Below are positions 1 through 64,000 of a stretch of DNA of 64,000 bases, one piece after another. This DNA is from Styela clava (Eukaryota; Chordata; Ascidiacea; Stolidobranchia; Styelidae). The stretch lies in contig NC_135259.1 of assembly GCF_964204865.1 (NCBI RefSeq), positions 12,844,974-12,908,973 of the forward strand, read 5' to 3'. The notes beneath the pieces were generated by a model, which saw nothing but the letters and a program-made list of their open reading frames with translations, was not told the DNA's origin and made no database searches. The position numbers and the translations under genes are program-made. Every line of letters starts with the position of its first letter. The stretch's first letter is position 1.

Positions 1-192
1 CTTATAGTAGTTTCGTACCCGGAGAACTAGTGGACGTGGCATAATGATCCCCATTCAAAAATTACATCACTGTTCAATGTAATTATTGTTACAAATTCTA
101 TGTAATTCTTTACTTTTATCACACAAAGCCTGTGGCACGCAGAGCTTTGATGTCGGACGATGTTTAATTTATATTATTTTCTCTCATTTCAG

Positions 193-4006
<3,814 letters not shown>

Positions 4007-4997
4007 ATATATTATCTCTTTGGTGACAGCTTAATGAAAAAGTCTGGAAGTATAGACTCGCGAGTGTGCTCCCCCAGAGCAAGCATCTTTTCTAATATTC
4101 ATTCTTCGTCGTTTTTATTCTTCTGTTATAAAGTAATTCCCATTGCGACTGCTGTTTTATTTATTTCCCGCATGCTTCAGGTTCACTCCTGCATGTTGCT
4201 GTAGGTTGTAGTCCCCTGTTCACCCACTATTTGGTGTCCACACTTTTAAATACATGTATTGTTTTTACCCAATTCGCAAGAAATAAAAGGCTTTTCGTGT
4301 ACATATCATCCTTGTGCTTTTCTTTAATAAGCCTTAATGAAGTTTGGTTGGCAGCTCTTTCATTTATGTTGCTATTTGATGTGTGAAATTGTGGAATTTC
4401 CAGCTGATCTAATTGATTCGCTGCATAATTTTAAACATTCCTTGATAATAGTCCTAAAGCTATTAGTTCTTACTCTATGGACTTTTTTGATCATGTGATA
4501 GTATTTGGAGATTTGTTTGGGGAAGTGAAAGTACATAAGCTAAAATGGATCTGTGGAACCTGGATTACATAAGTTATTTTGATCATTCCGATTGAACCAC
4601 TCTTGATAAACCTTAAACATGGGAGATTTTTGATCTTTGACAAAGTTTTACCTAGAAGAGTACCTATGTTGTTGCCATAAGACAGTATTAAAGGGGAGAA
4701 TAGTGAACCTTGTTCCACAAAATAGTGAGCATGTATGGAGGATTTCGTGAGAATCTGTTTTTTTTTCAGACTATAATCTAACGAAACAAATGCTAATCAT
4801 GGAAAAAGTTTTTTATATTCTTCATATCTACCACAAATTTTATAATCTAACTGTTACCTGGCCTACCATAACTAATATACAATCTTGTAATGAATATTTT
4901 CAAGAGTACAAGATATAAATCTATGTATTTACAACGAACAGGACAACAAATTTATAAAAATTCTTGACTGCAGCAAATTATTATTTTATGCTAGCAA
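4007..4997. other. 3' UTR and convergent spacer, no gene seen
   Basis: About 1 kb between two convergent genes, the helicase on plus and DNAL4 on minus. It holds the helicase 3' UTR to about 4300, then AT-rich sequence with only short chance reading frames. I found no clear AATAAA for DNAL4 on the minus strand, so its 3' end is not placed. Confidence 0.6.
4282..4287 (+). terminator. polyadenylation signal of the helicase gene
   Basis: AATAAA lies about 280 bp after the helicase stop codon, in a T-rich 3' UTR. Its position is typical and no competing canonical signal was seen nearer the stop. Confidence 0.65.
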
Positions 4998-5910
4998 TCA
5001 TGAACATTTCCAAACAGTGATTGCTGTACTACCAGCAAAAAACATATATAAAATGTTCTTCATTTCATGAGTGATTTCAAAACCATAACCTTCCCCGACA
5101 ATTGCGTGCCATGATGATCCAAACTTCTTGTCCATACTTTCTTTAATCATTTTGGCTGCATTCTTGAAAGAAAAGAACAAGATTAGTTGGTGAAACTTAA
5201 TAAACGGATATGCTTCAAACCAACAGTACAAAAAATTTTCCCACGCGATTTTGACATTCAAGAAATCCAACATGTGAATGAAAACAAATTTGATAGACAA
5301 AGCGTTTTTTTTTTCATCTTTGACATATTGCTAATTTGAGAGTTGGTTGCTAAAAGACGCAGTTTTTATAGTATGCAGATTATTTAAATTGATAAGGATT
5401 TGCAAAGTCAATTCAACCCTGTTTTTTATTCCACATAATTCGAAACGAGTATATCCTACAGGTTGTGGAGTTCACATAGACACATGTGTTTATAATACCA
5501 CACAATATAGTGTTCTGTACAAAGCTAGTAAACCGTGAAAAATACAGCCATGGCCAAAAGCGGAAAACAAGGGTTATAGCCATTGAAAATAAAACTGTAA
5601 GAGGGAAATGAGAAGTCCCTATCTACTCGTGTGTAGTAAATTTGGGTAAGTTACCTCGTTGTTGGCGGCAAATTTTTCACATGCTGTTACACATAATTCC
5701 ATTGCTTCTACTCTCATTTCTTCAGGCATATCAGTGTGCTGGAATAAAGTTATAAAGTAAAAGGCAAAAGGGGGTTGTTATTACTACTACGGTACAGGTA
5801 GTGCACCAAGCTAAAATATGTTTAAATTGACTCACCCTAATTAGAGGGTAACTATGTAGTCTTCTGTAGTCATGAGCTTCTTCTTTTTTCGTTTCAGCTG
5901 CTTCCGTCAT
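4998..5910 (-). CDS. DNAL4: Axonemal dynein light chain 4
   Basis: LC8-like light chain of outer-arm axonemal dynein, acting in motile cilia and flagella. Three exons on the minus strand: 5836-5910 (start CAT at 5908-5910), 5655-5738 and 4998-5162, joined at GT-AG sites in phase 0, giving 107 residues. The human protein is about the same length (105). The second exon encodes HTDMPEEMRVEAMELC and the last encodes the family signature around KFGSSWHAIVGEGYGFEITHE, ending VWKCS. It converges on the helicase gene and is divergent from TERB1, whose start lies 362 bp away. An X-box-like palindrome about 100 bp upstream of the ATG fits a ciliary gene. No oddities are seen in the coding sequence. Confidence 0.95.
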
Positions 5911-6272
5911 GTTTAAATTTCAAGAATTATAACAGAAATATCAAAAATTAGGCGAAAACGAACGAAATGACCACTCAAGCCGTCAATCACTGAAGCGAGT
6001 CTGTTGTTATGACGATAACGTAAATTTTATGGCTCGCTGAGTAAAAACAAGGTAATATTATAAAAGACTAAAGTAAATAAATCGACAAATTGTTTAAATG
6101 CAATTTATTTTTTTCAATACTTTTCATATTTTTTGGAATTATATCCGACATTCTCTTTTCTAATCAGATAAGTCCCGATTCGTTGTCTTCTGCTGGCAAC
6201 TAGCAGACGGCGGTCAGTAGACTATCATGTCGTTGGCTTCGTCACTCCCGTGCTGTTGTTGATTGCGCAGAA
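5911..6272. promoter_or_regulatory. Divergent promoter region of DNAL4 and TERB1
   Basis: The 362 bp between the two start codons must hold both 5' UTRs and promoters. A 14-bp imperfect palindrome at 6006-6019 (GTTATGACGATAAC) resembles the RFX X-box (GTHNYY-AT-RRNAAC) with two departures in the centre. Its distance from the DNAL4 ATG is normal for X-boxes of ciliary genes. That the site works is inference. Confidence 0.5.
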
Positions 6273-9200
6273 ATGAATGAATCTGGGACTTCCCTAACTG
6301 ATATCAAGATTTTACTTGATTTTTTAAAGCAGGATGTTTCTGCATCAGGTTCCGAACAAGCCCAAATTACCAGCTTACAAGCTTTATCAAGCATGTGCTC
6401 GAAAGAAGGTGAGTTGTAAGTTGCTTGCGGCTAACCTTTTAGAAAATCTACACTCATATTTGGAATTACGCTGTAAATGTAAAATAACTGCAGTTACGAA
6501 AATCCTGGAAAAGTTCAGTTCTTCAATTCTTATTCAGCTTGAATATCAATTTTAAAATCTAGTTGTTAAAAGTATGTAGGCTATTACCAGTACCGTTAGG
6601 CTAGCTACCTTTGCCAGTATTCGTGAAATATACCCGCTTCAAATTTGATTCAACAATTTTAAGATTTTAACTCATTGACGAATATTTCGTACAAGTTAAT
6701 AGTTGCAATTCAATTTCTCGGTTGATATCTTAAGCTTCAATACCATATTAAACGAACTTAATTCGCCACGAGTCATTTCGATGTTTTTATTGCAGTTTCT
6801 GAACTCATCATGCAATGCGGTGGACTGAATATAATGTGGAAACTGTGTGGTACAACGAAATGCCCAGAAGTTTGTCAGTCATGCTTGTATACTTTAGCTT
6901 GCGTATCAGAAAGTAACGGTGAGGCTGTTTAATTTGATTGTTACAGAACACTCATAATCACCACCCACCATCTTTTTTTTGCAAATGTAAACCATAATTA
7001 CCAAATTACTCAACATCGTGACAAATATCGGAGAATTCTGAATTATAAAGTTAACGCTGCACATTATCAATGACAGACATTTCCAATGACTGGCTTTATA
7101 AGAAAAAATCTGTCAAATGATATGAATTGGCCAGAACGGAAAATAAGGGTATAGTAATAATTGCCTTCATACCCTTACAGTTGACCATCATAACCATATC
7201 ATCATGTATTGTAAAACAACTATCCTTCCATCGGTGAATAGAGGCAGTGAGGTTTGAATTGTTATTTGAAAATTTCGGAGCAGATTGGTGGCGAGCGGGG
7301 TTTGCTCACCGGGTCAGACAGTTTCTTTTAGGTGCTGCGACACTGGGTTTAAAAAATGAAAGTCTCCTGGAATGGTTAAATGTTGCACTCTCTTATACTT
7401 TGTTGGAAGAAACGAAAGATTTAATCCTTAAGTGTTTGGTGATATATATATGAACTTCGGTAATATTTATCATTTTAGTCCATGTGAAACATGCACTATC
7501 AACAAAGGGAGTTTTCGGCAGCATTAGATCAATATTGGAGGAATCAGATATCCCAGATCGTACACGGTTGTTCGCTATATATTTTTTGATACCTCTCGTT
7601 ACCGGAAACGGTAAGTTTTGAATAGATTTGAATACCGACATATATGTTTTAAATAATCATAACTAAATTTATTTTCTAACCAGAATTTGGACAAAATCTG
7701 ATAAAAAGTTCTGGATGTTTGCAAACTTTGCTCAGTATATTTGTGTAAGTATGTTTCATAAAATATTCAAGAATACACCACTAGTTTATTTTTCATTCAA
7801 ACTGGAAAAAAAACCACACTTTACATAAAATGAATCGTCTGGCGTTTTAGGGTGAAGAGAGGCACGAAACAACTATTATTGGATATCGAGCAGCGACGAT
7901 CTTTTCCAACTTTTTCCAACTTAAATGACTTCGAAATTTTTTTTGTTTTTTGCTTACAGTACGGGTGTGCAACTAATTACTTGTGGGAAGTTGCTGAAAC
8001 AGAATTGCCAGCGTGAAGTATGGATGTTGTCAGCCAAAGCCTTACGACTTTGTGTGGGGTCGCCTCAAAACAGTGAGTGTCGTTTGTGAAAATACTATAG
8101 TTACTTTGAAACATCTAGAAAAATACGATTTAAATGTGCCTGCGATGTGGCGCCTCGTGCTAAGCGTTAGGAATACGCTCGACTCCTGATTACCCTGCCT
8201 GGTTTCGCTGCTTCATGGGAATAAATATGTGAGAGGGGATTGTTGGACTCCACGTGCCGTAGATTGGTTCACGTCATCGCTGTTCGGTTACGGCTTCCTC
8301 CACCATCAAGTCTATATATCTGAAACAAATACCTCCTTAGCTAATCCCATGCCCGACATTGACAGGTAACCTGACCAGAGGCCGTGGTTCGCCATATATT
8401 TAAGCAGTCTCAAAGGAATCCCACTCCCCCGGGTTAAATATATAAATCCTATTCTAAGATTAGAAGAGTCGGAAATAGACCTTAGTTCTTTAGAAACCAT
8501 CACACGCGGGAAAATGATTGTGGCATAAAAAAATCATCGTTTTTATTGATATAATTTTTTTGAGTACCACCCGATATTTTTAACATGATAAACGCAGACG
8601 ATTACTTTCTCACGGCAAAACATTAGCAGAATGTCATGGTTTACGGCAGCCATGTTCAACGCAAATGTCTTCTGCGGTCGCAAATAATATTCCAGTTTTC
8701 CACGCGCCGCATATTGTAAAACGTGTCCCACCTCATAAATTACAGTCCAATTTTTGTGAAATATGACAAATGTAAAGAGCAATGGATGGTTTCAAGAAGA
8801 AATAGGATAAAGAGTTGTCTAGATAGTACGAATCTTTGAATGTCATTTCCACGCTTTTTTATATCGACTGGGATCTTTGATGCTGTTTCATGTAATTGGT
8901 CAGTCATATTTGACAATTTTCAAGATTTAAGCAAATATACAGCTGACTCAGTAATAGGTTGTGATTGACCGTAGAGAAGCATTTTGCTTCACCTTCAAAG
9001 AGGTTTCTTTATTGTGCGTAATTTCATGAGGCACTGTATAATACCCGATGTTAAAATTGTGCTGTTCATGTCACTTTAATTTTTTCCGTGTGAAACGGGT
9101 TTAAATTACGGTGGTAAATTCTCATAACCATAATATTTACAGAAACAAATCAGATGTCATGTATCGAATACATACCACATATAATCACAATAATCCACGA

Positions 9201-12200
9201 AGCAAAGGGAGATGAGGAGATCGTACTCCATGCATGTCAATTTTTTGCCGCAGTTGTGGAAAACAATCGTAAGAAATTTGAATTACACCACTGGCATTTT
9301 GTTCTCTTTTAAATATAGTGTAGCGAAGCATCAACTGAAGATGGCCGTATAGTTCATTATTATTCAATCTGGTGCGTCAGCAGTCGGAGATTGACGTGTT
9401 TCCGCGGGAGAAATGAAAATAAATCAAAACTTCCTGCTGAAAAATTTTAATTTTACCCAGCTTTACTAATAGTCTATCGAAGAAGGCTTGCATGCGTCTT
9501 TCGAAGTCTAGTCCTGCAGCCGGAGTCGAAAATTTTCACAACCCGTAGGCGGAGTCAAATTTTTCCTTGATCCGGAGTTGGGAGCAAAATTCTTTTCAAT
9601 CCGTATGTTGGTGTTGATGTTAATTTATTTTCTCTGCAACATGCGGACTTATGACTCACATATTGCTGTATTAATATATAAACCTCTGGCGGATTTGAAA
9701 TGGAGCCATTGAGTCAGAGTCGGAGTCATAATTTCAAACTTGTCGGACCTTGGCATTGGAGTTGGAACCGGAATCATAAAGTGTGAGGATTGAAACAAGC
9801 TGAAGTTGGGAATCATTTTCTATTATCGCCATGCAATTTTGTTTAAATTGTGTACTTTTTTTAAGTTTATATGTCGTTATTTCATTTCCGCAACTTACAA
9901 GTTATGCTTGTACTTTCAGAACGTTGCAAGGAAAAGTCATTCTCATGTCGCGCTCTTGAAGTTCTTGTCCTCGCTATACAATCGTGTTCGAATGAAAAAC
10001 TAGATAAAGTTTCGGGAGAAATAGTTATATGTTTGAATAATTTTCTGGAAGATTCAAGTTGGTATTTTTTTGTTTTTCGAAAGAGATGTTTATCATATAA
10101 TTCACATTCGCTGATCCTCTATTCTATTTAACTCGTAATATTTTTCATGTTCCTGGTTTCCGAGTTCTTAACTAAAATGGCAAAGATAGGAGCGGAATGG
10201 GACTTTTAGTGCCTCGTTTTGCGCTGCCTCTTGCTAGTCGCCGCCTTAACAATTTTTTAAACTTTCCTTGAAACAGGTTCATAAAATATAAAAAGGAATT
10301 TTTTATTTCTCACAATCATAAATACAGTATTATTTGTAATAGAAATAACATAGATTTTTAACTGGTATACTGTATTGTAATTTTGTCCATTAAGACTTTT
10401 TCGGCCGCCGCCAAATCAGCTGGCGTCAAGTGTTCTATACCCGAATAGTATATTTGTAAGCGGCCATTGGCTTCATAGAGTCTATATAAGGATATCTTCG
10501 TTATATATTATTCGAAATTCACTTATTTATTGACATACGACCAAGGTTGGCCAATTCGAATTAAGTATTCGAATGTATTCGAATATCTCGTCATTCGAAT
10601 ATCGGAATTCACGTTCATAAGAATATCGGATATTTGTGTGACGTCACACATTTTCCACGCCGCTTTCAAGACGTTTCCGTTGAATGAAAACATTCTCGAT
10701 AGAAACTTGCGCGTGATTGTTTTCATCACTCATCAGCGTAACGTGTTATTTAGGCCCGTAAACGCCTTTACGATTGTGTTATTTTCTTTAAAACGAAAAT
10801 TTTCTACAAATTTGTTCCACGATAACGATAACATTTATTTTATTTTTGTAGGCGCACGGAATTGTGAATCTGGTAAAAACGTTCATCGGCGGCGAGTTTC
10901 TAAAGACAACGCAACTTTTTGATTGAAAAGCGGCAATTTAAAATACTGAAAATAAAACCGTAAACAATATAAGTTTTATTGAAGCCCGCAAAAATTTAAA
11001 AAACGATTTTCTAGGCAGTGAAAATTGCAAAATTTCGTGGGCCTCTGGCACACATTATGTTTGGTCGGCGTTTAGAAACATATCGTCACTAATTGAGGGC
11101 GGGATTTGCCTGATTATCCATTACCTCAAATTGCCGTCGAATATTTTCGTGTTAACACGATACAAGGTTTGAAACGCGACTTTTTCCCGGGTTGTGAGGA
11201 TGTATATAATATAATTAATCTAAAGTATATTCAATCAATTTTATTGTGATGAAATAAATTTTACTCTGAGATATTACAGCATATTTATGGATTTTTCGAA
11301 CGGTTTTATCTAAAAATATGGCAGCATTTCGATCGAGCGAAGTCACTGTTAACAAGTATATCTAAATATATGCCGAATTCGCAAAATACGGATCAAAACA
11401 ATATTTAATCGGGCAGTTCACCTCGCGTTTTTATTTTTATGACCGCGGATTGCAGTGGTATATAATAAGACTGGTGAGGATTTTATTTTGTCGACGCAAC
11501 CGCAGGTTAAATTGAAGACAATTAAATTAATAAAGCAAGACATTTTAAATATGCCCGTGTCGGTCACGAATTCATCACTTTGCACAACAGAAAAATATAT
11601 ATTCGTTGTTATATTATTTGTTGTAAAAGTCGACTCTTTTAACAGGTGGCATAATCGAGGCGATGAATATGAATTTTTAATTTACTGCTAAACTTTATAT
11701 GTATATTCATTGTATGAAATGAATTATACTCTACACTTAACAGGATTTTATATAATTATTTAAGATTTTTCTTACGGCGATAACGAGTTGGCAAGATTGC
11801 AAAAACACGTATTAAAATTAAATACATCAGGCAGTTTATCTCGTAATTTTAGGTCACAGATCGCCGTGGACCGAATAGTATTGTTTTTACTATTACGTTG
11901 GACACATTAAATTAATATATAAAGATATTTTAGAATCTCGTAGTTGTCATGGATTGAATATTTTACGTAACAGGATGATCATTATACGCTGAACAGACGG
12001 CTCTTTTAACGAGCGCGTTACAGGCGGCAATGGAAATTTCCGATTTCGAAAATCCTGGCTGCGCGGCTGGCAGTGGTGGTCATCTATTCTCTACTAATTT
12101 ATTTCTAATTCCAAACACAGCAATATGTTACACATAATAACAATGTTTCACAAAAATTAATATACAAATATACTGGTAGGTATTAGAATACTCTAGGCTT

Positions 12201-15200
12201 AAATATTAGAATTTTTAAAGGCATAATGGATTTTTGATTGTTGTTGCCTGTATTACAAATAAATTTTATTACTCTCAGAAAATATACACAATTATCTGAA
12301 TACATGTAGTATTTTTGTCAATAGACTTGACTATTATCGTAATATCATGGTACCACTGATAAAAAGCGTCAGTCAACTTCTTGGCTATCTTTTCATATGG
12401 TCATTTGTACAAATGAATAATTTTAATGAACTGACTGTGTCACAAGTTGCTATTATTTTTTATCGATAGCTATAAACTTTGTGTACATATACTGTTGGTT
12501 TGTGGCTTTATTCTGATATTTCTATTGAAGCTTATTTCCTAATTTACTGGGTTTTAATCAACTAAAACAAAAATGTGTTATTTTCGATTTTAGAATGTAT
12601 TCGGAATTCCAGATTCGAAAACATTATTTTAGAATGTATTCGGAATAGTTTAGTATTCGGAAATGGCCATCCCTGCATACGACACGCTATGTATTTACAA
12701 TAATACCGTTAAGTAAATTTCATTTTCTTTCAGAGGAATACTGCGAAAGACTCGGAAAATTGGGAGGAATTGAAATATTACTCCGTATAGTAGATTCTGA
12801 TAATATACATTTGACATCTCGTCATCGGAGTCTTCTATTGATGATCTTAAAAAATTGTGCGGAAAATTCAGGTTTGATAGGACTCAAATCGATAATACTT
12901 TTATCGCTGTATTAATGATTTTACCCAGATTTGATGCCGTGATATAAATAATAAATATGGTGATCTTACTTTAACAATGACACAAGTTGGGCATACCATT
13001 ATATAACTGGTCGGAGTTTTGTGTACCTAATTACTCCTAATTTTTCTATGATGTTGTATTATTGACTCTATGTTTTCTGAAGGCATGTATATCAGCGTTT
13101 CCCAAAGGGTGCGCTGCGGCGATTTGCTAAGAGCGCCCTGAAAATTAATAGAATTGTGTTAAACATAATGCTGTTTATATGAATCGATAAATTCATTTTA
13201 CCTTTTTATGTCGTTTACATTTTGTTGCGTAGTGTCTGCCCCTATTGTTACGATTTCGCGAGCTGCAGTTTATTTATATTCGGAACCGAGTTTATCGAAT
13301 ATGAGTGATTTTTTAGTATTTCAAAGGAAAATCAGGCAGAGATGAGGAAGAAGTGTCACCTTTTGCCTTTAATCCTTAAGCCTACATTTTACAAACTTCA
13401 AAATGCTTTAAGTACACATTATGGCTATTCCAAGTGACACTACAGGACAATTCCAGAAATTTTGCATGTTGTTAGATGCAATATATTTTTACATTTTCAG
13501 CTACATGTTTTGTTTCATTTTCCAATCAATTGCTTTATTGAATATGGAAAAAATTGCACAAAAGTTACACACGAGTGGATATAAAAAATATAGTAAAATA
13601 TAGCGTGACACTACAGGACGGCAAATGCACCATGGATTAACGTTACATTGAGTTGTGCTGTAACTTTTTGCGATGGTTCAGCAGGAGCCCATAATATTTT
13701 CTGGTGCAGTAGCTGAAGGACCCCCCTATGTGTTGCTCAAGTTACTTAATGTAACACTGTAAATCTAGGCCAATAATGTGCTAATGGTATGTGACACTAC
13801 AGAACGTGACATTACAAGACATTTTTCCACTTAGGAACAGCGGCCTCTATCATCTTTTAAAATTCTGGTAATAAATCTTTATATGGGTGAAGAAATGCCC
13901 TACAGCACTACAATCATTTAAACTTTATAAACTTAAATCCAGTGCGTCTATTTCATATGAAATAACTGTATCACACAATCAAACACTTTGTGTCACGAAT
14001 CATCACGAAATATGTCAATTATACCAAAACTTCTACATTTCAGGACATTTTTTATAAAACAATCAAAAACCGGGGTGAAATTTCAACTTTTTCGGTGAAA
14101 TAAATAATGCAGTCCATGAATTTTCAATGTCTTTTGATATAAAAGAATTCAAAATAATTACTTTTACTAAACTTTTAAAAAATTTGATGAAATTCAACTT
14201 TTGCCTGGAATGGCCTATTAACGAACACAAAATTGAGTTTTAAAGACAGCAATTTTGTTTCGTGTGAGTGCGCCCTAAGTTTTTTCCCCAGACAATTTGG
14301 AGCCGCACGAACAAGAAGTTTGGGAACCGCCGAATTGTATACTATAACAGTAATCGAGTTCAAAGTTTTGCGTCACAATTCCACATATTTTATTCTGTAA
14401 AGGGGTCTATCTTATTCCAACAACGATATTAAATAAACATATATTTGGTTGTGTTTTTCATATTTTCATCTCATTATTAATCAATCAACTTCTTATTTTA
14501 CTTAATCATATTCACGGGTTCGAACAAGGCCTTGTATTAGAATAAATTGAATACTAATGACTAACGATATTTAATCGGCCAAAATATAAGAAATCATATG
14601 AAGAATAGCAATCCAACACGATAATGTCTCGTGTGCTGGCCGTAATATACAAGACGGCGAAATAATGTCCAACATGCTCCATGCAACACACGGCGGAATT
14701 CTTATTTATCATGTCCTCACAATATAATATAGAATGGGAATAACTTTATTAACTAGTTGTTTGTACCATTTTAGAAGCAGCCCAGCGAAAGCTGATAGAG
14801 TACAACGCTGCGTCGACGATAGTCCATCTAATGAACACTGTACAAGACGATGAACATTTCAACAAAATCGCAGCATCTGTTTTGAATTATTGCATGCGAG
14901 ATTTAAAAGGTGAATAGTATTTTATTCGAATTTTTTTATGCCCATCACAACTGCTTGTGATATCAGCTCAGCTAAATTTAATGCTTTAACCTCTTGGCCA
15001 TTGCGGTCATTTTACTTGGAGCAGAACCCAACTGACTTTAAGGTTATCTCAACTTTCCATCTTTAACAAATTTATAAATAATTTTCTGGCGTTAGATGTG
15101 CCCGATCGATGCGAAAAAGAAGTTGATAATAGTGACGAAGCAGACGACACCTCGTCGACGAAAAGTTCAACAGATCATGAATGTGCGAAGAAAGATACTA

Positions 15201-18200
15201 ATAATAAATATGGAGTAAGTGAGAATTTCTCGAAGCTTCTTGTATGTCACATGTTGCAAAATGTTCTTAATTAAATAGCACAATAATAAAATCTTATTTG
15301 AAAAAGAATATATTTTTTTTTATGCAGTTATTAATATTTAGGAGAATTGGTAACTATAGGGACATGCACTTATAATCGAAAATTCGAATTAACTGTTTAC
15401 TTATTTAACTCAGATCAGACCGTGCCTTGATTAGGCCATGCCAATTTCTAATACATCAAAAAGTGTAAAAGCGCTCGAATGTTCGTGAATGTTGCAACTG
15501 GCATGCTTAGTTTTTCCAGCGGCAGCATCATATGGAACAAGTTTTTTTTTATCTGTGTTAACTGATTTTCACCCATGTAAATCCCATGTTCATAAGTCAC
15601 ATTATTTGTTTGTTTTCTAGTTTCTAAATTCGGGGAAAACACAAGTTGATCGAGAATGTTTCGACCTTGTTAACGGAGGTGGAAGTTGTATATCTGAAGT
15701 GATAGAGAAACAACAAACTCAAATTGATCTTCTGAATAAGCTATTGTTGCAGGTACATAGTATACAGTATATATTGTCTGTTTTTCTATTTTTCTATAGT
15801 GAAACACAGGCTGTAAAGTTAACCAGTATACTATATATGTTTCAAGTATAACAGATTTTTCGAGTTTTTTTCGACCGTAAAACTTCAGGCACATCTTCTA
15901 GTAATGGCGACTGATAATTACAACGTTAAAAAGTGGCGAGATGTTCTAAGTATCATCAGTTCGATGTCTTCGTTAACTGTTTTTTATTTTTTAGGAAAGA
16001 GATAAAAGAATAGAAAACGAGAAAACTTTGTCGGCGATCGTGAATTCGAACGCAATGTCTGTTTGTGGCAAGTATAAAATAGATTTATGTATTGTGGAAA
16101 TGGAGTGTACTTATTGGTGGTTTTGCTGAATTGTTGTTCTTGTTGTTGTTGTGGTTCTCCACAAACAACGTACCGGTAAATTTCAGATTTTCATTACTTA
16201 CAAACGACAGAACAAATCGTTAAAAGGCTATTTTCATTGTTTTCAACAAATTCCACCGGTTTTCAATATCTCACTCTATCTTCATTTGCTGTTTTTCATA
16301 ATTCACCCGCAGATCACAATATAGCATTAGGTAGAAGTAACGTTTTGCTGACATCGCTATAGTCATATAATCATTTGACATTCGTCCCCACACATTGGAG
16401 CATAACTCCCTTGATATGATCAATATCAGGGCGGGCAAGAATTTTGAACCAGGAGCCAAAAATTTGACTCACTTACATTGGCAAAAAAGTTACGTTTCAT
16501 GAACAATATTTATAGTGTTGCAAAAGCAAAAGTGGAAAACAACAAGCCCCATGTTACAACTAATTTTAATCGCAATCTCAACAAATTCCTTGAGCTCTTT
16601 GGTTTTAGTTTGGTTGTAGCAGCATCAGGTGGGCCAGATTGAATTACCTAAAGGGCCGTATTTTGCCCATGTCAGATCTATCATATACTTATCATACCCC
16701 AAAGCAGGGTGGACCAAGGTTGTCGGTTCCGCGGGCCACAAAATTATTTTTGCATTGTTCGCGGGCCACAATAGTGCCAAGAATAGGTAAACAGTGCAAT
16801 ACAAAACAAACACCTTTATTGTGCAAACACATACTTATCAGGCATAGTCATTCTAGGCTAATAGAATCTGCATTCGATTTTTAGTTTTCTATGATGCCTA
16901 TATTTATTGTTTGAATATATTCCCGACCAAAAAGTTAAAAAGCCAGATAACAATTTAGACCGCCAAGCACATCATTCAACTTCGCTAGTTTCCCAGCTAT
17001 CCATAACACTATTCAATTCAGTGACAATAGTGATGACAATACGTCAAAAGATTTTTCTGACTAATTTTATGACGAAACAACACGAAATGCGATTTTTCGA
17101 TTACTCTCCGAATGTGAAGCGGGCCACAGATAATGAGGCGGCGGGCCACATGTGGCCCGCGGGCCTGGGTTTGGACCACCCTGCCCTAAAGTGAATAATA
17201 AAATACTCGAACATGAAATTCATTTTAGGAAGCACAATCTTGAGTCCCCCAGGGTCGTGTTTTAGGTCCTATCATTTACCTCTTCAATCTATGAGTGTTC
17301 GTCGATGTCCGAGCAGATCTTGGTCTATTGCAAGCGCACCGATCAAAAAACAGTCGAAACGTTTTCAAGACACATTCGACAGAGAAAAAACGAGATCTTT
17401 TTCAAGAGGAAGTAAATTATTATACAACAAACAGCATTCTAGAAACTATGGTATGAGCAAGTTTACTTTTGAAAAGCCGAATTAAGTAGTGTTATTGTTT
17501 AAGTTTGATACAGAGGTTTAGTTTATTTAGCGCGTTGCCTCAGTAGAATACAAAAGCCCTCAGTCATTTTTAAAAGGGACTTGAAATTTAATAACTTTCC
17601 AGTCAATCCAGGTTTTGTATTTTTCATGTGCCACTTTTTGACACGAGATTGGCTTCAAACTGACAAAAATCAGCGTCATAAATGTACAATTTTTCAATTT
17701 CACGCAATTGTAAACGAGGTACATGAGAAAATAAGTCACAATCATGGGCCAAAAAATTCAATCACGTAACATCTTAGTATTCATCAATTTTCATGTGTAT
17801 ATTTTCCACAGATACGGCGTCAACGAGTCAAAATCTTTTGACGTCGACTATTTTGGCATCACCGGATAAACCAAATTCTGTAACTCCCCACTTCATATCT
17901 CCTGATCTCAACGTTACAGATAAATTCCAGAATTTACAAGATAACATTTCTGTTAAACAAACAGAAGATCAAGGATGTCAAATAGACATGGGTATTTCTT
18001 ATGAAGTATAAAGAATAATATCCGCACTTATGATTTCTTTGATTCGAATATGCATCACCGACAATTTTTTTTTGCTTTTGCTATATGAAATTCCACACAG
18101 AACATTCCTAAACACCTCTAAAATATGACGTTATATAAGAATTTGTTGTTCTCAACAAATACTTATTTCAATGGTTATTGAGATAAGGCTTGTTGTCCTT

Positions 18201-21068
18201 CACTTCCAAAATAAAAGTATTTATTAGTAAAATATAATTTTTGTATTGATGAATCTGAACAATATTCCAAATAGACTGCCACAGAATATATATAATTAGC
18301 GATTAAATTTCTATTTAGAAATATTACAACATATTCCTGAATCTCCAGATGGAAGCATTATTGACATTGAAAGTTATACACCAAAGAAGCCAAAAAAGGT
18401 ATTTTAGCAATATTGAAATCATTTATGAATCTGTACGTAAACGTTGATCTATTTTATTTATGTTTCACCACCATGGTTACGATTTTCTATTAGTTGTTAA
18501 AATTTTAAAAGGTGGCAATTCGAAAAATTTCAATTTTAATGCAGATCTTCAAAGAAAAAGGGGCGATGACGAAATACTATGTTAAAGAGAACGATAAAAT
18601 TAGTCAGCATGTGTCAGGATCAAAAACATCGTCAATTCATCAGCGATCTAACTCAGAAGGGTTGCAGAGGATAAAAGAGAAACGTTTAAATAAAGGCCCA
18701 GAAGCTGACGGTATGAGTGCATTTCCGCCCCTCTATCTCGAATGAACTATAGGTCGGCTATCCTCCTCACTTTCTCACTCATTGATTGAGCTGTTTTATT
18801 GAATTTACTCTACGTAATGCTAATTGTAAAATATCACTCAAGACTCGCTTTTTTACATAGATCTTACGTAGACCACCGCAGCAAATGGGTAACGTACAGT
18901 GCAGCTGACGAGTATAGCGTATTTATTATTCGACGTTATTCAAATATTATGTATTAGAAGGTTTGTGTAGAGCCCCGTCATGTTAGTGTAGTTTAAGTAG
19001 CGAAATAATACATTTTTCAAAATGAGGGAACCTGTTGTTAGTGTTTCGATACTAAAGAGTACCTGTTCATAAAATCTTGAATTTGATCGTACAGTATAGT
19101 ATACATCGGAAATATTGTGAACAAGTTTTTCGAGTGATTTGTACAGTTTTTAGAGTTTTTAAATTCTATTCAGACAATTTAATGTCAGTGTGTAGCGAGA
19201 TTCTGAAGGAGGAAATTAAGAAAGCAAAAAGACGTGTTCGTTCACAAAGCTGTAGTTCAATTAGGTCGAGCCCTCGGGTTTTAAGAAGTAAGATTGAAGA
19301 GTTGAATATTTGATTTTTGAATTTGCAGATTGAGTTACAGATTAAGATATCTGCTTTATTTCTGCTATAGGTCGCAAAATTGGCAAGGAAGTACAGTGCA
19401 GTGAGGAAGACGTGTATTCATATAAAGATTCCCCGACTGATTTTGATTTCAAGAAGGTACTATACTATATAATAGAACCAGTGCCGGATCGTGGCCTTTA
19501 GAGGCCCTAAGCCAGGGGTTCCCAAGCTTTTTTCAGGACGCCCCCAAGGACAACTTTCAAGCGTCCAGTGCGACCCCATGTCAATATATATATTTTTCAT
19601 GAAACTTTAGAGCTTCTTTCACTGTACTTCTGAGTTTGGTCATGTGGTGGTATTAAGTGAAAAAAGCTAAAACCAAACAGTGATGTCACAATAAGCACGT
19701 ACATTTTCTATAGCATAAGCAGCCATGGAGCGATGCTTATGGGCCTGTTTTACAGGAAGCCATGGTACAAACTGCTATATTTAACATGGTTTGTCAAATC
19801 TTAGATGATTTGTACATTCATCCTCTACCATACCTCTGCGACCCTACCTACTTATCCCTCCGACCCAATTTGGGGTCGCGACCCCTGGTTTTGGAACCCC
19901 TGCCCTAGGCACTCAAGACTTTGGTGCCCTATATATAAAATATAATAATGGGAATGTGTTACGTGTTATCTGAAATTGAAAATAAGTTTCAGTATTGAAG
20001 GCCAAATTGTTATTAATTTACATATTTTCTAAAAATAGTTTTCATCCCTATATAAACATTTAGGATGATACTTGAGAAAGAAAAAAAAAGCAAAATTTAT
20101 TTCAACCGTGCCAATATGGGGGTCTGAATCGCTTGACCAATCAAGCAATTTTATTTTGATCACTTTGACATAAAACAAAACATCATGAAACAAAAAAACA
20201 ACAAACAGTCAAACAAAATGCAGAGGCCTCGAGGACGGGCATAACTCAAGGAACGGGCATAACTTAAGTTAAAAGACGTACAAATACGCGCCCGTCAACC
20301 AAAAACAGTTAAAGAACATGATGAAATAATCACACACAATACAAAATCGGGCGATAACTTTTAAATTAATTTAAGATGTGAAAACAGTGATCAAAAGAAG
20401 AACAGGGCAACAAACTTTTTACAAACTAGACTTTGAAAAACATTTTGTGTCGGCCGTTGTCATAAGGTGTAACTGTAATGGTACTATTAAAATCTGGGCT
20501 ATGAAAATTTCTGGGGTCCTCATGACGCCATGAACGACTGACGGCACAAACTTCCTATTATTGATTGTAATGTGGATTTGAATTGTGAGCGCCACTCCGG
20601 ATATCAATATTATTGTTAAACTTATGATGAATGACATAATACAGTTTTTTATGCTGCATGATTCGAACAAATAAGCACTTTGTTTAGTGGATATTTGAAT
20701 CTGTGATCACGGTTTTTCTGTGTTTAGATGAAATCATACAAGATTTTGTTTTCTAAAATACTGAATTCATTAGTGTCGAAAGTTGTTGAAATGTTTTTAC
20801 ATTGAGACACAACTTACTTCCATCTTTATTAACCATTTGCTCGATGGTACTTTTATTACAGCCAATGCTGCCTCCTCAAAAACTGAATAGCCAAAGAAGT
20901 AGATCACGAAAGAGATTCGACTATCAAGAACGAAAAAATGTAGAGGAGGGTGTTAAACGACTTGGTACCAACTTTAAAGAGATCCTTTTCACATATGAGT
21001 TTCATCCTTGTCGAACTGCTATGGATTTGAGAGACAAGTATAGAAATTTGATGAAAAACAATATATGA
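6273..21068 (+). CDS. TERB1: Telomere repeat-binding bouquet formation protein 1
   Basis: Meiotic protein that, with TERB2 and MAJIN, ties telomeres to the inner nuclear membrane for bouquet formation and homologue pairing. Nineteen exons: 6273-6408, 6796-6918, 7479-7610, 7684-7744, 7960-8072, 9143-9268, 9920-10057, 12734-12871, 14775-14909, 15096-15214, 15621-15752, 15995-16067, 17229-17450, 17812-17991, 18319-18398, 18545-18710, 19174-19287, 19371-19456 and 20862-21068, giving about 826 residues (human 727). The N-terminal half is ARM-repeat-like helices (for example VHVKHALSTKGVFGSIRSIL). The middle is low-complexity and basic. The last exon encodes a Myb/SANT domain (RKRFDYQERKNVEEGVKRLG onward, ending DLRDKYRNLMKNNI), the family's C-terminal architecture. 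The exon 7 donor (10057/10058, GTTGGT) was chosen to keep frame, and the exon 12 donor looks like GC. The 5' start is the first ATG of a clean reading frame. Confidence 0.85.
8131..8480 (+). repeat. tRNA-derived SINE copy
   Basis: In TERB1 intron 5. A tRNA-like head (GTGCTAAGCG region, then a decayed B-box at CTGGTTTCGCTG) is followed by a body with the recurring phrase CGGCTTCCTCCACCATCAAG and a tail with ATAAATCCTATTC. The same modules recur at 21340, 29200 (reverse), 41640, 59880 (reverse) and 60230. Confidence 0.7.
10542..12675. mobile_element. hAT-type non-autonomous element, 2.1 kb, exact 8-bp TSD
   Basis: In TERB1 intron 7. The left end reads CAAGGTTGGCCAATTCGAAT and the right end, reverse-complemented, reads CAGGGATGGCCATTTCCGAA. 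The 8 bp on each side are identical: CATACGAC at 10534-10541 and 12676-12683. TIR form and duplication length are those of hAT transposons. ATTCGAAT-like words are dense at both ends. No transposase reading frame is present; the longest inside (130 codons from 10530) looks like chance. Confidence 0.85.
13093..14332. mobile_element. Probable decayed hAT-type element
   Basis: In TERB1 intron 8. The ends read CAGCGTTTCCCAAA and, reverse-complemented, CGGCGGTTCCCAAA, with further inverted similarity inside (GTGCGCTGCGG against GTGCGCCCT). The flanks (ATGTATAT and AATTGTAT) do not form a clean duplication, so the boundaries are less sure. Three copies of a GTGACACTACAGGAC-like word lie inside. No transposase domain recognised. 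Confidence 0.5.
16427..16671 (+). repeat. Short hAT-like MITE, family of the copy at 50671
   Basis: Reverse-complement homology with 50671-50941 over nearly the whole length: shared words include GTGGAAAACAACAAGCC, CTCAACAAATT and GGGCCAGATTGAATTA, and both end GCCC-TGTCAGATCT. The ends resemble CAGGGC / CAGGGGCAAAC. No clear target duplication. Confidence 0.6.
16705..17183. mobile_element. hAT-type MITE, 479 bp
   Basis: In TERB1 intron 12. Ends CAGGGTGGACCAA and TTGGACCACCCTG are inverted repeats. Flanks CCCCAAAG (16697-16704) and CCCTAAAG (17184-17191) match at 7 of 8 positions. Rich in CGGGCCACA words. A second copy lies at 38411-39063 inside the large transposon. Confidence 0.85.
19513..19902. 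mobile_element. hAT-type MITE, 390 bp
   Basis: In TERB1 intron 18. Ends CAGGGGTTCCCAA and TTGGAACCCCTG; flanks CCCTAAGC (19505-19512) and CCCTAGGC (19903-19910) match at 7 of 8. No coding capacity. Confidence 0.85.
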
Positions 21069-21339
21069 ATGAAAAAAAAAATTTCTGTTTATTATTGTGT
21101 GTTTTGAATTGAATTATATTTAGAATGAATTGTTTTTGTTTCAGATTTTATTCATGTTCTATCATTGTTGATTTTCCTTTTTCAAATTAATGAAGTTTTT
21201 TCTATATTTATGTTGAATGTCATGTTCTTATTTACATTGAAATAACTATAGATTGTTTCTAGAAATTTCAGGTGTAAGTGCTGTCCGTGTTACTGTCTAT
21301 GATAGGATCTCCGACACAATTTGCTTCTAGGTAGCAGAT

Positions 21340-21560
21340 TATTTTCCCTATAAACATCAACGCTGGTCGGATGCGGCTTCCTCCACCTTCAAGTCAATAC
21401 ATCTGAAAACAAATGACTGGTTAACTATGCCCTTACCAGACATGGACTGGTAACCGGAGAATAGAAGATAACGTGGTTCAGCATATGATTAAGTCATCTT
21501 ATAGGCTTACCTCTCCCATGGATAAATATGCAAATTCTGTCTTAATAATTTGGTAATAAG
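21340..21560 (+). repeat. tRNA-SINE tail fragment
   Basis: Shares the GGCTTCCTCCACC-TTCAAGTC block, the GACATGGACTGGTAACC block and the TGGATAAATATG tail with the other SINE copies in this window. The tRNA-like head is missing. Confidence 0.6.
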
Positions 21561-21672
21561 TGTGTCGGTGAAAGGAGCATACAATTTGTGTGTCAATTCG
21601 CCACCAAACTGAGGAATTCGATAGGGTCTACATATGGCGATAGAATACATATGGCGACTAATAGAAAGAGGT

Positions 21673-21862
21673 ACCGGTAACTAATTTTGTTCGCTTATTT
21701 TACATCAAGTTGTGTAAATGGACTGAAACCGATTGGCAGGGGGTATATTCACTTGGATAACACATACAATCTCCGAACTCGTAATAGAACTTAAATATGA
21801 AAAATCGGAATAAAATTATGACTTAACCCTAATCTGGTACACGAACTACGGGAGTTCCTTTT
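21673..21862 (+). repeat. Dispersed ~190-bp repeat, copy 1
   Basis: Contains TATATTCACTTGG, AACTCGTAATAGAACTTAAA and CCCTAATCTGGTAC. The same order of words occurs reversed at 49138-49320 and truncated at 53815-53930. Its CCCTAA-CTGGTAC core is also found in the 102-bp palindromic elements at 59269 and 60918. Confidence 0.6.
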
Positions 21863-22938
21863 TTAGATCCTTGTGGTTTTTGATTGGCGGTCCATTAGAA
21901 ATCGGTGACTCAGAGACGGTTTATCACTATAATATAATGAAAATCTCAATTCACCAGCAGTCTGCGGAATTCGATGATACAGTCTACAGATAGTTACGTA
22001 CGACATTAGCTCAAATAATACCAAAGATTAAGTCGTTGAACCATGGTAGCAACATTGGTCCCCAGACAAACCGACAGTAAGCGACATCATCATGAGAATA
22101 TTTAACATATAATTTTAGCACTTTGTTGTGTTAAGTTAAGAAAACGAGGAGTCAAGTAAGTTTTTAAAAATCAAGTTCGGAATAATTGAATACAAAAAGA
22201 CAGTTATCTATTGGGGCAAATTCATTTGATGAACATAGTTATTTCGAATTTGTAGCGAAATATTAGGATCTTTATGACTAACAAACGCAAATTACCGCAA
22301 ACGTAACATTGCAGCGACGAAAAAGGTACCTACCATCATCTTAAATGCATAGATTTAATTTCTACTTCAAATACGTTTTGATGCTTGCCCCCTCGCGTAT
22401 ATGTGAAATACTATTCATTCCTCACTTCCCAATATCTCAATTACTCGACTATCTTTTCGTCGTATTCTATTGACATTGAATCTGTTCCGTTTGATACTGA
22501 AAATTATTCTAGTTTAGAAGTTTTTATATATAAATAACACTTGATAGTTGTAGTCTGGGCCCCCTTTTTTAAATTCCGGTTATATTCTTATTAAAAACCG
22601 GTCATTTCATCGATATCTCGTGACTTTCCTCCGAGATGAGGAAATGATTTCCTTTTTATGTGCATCTCCGAAAAAGTTTCACTGCTTACCGTATGTTAAA
22701 TAAGTGAGGTTAAAGGTTATCATATACGCTGCGCCTTCCTAATCTCTGTCTGTCCGTTGTGTTGGCCCGTCTGGCAGTCTGGGTATCTCGATTTTTCATG
22801 CAACTCAATTACCTGCGGTGAATACCTACATAGCAATACATTAGTCGTTTGCAATTTGCTGCTTTTTGTTGTTGCTGTACTATTTTTATTGAGCTACATT
22901 GTGGTCAGCTTTACAAAGGTTCATTGCAGCCTGATAAA

Positions 22939-25900
22939 ATGCTTGGTGACAATGCTACCCAAGAAAAAAAGGCAGGAGACATCGGTAAAAATATTTGGTA
23001 AGTTTAATGTTAGGGTATTTTGATGGTAATTTATTTGAAAGCGATATCAATTTTTGAATATTGTTGTATATTTTTATCAATAATATTAACTGACGCATAG
23101 AACATGGTTCAAAAAGTACTTGATGTATTGTGCAATATGATGTATAAACTTGATGACAGTGTTAATTTGAGATTATTGCAACATTATTCCGATATTTTCT
23201 ATTCCGAATATATATTCTCAATTCAAGCCACTTTCAAGTATGAACAAGCAGAAGTCGATGAACGTTATACTCAATGAATTTGAATTTTAAAATAACCGAA
23301 AAATAAAATAATATGATGATGATTTTTCAAATGAAAGTATTGTGAAGTATTTCTAAATCAAGAATTTAAAAATATTGAATGTACGGTATCAATTATCGAA
23401 TATTGATTCATTTAGAACATCCCCTCATTATAATAGATTCTCCTATTGCTGTATTGCGAAATTTCAGTTATTGATACATTGAAATGACAAGTAGATTATT
23501 TAAAAACTCAAAATCAAGCATTTGATACTACATATTTTTAGGTCATCACTACTGAGTGAGGTTTCAAGCCGCTCAACTTCGTCCAAATTTTCTGATGGGG
23601 AGAAAAATATAATATTACTAGGTAAGAAAGTGGTTGACAACATAATATTTTCTATCAACACTCAGTTGGTCCTTATTCATGGCTGAGAGTAGTGCTCCAA
23701 ATGATGCATTTGTTTAGTTGATTGTCAGCTCATTGAAATATGTTTTTTAACATCATTATATAATACAAAGTCATATGTATGATTTATTTCTTACCATTCC
23801 ATGTTGAAAAGCACTGGAATGAACTTGATTCAACACAGTTTACCATTTTACTTTTATAGTTTATACTCACCTTAACAATAAAGTGGCATCTGTGACATTG
23901 GATACTAACATGAAATTGCATTCTAACATCCTATCTCCCCTATCCTAATTTTATAGGCGATGATTTATCTGGTAAAACAACGTTGGCCACAAGACTTCAA
24001 GGAAAAGAAGATCCACACAGAGGTTCAGCTTTAGAATATCAATATATGGAAATCCAAGATGAGGATGTTGATGGTAAAATGATATAGATAAATAATATCA
24101 GAATTTCAAAAACATAGGACATAATTTTTGGGAGAATATAGAACATTGGAATTATTAAGTTTTGTTGCGGACTAATAACTTTTCACTATTTGTTTTATGA
24201 TAACATTTGAATCATTTTATGTTGCTTCTTTCGATTTTAATAAAAAAACTTTCGGAATTTAGTAGCAGGCAGAAACGGAAGAAAAATGATAGGTCAAAAA
24301 ATTTAGATCAGTAATTGTATTGTGTTAGCAAATAGTAACTTATCATTCAAAAAGGCCATAGTGTATTGTTTAACTACCGTAATTATACCACTTTGTTATT
24401 CAGCAGGTCATTTTAAGTGCTGCTGAATTGTATATACCTCGCAACATAATTGTAATTCACTAATCACTAAATTGGCTTTAGCAATGACTGGTACCTTTCT
24501 GATCTAGCATAGGATACTGACTTTTTGTGTTATTATCCTCAGTTGTCAAGTATTTCATGGCCATTCGGGCAGCTTACTAGGAAACTCTATGCTTCTATTG
24601 ATAAGGTGTTTACTTACACGTTTCAAATATTTTTTACAGAAAAGGCGATTTGTGGTATTTGGATTATGGAAGGGAATAGATCTTACAGATCTTTGTTACA
24701 TTTTGCATTACCTAAAGAAAGATTTTCTGATTCCATTATCGTATTAACATTGGATATGTCGCAACCATGGATTATGATGGAATCTCTCGATACGTGGACG
24801 ACTGTCATCAGAGAACACATAGATCAATCTAAAATATCTGCCGAAGAATTGAAATCGTTAGAAGAAAAACGTATGATTACTTTTATTGCTTTAAACTTCT
24901 GTCAATAGTCAATACTAGTACCTCAGCAGGAGAGCTGGTTTAAAATCACAATGGCTCAAACTTCGGCACTGGCGCTTAGTTTTTTACCTCCTTTATTCTA
25001 AATGCAGTTTCATGACAGCGGGACTCAAAACCATGATAGATATATATAAACAAGTGTTTCAATTTTTAAAATCCTACTTTGAACTTTCAGCTATACAAAT
25101 TTAACTTGAAATTTTGAAATTCATATTAGAAATTAAATATTAAATAAATTTTAGTCAGAAAAGGCTAGATTTTTATTAAGTAGGCTATTAGGTAATTCGG
25201 GCTGGATCCAGTAAAATTATCGGTAACCCATGCTCCATCTCTATGTATAGTCGTCAGCTTGGCTCCAGCTCCAATAATGTGTCATTGCCCCAGTCTCTGC
25301 CAACTTCACGTCAATGCCACTTTCCAATCTGTTTTATTATCTGTCGTTTAGAAGATGTTTCATGTGCGATACCTAAAATTTAACACAATTTTATATATGG
25401 AAAGCATAATTTATATCAAGTTTTAAAAAAAAATTTGCATTCATGAAAGTCATTTTTTCTATAAAATAGTTTTTGTTTTTTATCCAAATAAGTTGTGTAC
25501 CTCATCTGTTTCTTTTATTACATCAACTTCCTATCATTATCTTTATGATTCTAGTAATACAAGATTTTCAAAAGTATATTGATCCCTCGGAAGTTACGCA
25601 AGATGATCCGAGTATAGTATCACAGGCAACTTCTCGACTGTCATCTTCAAATGATCCAGATTCTGAACAAATTACAATTCCTCTTGGAGAAAATACATTA
25701 ACCTGTAACTTAGGAATTCAACTCATTGTTGTTTGTACAAAGGTAATGAAATTTAATGATTTTCGATTTGAACCGCTGCAAAATTCTAGTTAATTTTACA
25801 AATTTTATAGGCTAATTTTTTATGTGGATTTTTTTCCTTTCACATTTGCAATGAAGCAGATGGTAAAGCTAAAAATCAATTTTTTTTAAATAGAATTGCT

Positions 25901-28900
25901 TCTGCATTCAGTTCAGTTTTTGCTCCCATGATAGTGAAAGTAGAAGTTTACAGTTTTTACATTCTTGCAGCATAAAAGAAATTGAGAGTTTAGTGTTACT
26001 TATGGCAATATTTGCATTTATGTATCAGTCGTTTTGTTAGCTGGTTTTGTTATTGGGGACGATCAGAGGTGAAACGATGTTTCGAATATGAAAAGTACTA
26101 GCTACACAGAAATATTTTTGTATTCAAAATTCATTGAGATGTTTATGATCAGATCAGTTTGATAAATAAGATAATGATTTTGTAGTATTCCTACATATTT
26201 TTTCAATTTTTTCTTTTTCTTCCAGTGTGATTTCACAGAAAAATTAGAAAAAGACAATGATTATAAGGAAGAACATTTTGATTTTATTCAACACAGACTA
26301 CGGACATTTTGTTTAAAATGTAAGTGTATACAGTCAATACAAATATGTATATGCTTGTTTAGAAAGAAACCTGTGATTTCTTGGTTGGTAATGAATATTA
26401 TCTACTTATATGAAATATTTTAGATTTGTTCTAAATTCCAATATTGGTTTATCAATGGTTTGATAATCTGACAATTTTTGTAGCATTGATACAAAAATTG
26501 TCAGATTATCAAACCATATCATACAACATATGTTACATTGTGGTGCGTAGGCTACATTGTTTGAATGCTTAACAACAAGAGAGAGAAGTAAGTTGGGTTG
26601 AACTTCTGTTAGGGCAAAAAGCTAACATTTAGCCAATAAGGTCCATCGAAATAATTATTGGCATGGGTACAAGTAGGCTTAGCAATGCATAATCAATGTT
26701 TAATAATGAAATAAAAAAAATATAATTTTATTATAATTTTTTTCATATCCAGGTGGCTTATGTAAAAAAGCGTTATATGCGGATGGTTTTGAAAGATTTT
26801 CAAGTTTCATAAATGAGCACCTAGAGCAATTAAGCGTTTTCATCATCCTCTATATTACCACCTTCTACCTGCCTGCAAAAACCTATTTTTTTTTATTTCA
26901 GACGGTGCTGCATTATTTTATACATCAGTGAAAGACAATAAAAATACAGAGATTCTACATAGATATTTACTGCATAAATTATACGGATTTCCATTCGATG
27001 TATCGGCATCAGTGGTCGATAAAGATGCAGTGTTTGTGTAAGTGTCAATTTGTGTATTTTACCAGACTGTGGAGTCGAGGAATGTTACGATCGACTCCGA
27101 GAATTAAGAAAATTTTTGATCTTTGACCCTATCTCAAAACTCTGAAAAAATGAATTTATGATAACAAAAACTTGGGAACGCTCAGTAAACGTAATGCTTT
27201 TTAACTATCTGTCAAGATTTTTTCATTGAAAGTTTGAAATTTAGACTTTGGTGGGTTAGAAAATGGACTGTGGCTTTGGCTCCAGTGAAAATTTGGCCTG
27301 ACAGTTAGTGTACTTTACATTTTGGTACATTACTGATTTTACCTCATTGGTATATTTGTGCATCAAATCGTGGCTTACTTCACGTATCTTCATTCTTTTA
27401 TTCAGACCTTCTGGTTGGGATACTGAGAAGAAAATAAGTATAATCAGCGATAATTTTACTAAAGTTTCAGTTAACGATGCATTTGAAGATGTAATTGCAA
27501 GACCTATTGTTCGAAAGGTAAGAAAAATGTTTCGTTAATAAATTTTCGCTGCATATCCAGGAAGTCATCACAGTCTATATATCTCCATATTACAAGCTTT
27601 TGTGATTTATTAAAAACAAATCTTTCGGCATGTAGCACAACAGAACCTTACATTGTGATTGGAAGCACAGAAATTTTTTCGACTGATTTTGATAATTATA
27701 GGCTAAACATTCAATTTCTTGACCTAATATTACAATATAAACAGTAGTTGTCTGTGAAGCGCTATAAGTCTTCTGTATTCATTTCTTCCCATCACACATC
27801 AAAGCACTTGGGAGCTTCAAAATTTCCTAATAAATACTTTTGAAAAAATTCACAGTACTCATTTTGTAACTCAAATTAATACGATATCATTTCAGTATTT
27901 GAACCTTATACACTTATACTAATGTACAAAATGTATTGTATCGTGCAAGACTTTTAACAAAAGCATATGATGACAGCAGGCCGAGTCTGATTTGTTTTTA
28001 AACTGAAACAATGACGCCACTTACCTAGCGATATTACTGATGCTTGAAATTAGTTAGTTTAAGTCTATTCAGTTATTGTTCATTTTTTAATACATATAAG
28101 ACTTTTTCAAAGTTAGAACCTCCTTATAACAGATTAATCCATGAAATTCTTTTACAATTTTATAATAATTATATTCTACTTCAGCCTTTACAAGAAATGA
28201 AAGAAATTACAGCAGAGGATGAACAGATCTTTTTAACGAAAGCACAGGTATTTTATTTTGATAATAAACTATTATTTTCCTATACATCCTATTCAAAGTC
28301 TTTTTACAGCGTAAAAATTGGCACTTTCTCATAGAAGCAATTAATTCCTACAATGGTGTTTGTTGTTCTAATTTCAACGGTATGTCTTCTTAATTAATTT
28401 CAGTGAACTTACATGATCTGTGGCCTCCTTTTCGAAGACTCTCCAAAGCTCCCTCACTCTTAAATAAAAATGCCTATTTCTGATTTTAACATGTTTCTAT
28501 AAGTTATTTTATGTGCCAAATTTATATTTAATGTATTAAAAAATCAAAATCTGTGTCATCACGAAGGTTACCAAGTGAAGGCTTTTCTTCATGGCCCCCA
28601 GGAATCGCTCTCGAGGGCCCAATTTAATGAACCCTGGTCAAGTTAGTACATTCTAACCCTCGATACCAGGGCTTCTTGCCAATAATCGTCAAAAAATCAT
28701 TCTTCTACTTGATTACCCTGTATTACAGACCCTTCTTAGTGCCCCACCTGCTGGGCCGGGAGCAACTCGAGCATCTGTTCCGAACCGAACAACTGCCGAT
28801 GCAAATAGACTCAAAGCAGCACAAACTAGTCGAGCATCACTCGGTGGACTTTCTGGTGCTTCGGCACCGAAAATTAAACCAGATCCGAACAAACCAGCTC

Positions 28901-29675
28901 AGTCAAATGAACGAGTTCTGGCAAATTTTTTCAATTCATTGTTGAACAAGAAACCTGGTTCTCCTGCTTCTCCTGGTAAGAATATTTTTTATTTGCTTCG
29001 AACTCCAGATTAGTAGCCACGGATGGATAAGGGCCTATTTTTTGAACTACTAGCCTTGCCTAGTGTTATTGAGACAATGTTTGTGGAAACAATGTTTGGG
29101 CCACAGCTAGGATATATTGCAAGGTTCTATTGCCATTGGGCATAGGGAAGTCTATAAAAACGACCTGATAAAATGGCAAACCACCTCTTCTTGTCTGGTT
29201 GACAGTATCATTTCGGATAAGGGAATTGGTGATCAGTTGTTTATTCCAGATTCATAGACTGTATGGTGGAGGAAGCCGTATCTAACCAGCGGTTACGTGT
29301 ACCACCCACCTTACAGCGGCGAGGATTCCAGCAATCCTCTCGCATATAATTATCTTCCATGGGATTCGAAACTGAAATAGCGCAGAGTTATCAGAAATGT
29401 GAAAGCTTGTTACTAATGCTTTGTACAATGCTCCGGTTGTCGAACTGTATCACTATTGTATTATGTTTTGCCCCTGGCTTGCCGTCGAATCCGAATTTTC
29501 AATGCATTAATAAATTTACGGTGCATTTTGTGATTTTCTTTTAAAATAAAAATTCTTTCCACCAGCTCCCTCGGATAAAACAGCTGCTGATCTTGCAAGA
29601 CTTCAGCAACAAGCTAATATAAAACAAAGAAATTCACCTTCTGGTAGCAAACAACCGACGTCAGGAGCATCTTAA
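22939..29675 (+). CDS. DYNC1LI1: Cytoplasmic dynein 1 light intermediate chain
   Basis: Light intermediate chain of cytoplasmic dynein 1, linking the motor to cargo adaptors. Eleven exons: 22939-22997, 23542-23621, 23957-24073, 24640-24870, 25555-25742, 26226-26319, 26902-27037, 27406-27517, 28185-28247, 28729-28975 and 29566-29675, giving 478 residues (human LIC1 523, LIC2 492). The start at 22939 was chosen because it gives phase 2 into exon 2 and restores the conserved WSSLLSEVSSRS; the ATG at 22952 would be out of frame. A Ras-like fold with Walker A (GDDLSGKT) is followed by LVVDM-like LTLDMSQPW, VVCTKCD and FIPAGWD-like FVPSGWDTEKK. The C-terminal part has the adaptor-binding helix region (ERVLANFFNSLLNKK) and ends in a low-complexity Ser/Pro tail. 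LIC1 and LIC2 cannot be separated; invertebrates usually have one gene. Confidence 0.93.
26455..26517. repeat. Perfect 27-bp inverted repeat with 9-nt loop
   Basis: In DYNC1LI intron 6. Arms 26455-26481 and 26491-26517 are exact reverse complements starting ATGGTTTGATAATCTGAC; the loop is AGCATTGAT. It could be a small foldback element or a hairpin RNA; nothing else supports either. Confidence 0.8.
29200..29385 (-). repeat. tRNA-SINE, reverse orientation
   Basis: In DYNC1LI intron 10. Reverse complement of the SINE head and middle: TGGTGGAGGAAGCCG and GGATTCCAGCAATCCTCTCGC, followed by TCCATGGGATTCGAA (B-box side). Confidence 0.65.
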
Positions 29676-32600
29676 TAAAAAACAACTTTTCAGTGTTTAA
29701 TATAAGAAATTGCATATATTATTATTGTTATCTACGTTGATTTGCCTTTGAGACAGTATCATGGCAAAATGCAACTCTTGCTGACTAAAGCATTTGAAGC
29801 GAATTACTTCACTGGAATATTTTATTGTCAATTGTTTATCATGCTAACCTGTAAAGCTGCTTCGTAAGAATGCCATTTCGTTCTATGGACGGTATTCTGA
29901 ACTTGAAGAAAATCAAAGAGGAATCGGTATTTGACTCTAATTTCAAAATGCCTGAAAGCTTGCTACTTTGTAAAATGTTCTTGTTTGTAATTCAGTAATT
30001 ACATTGTCGGTACATATTATGCATAGAAAATTTTTTTCAAGATGGCAATTTAAAACAATGACGATTACCACTATGATTGAAATTCAAATACTATAACTAA
30101 AAGCTGTGGGTAATAAAGTAGATGAAATGTTATTTTGTTGAAAAAAATCTTTATTCAATAAAATGTCATTTTGCCATTGTTTTTTATGATTAAAATTGGC
30201 TTGAAAATGATGTTTCTTCAAAATTATTAGTAAATCTTGTGTGTTTTTAATCAAATGCAAGTCAAATATTTACACGCTGAATCAAAAGTTAACTAGCATG
30301 CATAATATAGCCAATAGATGAAAAAAGGACACAAAAATATACTGTCAATTGTTACTGAATTATTTTTGAACAATTGGAAAAAAGTTTCAATTGTTAATTT
30401 CTTCTCATTCAAGTCTTGGAAGAGTTCAAATGATTGTTCCATTATGTCTTTTATTCTTACCTATCCACGTGCCATTTTATGTTATGGTGTCATCTTCACA
30501 AATCTCATTAGTACTTTTGTTGTTTGTATAACTCTTTATAATTGTGAAACAGACTGACATTATTATCCGTCTTGTTGCAATAAGTTTACAATTGCAGATT
30601 CTTTGTAGAATCTCCTAACGAGTCTGTTGTTTTTCAATAGCAATGGGTAGCAACTAGTTCCAAGTTGTCTGATCCAAAGCCTAATTCAACAAGTCAGTGA
30701 TGTTCTGTATTTATGTAACATGTGTCAACATACACAAAGTTGACAATGTGTCTCAAACTATATGAAGATGAATTTTTCTGTTCTCCGTATTTCTCAATCT
30801 TAAATATTGACTGAACAAGACTATATGGTGTTTTGTAGTATAAGTCAAAAATTTCATAAGATTGCGACTAAGAACTCTAGCTATTAGTTTTCAGAATAAA
30901 AACTTTCAGATAATTACGATTTGGACTGTTGTTATATTATGGCAGATTGAATTTGATTATAAAGATACTTTGTGTTTCGAGTCTAACAATACAAATAAAC
31001 TATCTTATATTATCGTCTATTTTTGCACTTTATTTTTTTCATAATTTTTCTTGTCATGTTGTAATAAATAACATGTTACGTTCAAATATATGGTGAAAGT
31101 TCTGCTTTTTGCATGGTTATTACTATTAATTAATTACGGTAATTAGTTTAATATCAAACTATTAAATGTATTGACTATTGGATAATTTATCTTCGTTTCT
31201 TTCCTAAAATTACACTTAACATTAGATTTTATTTTGAGCGTAGATTTCCTATCATATCCCTGCTGAAATATTTGGTAAAATTTACTTCTCAATGACAAAT
31301 TTTACGGTTTTCATATGTGCTTTTTGCAATATGAATATCCATTGGCCTATGCTGCTGATAGTTGGCATGTGGCCAATAGTGGCCACACATACTCCAATAA
31401 TTTAGTATGCAATTGCATTTCTGTTCAGTACCTACGGTAATTGATTTAATGTGCTGTAGTTTTTGTGTCATCCATGACAATGTATGTCATTTTTAGACGT
31501 TAGTCTTGAATTAAGAAATGTGTACTATGAATATGTAGGTCTTCTTGCATGAATTTTGATATTTTATTGATGTATATTTCATGGAAGTTATTTCTTTGTC
31601 TAAATTAATAAAAGCATGTTCGATTTTGGATGGATTAAATCTGAGTTCATAAAGTGAGACGCGAAGGTAGCTTTTTTTGATTTTGCTAGCATTTGTATTT
31701 TCAGCTTAACTATGCTAGTGTGGAGATTTCTGATTTGATATCTAAGTACATCCCACCCAGATGTAGATTTGGCCAAACCAAAGAGATTCTCGCATTCAAA
31801 ATTTGGTTGTCACACTCTCATTTAGAGGTGCTCAATGAGGAAGCTTGTTCGGTTCAGTGATGCATCACCAGCTTCATTGTTTGGTTTCAAAGTGTGATAG
31901 GTTCTGATCCTCTGGAATGTTCATTGTCGTTCCTTCCAGCAAAAAGGTTGAAGACCACTGGTGTGGATACTCAGCATCATTATAATCTTTACCTTACATG
32001 TGATGTTTGAATCCACACTAATTAATTTTAGTTTTTGTACAACATGAAAGTATTTCTAAACGTATTAACCCAGAAAGTTGGACGTCAGATATAGATGTAA
32101 CAAAGTATTATGTTTGGCATATTAATTAGCAAGAAAAGAGAGTTCATAGGTGTTCACGGAGCAAGGGCAAAACACAAATTTCTTTCGCCTATAATCTTCT
32201 GTTACAATATTATGAATATGTGTTATGAATTTATTCTATTATGGAAGAAAATTTCCCTATCTGCGTGTCTTTACTCTCGTATTATTATTACACACCACAC
32301 GTTAACGGAGTAAAACCCCAACTGACGCCTCAGAAGTCATTAAGCACACATTGTATTGTAATGCCGAATGTTCGTATATTGCAAAGTTGCATGATCGAAT
32401 CCAAACAGATATATTGAAATATACACTTAAATCCAAATACGAGCTATACGGTTGAAATCCTAATTACCGTAGTAGGCAACGCAAGGGAGGGTGGTTTACG
32501 TATACGCTGGTCTTGATCCACAATCAAGACCATGGATGTGGTACCGGTACCTGTGACTGCTTGTCCACGACCTTGGTTTGATCGGGGGAACTTGTCGATT

Positions 32601-33359
32601 ACGATAGTGATTGGACACGTGGTGTCGCTATTGAGTCAAAGCGAAGGGAACATGCGAAAGATCGATAAGTCGGCGGTCTCCGATTACTATATAGTATTAG
32701 AGAGCGAGTTTTATATAGTCACCTAAATTACATTACAGAATGAGAAATACGAATAGGAATAAAAAAAAAAAATTTGAGCCTCATGCATTAAAATTGAAAT
32801 ATATATTTGGATAAACTAGGATTTAAATTTGGCAAAAAAAAATTAATAATTTTTGCACTTTGTTTTATGCTCAGATGACATTAGCGAAGTGCATCACAAA
32901 TTATTTCAAATGAAAAAGGCGATATTATCCGGGTATCTTATTGGGTTATTTGACTCTGTTTCGAATAATCAGTCCAGAAAATTTTTTGCAGGGTGTTGCC
33001 TGATACAGTACAGGCCCAACTACAGAACTACAGATCCAACGTACGATGATTGATAAATAAACGGAGCACTTAATAATAGGCCTACTTCATAAGTGTTACC
33101 GTATAATTTGAAATGAAAACGGTAAACAGGATGTCGGGGAAGTAAATAGGGCTATAGTAACATTTTCTCTGTCACTACGGTTTTAAACGATTGAAATTAA
33201 GAAGTTATTGAAAGTCGTGGAGGAATCGTACCGGTATAGCATAGGCCTATCATAGCTGCATAATGGAAAATCGGGCAGGTTTCAGACTTATACCTGTACC
33301 TGCATTAAAAATAAATTATTTCATCAATTGCTCTATTTGACTGTTTGGTGTAATAGGTA
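29676..33359. other. Gene-poor spacer before the large transposon
   Basis: About 3.7 kb of AT-rich sequence. It begins with the DYNC1LI 3' UTR, with AATAAA at 30158-30163. Only short chance reading frames follow. A hAT-like right end (GGTTGAAGACCACTGG, near 31950) without a visible partner, and a 9-bp hairpin GGTCTTGAT/ATCAAGACC near 32510, are the only structures I noticed. No gene supported. Confidence 0.55.
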
Positions 33360-33367
33360 CCTAAGTT
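33360..33367 (+). repeat. Left target-site duplication
   Basis: CCTAAGTT, identical to 41523-41530, directly abutting the first base of the terminal inverted repeat. Confidence 0.88.
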
Positions 33368-35120
33368 GGGTAGTTATAAAATGGCTATGTCCCATATGTC
33401 CGCTATGTCCCTACTAAAATGGCTATGTCCGCTATGTCCCTACTAAAATGGCTATGTCCCATCTAAAATTGCGACTCCGATATTTTCCTACTACAATGAC
33501 TATGTCCGCTATGTCCCTACTAAAATGGCTATGTCCGCTATGTCCCTACTAAAATGGCTATGTCCCATCTAAAATTGCGACTCCTATATTTTCCTACTAA
33601 AATGACTATGTCCGCTATGTCCCTACTAAAATGACTATGTCCGCTATGTCCCTACTAAAATGGCTATGTCCGCTATATCCCTACTAAAATGGCTATGTCC
33701 CATCTAAAATTGCGACTTCGATATTTTCCTACTAAAATGACTATGTCCGCTATGTTCCTACTAAAACGGCTATGTCCCTACTAAAATGGCTAAGTCCCAT
33801 TTAAAATTGCGACTCCGATATTTTCCTACTAAAACGGCTATGTCCCTACTAAAATGGCTATGTCCCATCTAAAATTGCGACTCCGATATTTTCCTACTAA
33901 AATGACTATGTCCGCTATGTCCTTACTAAAATGGCTATGTCCGCTATATCCCTACTAAAATGGCTATGTCCCATCAAAAATTGCGACTCCGATATTTTCC
34001 TACTAAAATGACTATGTCCGCTATGTCCCTACTAAAATGACTATGTCCGCTATGTCCCTACTAAAATGGCTATGTCCGCTATATCCCTACTAAAATGGCT
34101 ATGTCCCATCTAAAATTGCGACTCCGATATTTTCCCACTAAAATGACTATGTCCGCTATGTCCTACTAAAATGACTATGTCCGCTATGTCCCTACTAAAA
34201 TGGCTATGTCCCATCTAAAATTGCGACTCCGATATTTTCCTACTAAAATGACTATGTCCGCTATGTCCCTACTAAAATGGCTATGTCCCATCTAAAATTG
34301 CGACTCCGATATTTTCCTACTAAAATGACTATGTCCGCTATGTCCCTACTAAAATTGCTATGTCCCAACTAAAATGGCTATGTTTCATCTAAAATTGCGA
34401 CTCCGATATTTTCCTACTAAAATGACTATGTCCCTACTAAAATGACTATGTCCGCTATGTCCCTACTAAAATGGCTATGTCCGCTATATCCCTACTAAAA
34501 TGGCTATGTCCCATCTAAAATTGCGACTCCGATATTTTCCTACTAAAATGGCTATGTCCCTACTAAAATGGCTATGTCCCATCTAAAATTGCGACTCCGA
34601 TATTTTTCTATTAAAATGACTATGTCCCTACTAAAATGGCTATGTCTCTACTAAAATGGCTATGTCCGCTATATCCCTACTAAAATGGCTATGTCCCTAC
34701 TAAAATGGCTATGTCCCATCTGAAATTGCGACTCCGATATTTTCCTACTAAAATGACTATGTCCCTACTAAAATGGCTATGTCCGCTATATCCCTACTAA
34801 AATGGCTATGTCCCATCTAAAATTGCGACTCCGATATTTTCTGACTATGTCCGCTATGTTCCTACTAAAATGACTATGTCCGCTATGTGCCTACTAAAAC
34901 GGCTATGTCCCACTAAAATGGCTATGTCCCATCTAAAATTGCGACTCCGATATTTTCCTACTAAAATGACTATGTCCGTACTAAAATGGCTATTTCTCTA
35001 CTAAAATGGCTATGTCCCATCTAAAATTGCGACTCCGATATTTTCCTACTAAAATGGCTATGTCCCTACTAAAATGGCTATTTCCGCTATGTCCCTACTA
35101 AAATGGCTATGTCATCTACT
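33368..35120 (+). repeat. Left inverted terminal array of the transposon
   Basis: Tandem array of a few interchangeable modules: CTATGTCCCTACTAAAATGG (about 20 bp), a CTATGTCCG insert before it, and a longer module CCCATCTAAAATTGCGACTC followed by CGATATTTTCCTACTAAAAT. Every module contains a version of the terminal words AAAATGGCTATGTCC. The module order is irregular. The array fades at about 35120 into the transposase 3' region. Confidence 0.92.
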
Positions 35121-35270
35121 ACATTTTTAATATAGCCATGCATATCTGAGAAAAAAGCTAGTATATGTCTTGATGCAATTAAAATAAGTTTATTGCTTAG
35201 GCATATTAACGAATTGTGTCAAGGGCCGACTCTATCAAGGTCTACATATTTAATAGTCATTAATGAAAAA

Positions 35271-35870
35271 TTATATTTTTCGAGTCTTTCTCTTCCTTTT
35301 TTCTCCCTTTTTCAATCCAGCTGTTTGTGATGGAGTTATTGTTTGCAATTTACCATCAGTTGATGAACAAAGACGAGGAGGACATTTATCAGGGGAAGAC
35401 AACTGAACACGTTGTAAAAAATCTTTAAAATATTTATTTCGTTCGACTTCCGTCATCAGCATCCAAGTGTATACGGACAACGAAAATTGGGCATATGGTC
35501 CGTACAACGTGTATGGCCCTTGCTTCAACAGTGCCTTTCTCACATCGGTATACGACGACTTGATTATATCACCAAGCATGTGAATTAAATCAGGAAGTTT
35601 ATGTTGTCTCCAATTGGCAACGCATTTCAATACATGGTTTAAGGACTCGTTGTTGTTATTTGTCCACAGGTATCCATTTGTATGTGACTTTTTTTGCCAA
35701 ATATTATTTTTAAATAACGGAAGAAATCTTGTTTTGAGGTATCCAACAACCTTTGCACCTGGTTTTACAGTACGATACGACTTCTTCAGTCTTTGAATCA
35801 AACTCTTTTTCATTTTGGCAATGAAACAAACCGAAAACTTCACTAACAATTGATCTCCGGAGGTTTTCAC
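35271..35870 (-). CDS. Transposase C-terminal segment in a shifted frame
   Basis: A 199-codon frame that overlaps the end of the main transposase frame and continues the family-like sequence: NNNNESLNHVLK carries the acidic residue expected third in a MULE DDE core (codon at 35646-35648). The C-terminal tail is basic (KKGEKRKRKTRKI). It belongs to the same protein as the frame at 35710-38181, separated by a one-base-type shift near 35740-35830. Whether this is a mutation, a sequencing error or programmed frameshifting cannot be told here. Confidence 0.75.
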   Translation of the reverse strand: MKTSGDQLLVKFSVCFIAKMKKSLIQRLKKSYRTVKPGAKVVGYLKTRFLPLFKNNIWQKKSHTNGYLWTNNNNESLNHVLKCVANWRQHKLPDLIHMLGDIIKSSYTDVRKALLKQGPYTLYGPYAQFSLSVYTWMLMTEVERNKYFKDFLQRVQLSSPDKCPPRLCSSTDGKLQTITPSQTAGLKKGEKRKRKTRKI

Positions 35871-38181
35871 TGGTACCGACCTTATCCTTAAGATAATTTA
35901 TTAAATTTTCCCTCATGTGTCTGCTGCAAAGGACATGAGTTGAATCCGGGAAAGAAGATGTGAAAGCACCGTGTAGGGCCGATTCGTCATCAGTACCAAC
36001 GGTCAAGTTATCCAACTTTCTACCAAGTTTGGATTTTATGTTGGTAAAAAATTCTGTAAATGTGGATTTGTCAGATTTGTGGTGTAAAAATATAGGACCG
36101 AAAAACAATGGGTGTTCACCGGATTTACATGACAGCAAGGAAAGATTTTTGAAAACTGTAACTGTGACGTAGACTCGTCCTAAATTGAAGGTTTTATCAA
36201 TCCTAAGAATAGTTTTACCTGAGCAACAAAACCGCTTCAGATCCAAGCATTGCTCTTCAAAGAATAAAGTTACATTAACAGATTCCATTTTACTGTGGGT
36301 TACTTTTTGTACAAATTCGTTTGTTTGCGCCATGTTAATGACCTCTAATATCTCGTCAGCGTAATTTTTATGATATATTTTTATTCCTGCTCCCTGCTTT
36401 TTCTTTTTTTGATTGAACCTCGCATTTTCGATTTGTCTTAGATTTCTGGGGTTTTCCTCCGCATGTTGTTGAAGATTAACATAAAGTTTTTTTGCAGTAA
36501 CGCCTTCACATTTAGATATAATATTTTCCATAACGTCTGCTGATGTTCTTATGTACGCCTGTTGGTTTATCTTTGCATTTTCATGGGGTGTATGACCAGG
36601 AAATATGCCCTTGTATTCCACTACTGCCACATTCATACCAATGTGGCCATCGATCCAAGTGATTCGTCGTTCATAGCCAGTCGGTTGCCGAGCATAATAA
36701 TGTCCAATTCTCCATATTGCACTCGTTTTGGGTTGTGGCTCAATAACTGGATATGACAGTTTTTTTCCGTGGCGCGATCTTATGCAAAATCTCCCCCCTT
36801 TCTCATAAATATATTTAACCTCGTCATTTTGAAGTAAATACAGAGCGGAGGTATAATTGGTTTGTTTCCAGCTTCCGCAATCGTCTTCGAAAATTTGCTT
36901 CACTTTTTTCTCTTTTCTGCGTATGTTTTCGTTGTGATCAACTATGAAATAACAGTTGTTTTTCTCCCCCGTTGGTATTCTAGGACTAACTTTCACGGTT
37001 TTGTTTTTGAATATTTTCAACAATTCTGAAATACCCAAGAAAATACCAAACGGAAGCTCATGCCAGCCCTCGTCTACAGTGTTTTGGTCAGTCTGCGCAT
37101 AAATCATACTGGATATCATATTTTCAGATTCTTCAGTGTGGCAATTTGAAATCTCCAGACCTGGTCTCTCCAGATCAATGCAAGTATTCAAGGACAATTT
37201 TTGACTTTGTCGAAGGTGTCTCTTTAATAAAGGAACAAAGTGATTGGGTACGAAATCAATAAAATTTGCAGGAACATTTGTTGTAGTCCACATTATGTGA
37301 AAATATGGACCCCGTCTCGAAGAAACCTCCCTACCCTGGATACTTATTGAATAAGCGGAAGATCGCATGTCTGTTGGGCCGGTAGAAGGCTGAAAGGAGT
37401 TGTATGAAACTTTCAATGCGGCGCTAAGAGCCAATAAGCAATCCATCCCACAATGGCTGCCAATTGTCGCTGCACAGTGTAGTACGTTTTTCAGATCCAG
37501 AGTAACGATCCTAAAGTCTTTAAGGACTGGATGTAAATTTGTACTCTCGATGTCGTAACACTGGGGATAAGACAGAATTTCAATAATAGTTAAGAAGCTA
37601 AGATGAAGGAAATGATCCTGTGTACCAAACAAAGCAAAAGAAACTGCCCGATACAGGCAATTTCCATCACCTATCGTATATATCGGTTCATATTCATCTA
37701 AAACCGATGGCGACAATTGTTGTAACAGATTATTGGACGGTTCATCTAATTCACCCTGAAAATTCCTCGATTCTGGAAACTCAGGAAGCTTTACTTTATG
37801 TGCGTCCATCAGCATTTGCTCCTGCTCAGCTATTTCTTTCAGGCATTTATATACATTTTTGGTATCAAAACTCACACGATCAATTTTGTTCATAACTCTT
37901 CTCATCGACACCTCGAAATCATAGCCATGGTCAAGAAAAACACAAGATTTACAATAGTAAGATAGATGTTTTTCTCCCCATTGTTGCCGTAATTCGGTTT
38001 CTATCCGGGCACAATCGAAATGGCACCAGCGTTCACAACCAGAACATTCAATGCAACCAGTTGAACAATCCAAACCGCAAAACAAGCATTTGTATGATGA
38101 CTGATACATACCTCGATCCGGCAGAAATGAAAAAAATCGTTGTGCCAGCGTCGACAAATACAACATGGTGCCAACTCGCAA
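35710..38181 (-). CDS. PHD-OTU-MULE transposase, frameshifted near its C-terminus
   Basis: Protein of 823 codons in the interior of the large transposon. Residues about 32-79 form a PHD-like Cys/His cluster (CLFC, CSGC, WCHFDC, CKSC). Residues about 165-325 are an OTU-type cysteine protease: the nucleophile context GDGNCLYRA has Cys at 175 and the later NHFVPLL has His at 314. Middle sequence with RRITWIDGH and FPGHTPHENAK is typical of this transposase group but not a domain I can name. The MULE core has Asp 662 (LRIDKTFN), Asp 731 (GTDDESAL) and the C-x2-H pair at 752-755 (LCSRH). The third catalytic acidic residue is only in the overlapping frame at 35271-35870, so this frame alone lacks a complete triad. 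Met 25 is an alternative start just before the zinc finger. Confidence 0.85.
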   Translation of the reverse strand: MRVGTMLYLSTLAQRFFSFLPDRGMYQSSYKCLFCGLDCSTGCIECSGCERWCHFDCARIETELRQQWGEKHLSYYCKSCVFLDHGYDFEVSMRRVMNKIDRVSFDTKNVYKCLKEIAEQEQMLMDAHKVKLPEFPESRNFQGELDEPSNNLLQQLSPSVLDEYEPIYTIGDGNCLYRAVSFALFGTQDHFLHLSFLTIIEILSYPQCYDIESTNLHPVLKDFRIVTLDLKNVLHCAATIGSHCGMDCLLALSAALKVSYNSFQPSTGPTDMRSSAYSISIQGREVSSRRGPYFHIMWTTTNVPANFIDFVPNHFVPLLKRHLRQSQKLSLNTCIDLERPGLEISNCHTEESENMISSMIYAQTDQNTVDEGWHELPFGIFLGISELLKIFKNKTVKVSPRIPTGEKNNCYFIVDHNENIRRKEKKVKQIFEDDCGSWKQTNYTSALYLLQNDEVKYIYEKGGRFCIRSRHGKKLSYPVIEPQPKTSAIWRIGHYYARQPTGYERRITWIDGHIGMNVAVVEYKGIFPGHTPHENAKINQQAYIRTSADVMENIISKCEGVTAKKLYVNLQQHAEENPRNLRQIENARFNQKKKKQGAGIKIYHKNYADEILEVINMAQTNEFVQKVTHSKMESVNVTLFFEEQCLDLKRFCCSGKTILRIDKTFNLGRVYVTVTVFKNLSLLSCKSGEHPLFFGPIFLHHKSDKSTFTEFFTNIKSKLGRKLDNLTVGTDDESALHGAFTSSFPDSTHVLCSRHMRENLINYLKDKVGTSENLRRSIVSEVFGLFHCQNEKEFDSKTEEVVSYCKTRCKGCWIPQNKISSVI

Positions 38182-38410
38182 TAAAAAGATACCACACTCA
38201 TGAATTTTCCCAGCATAAACAATAAATGTGTTTTGCTAAATAAATTCTAAATTATACGCAGTCCAACAAGCACTTTAAAAATGCTATCTTAATTTTTGAT
38301 AATTTCCTTGTCTCTTTCTTCTTTACGGTATAGTCATACTATGTGGCAACGTTGGGAAAACTAGCTTGGAAATGTCCTTTGTGACGTCACTAATACGGAA
38401 TATATATTTA

Positions 38411-39063
38411 CAGGGTGGTCCAAGCATTGATACCTTATGTAGTCATCAATGGTCCAAGGTTGTCGCCTCGCGGGCCACAAAATTACTTTTGCATTGTTCG
38501 CGGGCCACAATAGTGCCAAGAATAGGTAAACAGTGCAATACAAAACAAACACTTTTATTGTGCAAATACATAGTTATCACTCAGACATAGCCATTACAGG
38601 CTAATAGAATCCGCATTCGATTTTTAGTTTTCTATGATGCCTACCGTGTTTCCGCGAAAATAAGACAGTGTCTTATTTCAATTTTCTTTCGAAAAATATC
38701 ACTAGAGCTTATTTTCGGGGAATGTCTTATAATTTTATTTATCAAAAACAAAATTAGAAAGTACAGAAGCGAAACACGGTATATTGTTAGCATATATTCC
38801 CGAACAAAAAGATAGAAAGCCAGATAACGATTTAGACTGCCAAGCACATCATTCAACTTCGCTAGTTGCCTCAGCTAGCCATAACACTAGTCAATTCAGT
38901 GACATTATTGATGTAACAAAATGTCAAAAGTTTTTTCTATTTAATTTTATTACGAAACAACACGAAATGCGATTTTTTGATTACTCTCCGAATGTGACGC
39001 GGGCCACAGATAATAAAGCGGCGGGCCACATGTGGCTTGCGTGCCTGGGTTTGGATCACCTTG
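38411..39063. mobile_element. hAT-type MITE nested in the large transposon
   Basis: Second copy of the MITE at 16705-17183: the same CGGGCCACAAAATTA and AGTGCCAAGAATAGGTAAAC words, ends CAGGGTGGTCCAA and TTGGATCACCTTG. It is longer because another element is inserted at 38644-38779. It lies upstream of the transposase start. Flanking bases do not show a clean 8-bp duplication. Confidence 0.82.
38644..38779. mobile_element. Tc1/mariner-like MITE nested in the hAT MITE
   Basis: Inverted ends CCGTGTTTCCGCGAAAATAA and, reverse-complemented, CCGTGTTTCGCTTCTG, flanked by TA on both sides (38642-38643 and 38780-38781). Comparison with the empty copy (GATGCCTATATTTATTG near 16893) shows that the insertion duplicated a TA. 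Confidence 0.85.
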
Positions 39064-39334
39064 ATATCTACCTTATAGGTAAGTTTTAAACAAAATATTA
39101 ACTACTACCATTCAATTTATTTTGACATTCTAGAATAGTTGATTTTAAAAATGTGCAAATTTTAAATCAAAATTAGAACTTGAAAAATTGCATATATAGT
39201 CTAGAATCTAGATACAAAGTAACAGTTGATTTGATGTTAATTTCAAAGTCTCTTTTCTTAACCCTACGTCACAATTGATTTTGTGGTGATGATCATGTTC
39301 GATATAAATCTATCAATTTTGATCCGATATTCCA

Positions 39335-41522
39335 GACATAGCTATTTTAGTTGAAACTAATCGGAATCGCAATTTTAGAACATAGCCATTTAGGACTTTG
39401 CCATTTAAGTAGGGACATAGCCATTTTAGTAGAGATATAGACATTTTAGTAGGAATATAGCGGACATAGCCATTTTAGTAGGGACATAGCGGACATAGTC
39501 ATTTTAGTAGGAAAATATCGGAGTCGTAATTTTAGATGGGACATAGCCATTTTAGTAGGGACATAGCCATTTTAGTAGGAAAATAGCGGACATAGCCATT
39601 TTAGTAGGGACATAGCGGACATAGTCATTTTAGTAGGGACATAGCGGACATAGTCATTTCAGTAGGAAAATATCGGAGTCGCAATTTTAGATGGGACATA
39701 GCCATTTTAGTAGGGACATAGCGGACATAGTCATTTTAGTAGGGACATAGCGGACATAGTCATTTTAGTAGGAAAATATCGGAGTCGCAATTTTAGATGG
39801 GACATAGCCATTTTAGTAGGGACATAGCGGACATAGTCGTTTTAGTAGGGACATAGCGGACATAGTCATTTTAGTAGGAAAATATCGGAGTCGCAATTTT
39901 AGATTGGACATAGCCATTTTAGTAGGGACATAGCGGACATAGCCATTTTAGTAGGGACATAGCCATTTTAGTAGGGACATAGCGGACATAGTCATTTCAG
40001 TAGGAAAATATCGAAGTAGCAATTTTAGATGGGACATAGCCATTTTAGTAGGGACATAGCGGACATAGTCATTTTAGTAGGGACATAGTCATTTTAGTAG
40101 GAAAATATCGGAGTCGCAATTTTAGATGGGACATAGCCATTTTAGTAGGGACATTGCGGACATAGCCATTTTAGTAGGGACATAGCGGACATAGTCATTT
40201 TAGTAGGAAAATATCGGAGTCGCAATTTTAGATGGGACATAGCCATTTTAGTAGGGACATAGCGGACATAGTCGTTTTAGTAGGGACATAGCGGACATAG
40301 TCATTTTAGTAGGAAAATATCGGAGTCGCAATTTTAGATTGGACGTAGCCATTTTAGTAGGGACATAGCGGACATAGCCATTTTAGTAGGGACATAGCCA
40401 TTTTAGTAGGGACATAGCGGACATAGTCATTTCAGTAGGAAAATATCGAAGTAGCAATTTTAGATGGGACATAGCCATTTTAGTAGGGACATAGTCATTT
40501 TAGTAGGAAAATATCGGAGTCGCAATTTTAGATGGGACATAGCCATTTTATAGGGACATAGCGGACATAGCCATTTTAGTAGGAAAATAGCCGACATAGC
40601 CATTTTAGTAGGGACATAGCGGACATAGTCATTTTAGTAGGAAAATATCGGAGTCGCAATTTTAGATGGGACATAGCCATTTTAGTAGGGACATAGCGGA
40701 CATAGCCATTTTAGTAGGGACATAGCGGACATAGTCATTTTAGTAGGGAAATATCGGAGTCGCAATTTTAGATGGGACATAGCCATTTTAGTAGGGACAT
40801 AGCGGACATAGCCATTTTAGTAGGGACATAGCGGACATAGTCATTTTAGTAGGGAAATATCGGAGTCGCAATTTTAGATGGGACATAGCCATTTTAGTAG
40901 GGACATAGCGGACATAGTCATTTTAGTAGGAAAATATCGGAATCGCAATTTTAGATGGGACATAGCCATTTTAGTAGGGACATAGCGGACATAGCCATTT
41001 TAGTAGGGATATAGCGGACATAGCCATTTCAGTAGGGACATAGCGGACATAGTCATTTTAGTAGGGAAATATCGGAGTCGCAATTTTAGATGGGACATAG
41101 CCATTTTAGTAGGGACATAGCGGACATAGCCATTTTAGTAGGGACATAGCGGACATAGTCATTTTAGTAGGGAAATATCGGAGTCGCAATTTTAGATGGG
41201 ACATAGCCATTTTAGTAGGGACATAGCGGACATAGTCATTTTAGTAGGAAAATATCGGAATCGCAATTTTAGATGGGACATAGCCATTTTAGTAGGGACA
41301 TAGCGGACATAGCCATTTTAGTAGGGATATAGCGGACATAGCCATTTCAGTAGGGACATAGCGGACATAGTCATTTTAGTAGGGACATAGCGGACATAGT
41401 CATTTTAGTAGGAAAATATCGGAGACGCAATTTTAGATGGGACATAGCCATTTTAGTAGGGACATAGCGGACATAGCCATTTTAGTAGGGACATATGGGA
41501 CATAGCCATTTTATAACTACCC
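39335..41522 (-). repeat. Right inverted terminal array of the transposon
   Basis: Reverse-complement counterpart of the left array: GGGACATAGCCATTTTAGTA modules, CATAGCGGACATAGTC inserts and TATCGGAGTCGCAATTTTAG modules. It is longer than the left array and not its mirror image in module order. Higher-order duplications with offsets of 435 bp and 318 bp can be traced by shared variants (see findings). Confidence 0.92.
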
Positions 41523-41530
41523 CCTAAGTT
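41523..41530 (+). repeat. Right target-site duplication
   Basis: CCTAAGTT, identical to 33360-33367. Confidence 0.88.
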
Positions 41531-41639
41531 AAGTTACTGTTTGCTGGTTTGCAATTCAGTGCTTTGATAGCACAGTAGCAACAAGCCCATCTTGTTGACT
41601 TGAGTTAACTTAGGCTTTGCCTGTTTGTGGTGTGACGTC

Positions 41640-41870
41640 ATGTGCTAAGTCTGTAAGTGTTGAAAATAAGCTCACCACCGACTGACCCAACCTCAGATTA
41701 TCCTGCCTGGGTTCGAATCCCATGCGGCATTAATTATGTGCAAGACGACTGCTGGCCTCCTCACCACCGGCTTAGTGTCAGAGTGTGGTTTGCCATATGA
41801 TTAAGCTGATAATAGGCTTTCCTCTTCCCTGGAATAAATTTTTTAAATCCTATCATGAATTTTGAATTTC
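41640..41870 (+). repeat. tRNA-derived SINE with intact B-box
   Basis: Contains an exact RNA polymerase III B-box GGTTCGAATCC near 41709-41719, preceded by an A-box-like GTGCTAAGTCTG. The body carries TCACCACCGGCTTAG and GGTTTGCCATATGATTAAGC, and the tail carries GGAATAAAT-TTTTAAATCC, all shared with the other copies. It lies between the transposon and the CCDC148 start. Confidence 0.75.
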
Positions 41871-41938
41871 AGTTTGGAATAGGCCTATATGTTATATCTG
41901 TATATAGCCTAATATCTTAGTATTGTAGTAAACAAAGC

Positions 41939-43807
41939 ATGAGTGGGAGAAATTTACGTGACTTCGTTATTAGTCACAGAACTCAATATCAAGATGGAGA
42001 AGAACAAAAGCACTTGGTTACTAGAATGATGATGGGAATGGACAGCAATCGATACAAAAAAATCAATTACGAAGAAGCCAGAGAGGCTGCCTTCAGATTT
42101 AAAGACAATGCAGTTGCCACAGGTGCTCGATTAAATCATTTAAAAAATCGTGCACGTATTGGTAAAGAAAGACAACTAGTGAAACAACATTATCCAATTT
42201 GGCGTGAATCACATAAAGAATTACGAGATCATTTACGAGGAGCTGAATATGTTTATCAGTCTGTTTTTTCTGATTTGATAAAATCGTTGTCAAATATTGG
42301 GTATTTAGATTACGCAAGTGATTTAGAGCAATGCGACTCTGAAGTTGACGCTGAAATAAAGAAGTTTTCACAAGCGATTATTATGCCTATTCAACAATTG
42401 ATCAATGATCTTAAAATAAGATTACATCGCGGGACAAGTGGCCCGAACATTCACGAAAGTTTAAAAGAAGATGTTGATGACATAATGAATGAAATTGACT
42501 CTGTTAAATCTCAGTCATTATCTGTAGGAAAATGGCTTTCCCACCAGCAAATGATTTTGGAAGGAGACTTAGAAAAAGCTGATATCATTAGCAATGATGC
42601 TTATCCATCATTGCCACCAGTAGAGTCTGCCCTCCCAGTAGGGATTGTTCTTGCTGAATGCCCTGATACAGAATTAAAAAGCACTATTTTGAGACAGTTC
42701 ATTGACTTACATACCAACTATAATAGGCGTTTGAAGGAAGAACTAGCTCGCTTACAAGGTGCTGAAAGTCTTTTTTCAAAATCAAAAGACAAAAGTTGGA
42801 TATTTTCTGTGGTTTATGATCTTTATCATCGTCATATTTCACCCCAATCAAGAGAAAGTCTTCATTTTTTAATTATTGACATGCTCGCTCATCTTATATC
42901 GAAAAATAACAAGAGTGAAATTCTAGAATTGGAGTCCCATTTTTTGAAACAACGTTATTCAAAAAAACATTGTGAACTCTTGGTTTCAAATTATAACAGA
43001 GATTTCGGAAATTTAATATCCAATTCATTATCTGCATTTGCGGAAGCACGACATGTTTATGCAAATGCTGACATTGCTGCAAAAGATCGAGCCAAGCAAA
43101 GAAAAATTTGTGCTGCATTGCATGAAAAGGTTATTTCCCTACGAGCAAAACAAGAGGAAATCCTTCAACTGGAAGCAGAACTGGAAGAGAGAAGTAGAAG
43201 AAAACACTTTGAAGAAGAAGAAAAAAGACAATGGTTGGAAAACGAACGAAGATACAGAATGAAAAAAGAAATTACAAAATATCAACGACAAAGAAAAGCG
43301 ATGGAACAACAAAAACAAATGGAACAAGAGAAACGACTACAAATTTTAAAATCAGAGATTGAAAACCAGAGAAAAATTGACCAGGAAAGAGTGAATTATC
43401 GTGCTGAAAAAATCAAGGAAAGGAATGAAATTCAAGCCATTAAATTGAAAGCAAAAATTGAAGATGAAATTTTGAAACAACAAAGGCTTGATAACTTGCG
43501 ACAAACTGTCGCAGTTGAAGCTAAATTTGATCCTGAGCGTTTAGTCGCTGATACTATATCCAGTAAAGCACGACAGGGTATTGGGACAAATGAAGAAGTT
43601 TCAATTCAAGCTCCGTTATTTGATGTACATGGGTATTCTCAAAAACAAATTGAAGGAGATGTCAGATTGAGAGTTGAAGCTGCACTGAGAAATGCTGGAA
43701 TACATGAATCTGAATATGCTAGACGTGTTTTATCAAATATACCTCCTCCTACACAGCCAAGAAGGGATACTGATTCAAGTGCTTTGCAGTACATGTTTAA
43801 AAACTGA
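41939..43807 (+). CDS. CCDC148: Coiled-coil domain-containing protein 148, single exon
   Basis: Coiled-coil protein of 622 residues (human about 591) of unknown biochemical role. The whole family is recognisable: an N-terminal KQHYPIWRESHKEL stretch, PIQQLINDLK, the long charged coiled coil (about 380-520), and the diagnostic C-terminal block with KFDPERLVADTISSKARQGI, LFDVHGYSQKQI, RLRVEAALRNAGIHESEYAR and a PPPTQPRRD end. The frame is uninterrupted from ATG to stop, while vertebrate CCDC148 has many exons and every neighbour here is intron-rich, so this may be a retrocopy or a case of intron loss. AATAAA signals lie at 44002-44007 and 44019. TATTGTAG just before the ATG could be a trans-splice acceptor; that is speculation. 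Confidence 0.92.
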   Translation: MSGRNLRDFVISHRTQYQDGEEQKHLVTRMMMGMDSNRYKKINYEEAREAAFRFKDNAVATGARLNHLKNRARIGKERQLVKQHYPIWRESHKELRDHLRGAEYVYQSVFSDLIKSLSNIGYLDYASDLEQCDSEVDAEIKKFSQAIIMPIQQLINDLKIRLHRGTSGPNIHESLKEDVDDIMNEIDSVKSQSLSVGKWLSHQQMILEGDLEKADIISNDAYPSLPPVESALPVGIVLAECPDTELKSTILRQFIDLHTNYNRRLKEELARLQGAESLFSKSKDKSWIFSVVYDLYHRHISPQSRESLHFLIIDMLAHLISKNNKSEILELESHFLKQRYSKKHCELLVSNYNRDFGNLISNSLSAFAEARHVYANADIAAKDRAKQRKICAALHEKVISLRAKQEEILQLEAELEERSRRKHFEEEEKRQWLENERRYRMKKEITKYQRQRKAMEQQKQMEQEKRLQILKSEIENQRKIDQERVNYRAEKIKERNEIQAIKLKAKIEDEILKQQRLDNLRQTVAVEAKFDPERLVADTISSKARQGIGTNEEVSIQAPLFDVHGYSQKQIEGDVRLRVEAALRNAGIHESEYARRVLSNIPPPTQPRRDTDSSALQYMFKN

Positions 43808-45013
43808 TATGTTCCAAAGTTTTGACTTAACTGTTTGCACCTAACATTAAAATTTATTGCAGGCTCACGAGTTATTCGCACCAATGTAGAATAGTATAGA
43901 ATAGTGTTGGTAGGGAAACAAGCTCTGAGTGCTTCAAATGAATTGTTATTTTGTAGAGAATTATTTCAAAGTACTTACTCAATTGGCAAAGCAGTATTTA
44001 AAATAAAATCTTGTCTCAAATAAACAGTTGAAGGATTTGAATGTCACAATGATAATATTGCATTTATATAAAAGTCGCGCAGTAGTATCGCCTACTGGTT
44101 ATATTTTTTTAATCTTTAGGCCAGCAGCCATCTTTTGTGTTTCAGAATTTCAAGCTGTACCTGTTTTAATTTTGATCGCAGGTATTTCATATGTCCATAT
44201 GAAGATTATGACTGTTAGAACTGATCTATTGCAAAATGCGATCTTCTCAAAACTTTAAAATATGACACAAGGTAATTTGGTTTGACTGCGCCGCCGATAT
44301 TCTGTCTGCTGATTGTTTGGACCTATGGATGTATCATTTTGCAAAATTGTTGTTCATGGGTATTCATGTTGTTGTTGTTGTTATAAGGACTAACTATCAA
44401 AATATATGCTTTCAAATTTCTTTTGTCTCAAATATTGCTGGCATTGGGAAAATTCCACTTTCATAATTCCACCCAGCTTTTGCCCGATAAAATTTAACGG
44501 TACCTTCCTATGCCTAATTTTTACATTTTAGTTTATTTGTGAAACTTGAATCTATCACATTTTCAGCCATTTAGTATAATATATGTGTATCCTATTTCTA
44601 TCTTTTTCATTGATATGTGTTATTCATATATTACGATTGACGTTAAAGTAATGTTAAGTGTTTTGCAACATTTTAATTTAAAAATGAATTTAGAATTTTT
44701 TTCAACAAACTATTATATTAAATATTTTACAAGTCCTAATTGTGTGTTGCCAGATTTTTATTCCTTAATGAGCTATGAAGTTATATTTAGGTTAGTTTTC
44801 ATATTAATAGGTTATATGGTACAATATTTTGTTAGTATTCGTTTGTATTTTATCTTTTGTAACGTTATTGTTTATTCTCTGTCACTGTGCTATTAGTAAA
44901 CACCGTAGTGTAGGATTCAGCAATTAATAAAGATCGTATTTATATATTTTAGATCTACATAATTAAATAAAAAATTAAACATTTAAATTTGGTTACCCAT
45001 ATACCTGAAATTA
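43808..45013. other. CCDC148 3' UTR and AT-rich spacer
   Basis: Holds the CCDC148 polyadenylation signals and about 1 kb of very AT-rich sequence before GSKIP. A 116-codon frame at 44546-44896, rich in Phe, Ile and Tyr, is what such composition gives by chance. No other feature seen. Confidence 0.55.
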
Positions 45014-45573
45014 ATGGATGATATCGACCTCGTTCAAGAGGTCAAAAGTGTAGCAGAAGAAATTCGATTTGTCGTCGATAAAGTTGTCATTGATGCGACT
45101 GATCCTTACTCGTTTACTGTTACAATTAAAGAAGGAGTTACATTTCATCTCAGTTTGAGTAGCAGAGGATTTCTTGTTGAAAATCAATCTCAAGGTGATC
45201 CAAACACTCAATCGGAAGTAATCATACTCAAAGGACAGTGTTTCGAAACTATTTATGCTTTTCTTGATAAAGCAAGTCCAGCTTACAGGTTAGAATTACA
45301 AATTACTGTATCTAATATTGTTATTATTATTAATAAATATTTAAATTGTTCATTATGTTAATATTATATTTATTGATTTATTGAAGTATTTCGATTCATA
45401 TCAAGTATACTTTATATGAGTGCCATTACATGAATTCAAACATTCCTACTCGCAATGAATCTTACATTGTTAAATTCTTTAAGACAAAACATATAACTTA
45501 TGTCCAAATTTTTTTTAGAGTTGCATTTGTTCAAGACATTTCAAAAAAACTGAACGCAATTAGTGAAGGATAA
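45014..45573 (+). CDS. GSKIP: GSK3-beta-interacting protein
   Basis: Small cytosolic scaffold that binds GSK3-beta and, in vertebrates, the PKA RII dimer. Two exons, 45014-45288 and 45519-45573, joined in phase 2, give 109 residues (human 139, with a longer N-terminus). Visible family features: an amphipathic helix at the RII-binding position (VKSVAEEIRFVVDKVVI), the ETIYAFLDKASPAYR core (DUF727 signature) and a C-terminal helix (AFVQDISKKLNAI) at the GSK3-binding position. The stop codon TAA (45571-45573) shares its last base with the ATG of TSC2, so the two genes must be transcribed together or read from one dicistronic RNA. Upstream is a 1 kb spacer. Confidence 0.88.
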
Positions 45574-48500
45574 TGGCTGAAAACAAAGAAACCATAAAAG
45601 ATAGACTTCGAAGCCTCCTCAACTTAAACAAAGGTGGTGCAGTGTCTAAAACTGCCCCTTCTACCACTAACAAGCCGGCAATAATATCTGACGAGTTCTG
45701 GTTAGACATTGGAGCATCGTCACCACTCGAACAAAGAATTGAAAAAATTCGTGAAGCAATGAAGTTGGTTGAATCTGAAGTTCTTCAAGATTCTGTGATT
45801 AAAAAATTATGGATCGAAACTAAAGATCTTCTTCAGCCTAAAATGAATCAAGAAGTTCGATTGTTTGAACTTGAATTTGTTCGGAGCATTGTCAAGGTAA
45901 ATGATTTGTATTTAGAGTCATTTACACATAACTTAGACTTAATACTCCAAGCTCTTTATTTCTCCAATTCCTGGTTGACAAAAGTTTTGGTTCTGACTCT
46001 AATCGCAGGTTAAAAGTAATTTTGACTCAAGTTTTCAGTGCCTAGGGCTAGGAGACTATTCATTTTGTTTCTGTTGGAGCTACTACCTTCAGAAATACCA
46101 GGATCCTTGAAGTTTAGCCCTCCCTATCCAAAATATTACACCCTGGGCATGATGTTCGATATAGAGATTTTCAATTTGTTATGCCAACATACTTAGGTCC
46201 AATACTCTTTAACTACTCAACATTCAGCAATCTCTTCCATAATTTGGTGACATAGGGATAGGGTAAAAAGAAGGATGGCATTAGTATAACATACTCTAGG
46301 TCAGTGTTTCCCAACCTATGGATCGCGACTCAAACTGGGTTTTCTGCAAATTTACTTGAGTCGCTTGTTTTTTCAACAAAAACCCAAGAGTTTCTAATTT
46401 TAAAGTGTAGCTCAATAGTAATTGTATATGTGGGATGGGAATTATTATCCGTAAAAACTTGGCAGAATTCATTTTGCTCAGTAAAGCCACGCCACCCACC
46501 ATTTTCCCTGATGACAAACAAGTGCTGTCTTCTCATTTTGGGGTAATTTCTGTCGAAATAAATGTTATGTAAAAAGGATTGTTTCGTTAAGTTTGCTGCC
46601 ATAAAGATACTACATGTCATTTAGTATTTGGGCATGTCCTTGGGTCGCAAGCTTTTACAGAATTTATTTCAAAAAAATTTGGGTTGCTTGAAAAAAGGTT
46701 GAGAACCACTGCTCTAGGAACCAGTATATTCATTTCTCGTTATTAACTCAGATTGTTATTATATTTTAGGGTCAATATCGTCGATTAGGAATGTTACGAG
46801 CTATGTTCTTTCAAACATTACAAGAACATAACATTCCTGAAGACGGCTCAGCTATTATACAAACATTTGAAACACTCAGTGACAATGGAAAAGACGTAGA
46901 ATTTTTTGACCAAGAAGTCGGTCCGCTACTTCTTCATTGGCTTGCAACAATGAGAGGAAACGTGACGTTACTTTCACTTCTTGTGAATATTATAAAGTAT
47001 AATTCATCTTACTTGGATCAAGAGTTTATCGTTAAAATTTTGGAATTGATTTGTGATCTTTGTAATTCTCAAACACCGGAAAAGGAAAAAGATCTAGGCC
47101 TGCAGGTAATAATCTTAAATCTTTTCTGCTACGTTTTACCTATATTGTTATAAATTACCCTAACCTAGTTGATGGTGAGTTTTTTTTCCCAACTTTGTCT
47201 CATACACGGCCGCAAGTTCTCTCTGATGTAAAGTTAAACTCATTTGTAGAAGAATTTTCATGCTTCGAAATCTCCCGAAAGTATGTGGACATCCACAATA
47301 TTATTTTCAACTAAATATTCCATGTCCAGTTCTTGCTTGCTGTTGTGGATTATATGACTCTGCTATAATTGATTCAAAACGCTAAATGGCTGCAATTTCA
47401 CCTCGCAGTGTATATTCGAGCCAGCGCTATGGATGTGGTGACTTGGTGCATATTTCATTGTAGAATTTTGATTGCTGTGTGTTCAATTTCATTTTTGTCG
47501 AGTTGTATCTGAAAATCTTCTCTTTTTTAGGTGGATGAATTTTTTTGAAATATCTTTTCCCAATGCCAATAAATTTTAATGCTATTTCAACCTAACTTCT
47601 TTGTTTATTAAAATACTCTTTTTCAACCATATGGCACAATCGACTTTACAAAATTTTTCAAATAGTTTTTCACTCTTATTACCCAGTATTGCCACAGATT
47701 TTTATTTATGCTAGAACCACTTGAATGTTTGAAAAAAACAAGCCGTAGCATAGTTATGCACTTGATTGCCAGCACACGTCATGTGCAGCTTTCTTCAAAA
47801 ATCCTCCCGAAATCAAACATTCGGTCTCTATACCGGCCGCTCGGCCCCATAGCCTTCTACATAATAGGCCATTCAAATGATGATTGTGGCCCACCCTATC
47901 CCTAATTCATAACATTCTTTCATAATTATAATTATAAAGAGAATTTTACAGCAATAATCTTTTTTGATTTATTAAACCCTCTTTGATTGAATTTAAAGAA
48001 GTTTTTTGCTGTCGTACAATCAATATATTACGATTTGTTATCGATTTACCCGTAATATCCTTTTCTTTTTAGGTTGTAGATGCAATTATATGCTACAGCT
48101 CCCTTCCACATGAATCTCTTTATTCTGTGACTGTTATGTTGTGTCGTGTATTGAATCTGAAAAAATTTTGTAACGAGAGTTGGAAGTTGATGAGAAAACT
48201 ACTAGGAACTCATTTAGGACACAACTGCATCTCAATCATGTGTCATATCCTTCAGGTAAAAATTATTTATGCATTTTGACTTCGAATATGGCTCGTTGAG
48301 AGGCAGAATATTTTGGGGTTAAGATGATTTACTTCATTCATTTGATATTATTCACCTTGAGTTTATAGTCATTTGCTAGGCCTAGATTGACTTGCTCGAA
48401 TCAGAATTTCCAAACTCTCCATGATCATATGCTTTGATTAGTGAATTAAAACCCAATGGGGAAAATCATCTACTGTATATCCTTGCATATAAGCCGATCT

Positions 48501-51500
48501 TGCATATATAAGCTGACCCTCTAAAAACGGCCTTAAAACTGTGAATTTATAAAAATTTGCATATAAGCCGATCACAGACTGTTATTGCTGTCATAGCATA
48601 AACATACAAGCGAACCATGCTCTTATTTTGAGAACATAGCCTGGTTCGAGTTGTAACCGTTGGAAATGAGTTAGCTTAATGACATTTTGTTTGAGTGCGA
48701 TCAGAGTTATGCTTGTATAAGCTGTATATATGATACACATTAGCCATATGACAACTGAACGTCGCATAGTGAAGTTGCCATGTTGGTTCTATAGATAACT
48801 TTGACTAGATAGTATTAATCTCAGACATAAAACTTGCTTATGATTGGATGTATAACACACTTAACTATATTTTATGTATTATAGAATCCGAAGATGTTAC
48901 CTGAATGGCCGCTTTTACGAAGTGCGGTATTTTTCATTGGTATGGGATTGTGGGGATCTGTGAGAGTCAAATCCTTGAAGCACACTTCACAATCTGTTCT
49001 ACCGTCGTTTCATTGCGCTCTTCATACCAAGAATTTGGAACTGGCTTTTGAAGTTACTTTAACTATCCAGAGATTAGTACGAAAATATGGTCATGAGTTG
49101 CAGGTGCTTGCTAACTTTCTGTTACAGCATTTTAGGTGGTAACTCCTGTGTGTACCAGGTTAGGGTTAGGCCATGATTTTATTCCGATTCTCTTAATTTT
49201 TGTTCTTTTACGAGTTCGGGGACTGTCTGTGTTAGCCAAGTGAATATATTCCCTTCCCGTAGGCTTCAGTCCCTTTACACAACTTGGTGTAAAGTAGGCG
49301 AACAAAATTAGTTACCTCCAATCTCCATATTGGTTGGTATCTTTTGTGACCTTTTTGCAACCTTGCTTTTGTTCGATCTTTTTCTCTTTTAGTACAATAA
49401 ATGCAAAGTTATTGTCCTATAAGTATTTTACAATATATTGTCTTGTCATGATACTGCCGAAGTTGAATGGTTCGATTCCATAGTCATACATCAAATTTAT
49501 TTGTCAAATGAAAATTATTTTCAATCACTTTTTTATATTTATCATGGGGAGGGGAAAGGAGATAAGGTGACCTAATCATATGGCAAATCACAGCATCGAG
49601 TCTGGCCACCTATCCAGATCGTGCATGGGAGTAGTTAACCATTTTTTCCCTTCAAATGCATGAATGGTATAGAATACAACAAATTGTCAGTCATTTGGAT
49701 AAATCCCCCAATGCCTGTTGCAAGTCTTTTTTCTGGTTTAAAAATTTCGAAAAGTATGATTATTTCTACTTTAGGCTGGAACTTGGGATCACGTTCTGGA
49801 CATTGTTAGTTCTCTGTTAGAACTTGTCAATGAAAATTCAACAAAAACTCAAATTCCTGCCATGATTTCTCTAAAGAAAGGAACTCATGATCTGATAACT
49901 TTTATTGAACAATTAATTGAAACGGAACTCTACGATGGCCCGATTGAAAGATTGTTTTCAATTACTGATAGTTGCGCTAAAGATCGTCCAAATGATTCTG
50001 TGTTCATGCTGATAGCTTATAAATCTCAGGTTTGTTGTGAATGATAATTATGGAATTTAAGGAATCTTTGGTTGAGGAAAATAAAAAATATAAAATTTCA
50101 GATTACATTTAATTTCTAAGAGGACAGTTGCAATCTTTTACTTATATATATCTCTTGATTTTTACTCAACTGTGTTTAAAATTTGGCTTTTTGTTTGTAT
50201 GAATTGTTTCTTGCGCAGAATCTTTTCCCGAAAGATAATTAAAAACAGTTAATCAGGAATTTTGGTTTTCAAAATTTGGTCTCTTGTCTAAATGACATGT
50301 CATAAAGCCACTTTGAGAAAAACGTAATAACTGTCAATTAACAGTTAAATGATATAATTAGGTCTTGTCGAATTAAAATGGTATTTTATATGAAGCCTTT
50401 TTTTGAGAAAAGATGTAAAAATTGTCAATCAGGCTGGCTATTTGTGGCCCAGCAGGCAGTCCGATGTGGTAAAATTGAAAATATGTTTTTATGCAATATA
50501 CAGTGAGAAGAATTGTATTTTTTGAAAAGAATAGAGAATTGAAAAAATTCCTCCAGGACACTTCTATTGCGCAAGAGGACGAAATATTCATAACCGATGT
50601 AACACAAAAATTAAAAATAGAAAATTACTTCTGCGTCATCCTACCACAGTACCTTTAGATCTGACAGGGGCAAACTACCGCTCAGGGGCCAAGGGCCAGT
50701 TGGATAATTCAATCTGGCCCGCCTGGTGCTGCCACAACCAAATTTTGATGTTTAGTTAAAAAAAATAGCTCAAGAAATTTGTTGAGAATGCGTTCAAATT
50801 TAATTTTGGCACAAGGCTTGTTGTTTTCCACTTTTACTTTGTTAATATTGTTCATAAAATGTAACTTTATGCACACTTACATGGTCGTCAGTCTAGGTGG
50901 GCACAATTTTTGGCCCCCGGTCCGAAAACCTTGCTCACCCCAGCTTTATATAAAGGCAATATTTAATTTGTTTGTGTTGCATCTCCTTTTAGGCAATAAA
51001 TCCTACGAAACAGAACTGGTTGTCCAGTCTTCTCATGCTGTTGAATAATTATTATACGAAAGAATCAAGAACGCCTGTCAGATTAAAAACGTTGGAAGTT
51101 CTCTACTCTGTCACAGAATCTTGCATGGAACTTTATGAAGATGTATGTATGCTTTGTATAAATATTGAAAAATAAAAGAAAACTATTCAAAAAATATATT
51201 TGTTGTGTTTTCTTAACTGCAATTCCAAGCGATCAAGGAATGCGGCTAGAAATAAAATTTTGTTAAGAGCACATTTTCTGCTCGTAAGCTTCTTCCATTT
51301 GCAGTGATGGGCTCTGCTGAACACAATGTGACCTCAATTCTTCAGTATTCAAATTATTCGCTGGAAAATATTTTGTAATATTAGGTATTCTAAATTGAGC
51401 CGCATGAGGTAATACAGGGTTCCCGCAAAACAAATTGTATATTGGAAATTCAGAATTACTTTATCCCGTATTTTGATATCTTGATTTTAGGAATATCAGC

Positions 51501-54500
51501 CACAAAAATGCAAAAAATTAAAATTACGGAAAAATTTCAAATATATTAGGATGGAGTATTTCGATAGAAAAAAAAACACAGAATTGCGTAATATTTTAAA
51601 ATTGAAGCAGTGGGCTTGAAAATTATCCTGGGCTAATAGAGTTCTGTTTATTAAATTTATTAATTCTTCCCTGACATATAGGCTACTCTCTTTACCATCT
51701 CTTTTTTTTCTAAATTTTATGAAAAGATTTCTCATATTTCAATCTTTTTTAGGAACTAGTATCAGAAGTTTTGTTGAATTGTTTTTCTGACTTGAATGTT
51801 GAAACTGATTTGATTGTCAAAACCAAAGCTGTTCAGCTCATTGTCAACTCCTGTCTTCTTGCCAATGAAAAATGTCCAGAACTCTTTGCATCACTCAGAA
51901 ATGTACTAGATGGTGATTGGATACGGAGAGGTACTACTAACAATATAAATTGAATATAGTAAATAAAACTTAACCGAAAGACAGAAAATAAGGTAGCTCA
52001 ACCAACAGTATGTATGTCTATGAAGACAGACTCAATCAGGACAATGAATATAACCCGTTGTCATTGCTCATAATTGCACATCCTGGAATTGCTTACATTT
52101 TCAAGACTTTCGACCTTATCAAAATTTTATTTAAAGTTCAGTACCCGATTTATAGTTTATTGTTTTTTAAAATGCAGCTATGAACAGAAAATCTGAAAAG
52201 TCATCTTCCGACTTCTTAACTGACATTGAAGAATTAGTTCTTGGACTTGTCAAAACTTTTAAAAAGAAAATGCCAAGGTATAATATTGTTTTTATAGTTT
52301 TTGTCCCAACACAAAGCATAACCAATACTTGTCTGTATTTTTATCAAGGAATCTTTCTTATGGTGTTTGTTCAAAATATCTGGCAGTAGGTTTATTGTTT
52401 TAGTCTCTGGGAGGTATTTTCTTGTCAATCCTTAGGTAATGTACCGCACCCCGATTCAACCCTTTTGCGGCGACCCATCAAAGACCGCACCCCAATTCAA
52501 CCCTTTTGCGACCACCCATCGAAGACCGCACCCCAATTCAACCCTTTTGCGACGACCCATCGAAGATTATCTTATATATTGGTATGGTATACTCATGTAT
52601 CATTATTTAAACTTATCTTCTTTCAGATTATTTTATTAATTTTAATGGTTTATATTTTATAAAGTGCATATCCGTCAACATTTGAATATTGCATATAAAT
52701 ATCATTGGATAATTTTTTAAATAAAAATTAATTTTCGAATTTTTGTCAGATATCCAGGTACTCACACAGTTGAAGCGTTTAGCTTACTCACGTTATATTT
52801 GCAACTTTATTATACTTCGGATAATATTGAAAAGATTTCTAACTGTTTGACAAAAAGTAGAAAGAAGACTTTTGAATTGTTGCTGTCATTAAGAGCTAAT
52901 GAGAAAAAACAACTTTGCATGAAAAATTCTCAAGTGAGTCAATTTTTTTTTCTAACATAATTTCTAAGCATTCTCCAACTGGCTCTTATATAATTACAAA
53001 TACAGTGTTGCTATAAAGTCGCACACCAAGGTGAAAACCTAATTCCAAATATACAAAAACCTTGGAATCGTTCGATCTTGATTCTTGATACACAGTCTTC
53101 TCTGATTGGCGTACATAGACGTCATAATAGATTTTGAGTTTTACCCAGGTGCAGGGGTGTAACCCAGAGGGTTCTGAACTTTCAAATTGCCAAGTTTGAC
53201 CGAAACAGCCTGCGGGTCCAGACGTGGGAAAACGTGGGTCCTCGCGAGTTTTAGGGTCTAAAAAGTGTTTCATTCTTTGAAAAATTGCTACGATACAGGG
53301 AAATGCTTTTTTTTTACTTTCGAAATGGGGGGTTCTGGCCCTACCCCCCCCCCCCCCTCCCTGGCTATGCCCCTGCCCCTGATACACAACTTCATTGGCC
53401 ACCCTGTACAACCTCAGCCTTTCAGTGTTTGATTTATTTATGTTATATAATATTTTGTTTATGACAGAACTCAGAAGAAGAAAAATTCAGTTCATACCTT
53501 CTGGGTGGAATCCTAGTTCCTGATGATGAAGTCGCTGGTACGTTTGAATTTGATTATCACCGAGCTTAGCCATACATAAATATTGGCTTGTTTGATTGAG
53601 TGCCATTTTTTATCATTGTATCGATACAAGATAATTCTTTGGTATTTTATTTACTGTTGAGTAATTGGGTGTGGCTTGCTACGAAAAAAGCACCACACTT
53701 TCGTTGACTATTTTACTATGTTTGTGTAGTATAAAGAAAAAAAATTGGCGCTCCAGAAGTATGTGTACTATGCACAGGTGTAAGTAGGTGCAAGTATGCA
53801 AGTATGCACCTACTTTACATCAAGTTTTGTAAAGGGACTGAAACCTATGGGCAGGGGTATATTCACTTGGCCAACACAAACAGTCCCGAACTCGTAATAG
53901 AACTTAAATAAGGAAAATCTGAATACTTGAAAGATATTTAATTGTATGTGACTTTTTATTGTAACGAGTCCTCCAGATACATGAATTACTGAAAACATGG
54001 AATCCATCACTCACTGGGTGTTTACACACAATAAGAAACTAGTCAATAATAACTCTAATAATGATGAGCAAAAAAAATAGCAGCGATTCCAAATTTTTGT
54101 CATAGATTCTATTCGAATACTCGATTCAAAATGCCTTCTTTTATTTTAAGGTATCGGATATATTTCTATTCAAAGTATTCTTGAGTGCGTTTTGCTATGT
54201 TTGAAAAAAGAAACCTGGTGGCCTGTGCTCGAAAAAGTCTTTAAGGGATTATGTGGATTGCTTCAAAATAAGTCTATCATGATTGGAATAACTTCGAATC
54301 AAACTCGATACGTTCATTTAGAAGAGTTAACCATGGCACTTTGTTCTCTGATATCCGATAAAGAATTGGCCAAACGTAAAATACAGAATCTTCCTACCGA
54401 TTTTACAAGATCGGATATTCAAGCTTCTGTTCTGTCAGTATTATCTTGTCTCGTCTCGTATCATCAATGGTTAGAAGTTACTCGACAAAGACAAATTCTG

Positions 54501-57500
54501 AGGTGGGTCAAATATAATATACACCTTCAGTTCGATAAATGGAGTAGTTGTATGCATAGTAAGGAATCAAATAACAAATTCTAAAATTTGACAACAAAAT
54601 TAGGAAAACTGAATTGGTATAAAGCTCATAGAGAGTGTTGAATTTATTTAATTTTATAATCATCCATGCTTTCAGTTTGTCGACACATATGATGCAGTAG
54701 GATATTTGAATATATACCATATTTCCTGGCTAATAAGTCTACCTGGAAAATAAATGTACTATTAATATTTTTAGTACTAAAAAAAGATGGTTTTTCCATA
54801 TAGCCCCCCAATAAGACGTGCAAAATACTTCTCTGTTGGTCAGTTGAGTACTAATATGCATATAATTTTATATGGTTAGTTAGAACTAGGTCATGTTTGT
54901 TTCAGATGGAATTATACTCACAGACCTAACTATTCTTAACAATAGAGGGGTAATTTTAGCTTAGGGAAATCATTTCGAACAACCTGGTAAATAAAACTTA
55001 ATGGACTTAATCGATGGGAAATAGGTAGCCTACTTACTCTTAAGAAAGGGCCAACTTTATTTAACACTGATTCATAAGCGAATTACTGTTGTTTTGTTCG
55101 ACAGGTGTCTCGAATCTGGATTAACATCAAGATGTGCTCGTCTTTGTGTTAGATCTCTTACTCTTTGTTTAGCGGAGATGCCCAGAGATACGTTACTTCG
55201 TGTTTTGCCATCATTACTCCTTCGATTGTCACAAATGTCTGCTACAGTTATGATGGCGACTTCAGTACTTGAATTACTTGCCACCCTGGCACAACTGCCA
55301 GGTCTTTACTGTAATTTCGTCGAAGATCAATATATGAGTGTTTTTGCTGTTGCTTTGCAATATACGAACCCTTCAAAATTTTCAAAGTAAGTTACTTGAA
55401 AAATATCTGTTTTGTATTCTTGTTGTCTCCTAACAATAAAAAAACGAGAATCCAAGTTTCAATCATGTCTTAAGTATCAGCTCACTTTGTGCGCTCAGAT
55501 TCGATTTTCTTTGGTTAAAAAAACTATCAGCTATCTAAAATAGCAGGTTGTTCGACTTTTTTCATTTATCTTCGTATTTTTACTGTTAGTCTTTGTTCAA
55601 TTCATCAAAGATGTCATTGCTCGATAAAGAGTGTTTGTGATACCACTGAATTGATCCACTCATAAAAACATCCTTTTATTACATTAACCAAATTTAATAA
55701 ATTATTATGGATTGTATAACGATTTATAAAGGTCTCTATAAATATTATTTATGGTACATGAAATCAGATGGACATGCATAAAACAAGTATATCAAGAGGA
55801 TGGCCTTCATATTCTGAAACCTAGCTTGATTTTTGAGCATTCATAAGAAAAAAAGCAAGAAGTTGTCAAGCTTCTATTTATTGGGGAATTGATTTTTGCA
55901 TTAGACGATGACTGTCTAAGTCTAATTTTGACTCACCAATCGTGAAATGTTCTCATTTTTACTCGGTAAAACTTCGCCAATATAACTGAATTTTTGGTGT
56001 TAATCAGCCTTGTATAAAAAAATCTTGCTCGTATATCGTTATGGTCCTCATGATACGTTGAAATTTGCTTTTAAAGTGTTTTTATCTTCTTGTTGCTTTC
56101 AGATATGTTGTTTCTCTTGCGCATTACGTCATTGGTACATGGTTTTCAAAATGTAGAATGAGTTTTCGACCTGATTTTGTTTCTTATATTACTCGCAATC
56201 TCCACGCTGTCAATCGTCGTGGCACACAATCCGAAGATGGCTCTGTCGACATAATAAGAAACAATTTGATGGAAACTTGTATTGATATGATGGCTCGATA
56301 CACTTTTTCGAACTGTTCAGCGCAACCCAGACGTTCTCCACTAGCGAAGTTCCTATTTGAAAAAGGTGCCACTGCAACTTGGTTGCTAGGCAACAAATTG
56401 ATTACCATAACGACGAGTCGTGCCAATATACCATCGGAAAAAATCAATTCTTCATCTTTACATTCGAGTTCAAATGATTTACCATCGCGATGGCCGAAGC
56501 CAGCGAGCTCGTTTTTAGAAAGACAACTTTCTTCTGAAGCTCCTGGGAAACTTCAATCAGCTTCTTTCAGTGTTATGTCATCTTCGCCACGTCAGAGACA
56601 CAAATCCGGTGGGGCAGTGTTAAGGAGGTACTACAACTTTTACAACTCTTTCTATGAAATAAGTGCTTGTAGTTATGATAATCTATATATATCTTGTTTT
56701 ATTTAAAAAAGTCCCAACGAAAGCTTACAAATGTAATTGCATATTATTGAGAGAGATTATATATCTTATTACCCTCTTTTTCAGCATTAGGGATATTCAC
56801 TTAAATGTAACATGTTTGTCGTGAATTCACTTGACTATTTTCATTGAAAATTTGGGATTTTGGTCCCAGCAATTAACCCATTTCCAACTAAACCAGAGTC
56901 TGAAAATTTGAGTTTGCTATGCCCAAGTAGAAATATTCTTATTATTTTTGATTTCCACACTTGACTAAATGACTGCTCGTCTAGAGACGGAATGTGTTTA
57001 TCCTTGCTTACTGTAGTCTTCAACTAGGAATCTTACCTACATCACTGAATCTTAATCCTTCATTCATTAATTCCAGGTCTCAAAATATGTCTCCATTGGA
57101 AATGCGTTCATCTAATAACAGTGCAATATTTGGTGAGTGTTTTTCCATCACATTTTGCAATATAAAGTGAGATTTATTCGGAAGTCGAAGTAGGTCATTA
57201 AGGACAACTCAATCATGGACTTGATAGTTTAGGAGGTTGTAACTGACCAGTGATTATGTGAACCACCCTACAATGCAGAGGAATCAAATTTCACAGGGTT
57301 CAAACCTTCGAACTTGCAAGTGTGATGGCAAATTTGTTCCTGCACTCAGTGAAATGCACCAAATGTCAAAAACCTGAAACCAATACCTTTCACTTATGTT
57401 ACTTCTCCAGAATCTACGAAGAAAAGAATAAATTTTAATTCTGGTGCATCTGGTGATCCCAGATCCTCAGATATGCAGTATTTATTAACGGAAGGATGGG

Positions 57501-60500
57501 CAGAAATTTATATCAGACGTCCTTCAGGAAATACAGCTTGGTCTATGAGAATACAAAATCAATTGGAGTCTGTCACTGGTAGGTTTTTAAGTAGGTTGCA
57601 AGTCATTTTAACCACTCATTTCAACTGTATATGTAAGGAGATACGTTACTGTGAATTGTGATGTTAATTTAAAGAAGATAATCATATTAATTGAACTACA
57701 TTTTAGAAGGCAACAGTGTAGAAGATGTTTTGAATTTGCAATCATTTCTTGAGGAAATCAAATCGAGAGAAAATATGCACAAGGAACAAACGGTAAATTT
57801 AATATTTTTGAAATAATAACCTTTAAAATTTTCACCAGGGGTATGCATGACGTATTCCAGTATTTGCTATGATAGAGTTTTATCTTATAAAAGAAAAACT
57901 TGTGTCCTCAGATCAACAAAACTTGACCAATAAAATTTGCCAATTAAAATTAGCTCATTTCTATCAAGTAAAGTTACCTTTTACCTATCTGTTTTGCTGG
58001 TATGTATACTTGAAAATTGTTTCAAAATTTACGTTTCATTTACTGACGTCTCTGTCGCAAGATTATGCTTATACAGTGGAAACTCTACCTACGAAATCAA
58101 TTCGTTCCGAAATTTATTGCAATTTAGAGCGTATAAAATAGCTCTCATATACTATTTAGTATCTTTCGTAAGTTGGATATTTCGTATCCAGAGCCGTTCG
58201 TAGAGTTTCTACTGTATACAGCTTTTGACACGGTAGCACCAATCTTATAAAAAAGTTTTGAATGATGAAGACTATTAGTTTTGGTTGTACTATATATATG
58301 CTCATATATAAGTTGTATTATTTATACTTTAAGACCCCACTTCAGGATTCTAGTGTTATTGCGGAGGAATCTTTGCAAGAAACTTCTTCAGAAAATGTGT
58401 AAGTAAACCATTAATAAAGATATCCATATTCAATTGATTTCGTGCTTGAGAATTAATATTTGTAATTAGTTCAATTTCAATTCGGAGAAAATTGATGTGT
58501 CATGTGCCAAATTTTACGATGTCGAATTGGTTAATAAACATAATTTCAGTTTAAAAATAACAACTTTAGTAAAAAATAGTAATTCTGATTATATAAGAAA
58601 TTTTAATCATGAGCAAAGTGATGAAATGGAACAAATATCACATTTTAAAATTGATTACGTGTCCAGTTAGAAAGTAAAAACTTTGGTAATTCATTAATTC
58701 AAACAGTAGTTCTGATTATACATGAATTCACTGAAAAATCATCGAATTATTAAAGTTGATGTTAGTTTTTTTGTTTCCCCAATTATCAATTCTTATGTTT
58801 TTTCAGACTTTTTCCTGGTGATTACATGGATCTCACCAATACAACTAGAAAAAGAAGTTCCTCATCAACTTCAGATAGATATACTGGTAACGGTGAGTGT
58901 GAAGATAACTAATAAATAAATCTTCAAAACAATAATTAATCTGCGTGGGTACAGGTAGTGTAGATCAGTTTCCTCTAACTTTTTATGGCCAGGCAGGTTT
59001 TCCCACAATAATCAACAATGACGTTTGAAGCAGTGGTTCTCAAACGAAAAGCCGCGCTCCACAAGGGGGGACAGGGCAATTTTTTGAATCAGGGGGGGGG
59101 GGGGGGGTGAAGCTAATGAAAAATAAAAATAATTGTTAAATTCGATCTTGCCCGCCTTTTTTAGGATATTTACATTCCTTTATTTTGAAAATTTACGTTT
59201 CATCCACATATTTTCAACGTGTTTCTTGAATAAAACATACTTTCGTCCTAATATCTGTTATTTGGGTACTCATGAAGTATGCGCATTATGATGTCGCACA
59301 ACCTGAACCCTAACCTGGTACACAACCTGAGTTCAGGTTGTGCGCCATCTTGGTGCGCATACTTCAGGAGGTTCGTTAATTGTACCTCATTGTTAGCTAG
59401 TTTTTTTAAGGTTGGGCGCGTTGGGTCACTTGGGCGGTTGGGTCACTTGACAAATTCTAAAAAGATATCATGGTTTGAGAACCACTGGTTTAAAGTAAGG
59501 ATGAAACAGTTCCATGCTACGAAATAGAACAGAAAATGATGAAATCGAAGTCAGTACTCAGATCTGTTGAAGTTAGACTCGTCATTCAGAGTTCCATATC
59601 ATAGTTAAAATATCGGTAATATATGTTCCATATACTATACAGAAAAAACATCTGAAGATAAAGAAGAACTAACTAAAACAAATCACTCTGCATCTACATC
59701 ATATCTCTCACAATCATCACCGCCTTTAGTTCGTCATAGAAGCCATACAGTGTCATCTTCTAAGGATTGTGCTGCGGAAGCCGCAGCAGCTAAACGTGCT
59801 GCTGAAAGAAAGCGATCTGACTATGTTGATAATAAAGGTAGAACAGGTTTTACATATTTATCTAGAGAAAGAGAAAAGCTGTTAGGACATATAATCATCA
59901 GGACTGTTAATCATATAGCAAACCACAGCCTTTCATCCGGTTGCCAGTCCCTGTTTGGTATGGGATTAGTTAGCTAGTTATTTTTTTAATTTGAAATGCA
60001 TAGACTTGATGGTGAAGAAAACCATAACCAAACAGCAATGAGGAGTCCAGCAATCCTCTCGCACATACTTATTCCCCACAGGACAAGGACCTGCGAACCC
60101 ACGCAGGGTAATAATAGGTGCAGTGGCAATCGTATTCGCTTCTCCATTATCAACCAAAAATGGCCTAGCTATATTATGATGATCCCAACGCGTTGATTGA
60201 ACATTTAAAACAAAAATTTTGTTGCTGGAAATAAGGGCTTCCTCCACCATCACCTAACTAATTCCATAGCCGATCTTATCGATTCTTCTCCCTTCGGGAT
60301 AAATATGTTAATCCTATCTTGAATTTGTTAAAAGCTTTATTTTGGAGTGAATTTTGCTGAAAATTGAATACAACTGATTATGCTTTGACAGGTTATCATG
60401 GAAACACACTTGCCAGCTTAACAGATTATAGGACTGATGGTAAAAGTTTGAGCGGTGAAAAACAAGAAATGGAAAACGTAACCAATCGCAGACCTGGAAT

Positions 60501-63178
60501 AAATAGTCCATGCTTTGTATTCCTACAATTGTTTCAATCTGCTGTTTGTACAGAATCAATACACAGGTCAGATGCCGAGTCTTTTTTTTGCTTGGGAAAT
60601 TTGTGACGATCTGGGCTGGGCAATTCGAATGAATATTCGAATTGAATATTAAATTATTCGAATTGCTTCATACGAGAATTTTTAATGTCCGCCACCTTGT
60701 TGTTTTTTTTGTCCCATGAATTCATATTTTTTTCTAATTCATAATTTTTAAAATGCAATTTTGACATTTGAGTCTTTTGACTCTTTATTTTTCGAGTAAG
60801 TTATTGATGAAACATGTGTCTTTTTGTGCGTTAACACTCAGCGAACTGTCTGAGTGATAGATTAAGTGTTTCACTAATTTATGTATCTGGAGGACCAATT
60901 ACAATAAACAGCCGAACCTCCTGAAGTATGCGCATCAAGATGGCGCACAACCTGAACTCAGGTTGTGTACCAGGTTAGGGTTCAGGTTTTGCGACATCTT
61001 GGTGCGCATACTTCAGGAGCACCAAACAGCCAATACAACTATATGTCTTCCAAGTATTCGAGATTCGATTTGAAAAAAATATTCGGTTCGATTTTGAGAT
61101 CATCAGATATTCAAAAATGCCCAGCCCTAGTGACGATCAGTTTTCTTTGTGGTTTGGTATTACTTACTCATTAAAACACAACACCATGGATCAAGGAAAT
61201 CTATATTTATAAACCAAACACTTTTTTTTGATAAAATGGATGCAGTCACAGTGAAAAGTGATTTTTCTCTCATCTGAAATTATTTCGAAAAACCTATCAT
61301 ATATTATGACTCGATTTAGTCAGTTGAGACATATTTTATCAGGTGCTATTCCAACAGTACAATGTTCCCATTTGTAAGCCTATTAAATTTCGTTCCAGGC
61401 CTATACTATTACCTGCTACTCCTGGAATAGAGCGAGGTATCCAAGTTCTAGACAGAATACCTCCTTATGATACCTGGTCAACCGGTGTTGTATATATAGG
61501 ACCTGGGGAAGGAGGAGATGGATCAGCAATACTTAATAATCAGTGTGGATCACCAAGATATCAGGTATGTTATATTTGTTTCAATTCTATACACATAGTT
61601 TGAAATTGTCAGAATGTGCATGGACGTTCAAGTTTATAATCTTTTGTAATCAATAAAAAAAGTGTGATTTCAAGTAGGTCATTGACTATATGATGATATA
61701 GACTGAAATTAAAATTGATCAAAACCATATTTACCATGGGAATAGTTATGTACGAGAGATTTGCTCCAATAATCTCTGTTGTAAGGTTTTAACAAGGTAA
61801 AAAACTGAAAACATTAAGAAAATAGTCACTTATATTCTTTTGTTATTTCATTTCAGGAAATGTTGCAAGGTCTAGGTGAATTGGTCTGCCTTACCGAGTG
61901 TGATCCTGTGAGCACATACTTGGGTGGTTTGGATGATAAAGGTGAAGATGGAAATTATACTTATGTTTGGAGAGAGGATGTTGCTCAAATGGTTTTTCAT
62001 ATAACTACATTGATGCCAAATAAAGCTTCAGAACCAGGTTGTAAAACACGACATATTGGAAATGATTATGTGATCATTGCTTATGATGATGATAATGGAA
62101 GGTTGGTAGTTTATTTGATGTGTTTTACAATATTCTTAATCTCCAGTCTTAATAGGACTGGATTCTAGTGGTATAGAACAGGTGTGTGCAATATTTTTTG
62201 TTGGTGGGATCTAAAACCAACTTCAGACAAATAGCTGGGCCACTCAAATAATTTAATATTCCCATGTATACGACAAAATAAAAAATTCTGATTTCGCGTT
62301 CTTGCGTAGTTTGTTAACATAAGCTTTGACAGAAGTTGTAGCATAAACTGTCGGATTAGGATTTTATGCTTGATTGACAAAAATCTGAGTGGTGACAAGG
62401 AGCACACCAAATGGCTTGGCGGACCGGGTCAGGGCCTGCGGGCTGCTTCTTACTGCACACCCTTGGTACCGTATATAACTAAAAACAGTACTTATGAATT
62501 TGACTTAAACTAGCAATAAGTGGTACTATCCTGATATATGCCTGGCCGTTAATTTTATGTTTTCTGCAATCCTGTTTAGGTTAGAGTAGAATGGATCATC
62601 ATCTTGGATCATTACTTTGACAATTTGTGTAGTTTGTTACTACTTGAATTTCCGTGAGACATCGTTAGTATAATTTGCTGTGCTCCAGTCTTAGAAAAAC
62701 CTATTACAATGACTCATTTTAACCACACTTATATTTATGACACAGGTATGTTCCAGGTTGTGTAATACAAGGGCAATTTCGCTCTGCCGAAGTTGTGATC
62801 AGCCCTCTGGACCATGGTACTAATCATGTACGATACGTTTTTCACAAAGAATGTGTGGAAAAGGGAATCGGTTCTTCTTTAGGACCATGGCTCGTATCAG
62901 ATCACAGCCTGCCTGTTTTCGTTCGACAACTTGCGTTACATGCGAGTATGGCAGCTTTTGTTTGCCTTGGTGAAGGCCGAGGTGCTGCCGAGTACACATC
63001 TAAAACTTTAGCTAGACTGAAGCAGATCAAGCGTATCAGAACAAGGGCATCTCAAGAGGCCAATCAGGACACTCCAAATGTGTCTCCATCAGCCACACCC
63101 AAGCCAACTCGACAGGATTCATCAAGAGAAAGTGGGAAGACAACTAAACTTGAAGAATTTTCTGATTATGTGAGATAG
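45573..63178 (+). CDS. TSC2: Tuberin, Rheb GTPase-activating protein
   Basis: Catalytic subunit of the TSC complex; it turns off Rheb and so restrains mTORC1. Twenty-three exons: 45573-45896, 46770-47105, 48073-48255, 48885-49103, 49775-50029, 50993-51142, 51753-51930, 52178-52277, 52750-52933, 53468-53537, 54151-54502, 55105-55386, 56103-56627, 57077-57132, 57411-57578, 57707-57792, 58346-58398, 58807-58892, 59643-59837, 60392-60566, 61399-61564, 61857-62101 and 62746-63178, total 1606 residues (human 1807). The N-terminal HEAT-like region carries [14 protein letters not shown] and LLGTHLGHN; the tuberin domain carries MFVFAVALQ-like [15 protein letters not shown] and [14 protein letters not shown]. 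The Rap/Ran-GAP domain starts near [16 protein letters not shown], with the catalytic asparagine in HIGND (about residue 1450). An Akt-type site RHRSHT lies at about 1233-1238. The C-terminus ends LEEFSDYVR. Confidence 0.95.
46302..46711. mobile_element. hAT-type MITE, 410 bp
   Basis: In TSC2 intron 1. Ends CAGTGTTTCCCAACC and GGTTGAGAACCACTG; flanks CTCTAGGT (46294-46301) and CTCTAGGA (46712-46719) match at 7 of 8. Confidence 0.87.
49138..49320 (-). repeat. Dispersed ~190-bp repeat, copy 2
   Basis: In TSC2 intron 4. Reverse complement of the repeat at 21673-21862, with shared words GTACCAGGTTAGGGTTAG, CCAAGTGAATATA and GGCGAACAAAATTAGTTACC. Confidence 0.65.
49555..49640 (-). repeat. tRNA-SINE tail fragment, reverse
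   Basis: CCTAATCATATGGCAAATCACAG and GTGCATGGGAGTAGTTAACC are reverse complements of the SINE body modules. Truncated. Confidence 0.45.
50671..50941 (-). repeat. Short hAT-like MITE, copy of 16427
   Basis: In TSC2 intron 5, opposite orientation to 16427-16671. One end CAGGGGCAAACTACC, the other, reverse-complemented, CTGGGGTGAGCAAGG. No clear target duplication. Confidence 0.6.
52441..52566 (+). repeat. Three tandem copies of a ~42-bp unit
   Basis: In TSC2 intron 8. Unit contains CCCCAATTCAACCCTTTTGC followed by GACGACCCATCGAAGACCGCA-like sequence; three copies with few differences. Confidence 0.85.
53815..53930 (+). repeat. Dispersed ~190-bp repeat, truncated copy 3
   Basis: In TSC2 intron 10. 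Shares ACATCAAGTT-TGTAAA, TATATTCACTTGG and AACTCGTAATAGAACTTAAA with the copy at 21673 and lacks the CTGGTAC end. Confidence 0.55.
59031..59487. mobile_element. hAT-type MITE, 457 bp
   Basis: In TSC2 intron 18. Ends CAGTGGTTCTCAAAC and GTTTGAGAACCACTG are perfect inverted repeats; flanks GTTTGAAG (59023-59030) and GTTTAAAG (59488-59495) match at 7 of 8. Contains a long G run at about 59091-59107 and a nested 102-bp palindromic element. Confidence 0.87.
59269..59370 (-). repeat. 102-bp palindromic element, copy 1
   Basis: Inverted ends around TGAAGTATGCGCA / TGCGCATACTTCA with GCACAACCTGAA / TTCAGGTTGTGC further in and an asymmetric CCCTAACCTGGTAC core. Same length as the copy at 60918, opposite orientation. 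Confidence 0.8.
59880..60150 (-). repeat. tRNA-SINE, reverse orientation
   Basis: In TSC2 intron 19. Tail modules (AATCATATAGCAAACCACAG) come first and the head last; the reversed B-box GCGAACCCACGCAGGG lies near 60095. A separate plus-strand SINE tail (GGCTTCCTCCACCATCACC) follows at about 60235-60320. Confidence 0.6.
60611..61129. mobile_element. hAT-type MITE, 519 bp, exact 8-bp TSD
   Basis: In TSC2 intron 20. Ends CTGGGCTGGGCAATTCGAAT and, reverse-complemented, TAGGGCTGGGCATTTTTGAA. Flanks GTGACGAT at 60603-60610 and 61130-61137 are identical. A 102-bp palindromic element is nested inside. Confidence 0.88.
60918..61019 (+). repeat. 102-bp palindromic element, copy 2
   Basis: Starts CTCCTGAAGTATGCGCATCA and ends in its near-perfect reverse complement, with GTACCAGGTTAGGGTT in the centre. 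Confidence 0.82.
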
Positions 63179-63240
63179 TGCAACAAATTTAAGTCAGTGT
63201 TTACACCACGGCTGCGTTATATATATTTGTATGGATGCAA

Positions 63241-63246
63241 AATAAA
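63241..63246 (+). terminator. TSC2 polyadenylation signal
   Basis: AATAAA 63 bp after the TSC2 stop codon, giving a very short 3' UTR. Confidence 0.65.
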
Positions 63247-63293
63247 TTTGATTTGTGAAATGTAGTTTTAGAGAAGAGCTTTAGAGAAGATTT

Positions 63294-63636
63294 CTACTTG
63301 CCATTTTTATCCCGAGGTGATGAGAAGCTTGGGGCTCCGATCAATAGATTATTGCAGATTTTTGTTTGGCAATCCAGATCGCAAGGGTTACTCATTCGCA
63401 GGACACCTAATGAAGGGCAATCTCCTTTTAATTCCATAACATGCGCTGCTTTGTGTATCATGTCTCCTTTCACTTGTGCCTGATACCAGGTATTGGTAAT
63501 GCGTTCGACACGTATCGCTGATAATCCTTTGTGGGTACCGATGCGTCTGTGTATGGTTATGCGCAAGAGATTTGACTGAGTATGCACCTGGTTGCACGAC
63601 ATTGTGTGGTAGACGAAGAAAGCTTGGTCCCACCAA
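63294..63636 (-). other. Unassigned minus-strand reading frames, possible exon
   Basis: Two overlapping minus-strand frames (102 codons at 63294-63602 and 82 codons at 63388-63636) lie in a block that is less AT-rich than its surroundings. The first contains QVKGDMIHKAAHVMELKGDC and ends SPRDKNGK. I do not recognise either. It could be the last exon of a gene converging on TSC2; no polyadenylation signal was seen for it. The rest of 63637-64000 shows nothing I can name. Confidence 0.3.
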
Positions 63637-64000
63637 CGACTACTTCGATATGCCGTTGAGATCTTATTTATTGTGGGAATGCACGCTGTTTATTCATTAC
63701 AATTCTTATGTTATTGCGCTGAAATTTTAATACCACGGTCGAAGGTCTTCGAAACATTGTACCAGCAGAATGGAGTTCGAGAGTCGTCGTGAACTTACGG
63801 ATAATAAAACAAACACCGCAGTTTCATACTAATATTAGTCAAGATACCGCCCAATAATTTTTCAGTCCACAACTGAATAGAAAACAAGAGAAAAATTATT
63901 AATATGTCAAACCAGAATACACAATACATAGATTACAAGTATAAAATCGGAACGAGTATTTAATTAAGGTTCACGGCCTCTCGTTCGGTTACCAGTCCAT

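Follow-up and report, generated by a model that had tools for sequence, protein, structure and literature searches.

A probable family of recently amplified, Foldback-ended Mutator-like transposons with PHD-like and OTU-like domains in the ascidian Styela clava

The segment 33368-41522 (8,155 bp) of the window, that is, of the whole 64,000-nucleotide stretch of Styela clava contig NC_135259.1 analysed here, is with a probability of roughly 0.85 a copy of a recently amplified family of Foldback-ended Mutator (MULE) DNA transposons. Flank comparison places identical 8-bp target-site duplications, CCTAAGTT, at 33360..33367 and 41523..41530, a sequence that occurs on the same strand of the window at one further place (14274). 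The element opens with a 34-bp left terminus (33368..33401, forward strand) and closes with a right terminus of the same length (41489..41522, reverse strand); when inverted, the two match perfectly over GGGTAGTTATAAAATGGCTATGTCCCATATGTCC and diverge inward of it. Both the identical flanks and the perfect terminal match had been pointed out in an earlier note on this DNA, which also called the element complete, a description that holds for its two ends but not for its gene, which is frameshifted.

The family announced by this terminus was indeed recovered in the genome search that the earlier note had proposed, since the first 25 bp of the terminus give 63 matches in 376.6 Mb versus one for the reversed control. 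Fourteen end pairs were assembled and flanks were read for 13 of them, 12 of which carry exact 8-bp duplications that are all different from each other and fall within the 8-11 bp of Mutator-type elements; at the remaining pair, on C14, no matching duplication was found. Transposase matches lie inside eight of the 12 duplication-flanked copies, bearing out the proposal that array and transposase are mobilised together, and their apparent absence from the other four is provisional because the protein search scored 55 of the 127 candidates. Counting mismatches only and ignoring gaps, the window copy is, wherever 35271-38181 can be aligned, 99.17-99.36% identical to four other copies and 97.94% identical to a fifth. 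Among 102 distinct substitutions in five copies, read against the C4 copy as reference, the synonymous fraction is 0.245 versus 0.254 for random changes; there is thus no synonymous excess, and the recent copies are not visibly constrained.

The ends of the window element are long inverted arrays, the left one at 33368..35110 on the forward strand (about 1,743 bp) and the right one at 39333..41522 on the reverse strand (about 2,190 bp), with inner edges that were placed by eye and are therefore approximate; these lengths of about 1.74 and 2.19 kb agree with the 1.75 and 2.2 kb first estimated. Both arrays are built mainly from three monomers of 20 bp (TACTAAAATGGCTATGTCCC), 29 bp (with GCTATGTCC added) and 28 bp (ATCTAAAATTGCGACTCCGATATTTTCC). 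The element contains 578 inverted pairs, the 25 longest being 93-98% complementary and reaching 392 bp, and the 28-bp monomer has 369 matches genome-wide versus none for its reversed control, which together with the exact 8-bp duplications at 12 of 13 end pairs puts the array far from chance. In four copies with both ends read, the arms measure 1,155-2,202 bp as extracted, some of them including up to 80 bp of core. Long inverted ends made of tandem repeats whose length varies among copies constitute a Foldback-type structure, in the sense of architecture and not of lineage, and the description of a Mutator-type element with Foldback-like array ends is thereby upheld. Monomer order is common to the arms, with all nine comparisons exceeding each of 100 shuffles (for instance, the left arms of the window and C10b copies score 0.84, against a shuffled mean of 0.63 and maximum of 0.68); the shuffle control breaks a recurring monomer module, so that part of this excess may reflect module grammar alone. 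At the inner edge, the left arm of C4 and the right arm of C19 differ in monomer order from their counterparts.

Between the coding region and the right array, at 38411..39063 (no strand assigned), lies an apparent old nested insertion bounded by CAGGGTGGTCCAA and inverted CAAGGTGATCCAA, ends which we take to be hAT-like. At 38768/38769 the window copy lacks 243-247 bp that are present in the C4, C10 and C19 copies and, as match coordinates indicate, in the C6 copy as well.

The coding content between the arrays, all on the reverse strand, corresponds to the PHD-OTU-MULE make-up first noticed, with the qualifications that the finger is PHD-like and that the Pfam scores of the window copy are weak. 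The C4HC3 zinc finger (residues 30-81, 37939..38094) scores 14.5 bits against Pfam PHD, below the cut-off of 24, and has a profile match to the PHD of CXXC1 (E 2.7e-4). An OTU cysteine-protease-like domain follows at residues 160-320 (37222..37704), with 16.6 bits in Pfam (cut-off 23.3) and a profile match to OTUD1 (E 1.8e-5). Its residues D172, C175 and H314, which we take to be the OTU catalytic positions, are invariant in three families, and this combination of an OTU profile with Asp, Cys and His is that of OTU cysteine proteases, making the domain a predicted protease. A single-sequence AlphaFold2 model of the OTU region, built on the window fragment, had a mean pLDDT of 38.6 and was set aside. 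The MULE (DDE) core, with D662 and D731, was matched by Pfam at residues 659-758 (35908..36207), scoring 26.3 bits for the frame alone (cut-off 27.6) and 30.1 bits, above the cut-off, in the genome-wide search. D662, D731, C752 and H755 are invariant in all four alignment rows, and all three full-length frames have E846 as well, a D, D, C-x2-H, E arrangement that is the one of the Mutator (MULE) superfamily.

The single transposase-like coding unit originally described stands as regards its content, but in the window copy it is broken across two frames. The main frame, of 823 codons (35710..38181), follows the sequence of the other copies up to about residue 811 and then leaves it; the C-terminal part, with the motif WTNNNNES, continues in an overlapping frame (35271..35870) that carries the third catalytic residue, the Glu of the DDE triad, at about 35646-35648 and thus outside the main frame. 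The window copy is frameshifted ahead of this Glu and is no longer coding-competent. In the C4 copy the frame stays open over the PHD-like finger and on beyond the Glu of the DDE triad, with 956 codons read without a stop; its C-terminal tail falls some 13 residues short of the tail in the C2 copy. A domesticated gene was considered and rejected in view of the near-identical recent copies and the broken frame.

The same genome holds two divergent families, L009 and L065, which keep the OTU catalytic residues and also end in inverted tandem arrays. The protein of the window family is 41% identical to L009 in the OTU domain and 42% in the MULE domain, and 34% and 33%, respectively, to L065, while the spacers flanking the OTU domain show 14-24% identity between families. 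Judged by these alignments, the OTU domain is conserved between families as strongly as the transposase core, and its Asp, Cys and His are invariant in all three, as are the two Asp residues and the C-x2-H of MULE. In the relatives, OTU scores 28.5 and 27.5 bits in Pfam, both above the cut-off of 23.3, and MULE scores 28.1 bits in L009 (above the cut-off) and 16.6 bits in L065 (well below it). The Cys/His pattern of the C4HC3 finger is also kept in L009, where no Pfam PHD match was found at E<=0.1. Protein and array design are common to the three families and the repeat itself, as far as seen, is not. A search of viral contigs gave 56 pattern matches, none of which proved a true relative by tblastn. 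We propose, tentatively and leaning slightly against it ourselves, that OTU-MULEs could be a transposon lineage of their own, with a deubiquitinase-like protease that would be obligate for transposition and with inverted tandem-array ends that would be required while the repeat sequence turns over freely.

Arrays as transposon ends are not in themselves new, as the earlier note had suggested they might be, having been published for Rehavkus-1_TC (PMC10218199), Tm1 (PMC3169594) and Muta1 (PMC5225508). As far as the available sections of these papers go, the nearest known system is Rehavkus, set beside the window family by description only and itself described in Repbase only (PMC6446971). It is about as likely as not that the element is a true member of the Rehavkus lineage, an outgroup of PHD-finger MULEs whose termini contain minisatellite arrays, and hence belongs to a superfamily or group that already has a name. 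Both are long elements with a MULE-like transposase, whose finger is a PHD finger in Rehavkus and PHD-like in the window element, and with arrays inside inverted termini (PMC6446971, PMC10218199); the tandem array within inverted termini is present in the window element, and the 9.5-kb Rehavkus-1_TC has 164-bp monomers in its termini (PMC10218199), a pattern resembled by the C10 relative in the same genome, with 166-bp repeats in inverted ends of about 970 bp. Rehavkus is likewise described with a PHD finger, a minisatellite and a 9-bp duplication (PMC6446971), and the C5 relative has a duplication of 9 bp. On the other hand, each of the 12 matched pairs of the window family has a duplication of 8 bp, its monomers are of 20, 28 and 29 bp, as compared by description, the window PHD match is under the Pfam cut-off, the C5 relative has no PHD finger, and the accessible text of PMC6446971 and PMC10218199 does not mention OTU for Rehavkus. 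The combination of PHD-like, OTU and MULE domains looks like a variant absent from the papers searched; no fusion of a MULE transposase with an OTU domain was found in that literature, and a description in Repbase only is possible.

Other array-ended elements resemble the window family in part, again by the portions of the reports available. The Phantom-type Tm1 of Meloidogyne and Muta1 of Aedes have Foldback-like inverted ends of short tandem repeats, duplications within 8-10 bp and non-autonomous derivatives, the latter being probable in the window family (PMC3169594, PMC5225508); those of Muta1 have mostly unrelated interiors, and its transposition has been shown in yeast (PMC5225508). They differ in a transposase of about 500 aa with a zinc finger (FLYWCH in Tm1), for which those texts mention neither OTU nor PHD (PMC3169594, PMC5225508), and the Muta1 TIR, with its nine 12-bp repeats, spans just 145 bp (PMC5225508), in contrast to the kilobase-scale window arrays. 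The Drosophila FB/NOF and Tetris foldbacks share long tandem-repeat inverted ends and a proposed Mutator membership, with duplications of 8-10 bp in Tetris, which, unlike the window element, has no apparent coding capacity (PMC4079207).

It is improbable that the element is a Phantom-type MULE, a member of the FLYWCH-bearing Mutator subclass with Foldback ends, and the Phantom label initially attached to it was dropped. Phantoms are marked by a FLYWCH (or SWIM) zinc finger together with a MULE domain. At E<=1 the window frames matched neither finger, and at E<=0.1 the C4 copy did not match FLYWCH, against 43.4 bits for a FLYWCH-MULE of the same genome; PHD-like and OTU domains stand in its place, and similarity to the FLYWCH-MULEs of this genome is negligible, with no significant blastp match (best E 0.072) and an hhalign alignment of the DDE core at a probability of only 0.8 on a 0-100 scale (E 0.067). 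These observations outweigh the long inverted, internally repeated sequences on both sides of a C14 FLYWCH-MULE locus, the array-like ends and 8-10 bp duplications that Phantom, Tm1 and Muta1 can show (PMC3169594, PMC5225508, PMC6446971) and the lack of the zinc finger in some Phantoms listed in a table of PMC6446971. The reading of the inverted arrays as a satellite or an assembly-made palindrome, and not as mobile-element ends, can be dismissed with near certainty, even though tandem-repeat arrays are prone to assembly errors and the terminus occurs three times over in one array of the C2:14.49 Mb copy, since different 8-bp duplications occur at 12 different sites where the same termini abut different flanks, and the 100 monomer places listed among the 369 all fall at loci with a terminus or transposase match.

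For a recently amplified Foldback-ended MULE family, the following mode of transposition may be envisaged. The transposase would be supplied by a coding-competent copy elsewhere and would bind at numerous repeat sites within the two inverted arrays and pair the ends before cutting at the GGGTAGTTAT termini and inserting through an 8-bp staggered cut; array copies devoid of transposase would move in trans. The arrays would be inherited through transposition and later lengthen or shorten by unit gain and loss. The OTU domain would probably act in cis, as a deubiquitinase-like protease protecting or processing the transposase or its chromatin partners, and the PHD-like finger might tether the protein to chromatin.

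MULEs with array ends have been poorly described as a group, and this single genome offers a young family together with two sister families that are divergent from it, probable non-autonomous partners and, in the C4 copy, a frame uninterrupted across the catalytic residues. Such a set makes testable both the idea that array ends serve as multi-site transposase platforms and the requirement of OTU for transposition. That the OTU domain is as conserved as the catalytic core is something that specialists would not expect.

The element that the earlier note had described at window 33360-41530, with identical flanks, 34-bp inverted ends, arrays and a coding region between them, is borne out by reading of the sequence. 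The element proper (33368-41522; 8,155 bp) is flanked on both sides by the 8-bp direct repeat CCTAAGTT, its target-site duplication, and ends in a perfect 34-bp inverted match starting GGGTAGTTAT. The inverted arrays, of ~1,743 bp on the left and ~2,190 bp on the right, are made mainly of 20-, 29- and 28-bp monomers and contain [GA]CTATGTCC 63 and 91 times, respectively, when each is read in its own orientation. Between them, the transposase coding region lies on the minus strand, and in this copy it is frameshifted, with the third catalytic residue in another frame. An apparently old nested insertion (38411-39063), presumably hAT-like and containing a further MITE-like piece, has the transposase on one side and the right array on the other; 243-247 bp of it are missing from the window copy and present in the C4, C10 and C19 copies. 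Some 0.4 kb past the right duplication begins a 622-aa open frame (41939-43807, plus strand) that is coiled-coil-like by eye, that we take to resemble CCDC148 and that gave no Pfam match at E<=0.01. The element lies in what is probably the upstream region of this frame.

This is a genuine, recently active transposon family. The genome search for the terminus proposed in the earlier note retrieved 63 matches to the 25-bp end in 376.6 Mb (up to three mismatches), as against one for the reversed pattern. Pairing by hand of plus and minus termini up to 50 kb apart gave 14 pairs and left 35 termini outside them. Flanks were read for 13 pairs, all except an 81-bp pair on C8, and 12 of the 13 carry an exact 8-bp duplication, each of different sequence: besides the window copy, these are the copies on C4 (ACGGCAGA; second copy, CTTCTAGT), C10 (ATATCGAG), C19 (CACCGTAC), C2 (CCGCGGTC and GGTACCGG), C6 (CTTATGTC), C17 (ATTGTGGC), C3 (GTATGCTA and ATTCCTGG) and C13 (GCCTCAGC). 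No matching duplication was found at the flanks of the remaining pair (C14; 1,520 bp). The shortest of the 12 copies measures 2,280 bp and the longest 44,855 bp; the long ones, including those at G000:C6:1963064-2007918 (44.9 kb between matching termini, exact 8-bp duplication) and G000:C17:7671561-7696784 (25.2 kb, likewise), presumably contain later nested insertions; a 17.3-kb C2 copy encloses a 1,366-aa open frame. The C8 pair (G000:C8:8854532-8854612) consists of opposed imperfect termini, with 3 and 2 mismatches, 81 bp apart, in a near-minimal hairpin of family ends.

Transposase matches fall within eight of the 12 copies. The C3 (7,267 and 4,949 bp), C13 (4,412 bp) and C4 (2,280 bp) copies gave none, a provisional result since the protein search scored 55 of 127 candidates. 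In three of these four, the one end read holds 197, 510 and 349 bp of array matching the window element, and the interior read beside it has no match to that element at E<=1e-10. Across the part of 35271-38181 that could be aligned, gaps excluded, identity of the window copy is 99.17-99.36% with four other copies and 97.94% with a fifth. Synonymous changes (25 of 102 distinct substitutions) show no skew, as expected if copies drift once inserted. In the C4 copy 956 codons are open, from upstream of the PHD-like finger to past the DDE Glu, and the tail is ~13 residues shorter than in the C2 copy; other copies are disrupted by stops, frameshifts or insertions.

The arrays were compared by coding the arms as monomer strings. 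Shared order exceeded the maximum of 100 shuffles in 9/9 comparisons, left versus right of one copy included, although part of this excess may be grammar, because shuffling also destroys a recurring monomer module. In the window, C4 and C10 copies the right arm closes on one shared inner motif, as does its counterpart in the C6 copy, which lies reversed; a different motif closes the left arm in the window, C10 and C19 copies. The C4 left arm and C19 right arm are exceptions. The number of units varies among copies. Read most simply, the arms are passed on with the element and then altered by unit gain and loss. In the C2 copy at 14.49 Mb the terminus occurs three times in one array (G000:C2:14499367, 14500579 and 14501559, minus strand), at spacings of 1,212 and 980 bp and with more array after each, which fits growth by block duplication. 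The 28-bp monomer has 369 genome matches versus 0 in the control, and among the matches listed (100 of 369) every locus also has a family terminus or transposase match.

In the window frame all Pfam matches are weak: MULE 26.3 bits (cut-off 27.6), OTU 16.6 (23.3) and PHD 14.5 (24). Two divergent relatives in the same genome score higher for OTU: L009 on C10 (971 aa, 34% identical), with OTU (28.5 bits) and MULE (28.1) both above cut-off and no Pfam PHD match at E<=0.1, and L065 on C5 (889 aa, 31% identical), with OTU (27.5) above and MULE (16.6) below. When the window, C4 and L009 sequences were combined into a profile, it retrieved OTUD1 (E 1.8e-5) and the CXXC1 PHD (2.7e-4) from PDB. All four alignment rows keep Asp, Cys and His of the OTU unchanged, along with D, D and C-x2-H of the MULE, and the MULE Glu is present in all three full-length frames. 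OTU is as conserved as MULE (41/42% against L009, 34/33% against L065), above the adjoining spacers (14-24%). The PHD-like part is absent from L065, which keeps the OTU; therefore, the constant partner is OTU, not PHD.

Array ends recur among these relatives, one locus having been read for each. L009 (G000:C10:8542200-8552100), a sister OTU-MULE with a PHD-like Cys/His pattern and a 992-codon open frame, has inverted ends of ~970 bp built of 166-bp tandem repeats and showed only a near-match duplication. About 5 kb away, a 797-bp inverted-ended stretch (5195-5991 of the neighbouring locus L020; G000:C10:8537694-8538490) has termini resembling GGGTAGTTAT, each with four mismatches to the 25-bp terminus, and no clear duplication at its flanks. 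L065 (G000:C5:7308500-7318400), without PHD, is flanked by an exact duplication of 9 bp, CGAATAGAA, and its inverted ends, ~750-850 bp long, contain tandem repeats of 10 bp and 123 bp; its family has five places of similar score with 908-codon open frames (C5, C14, C18 twice and C220). By eye, the repeats of the three families look unrelated. Array ends are not limited to OTU-MULEs in this genome, since a FLYWCH-MULE locus on C14 has long, internally repeated inverted sequences.

The Phantom affiliation suggested earlier is not supported: the protein has no FLYWCH, and blastp against the FLYWCH-MULEs of this genome was not significant; profile comparison with them aligns the DDE residues in a weak match. 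Rehavkus is the closest group when compared by description. It is described as having a PHD finger, a minisatellite and a 9-bp duplication and as serving as a MULE outgroup (PMC6446971), and Rehavkus-1_TC as 9.5 kb long with inverted termini of 164-bp repeats (PMC10218199). However, its duplication measures 9 bp (PMC6446971) and that of the window family 8 bp, and the likeness rests on descriptions rather than sequence homology, so the family is not filed as Rehavkus. A 2026 arthropod MULE survey gives TIRs of up to 1,193 bp in the text and 1,527 bp in a table, and its main text does not contain the words PHD and OTU (PMC13359780).

For the family, the analysis establishes the structure of the element, its duplications, the number of copies and what they encode. 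By analogy with other MULEs, transposition would be cut-and-paste with an 8-bp stagger, the arrays may be bound at multiple sites, and coding-free copies would have been moved in trans. Array ends are compatible with activity, since Muta1, with array-type TIRs, is reported to excise and reinsert in yeast (PMC5225508). The novelty is the PHD-like, OTU and MULE protein and its conservation, array ends being already known; judging from that conservation, the OTU may stabilise or process the transposase or its partners.
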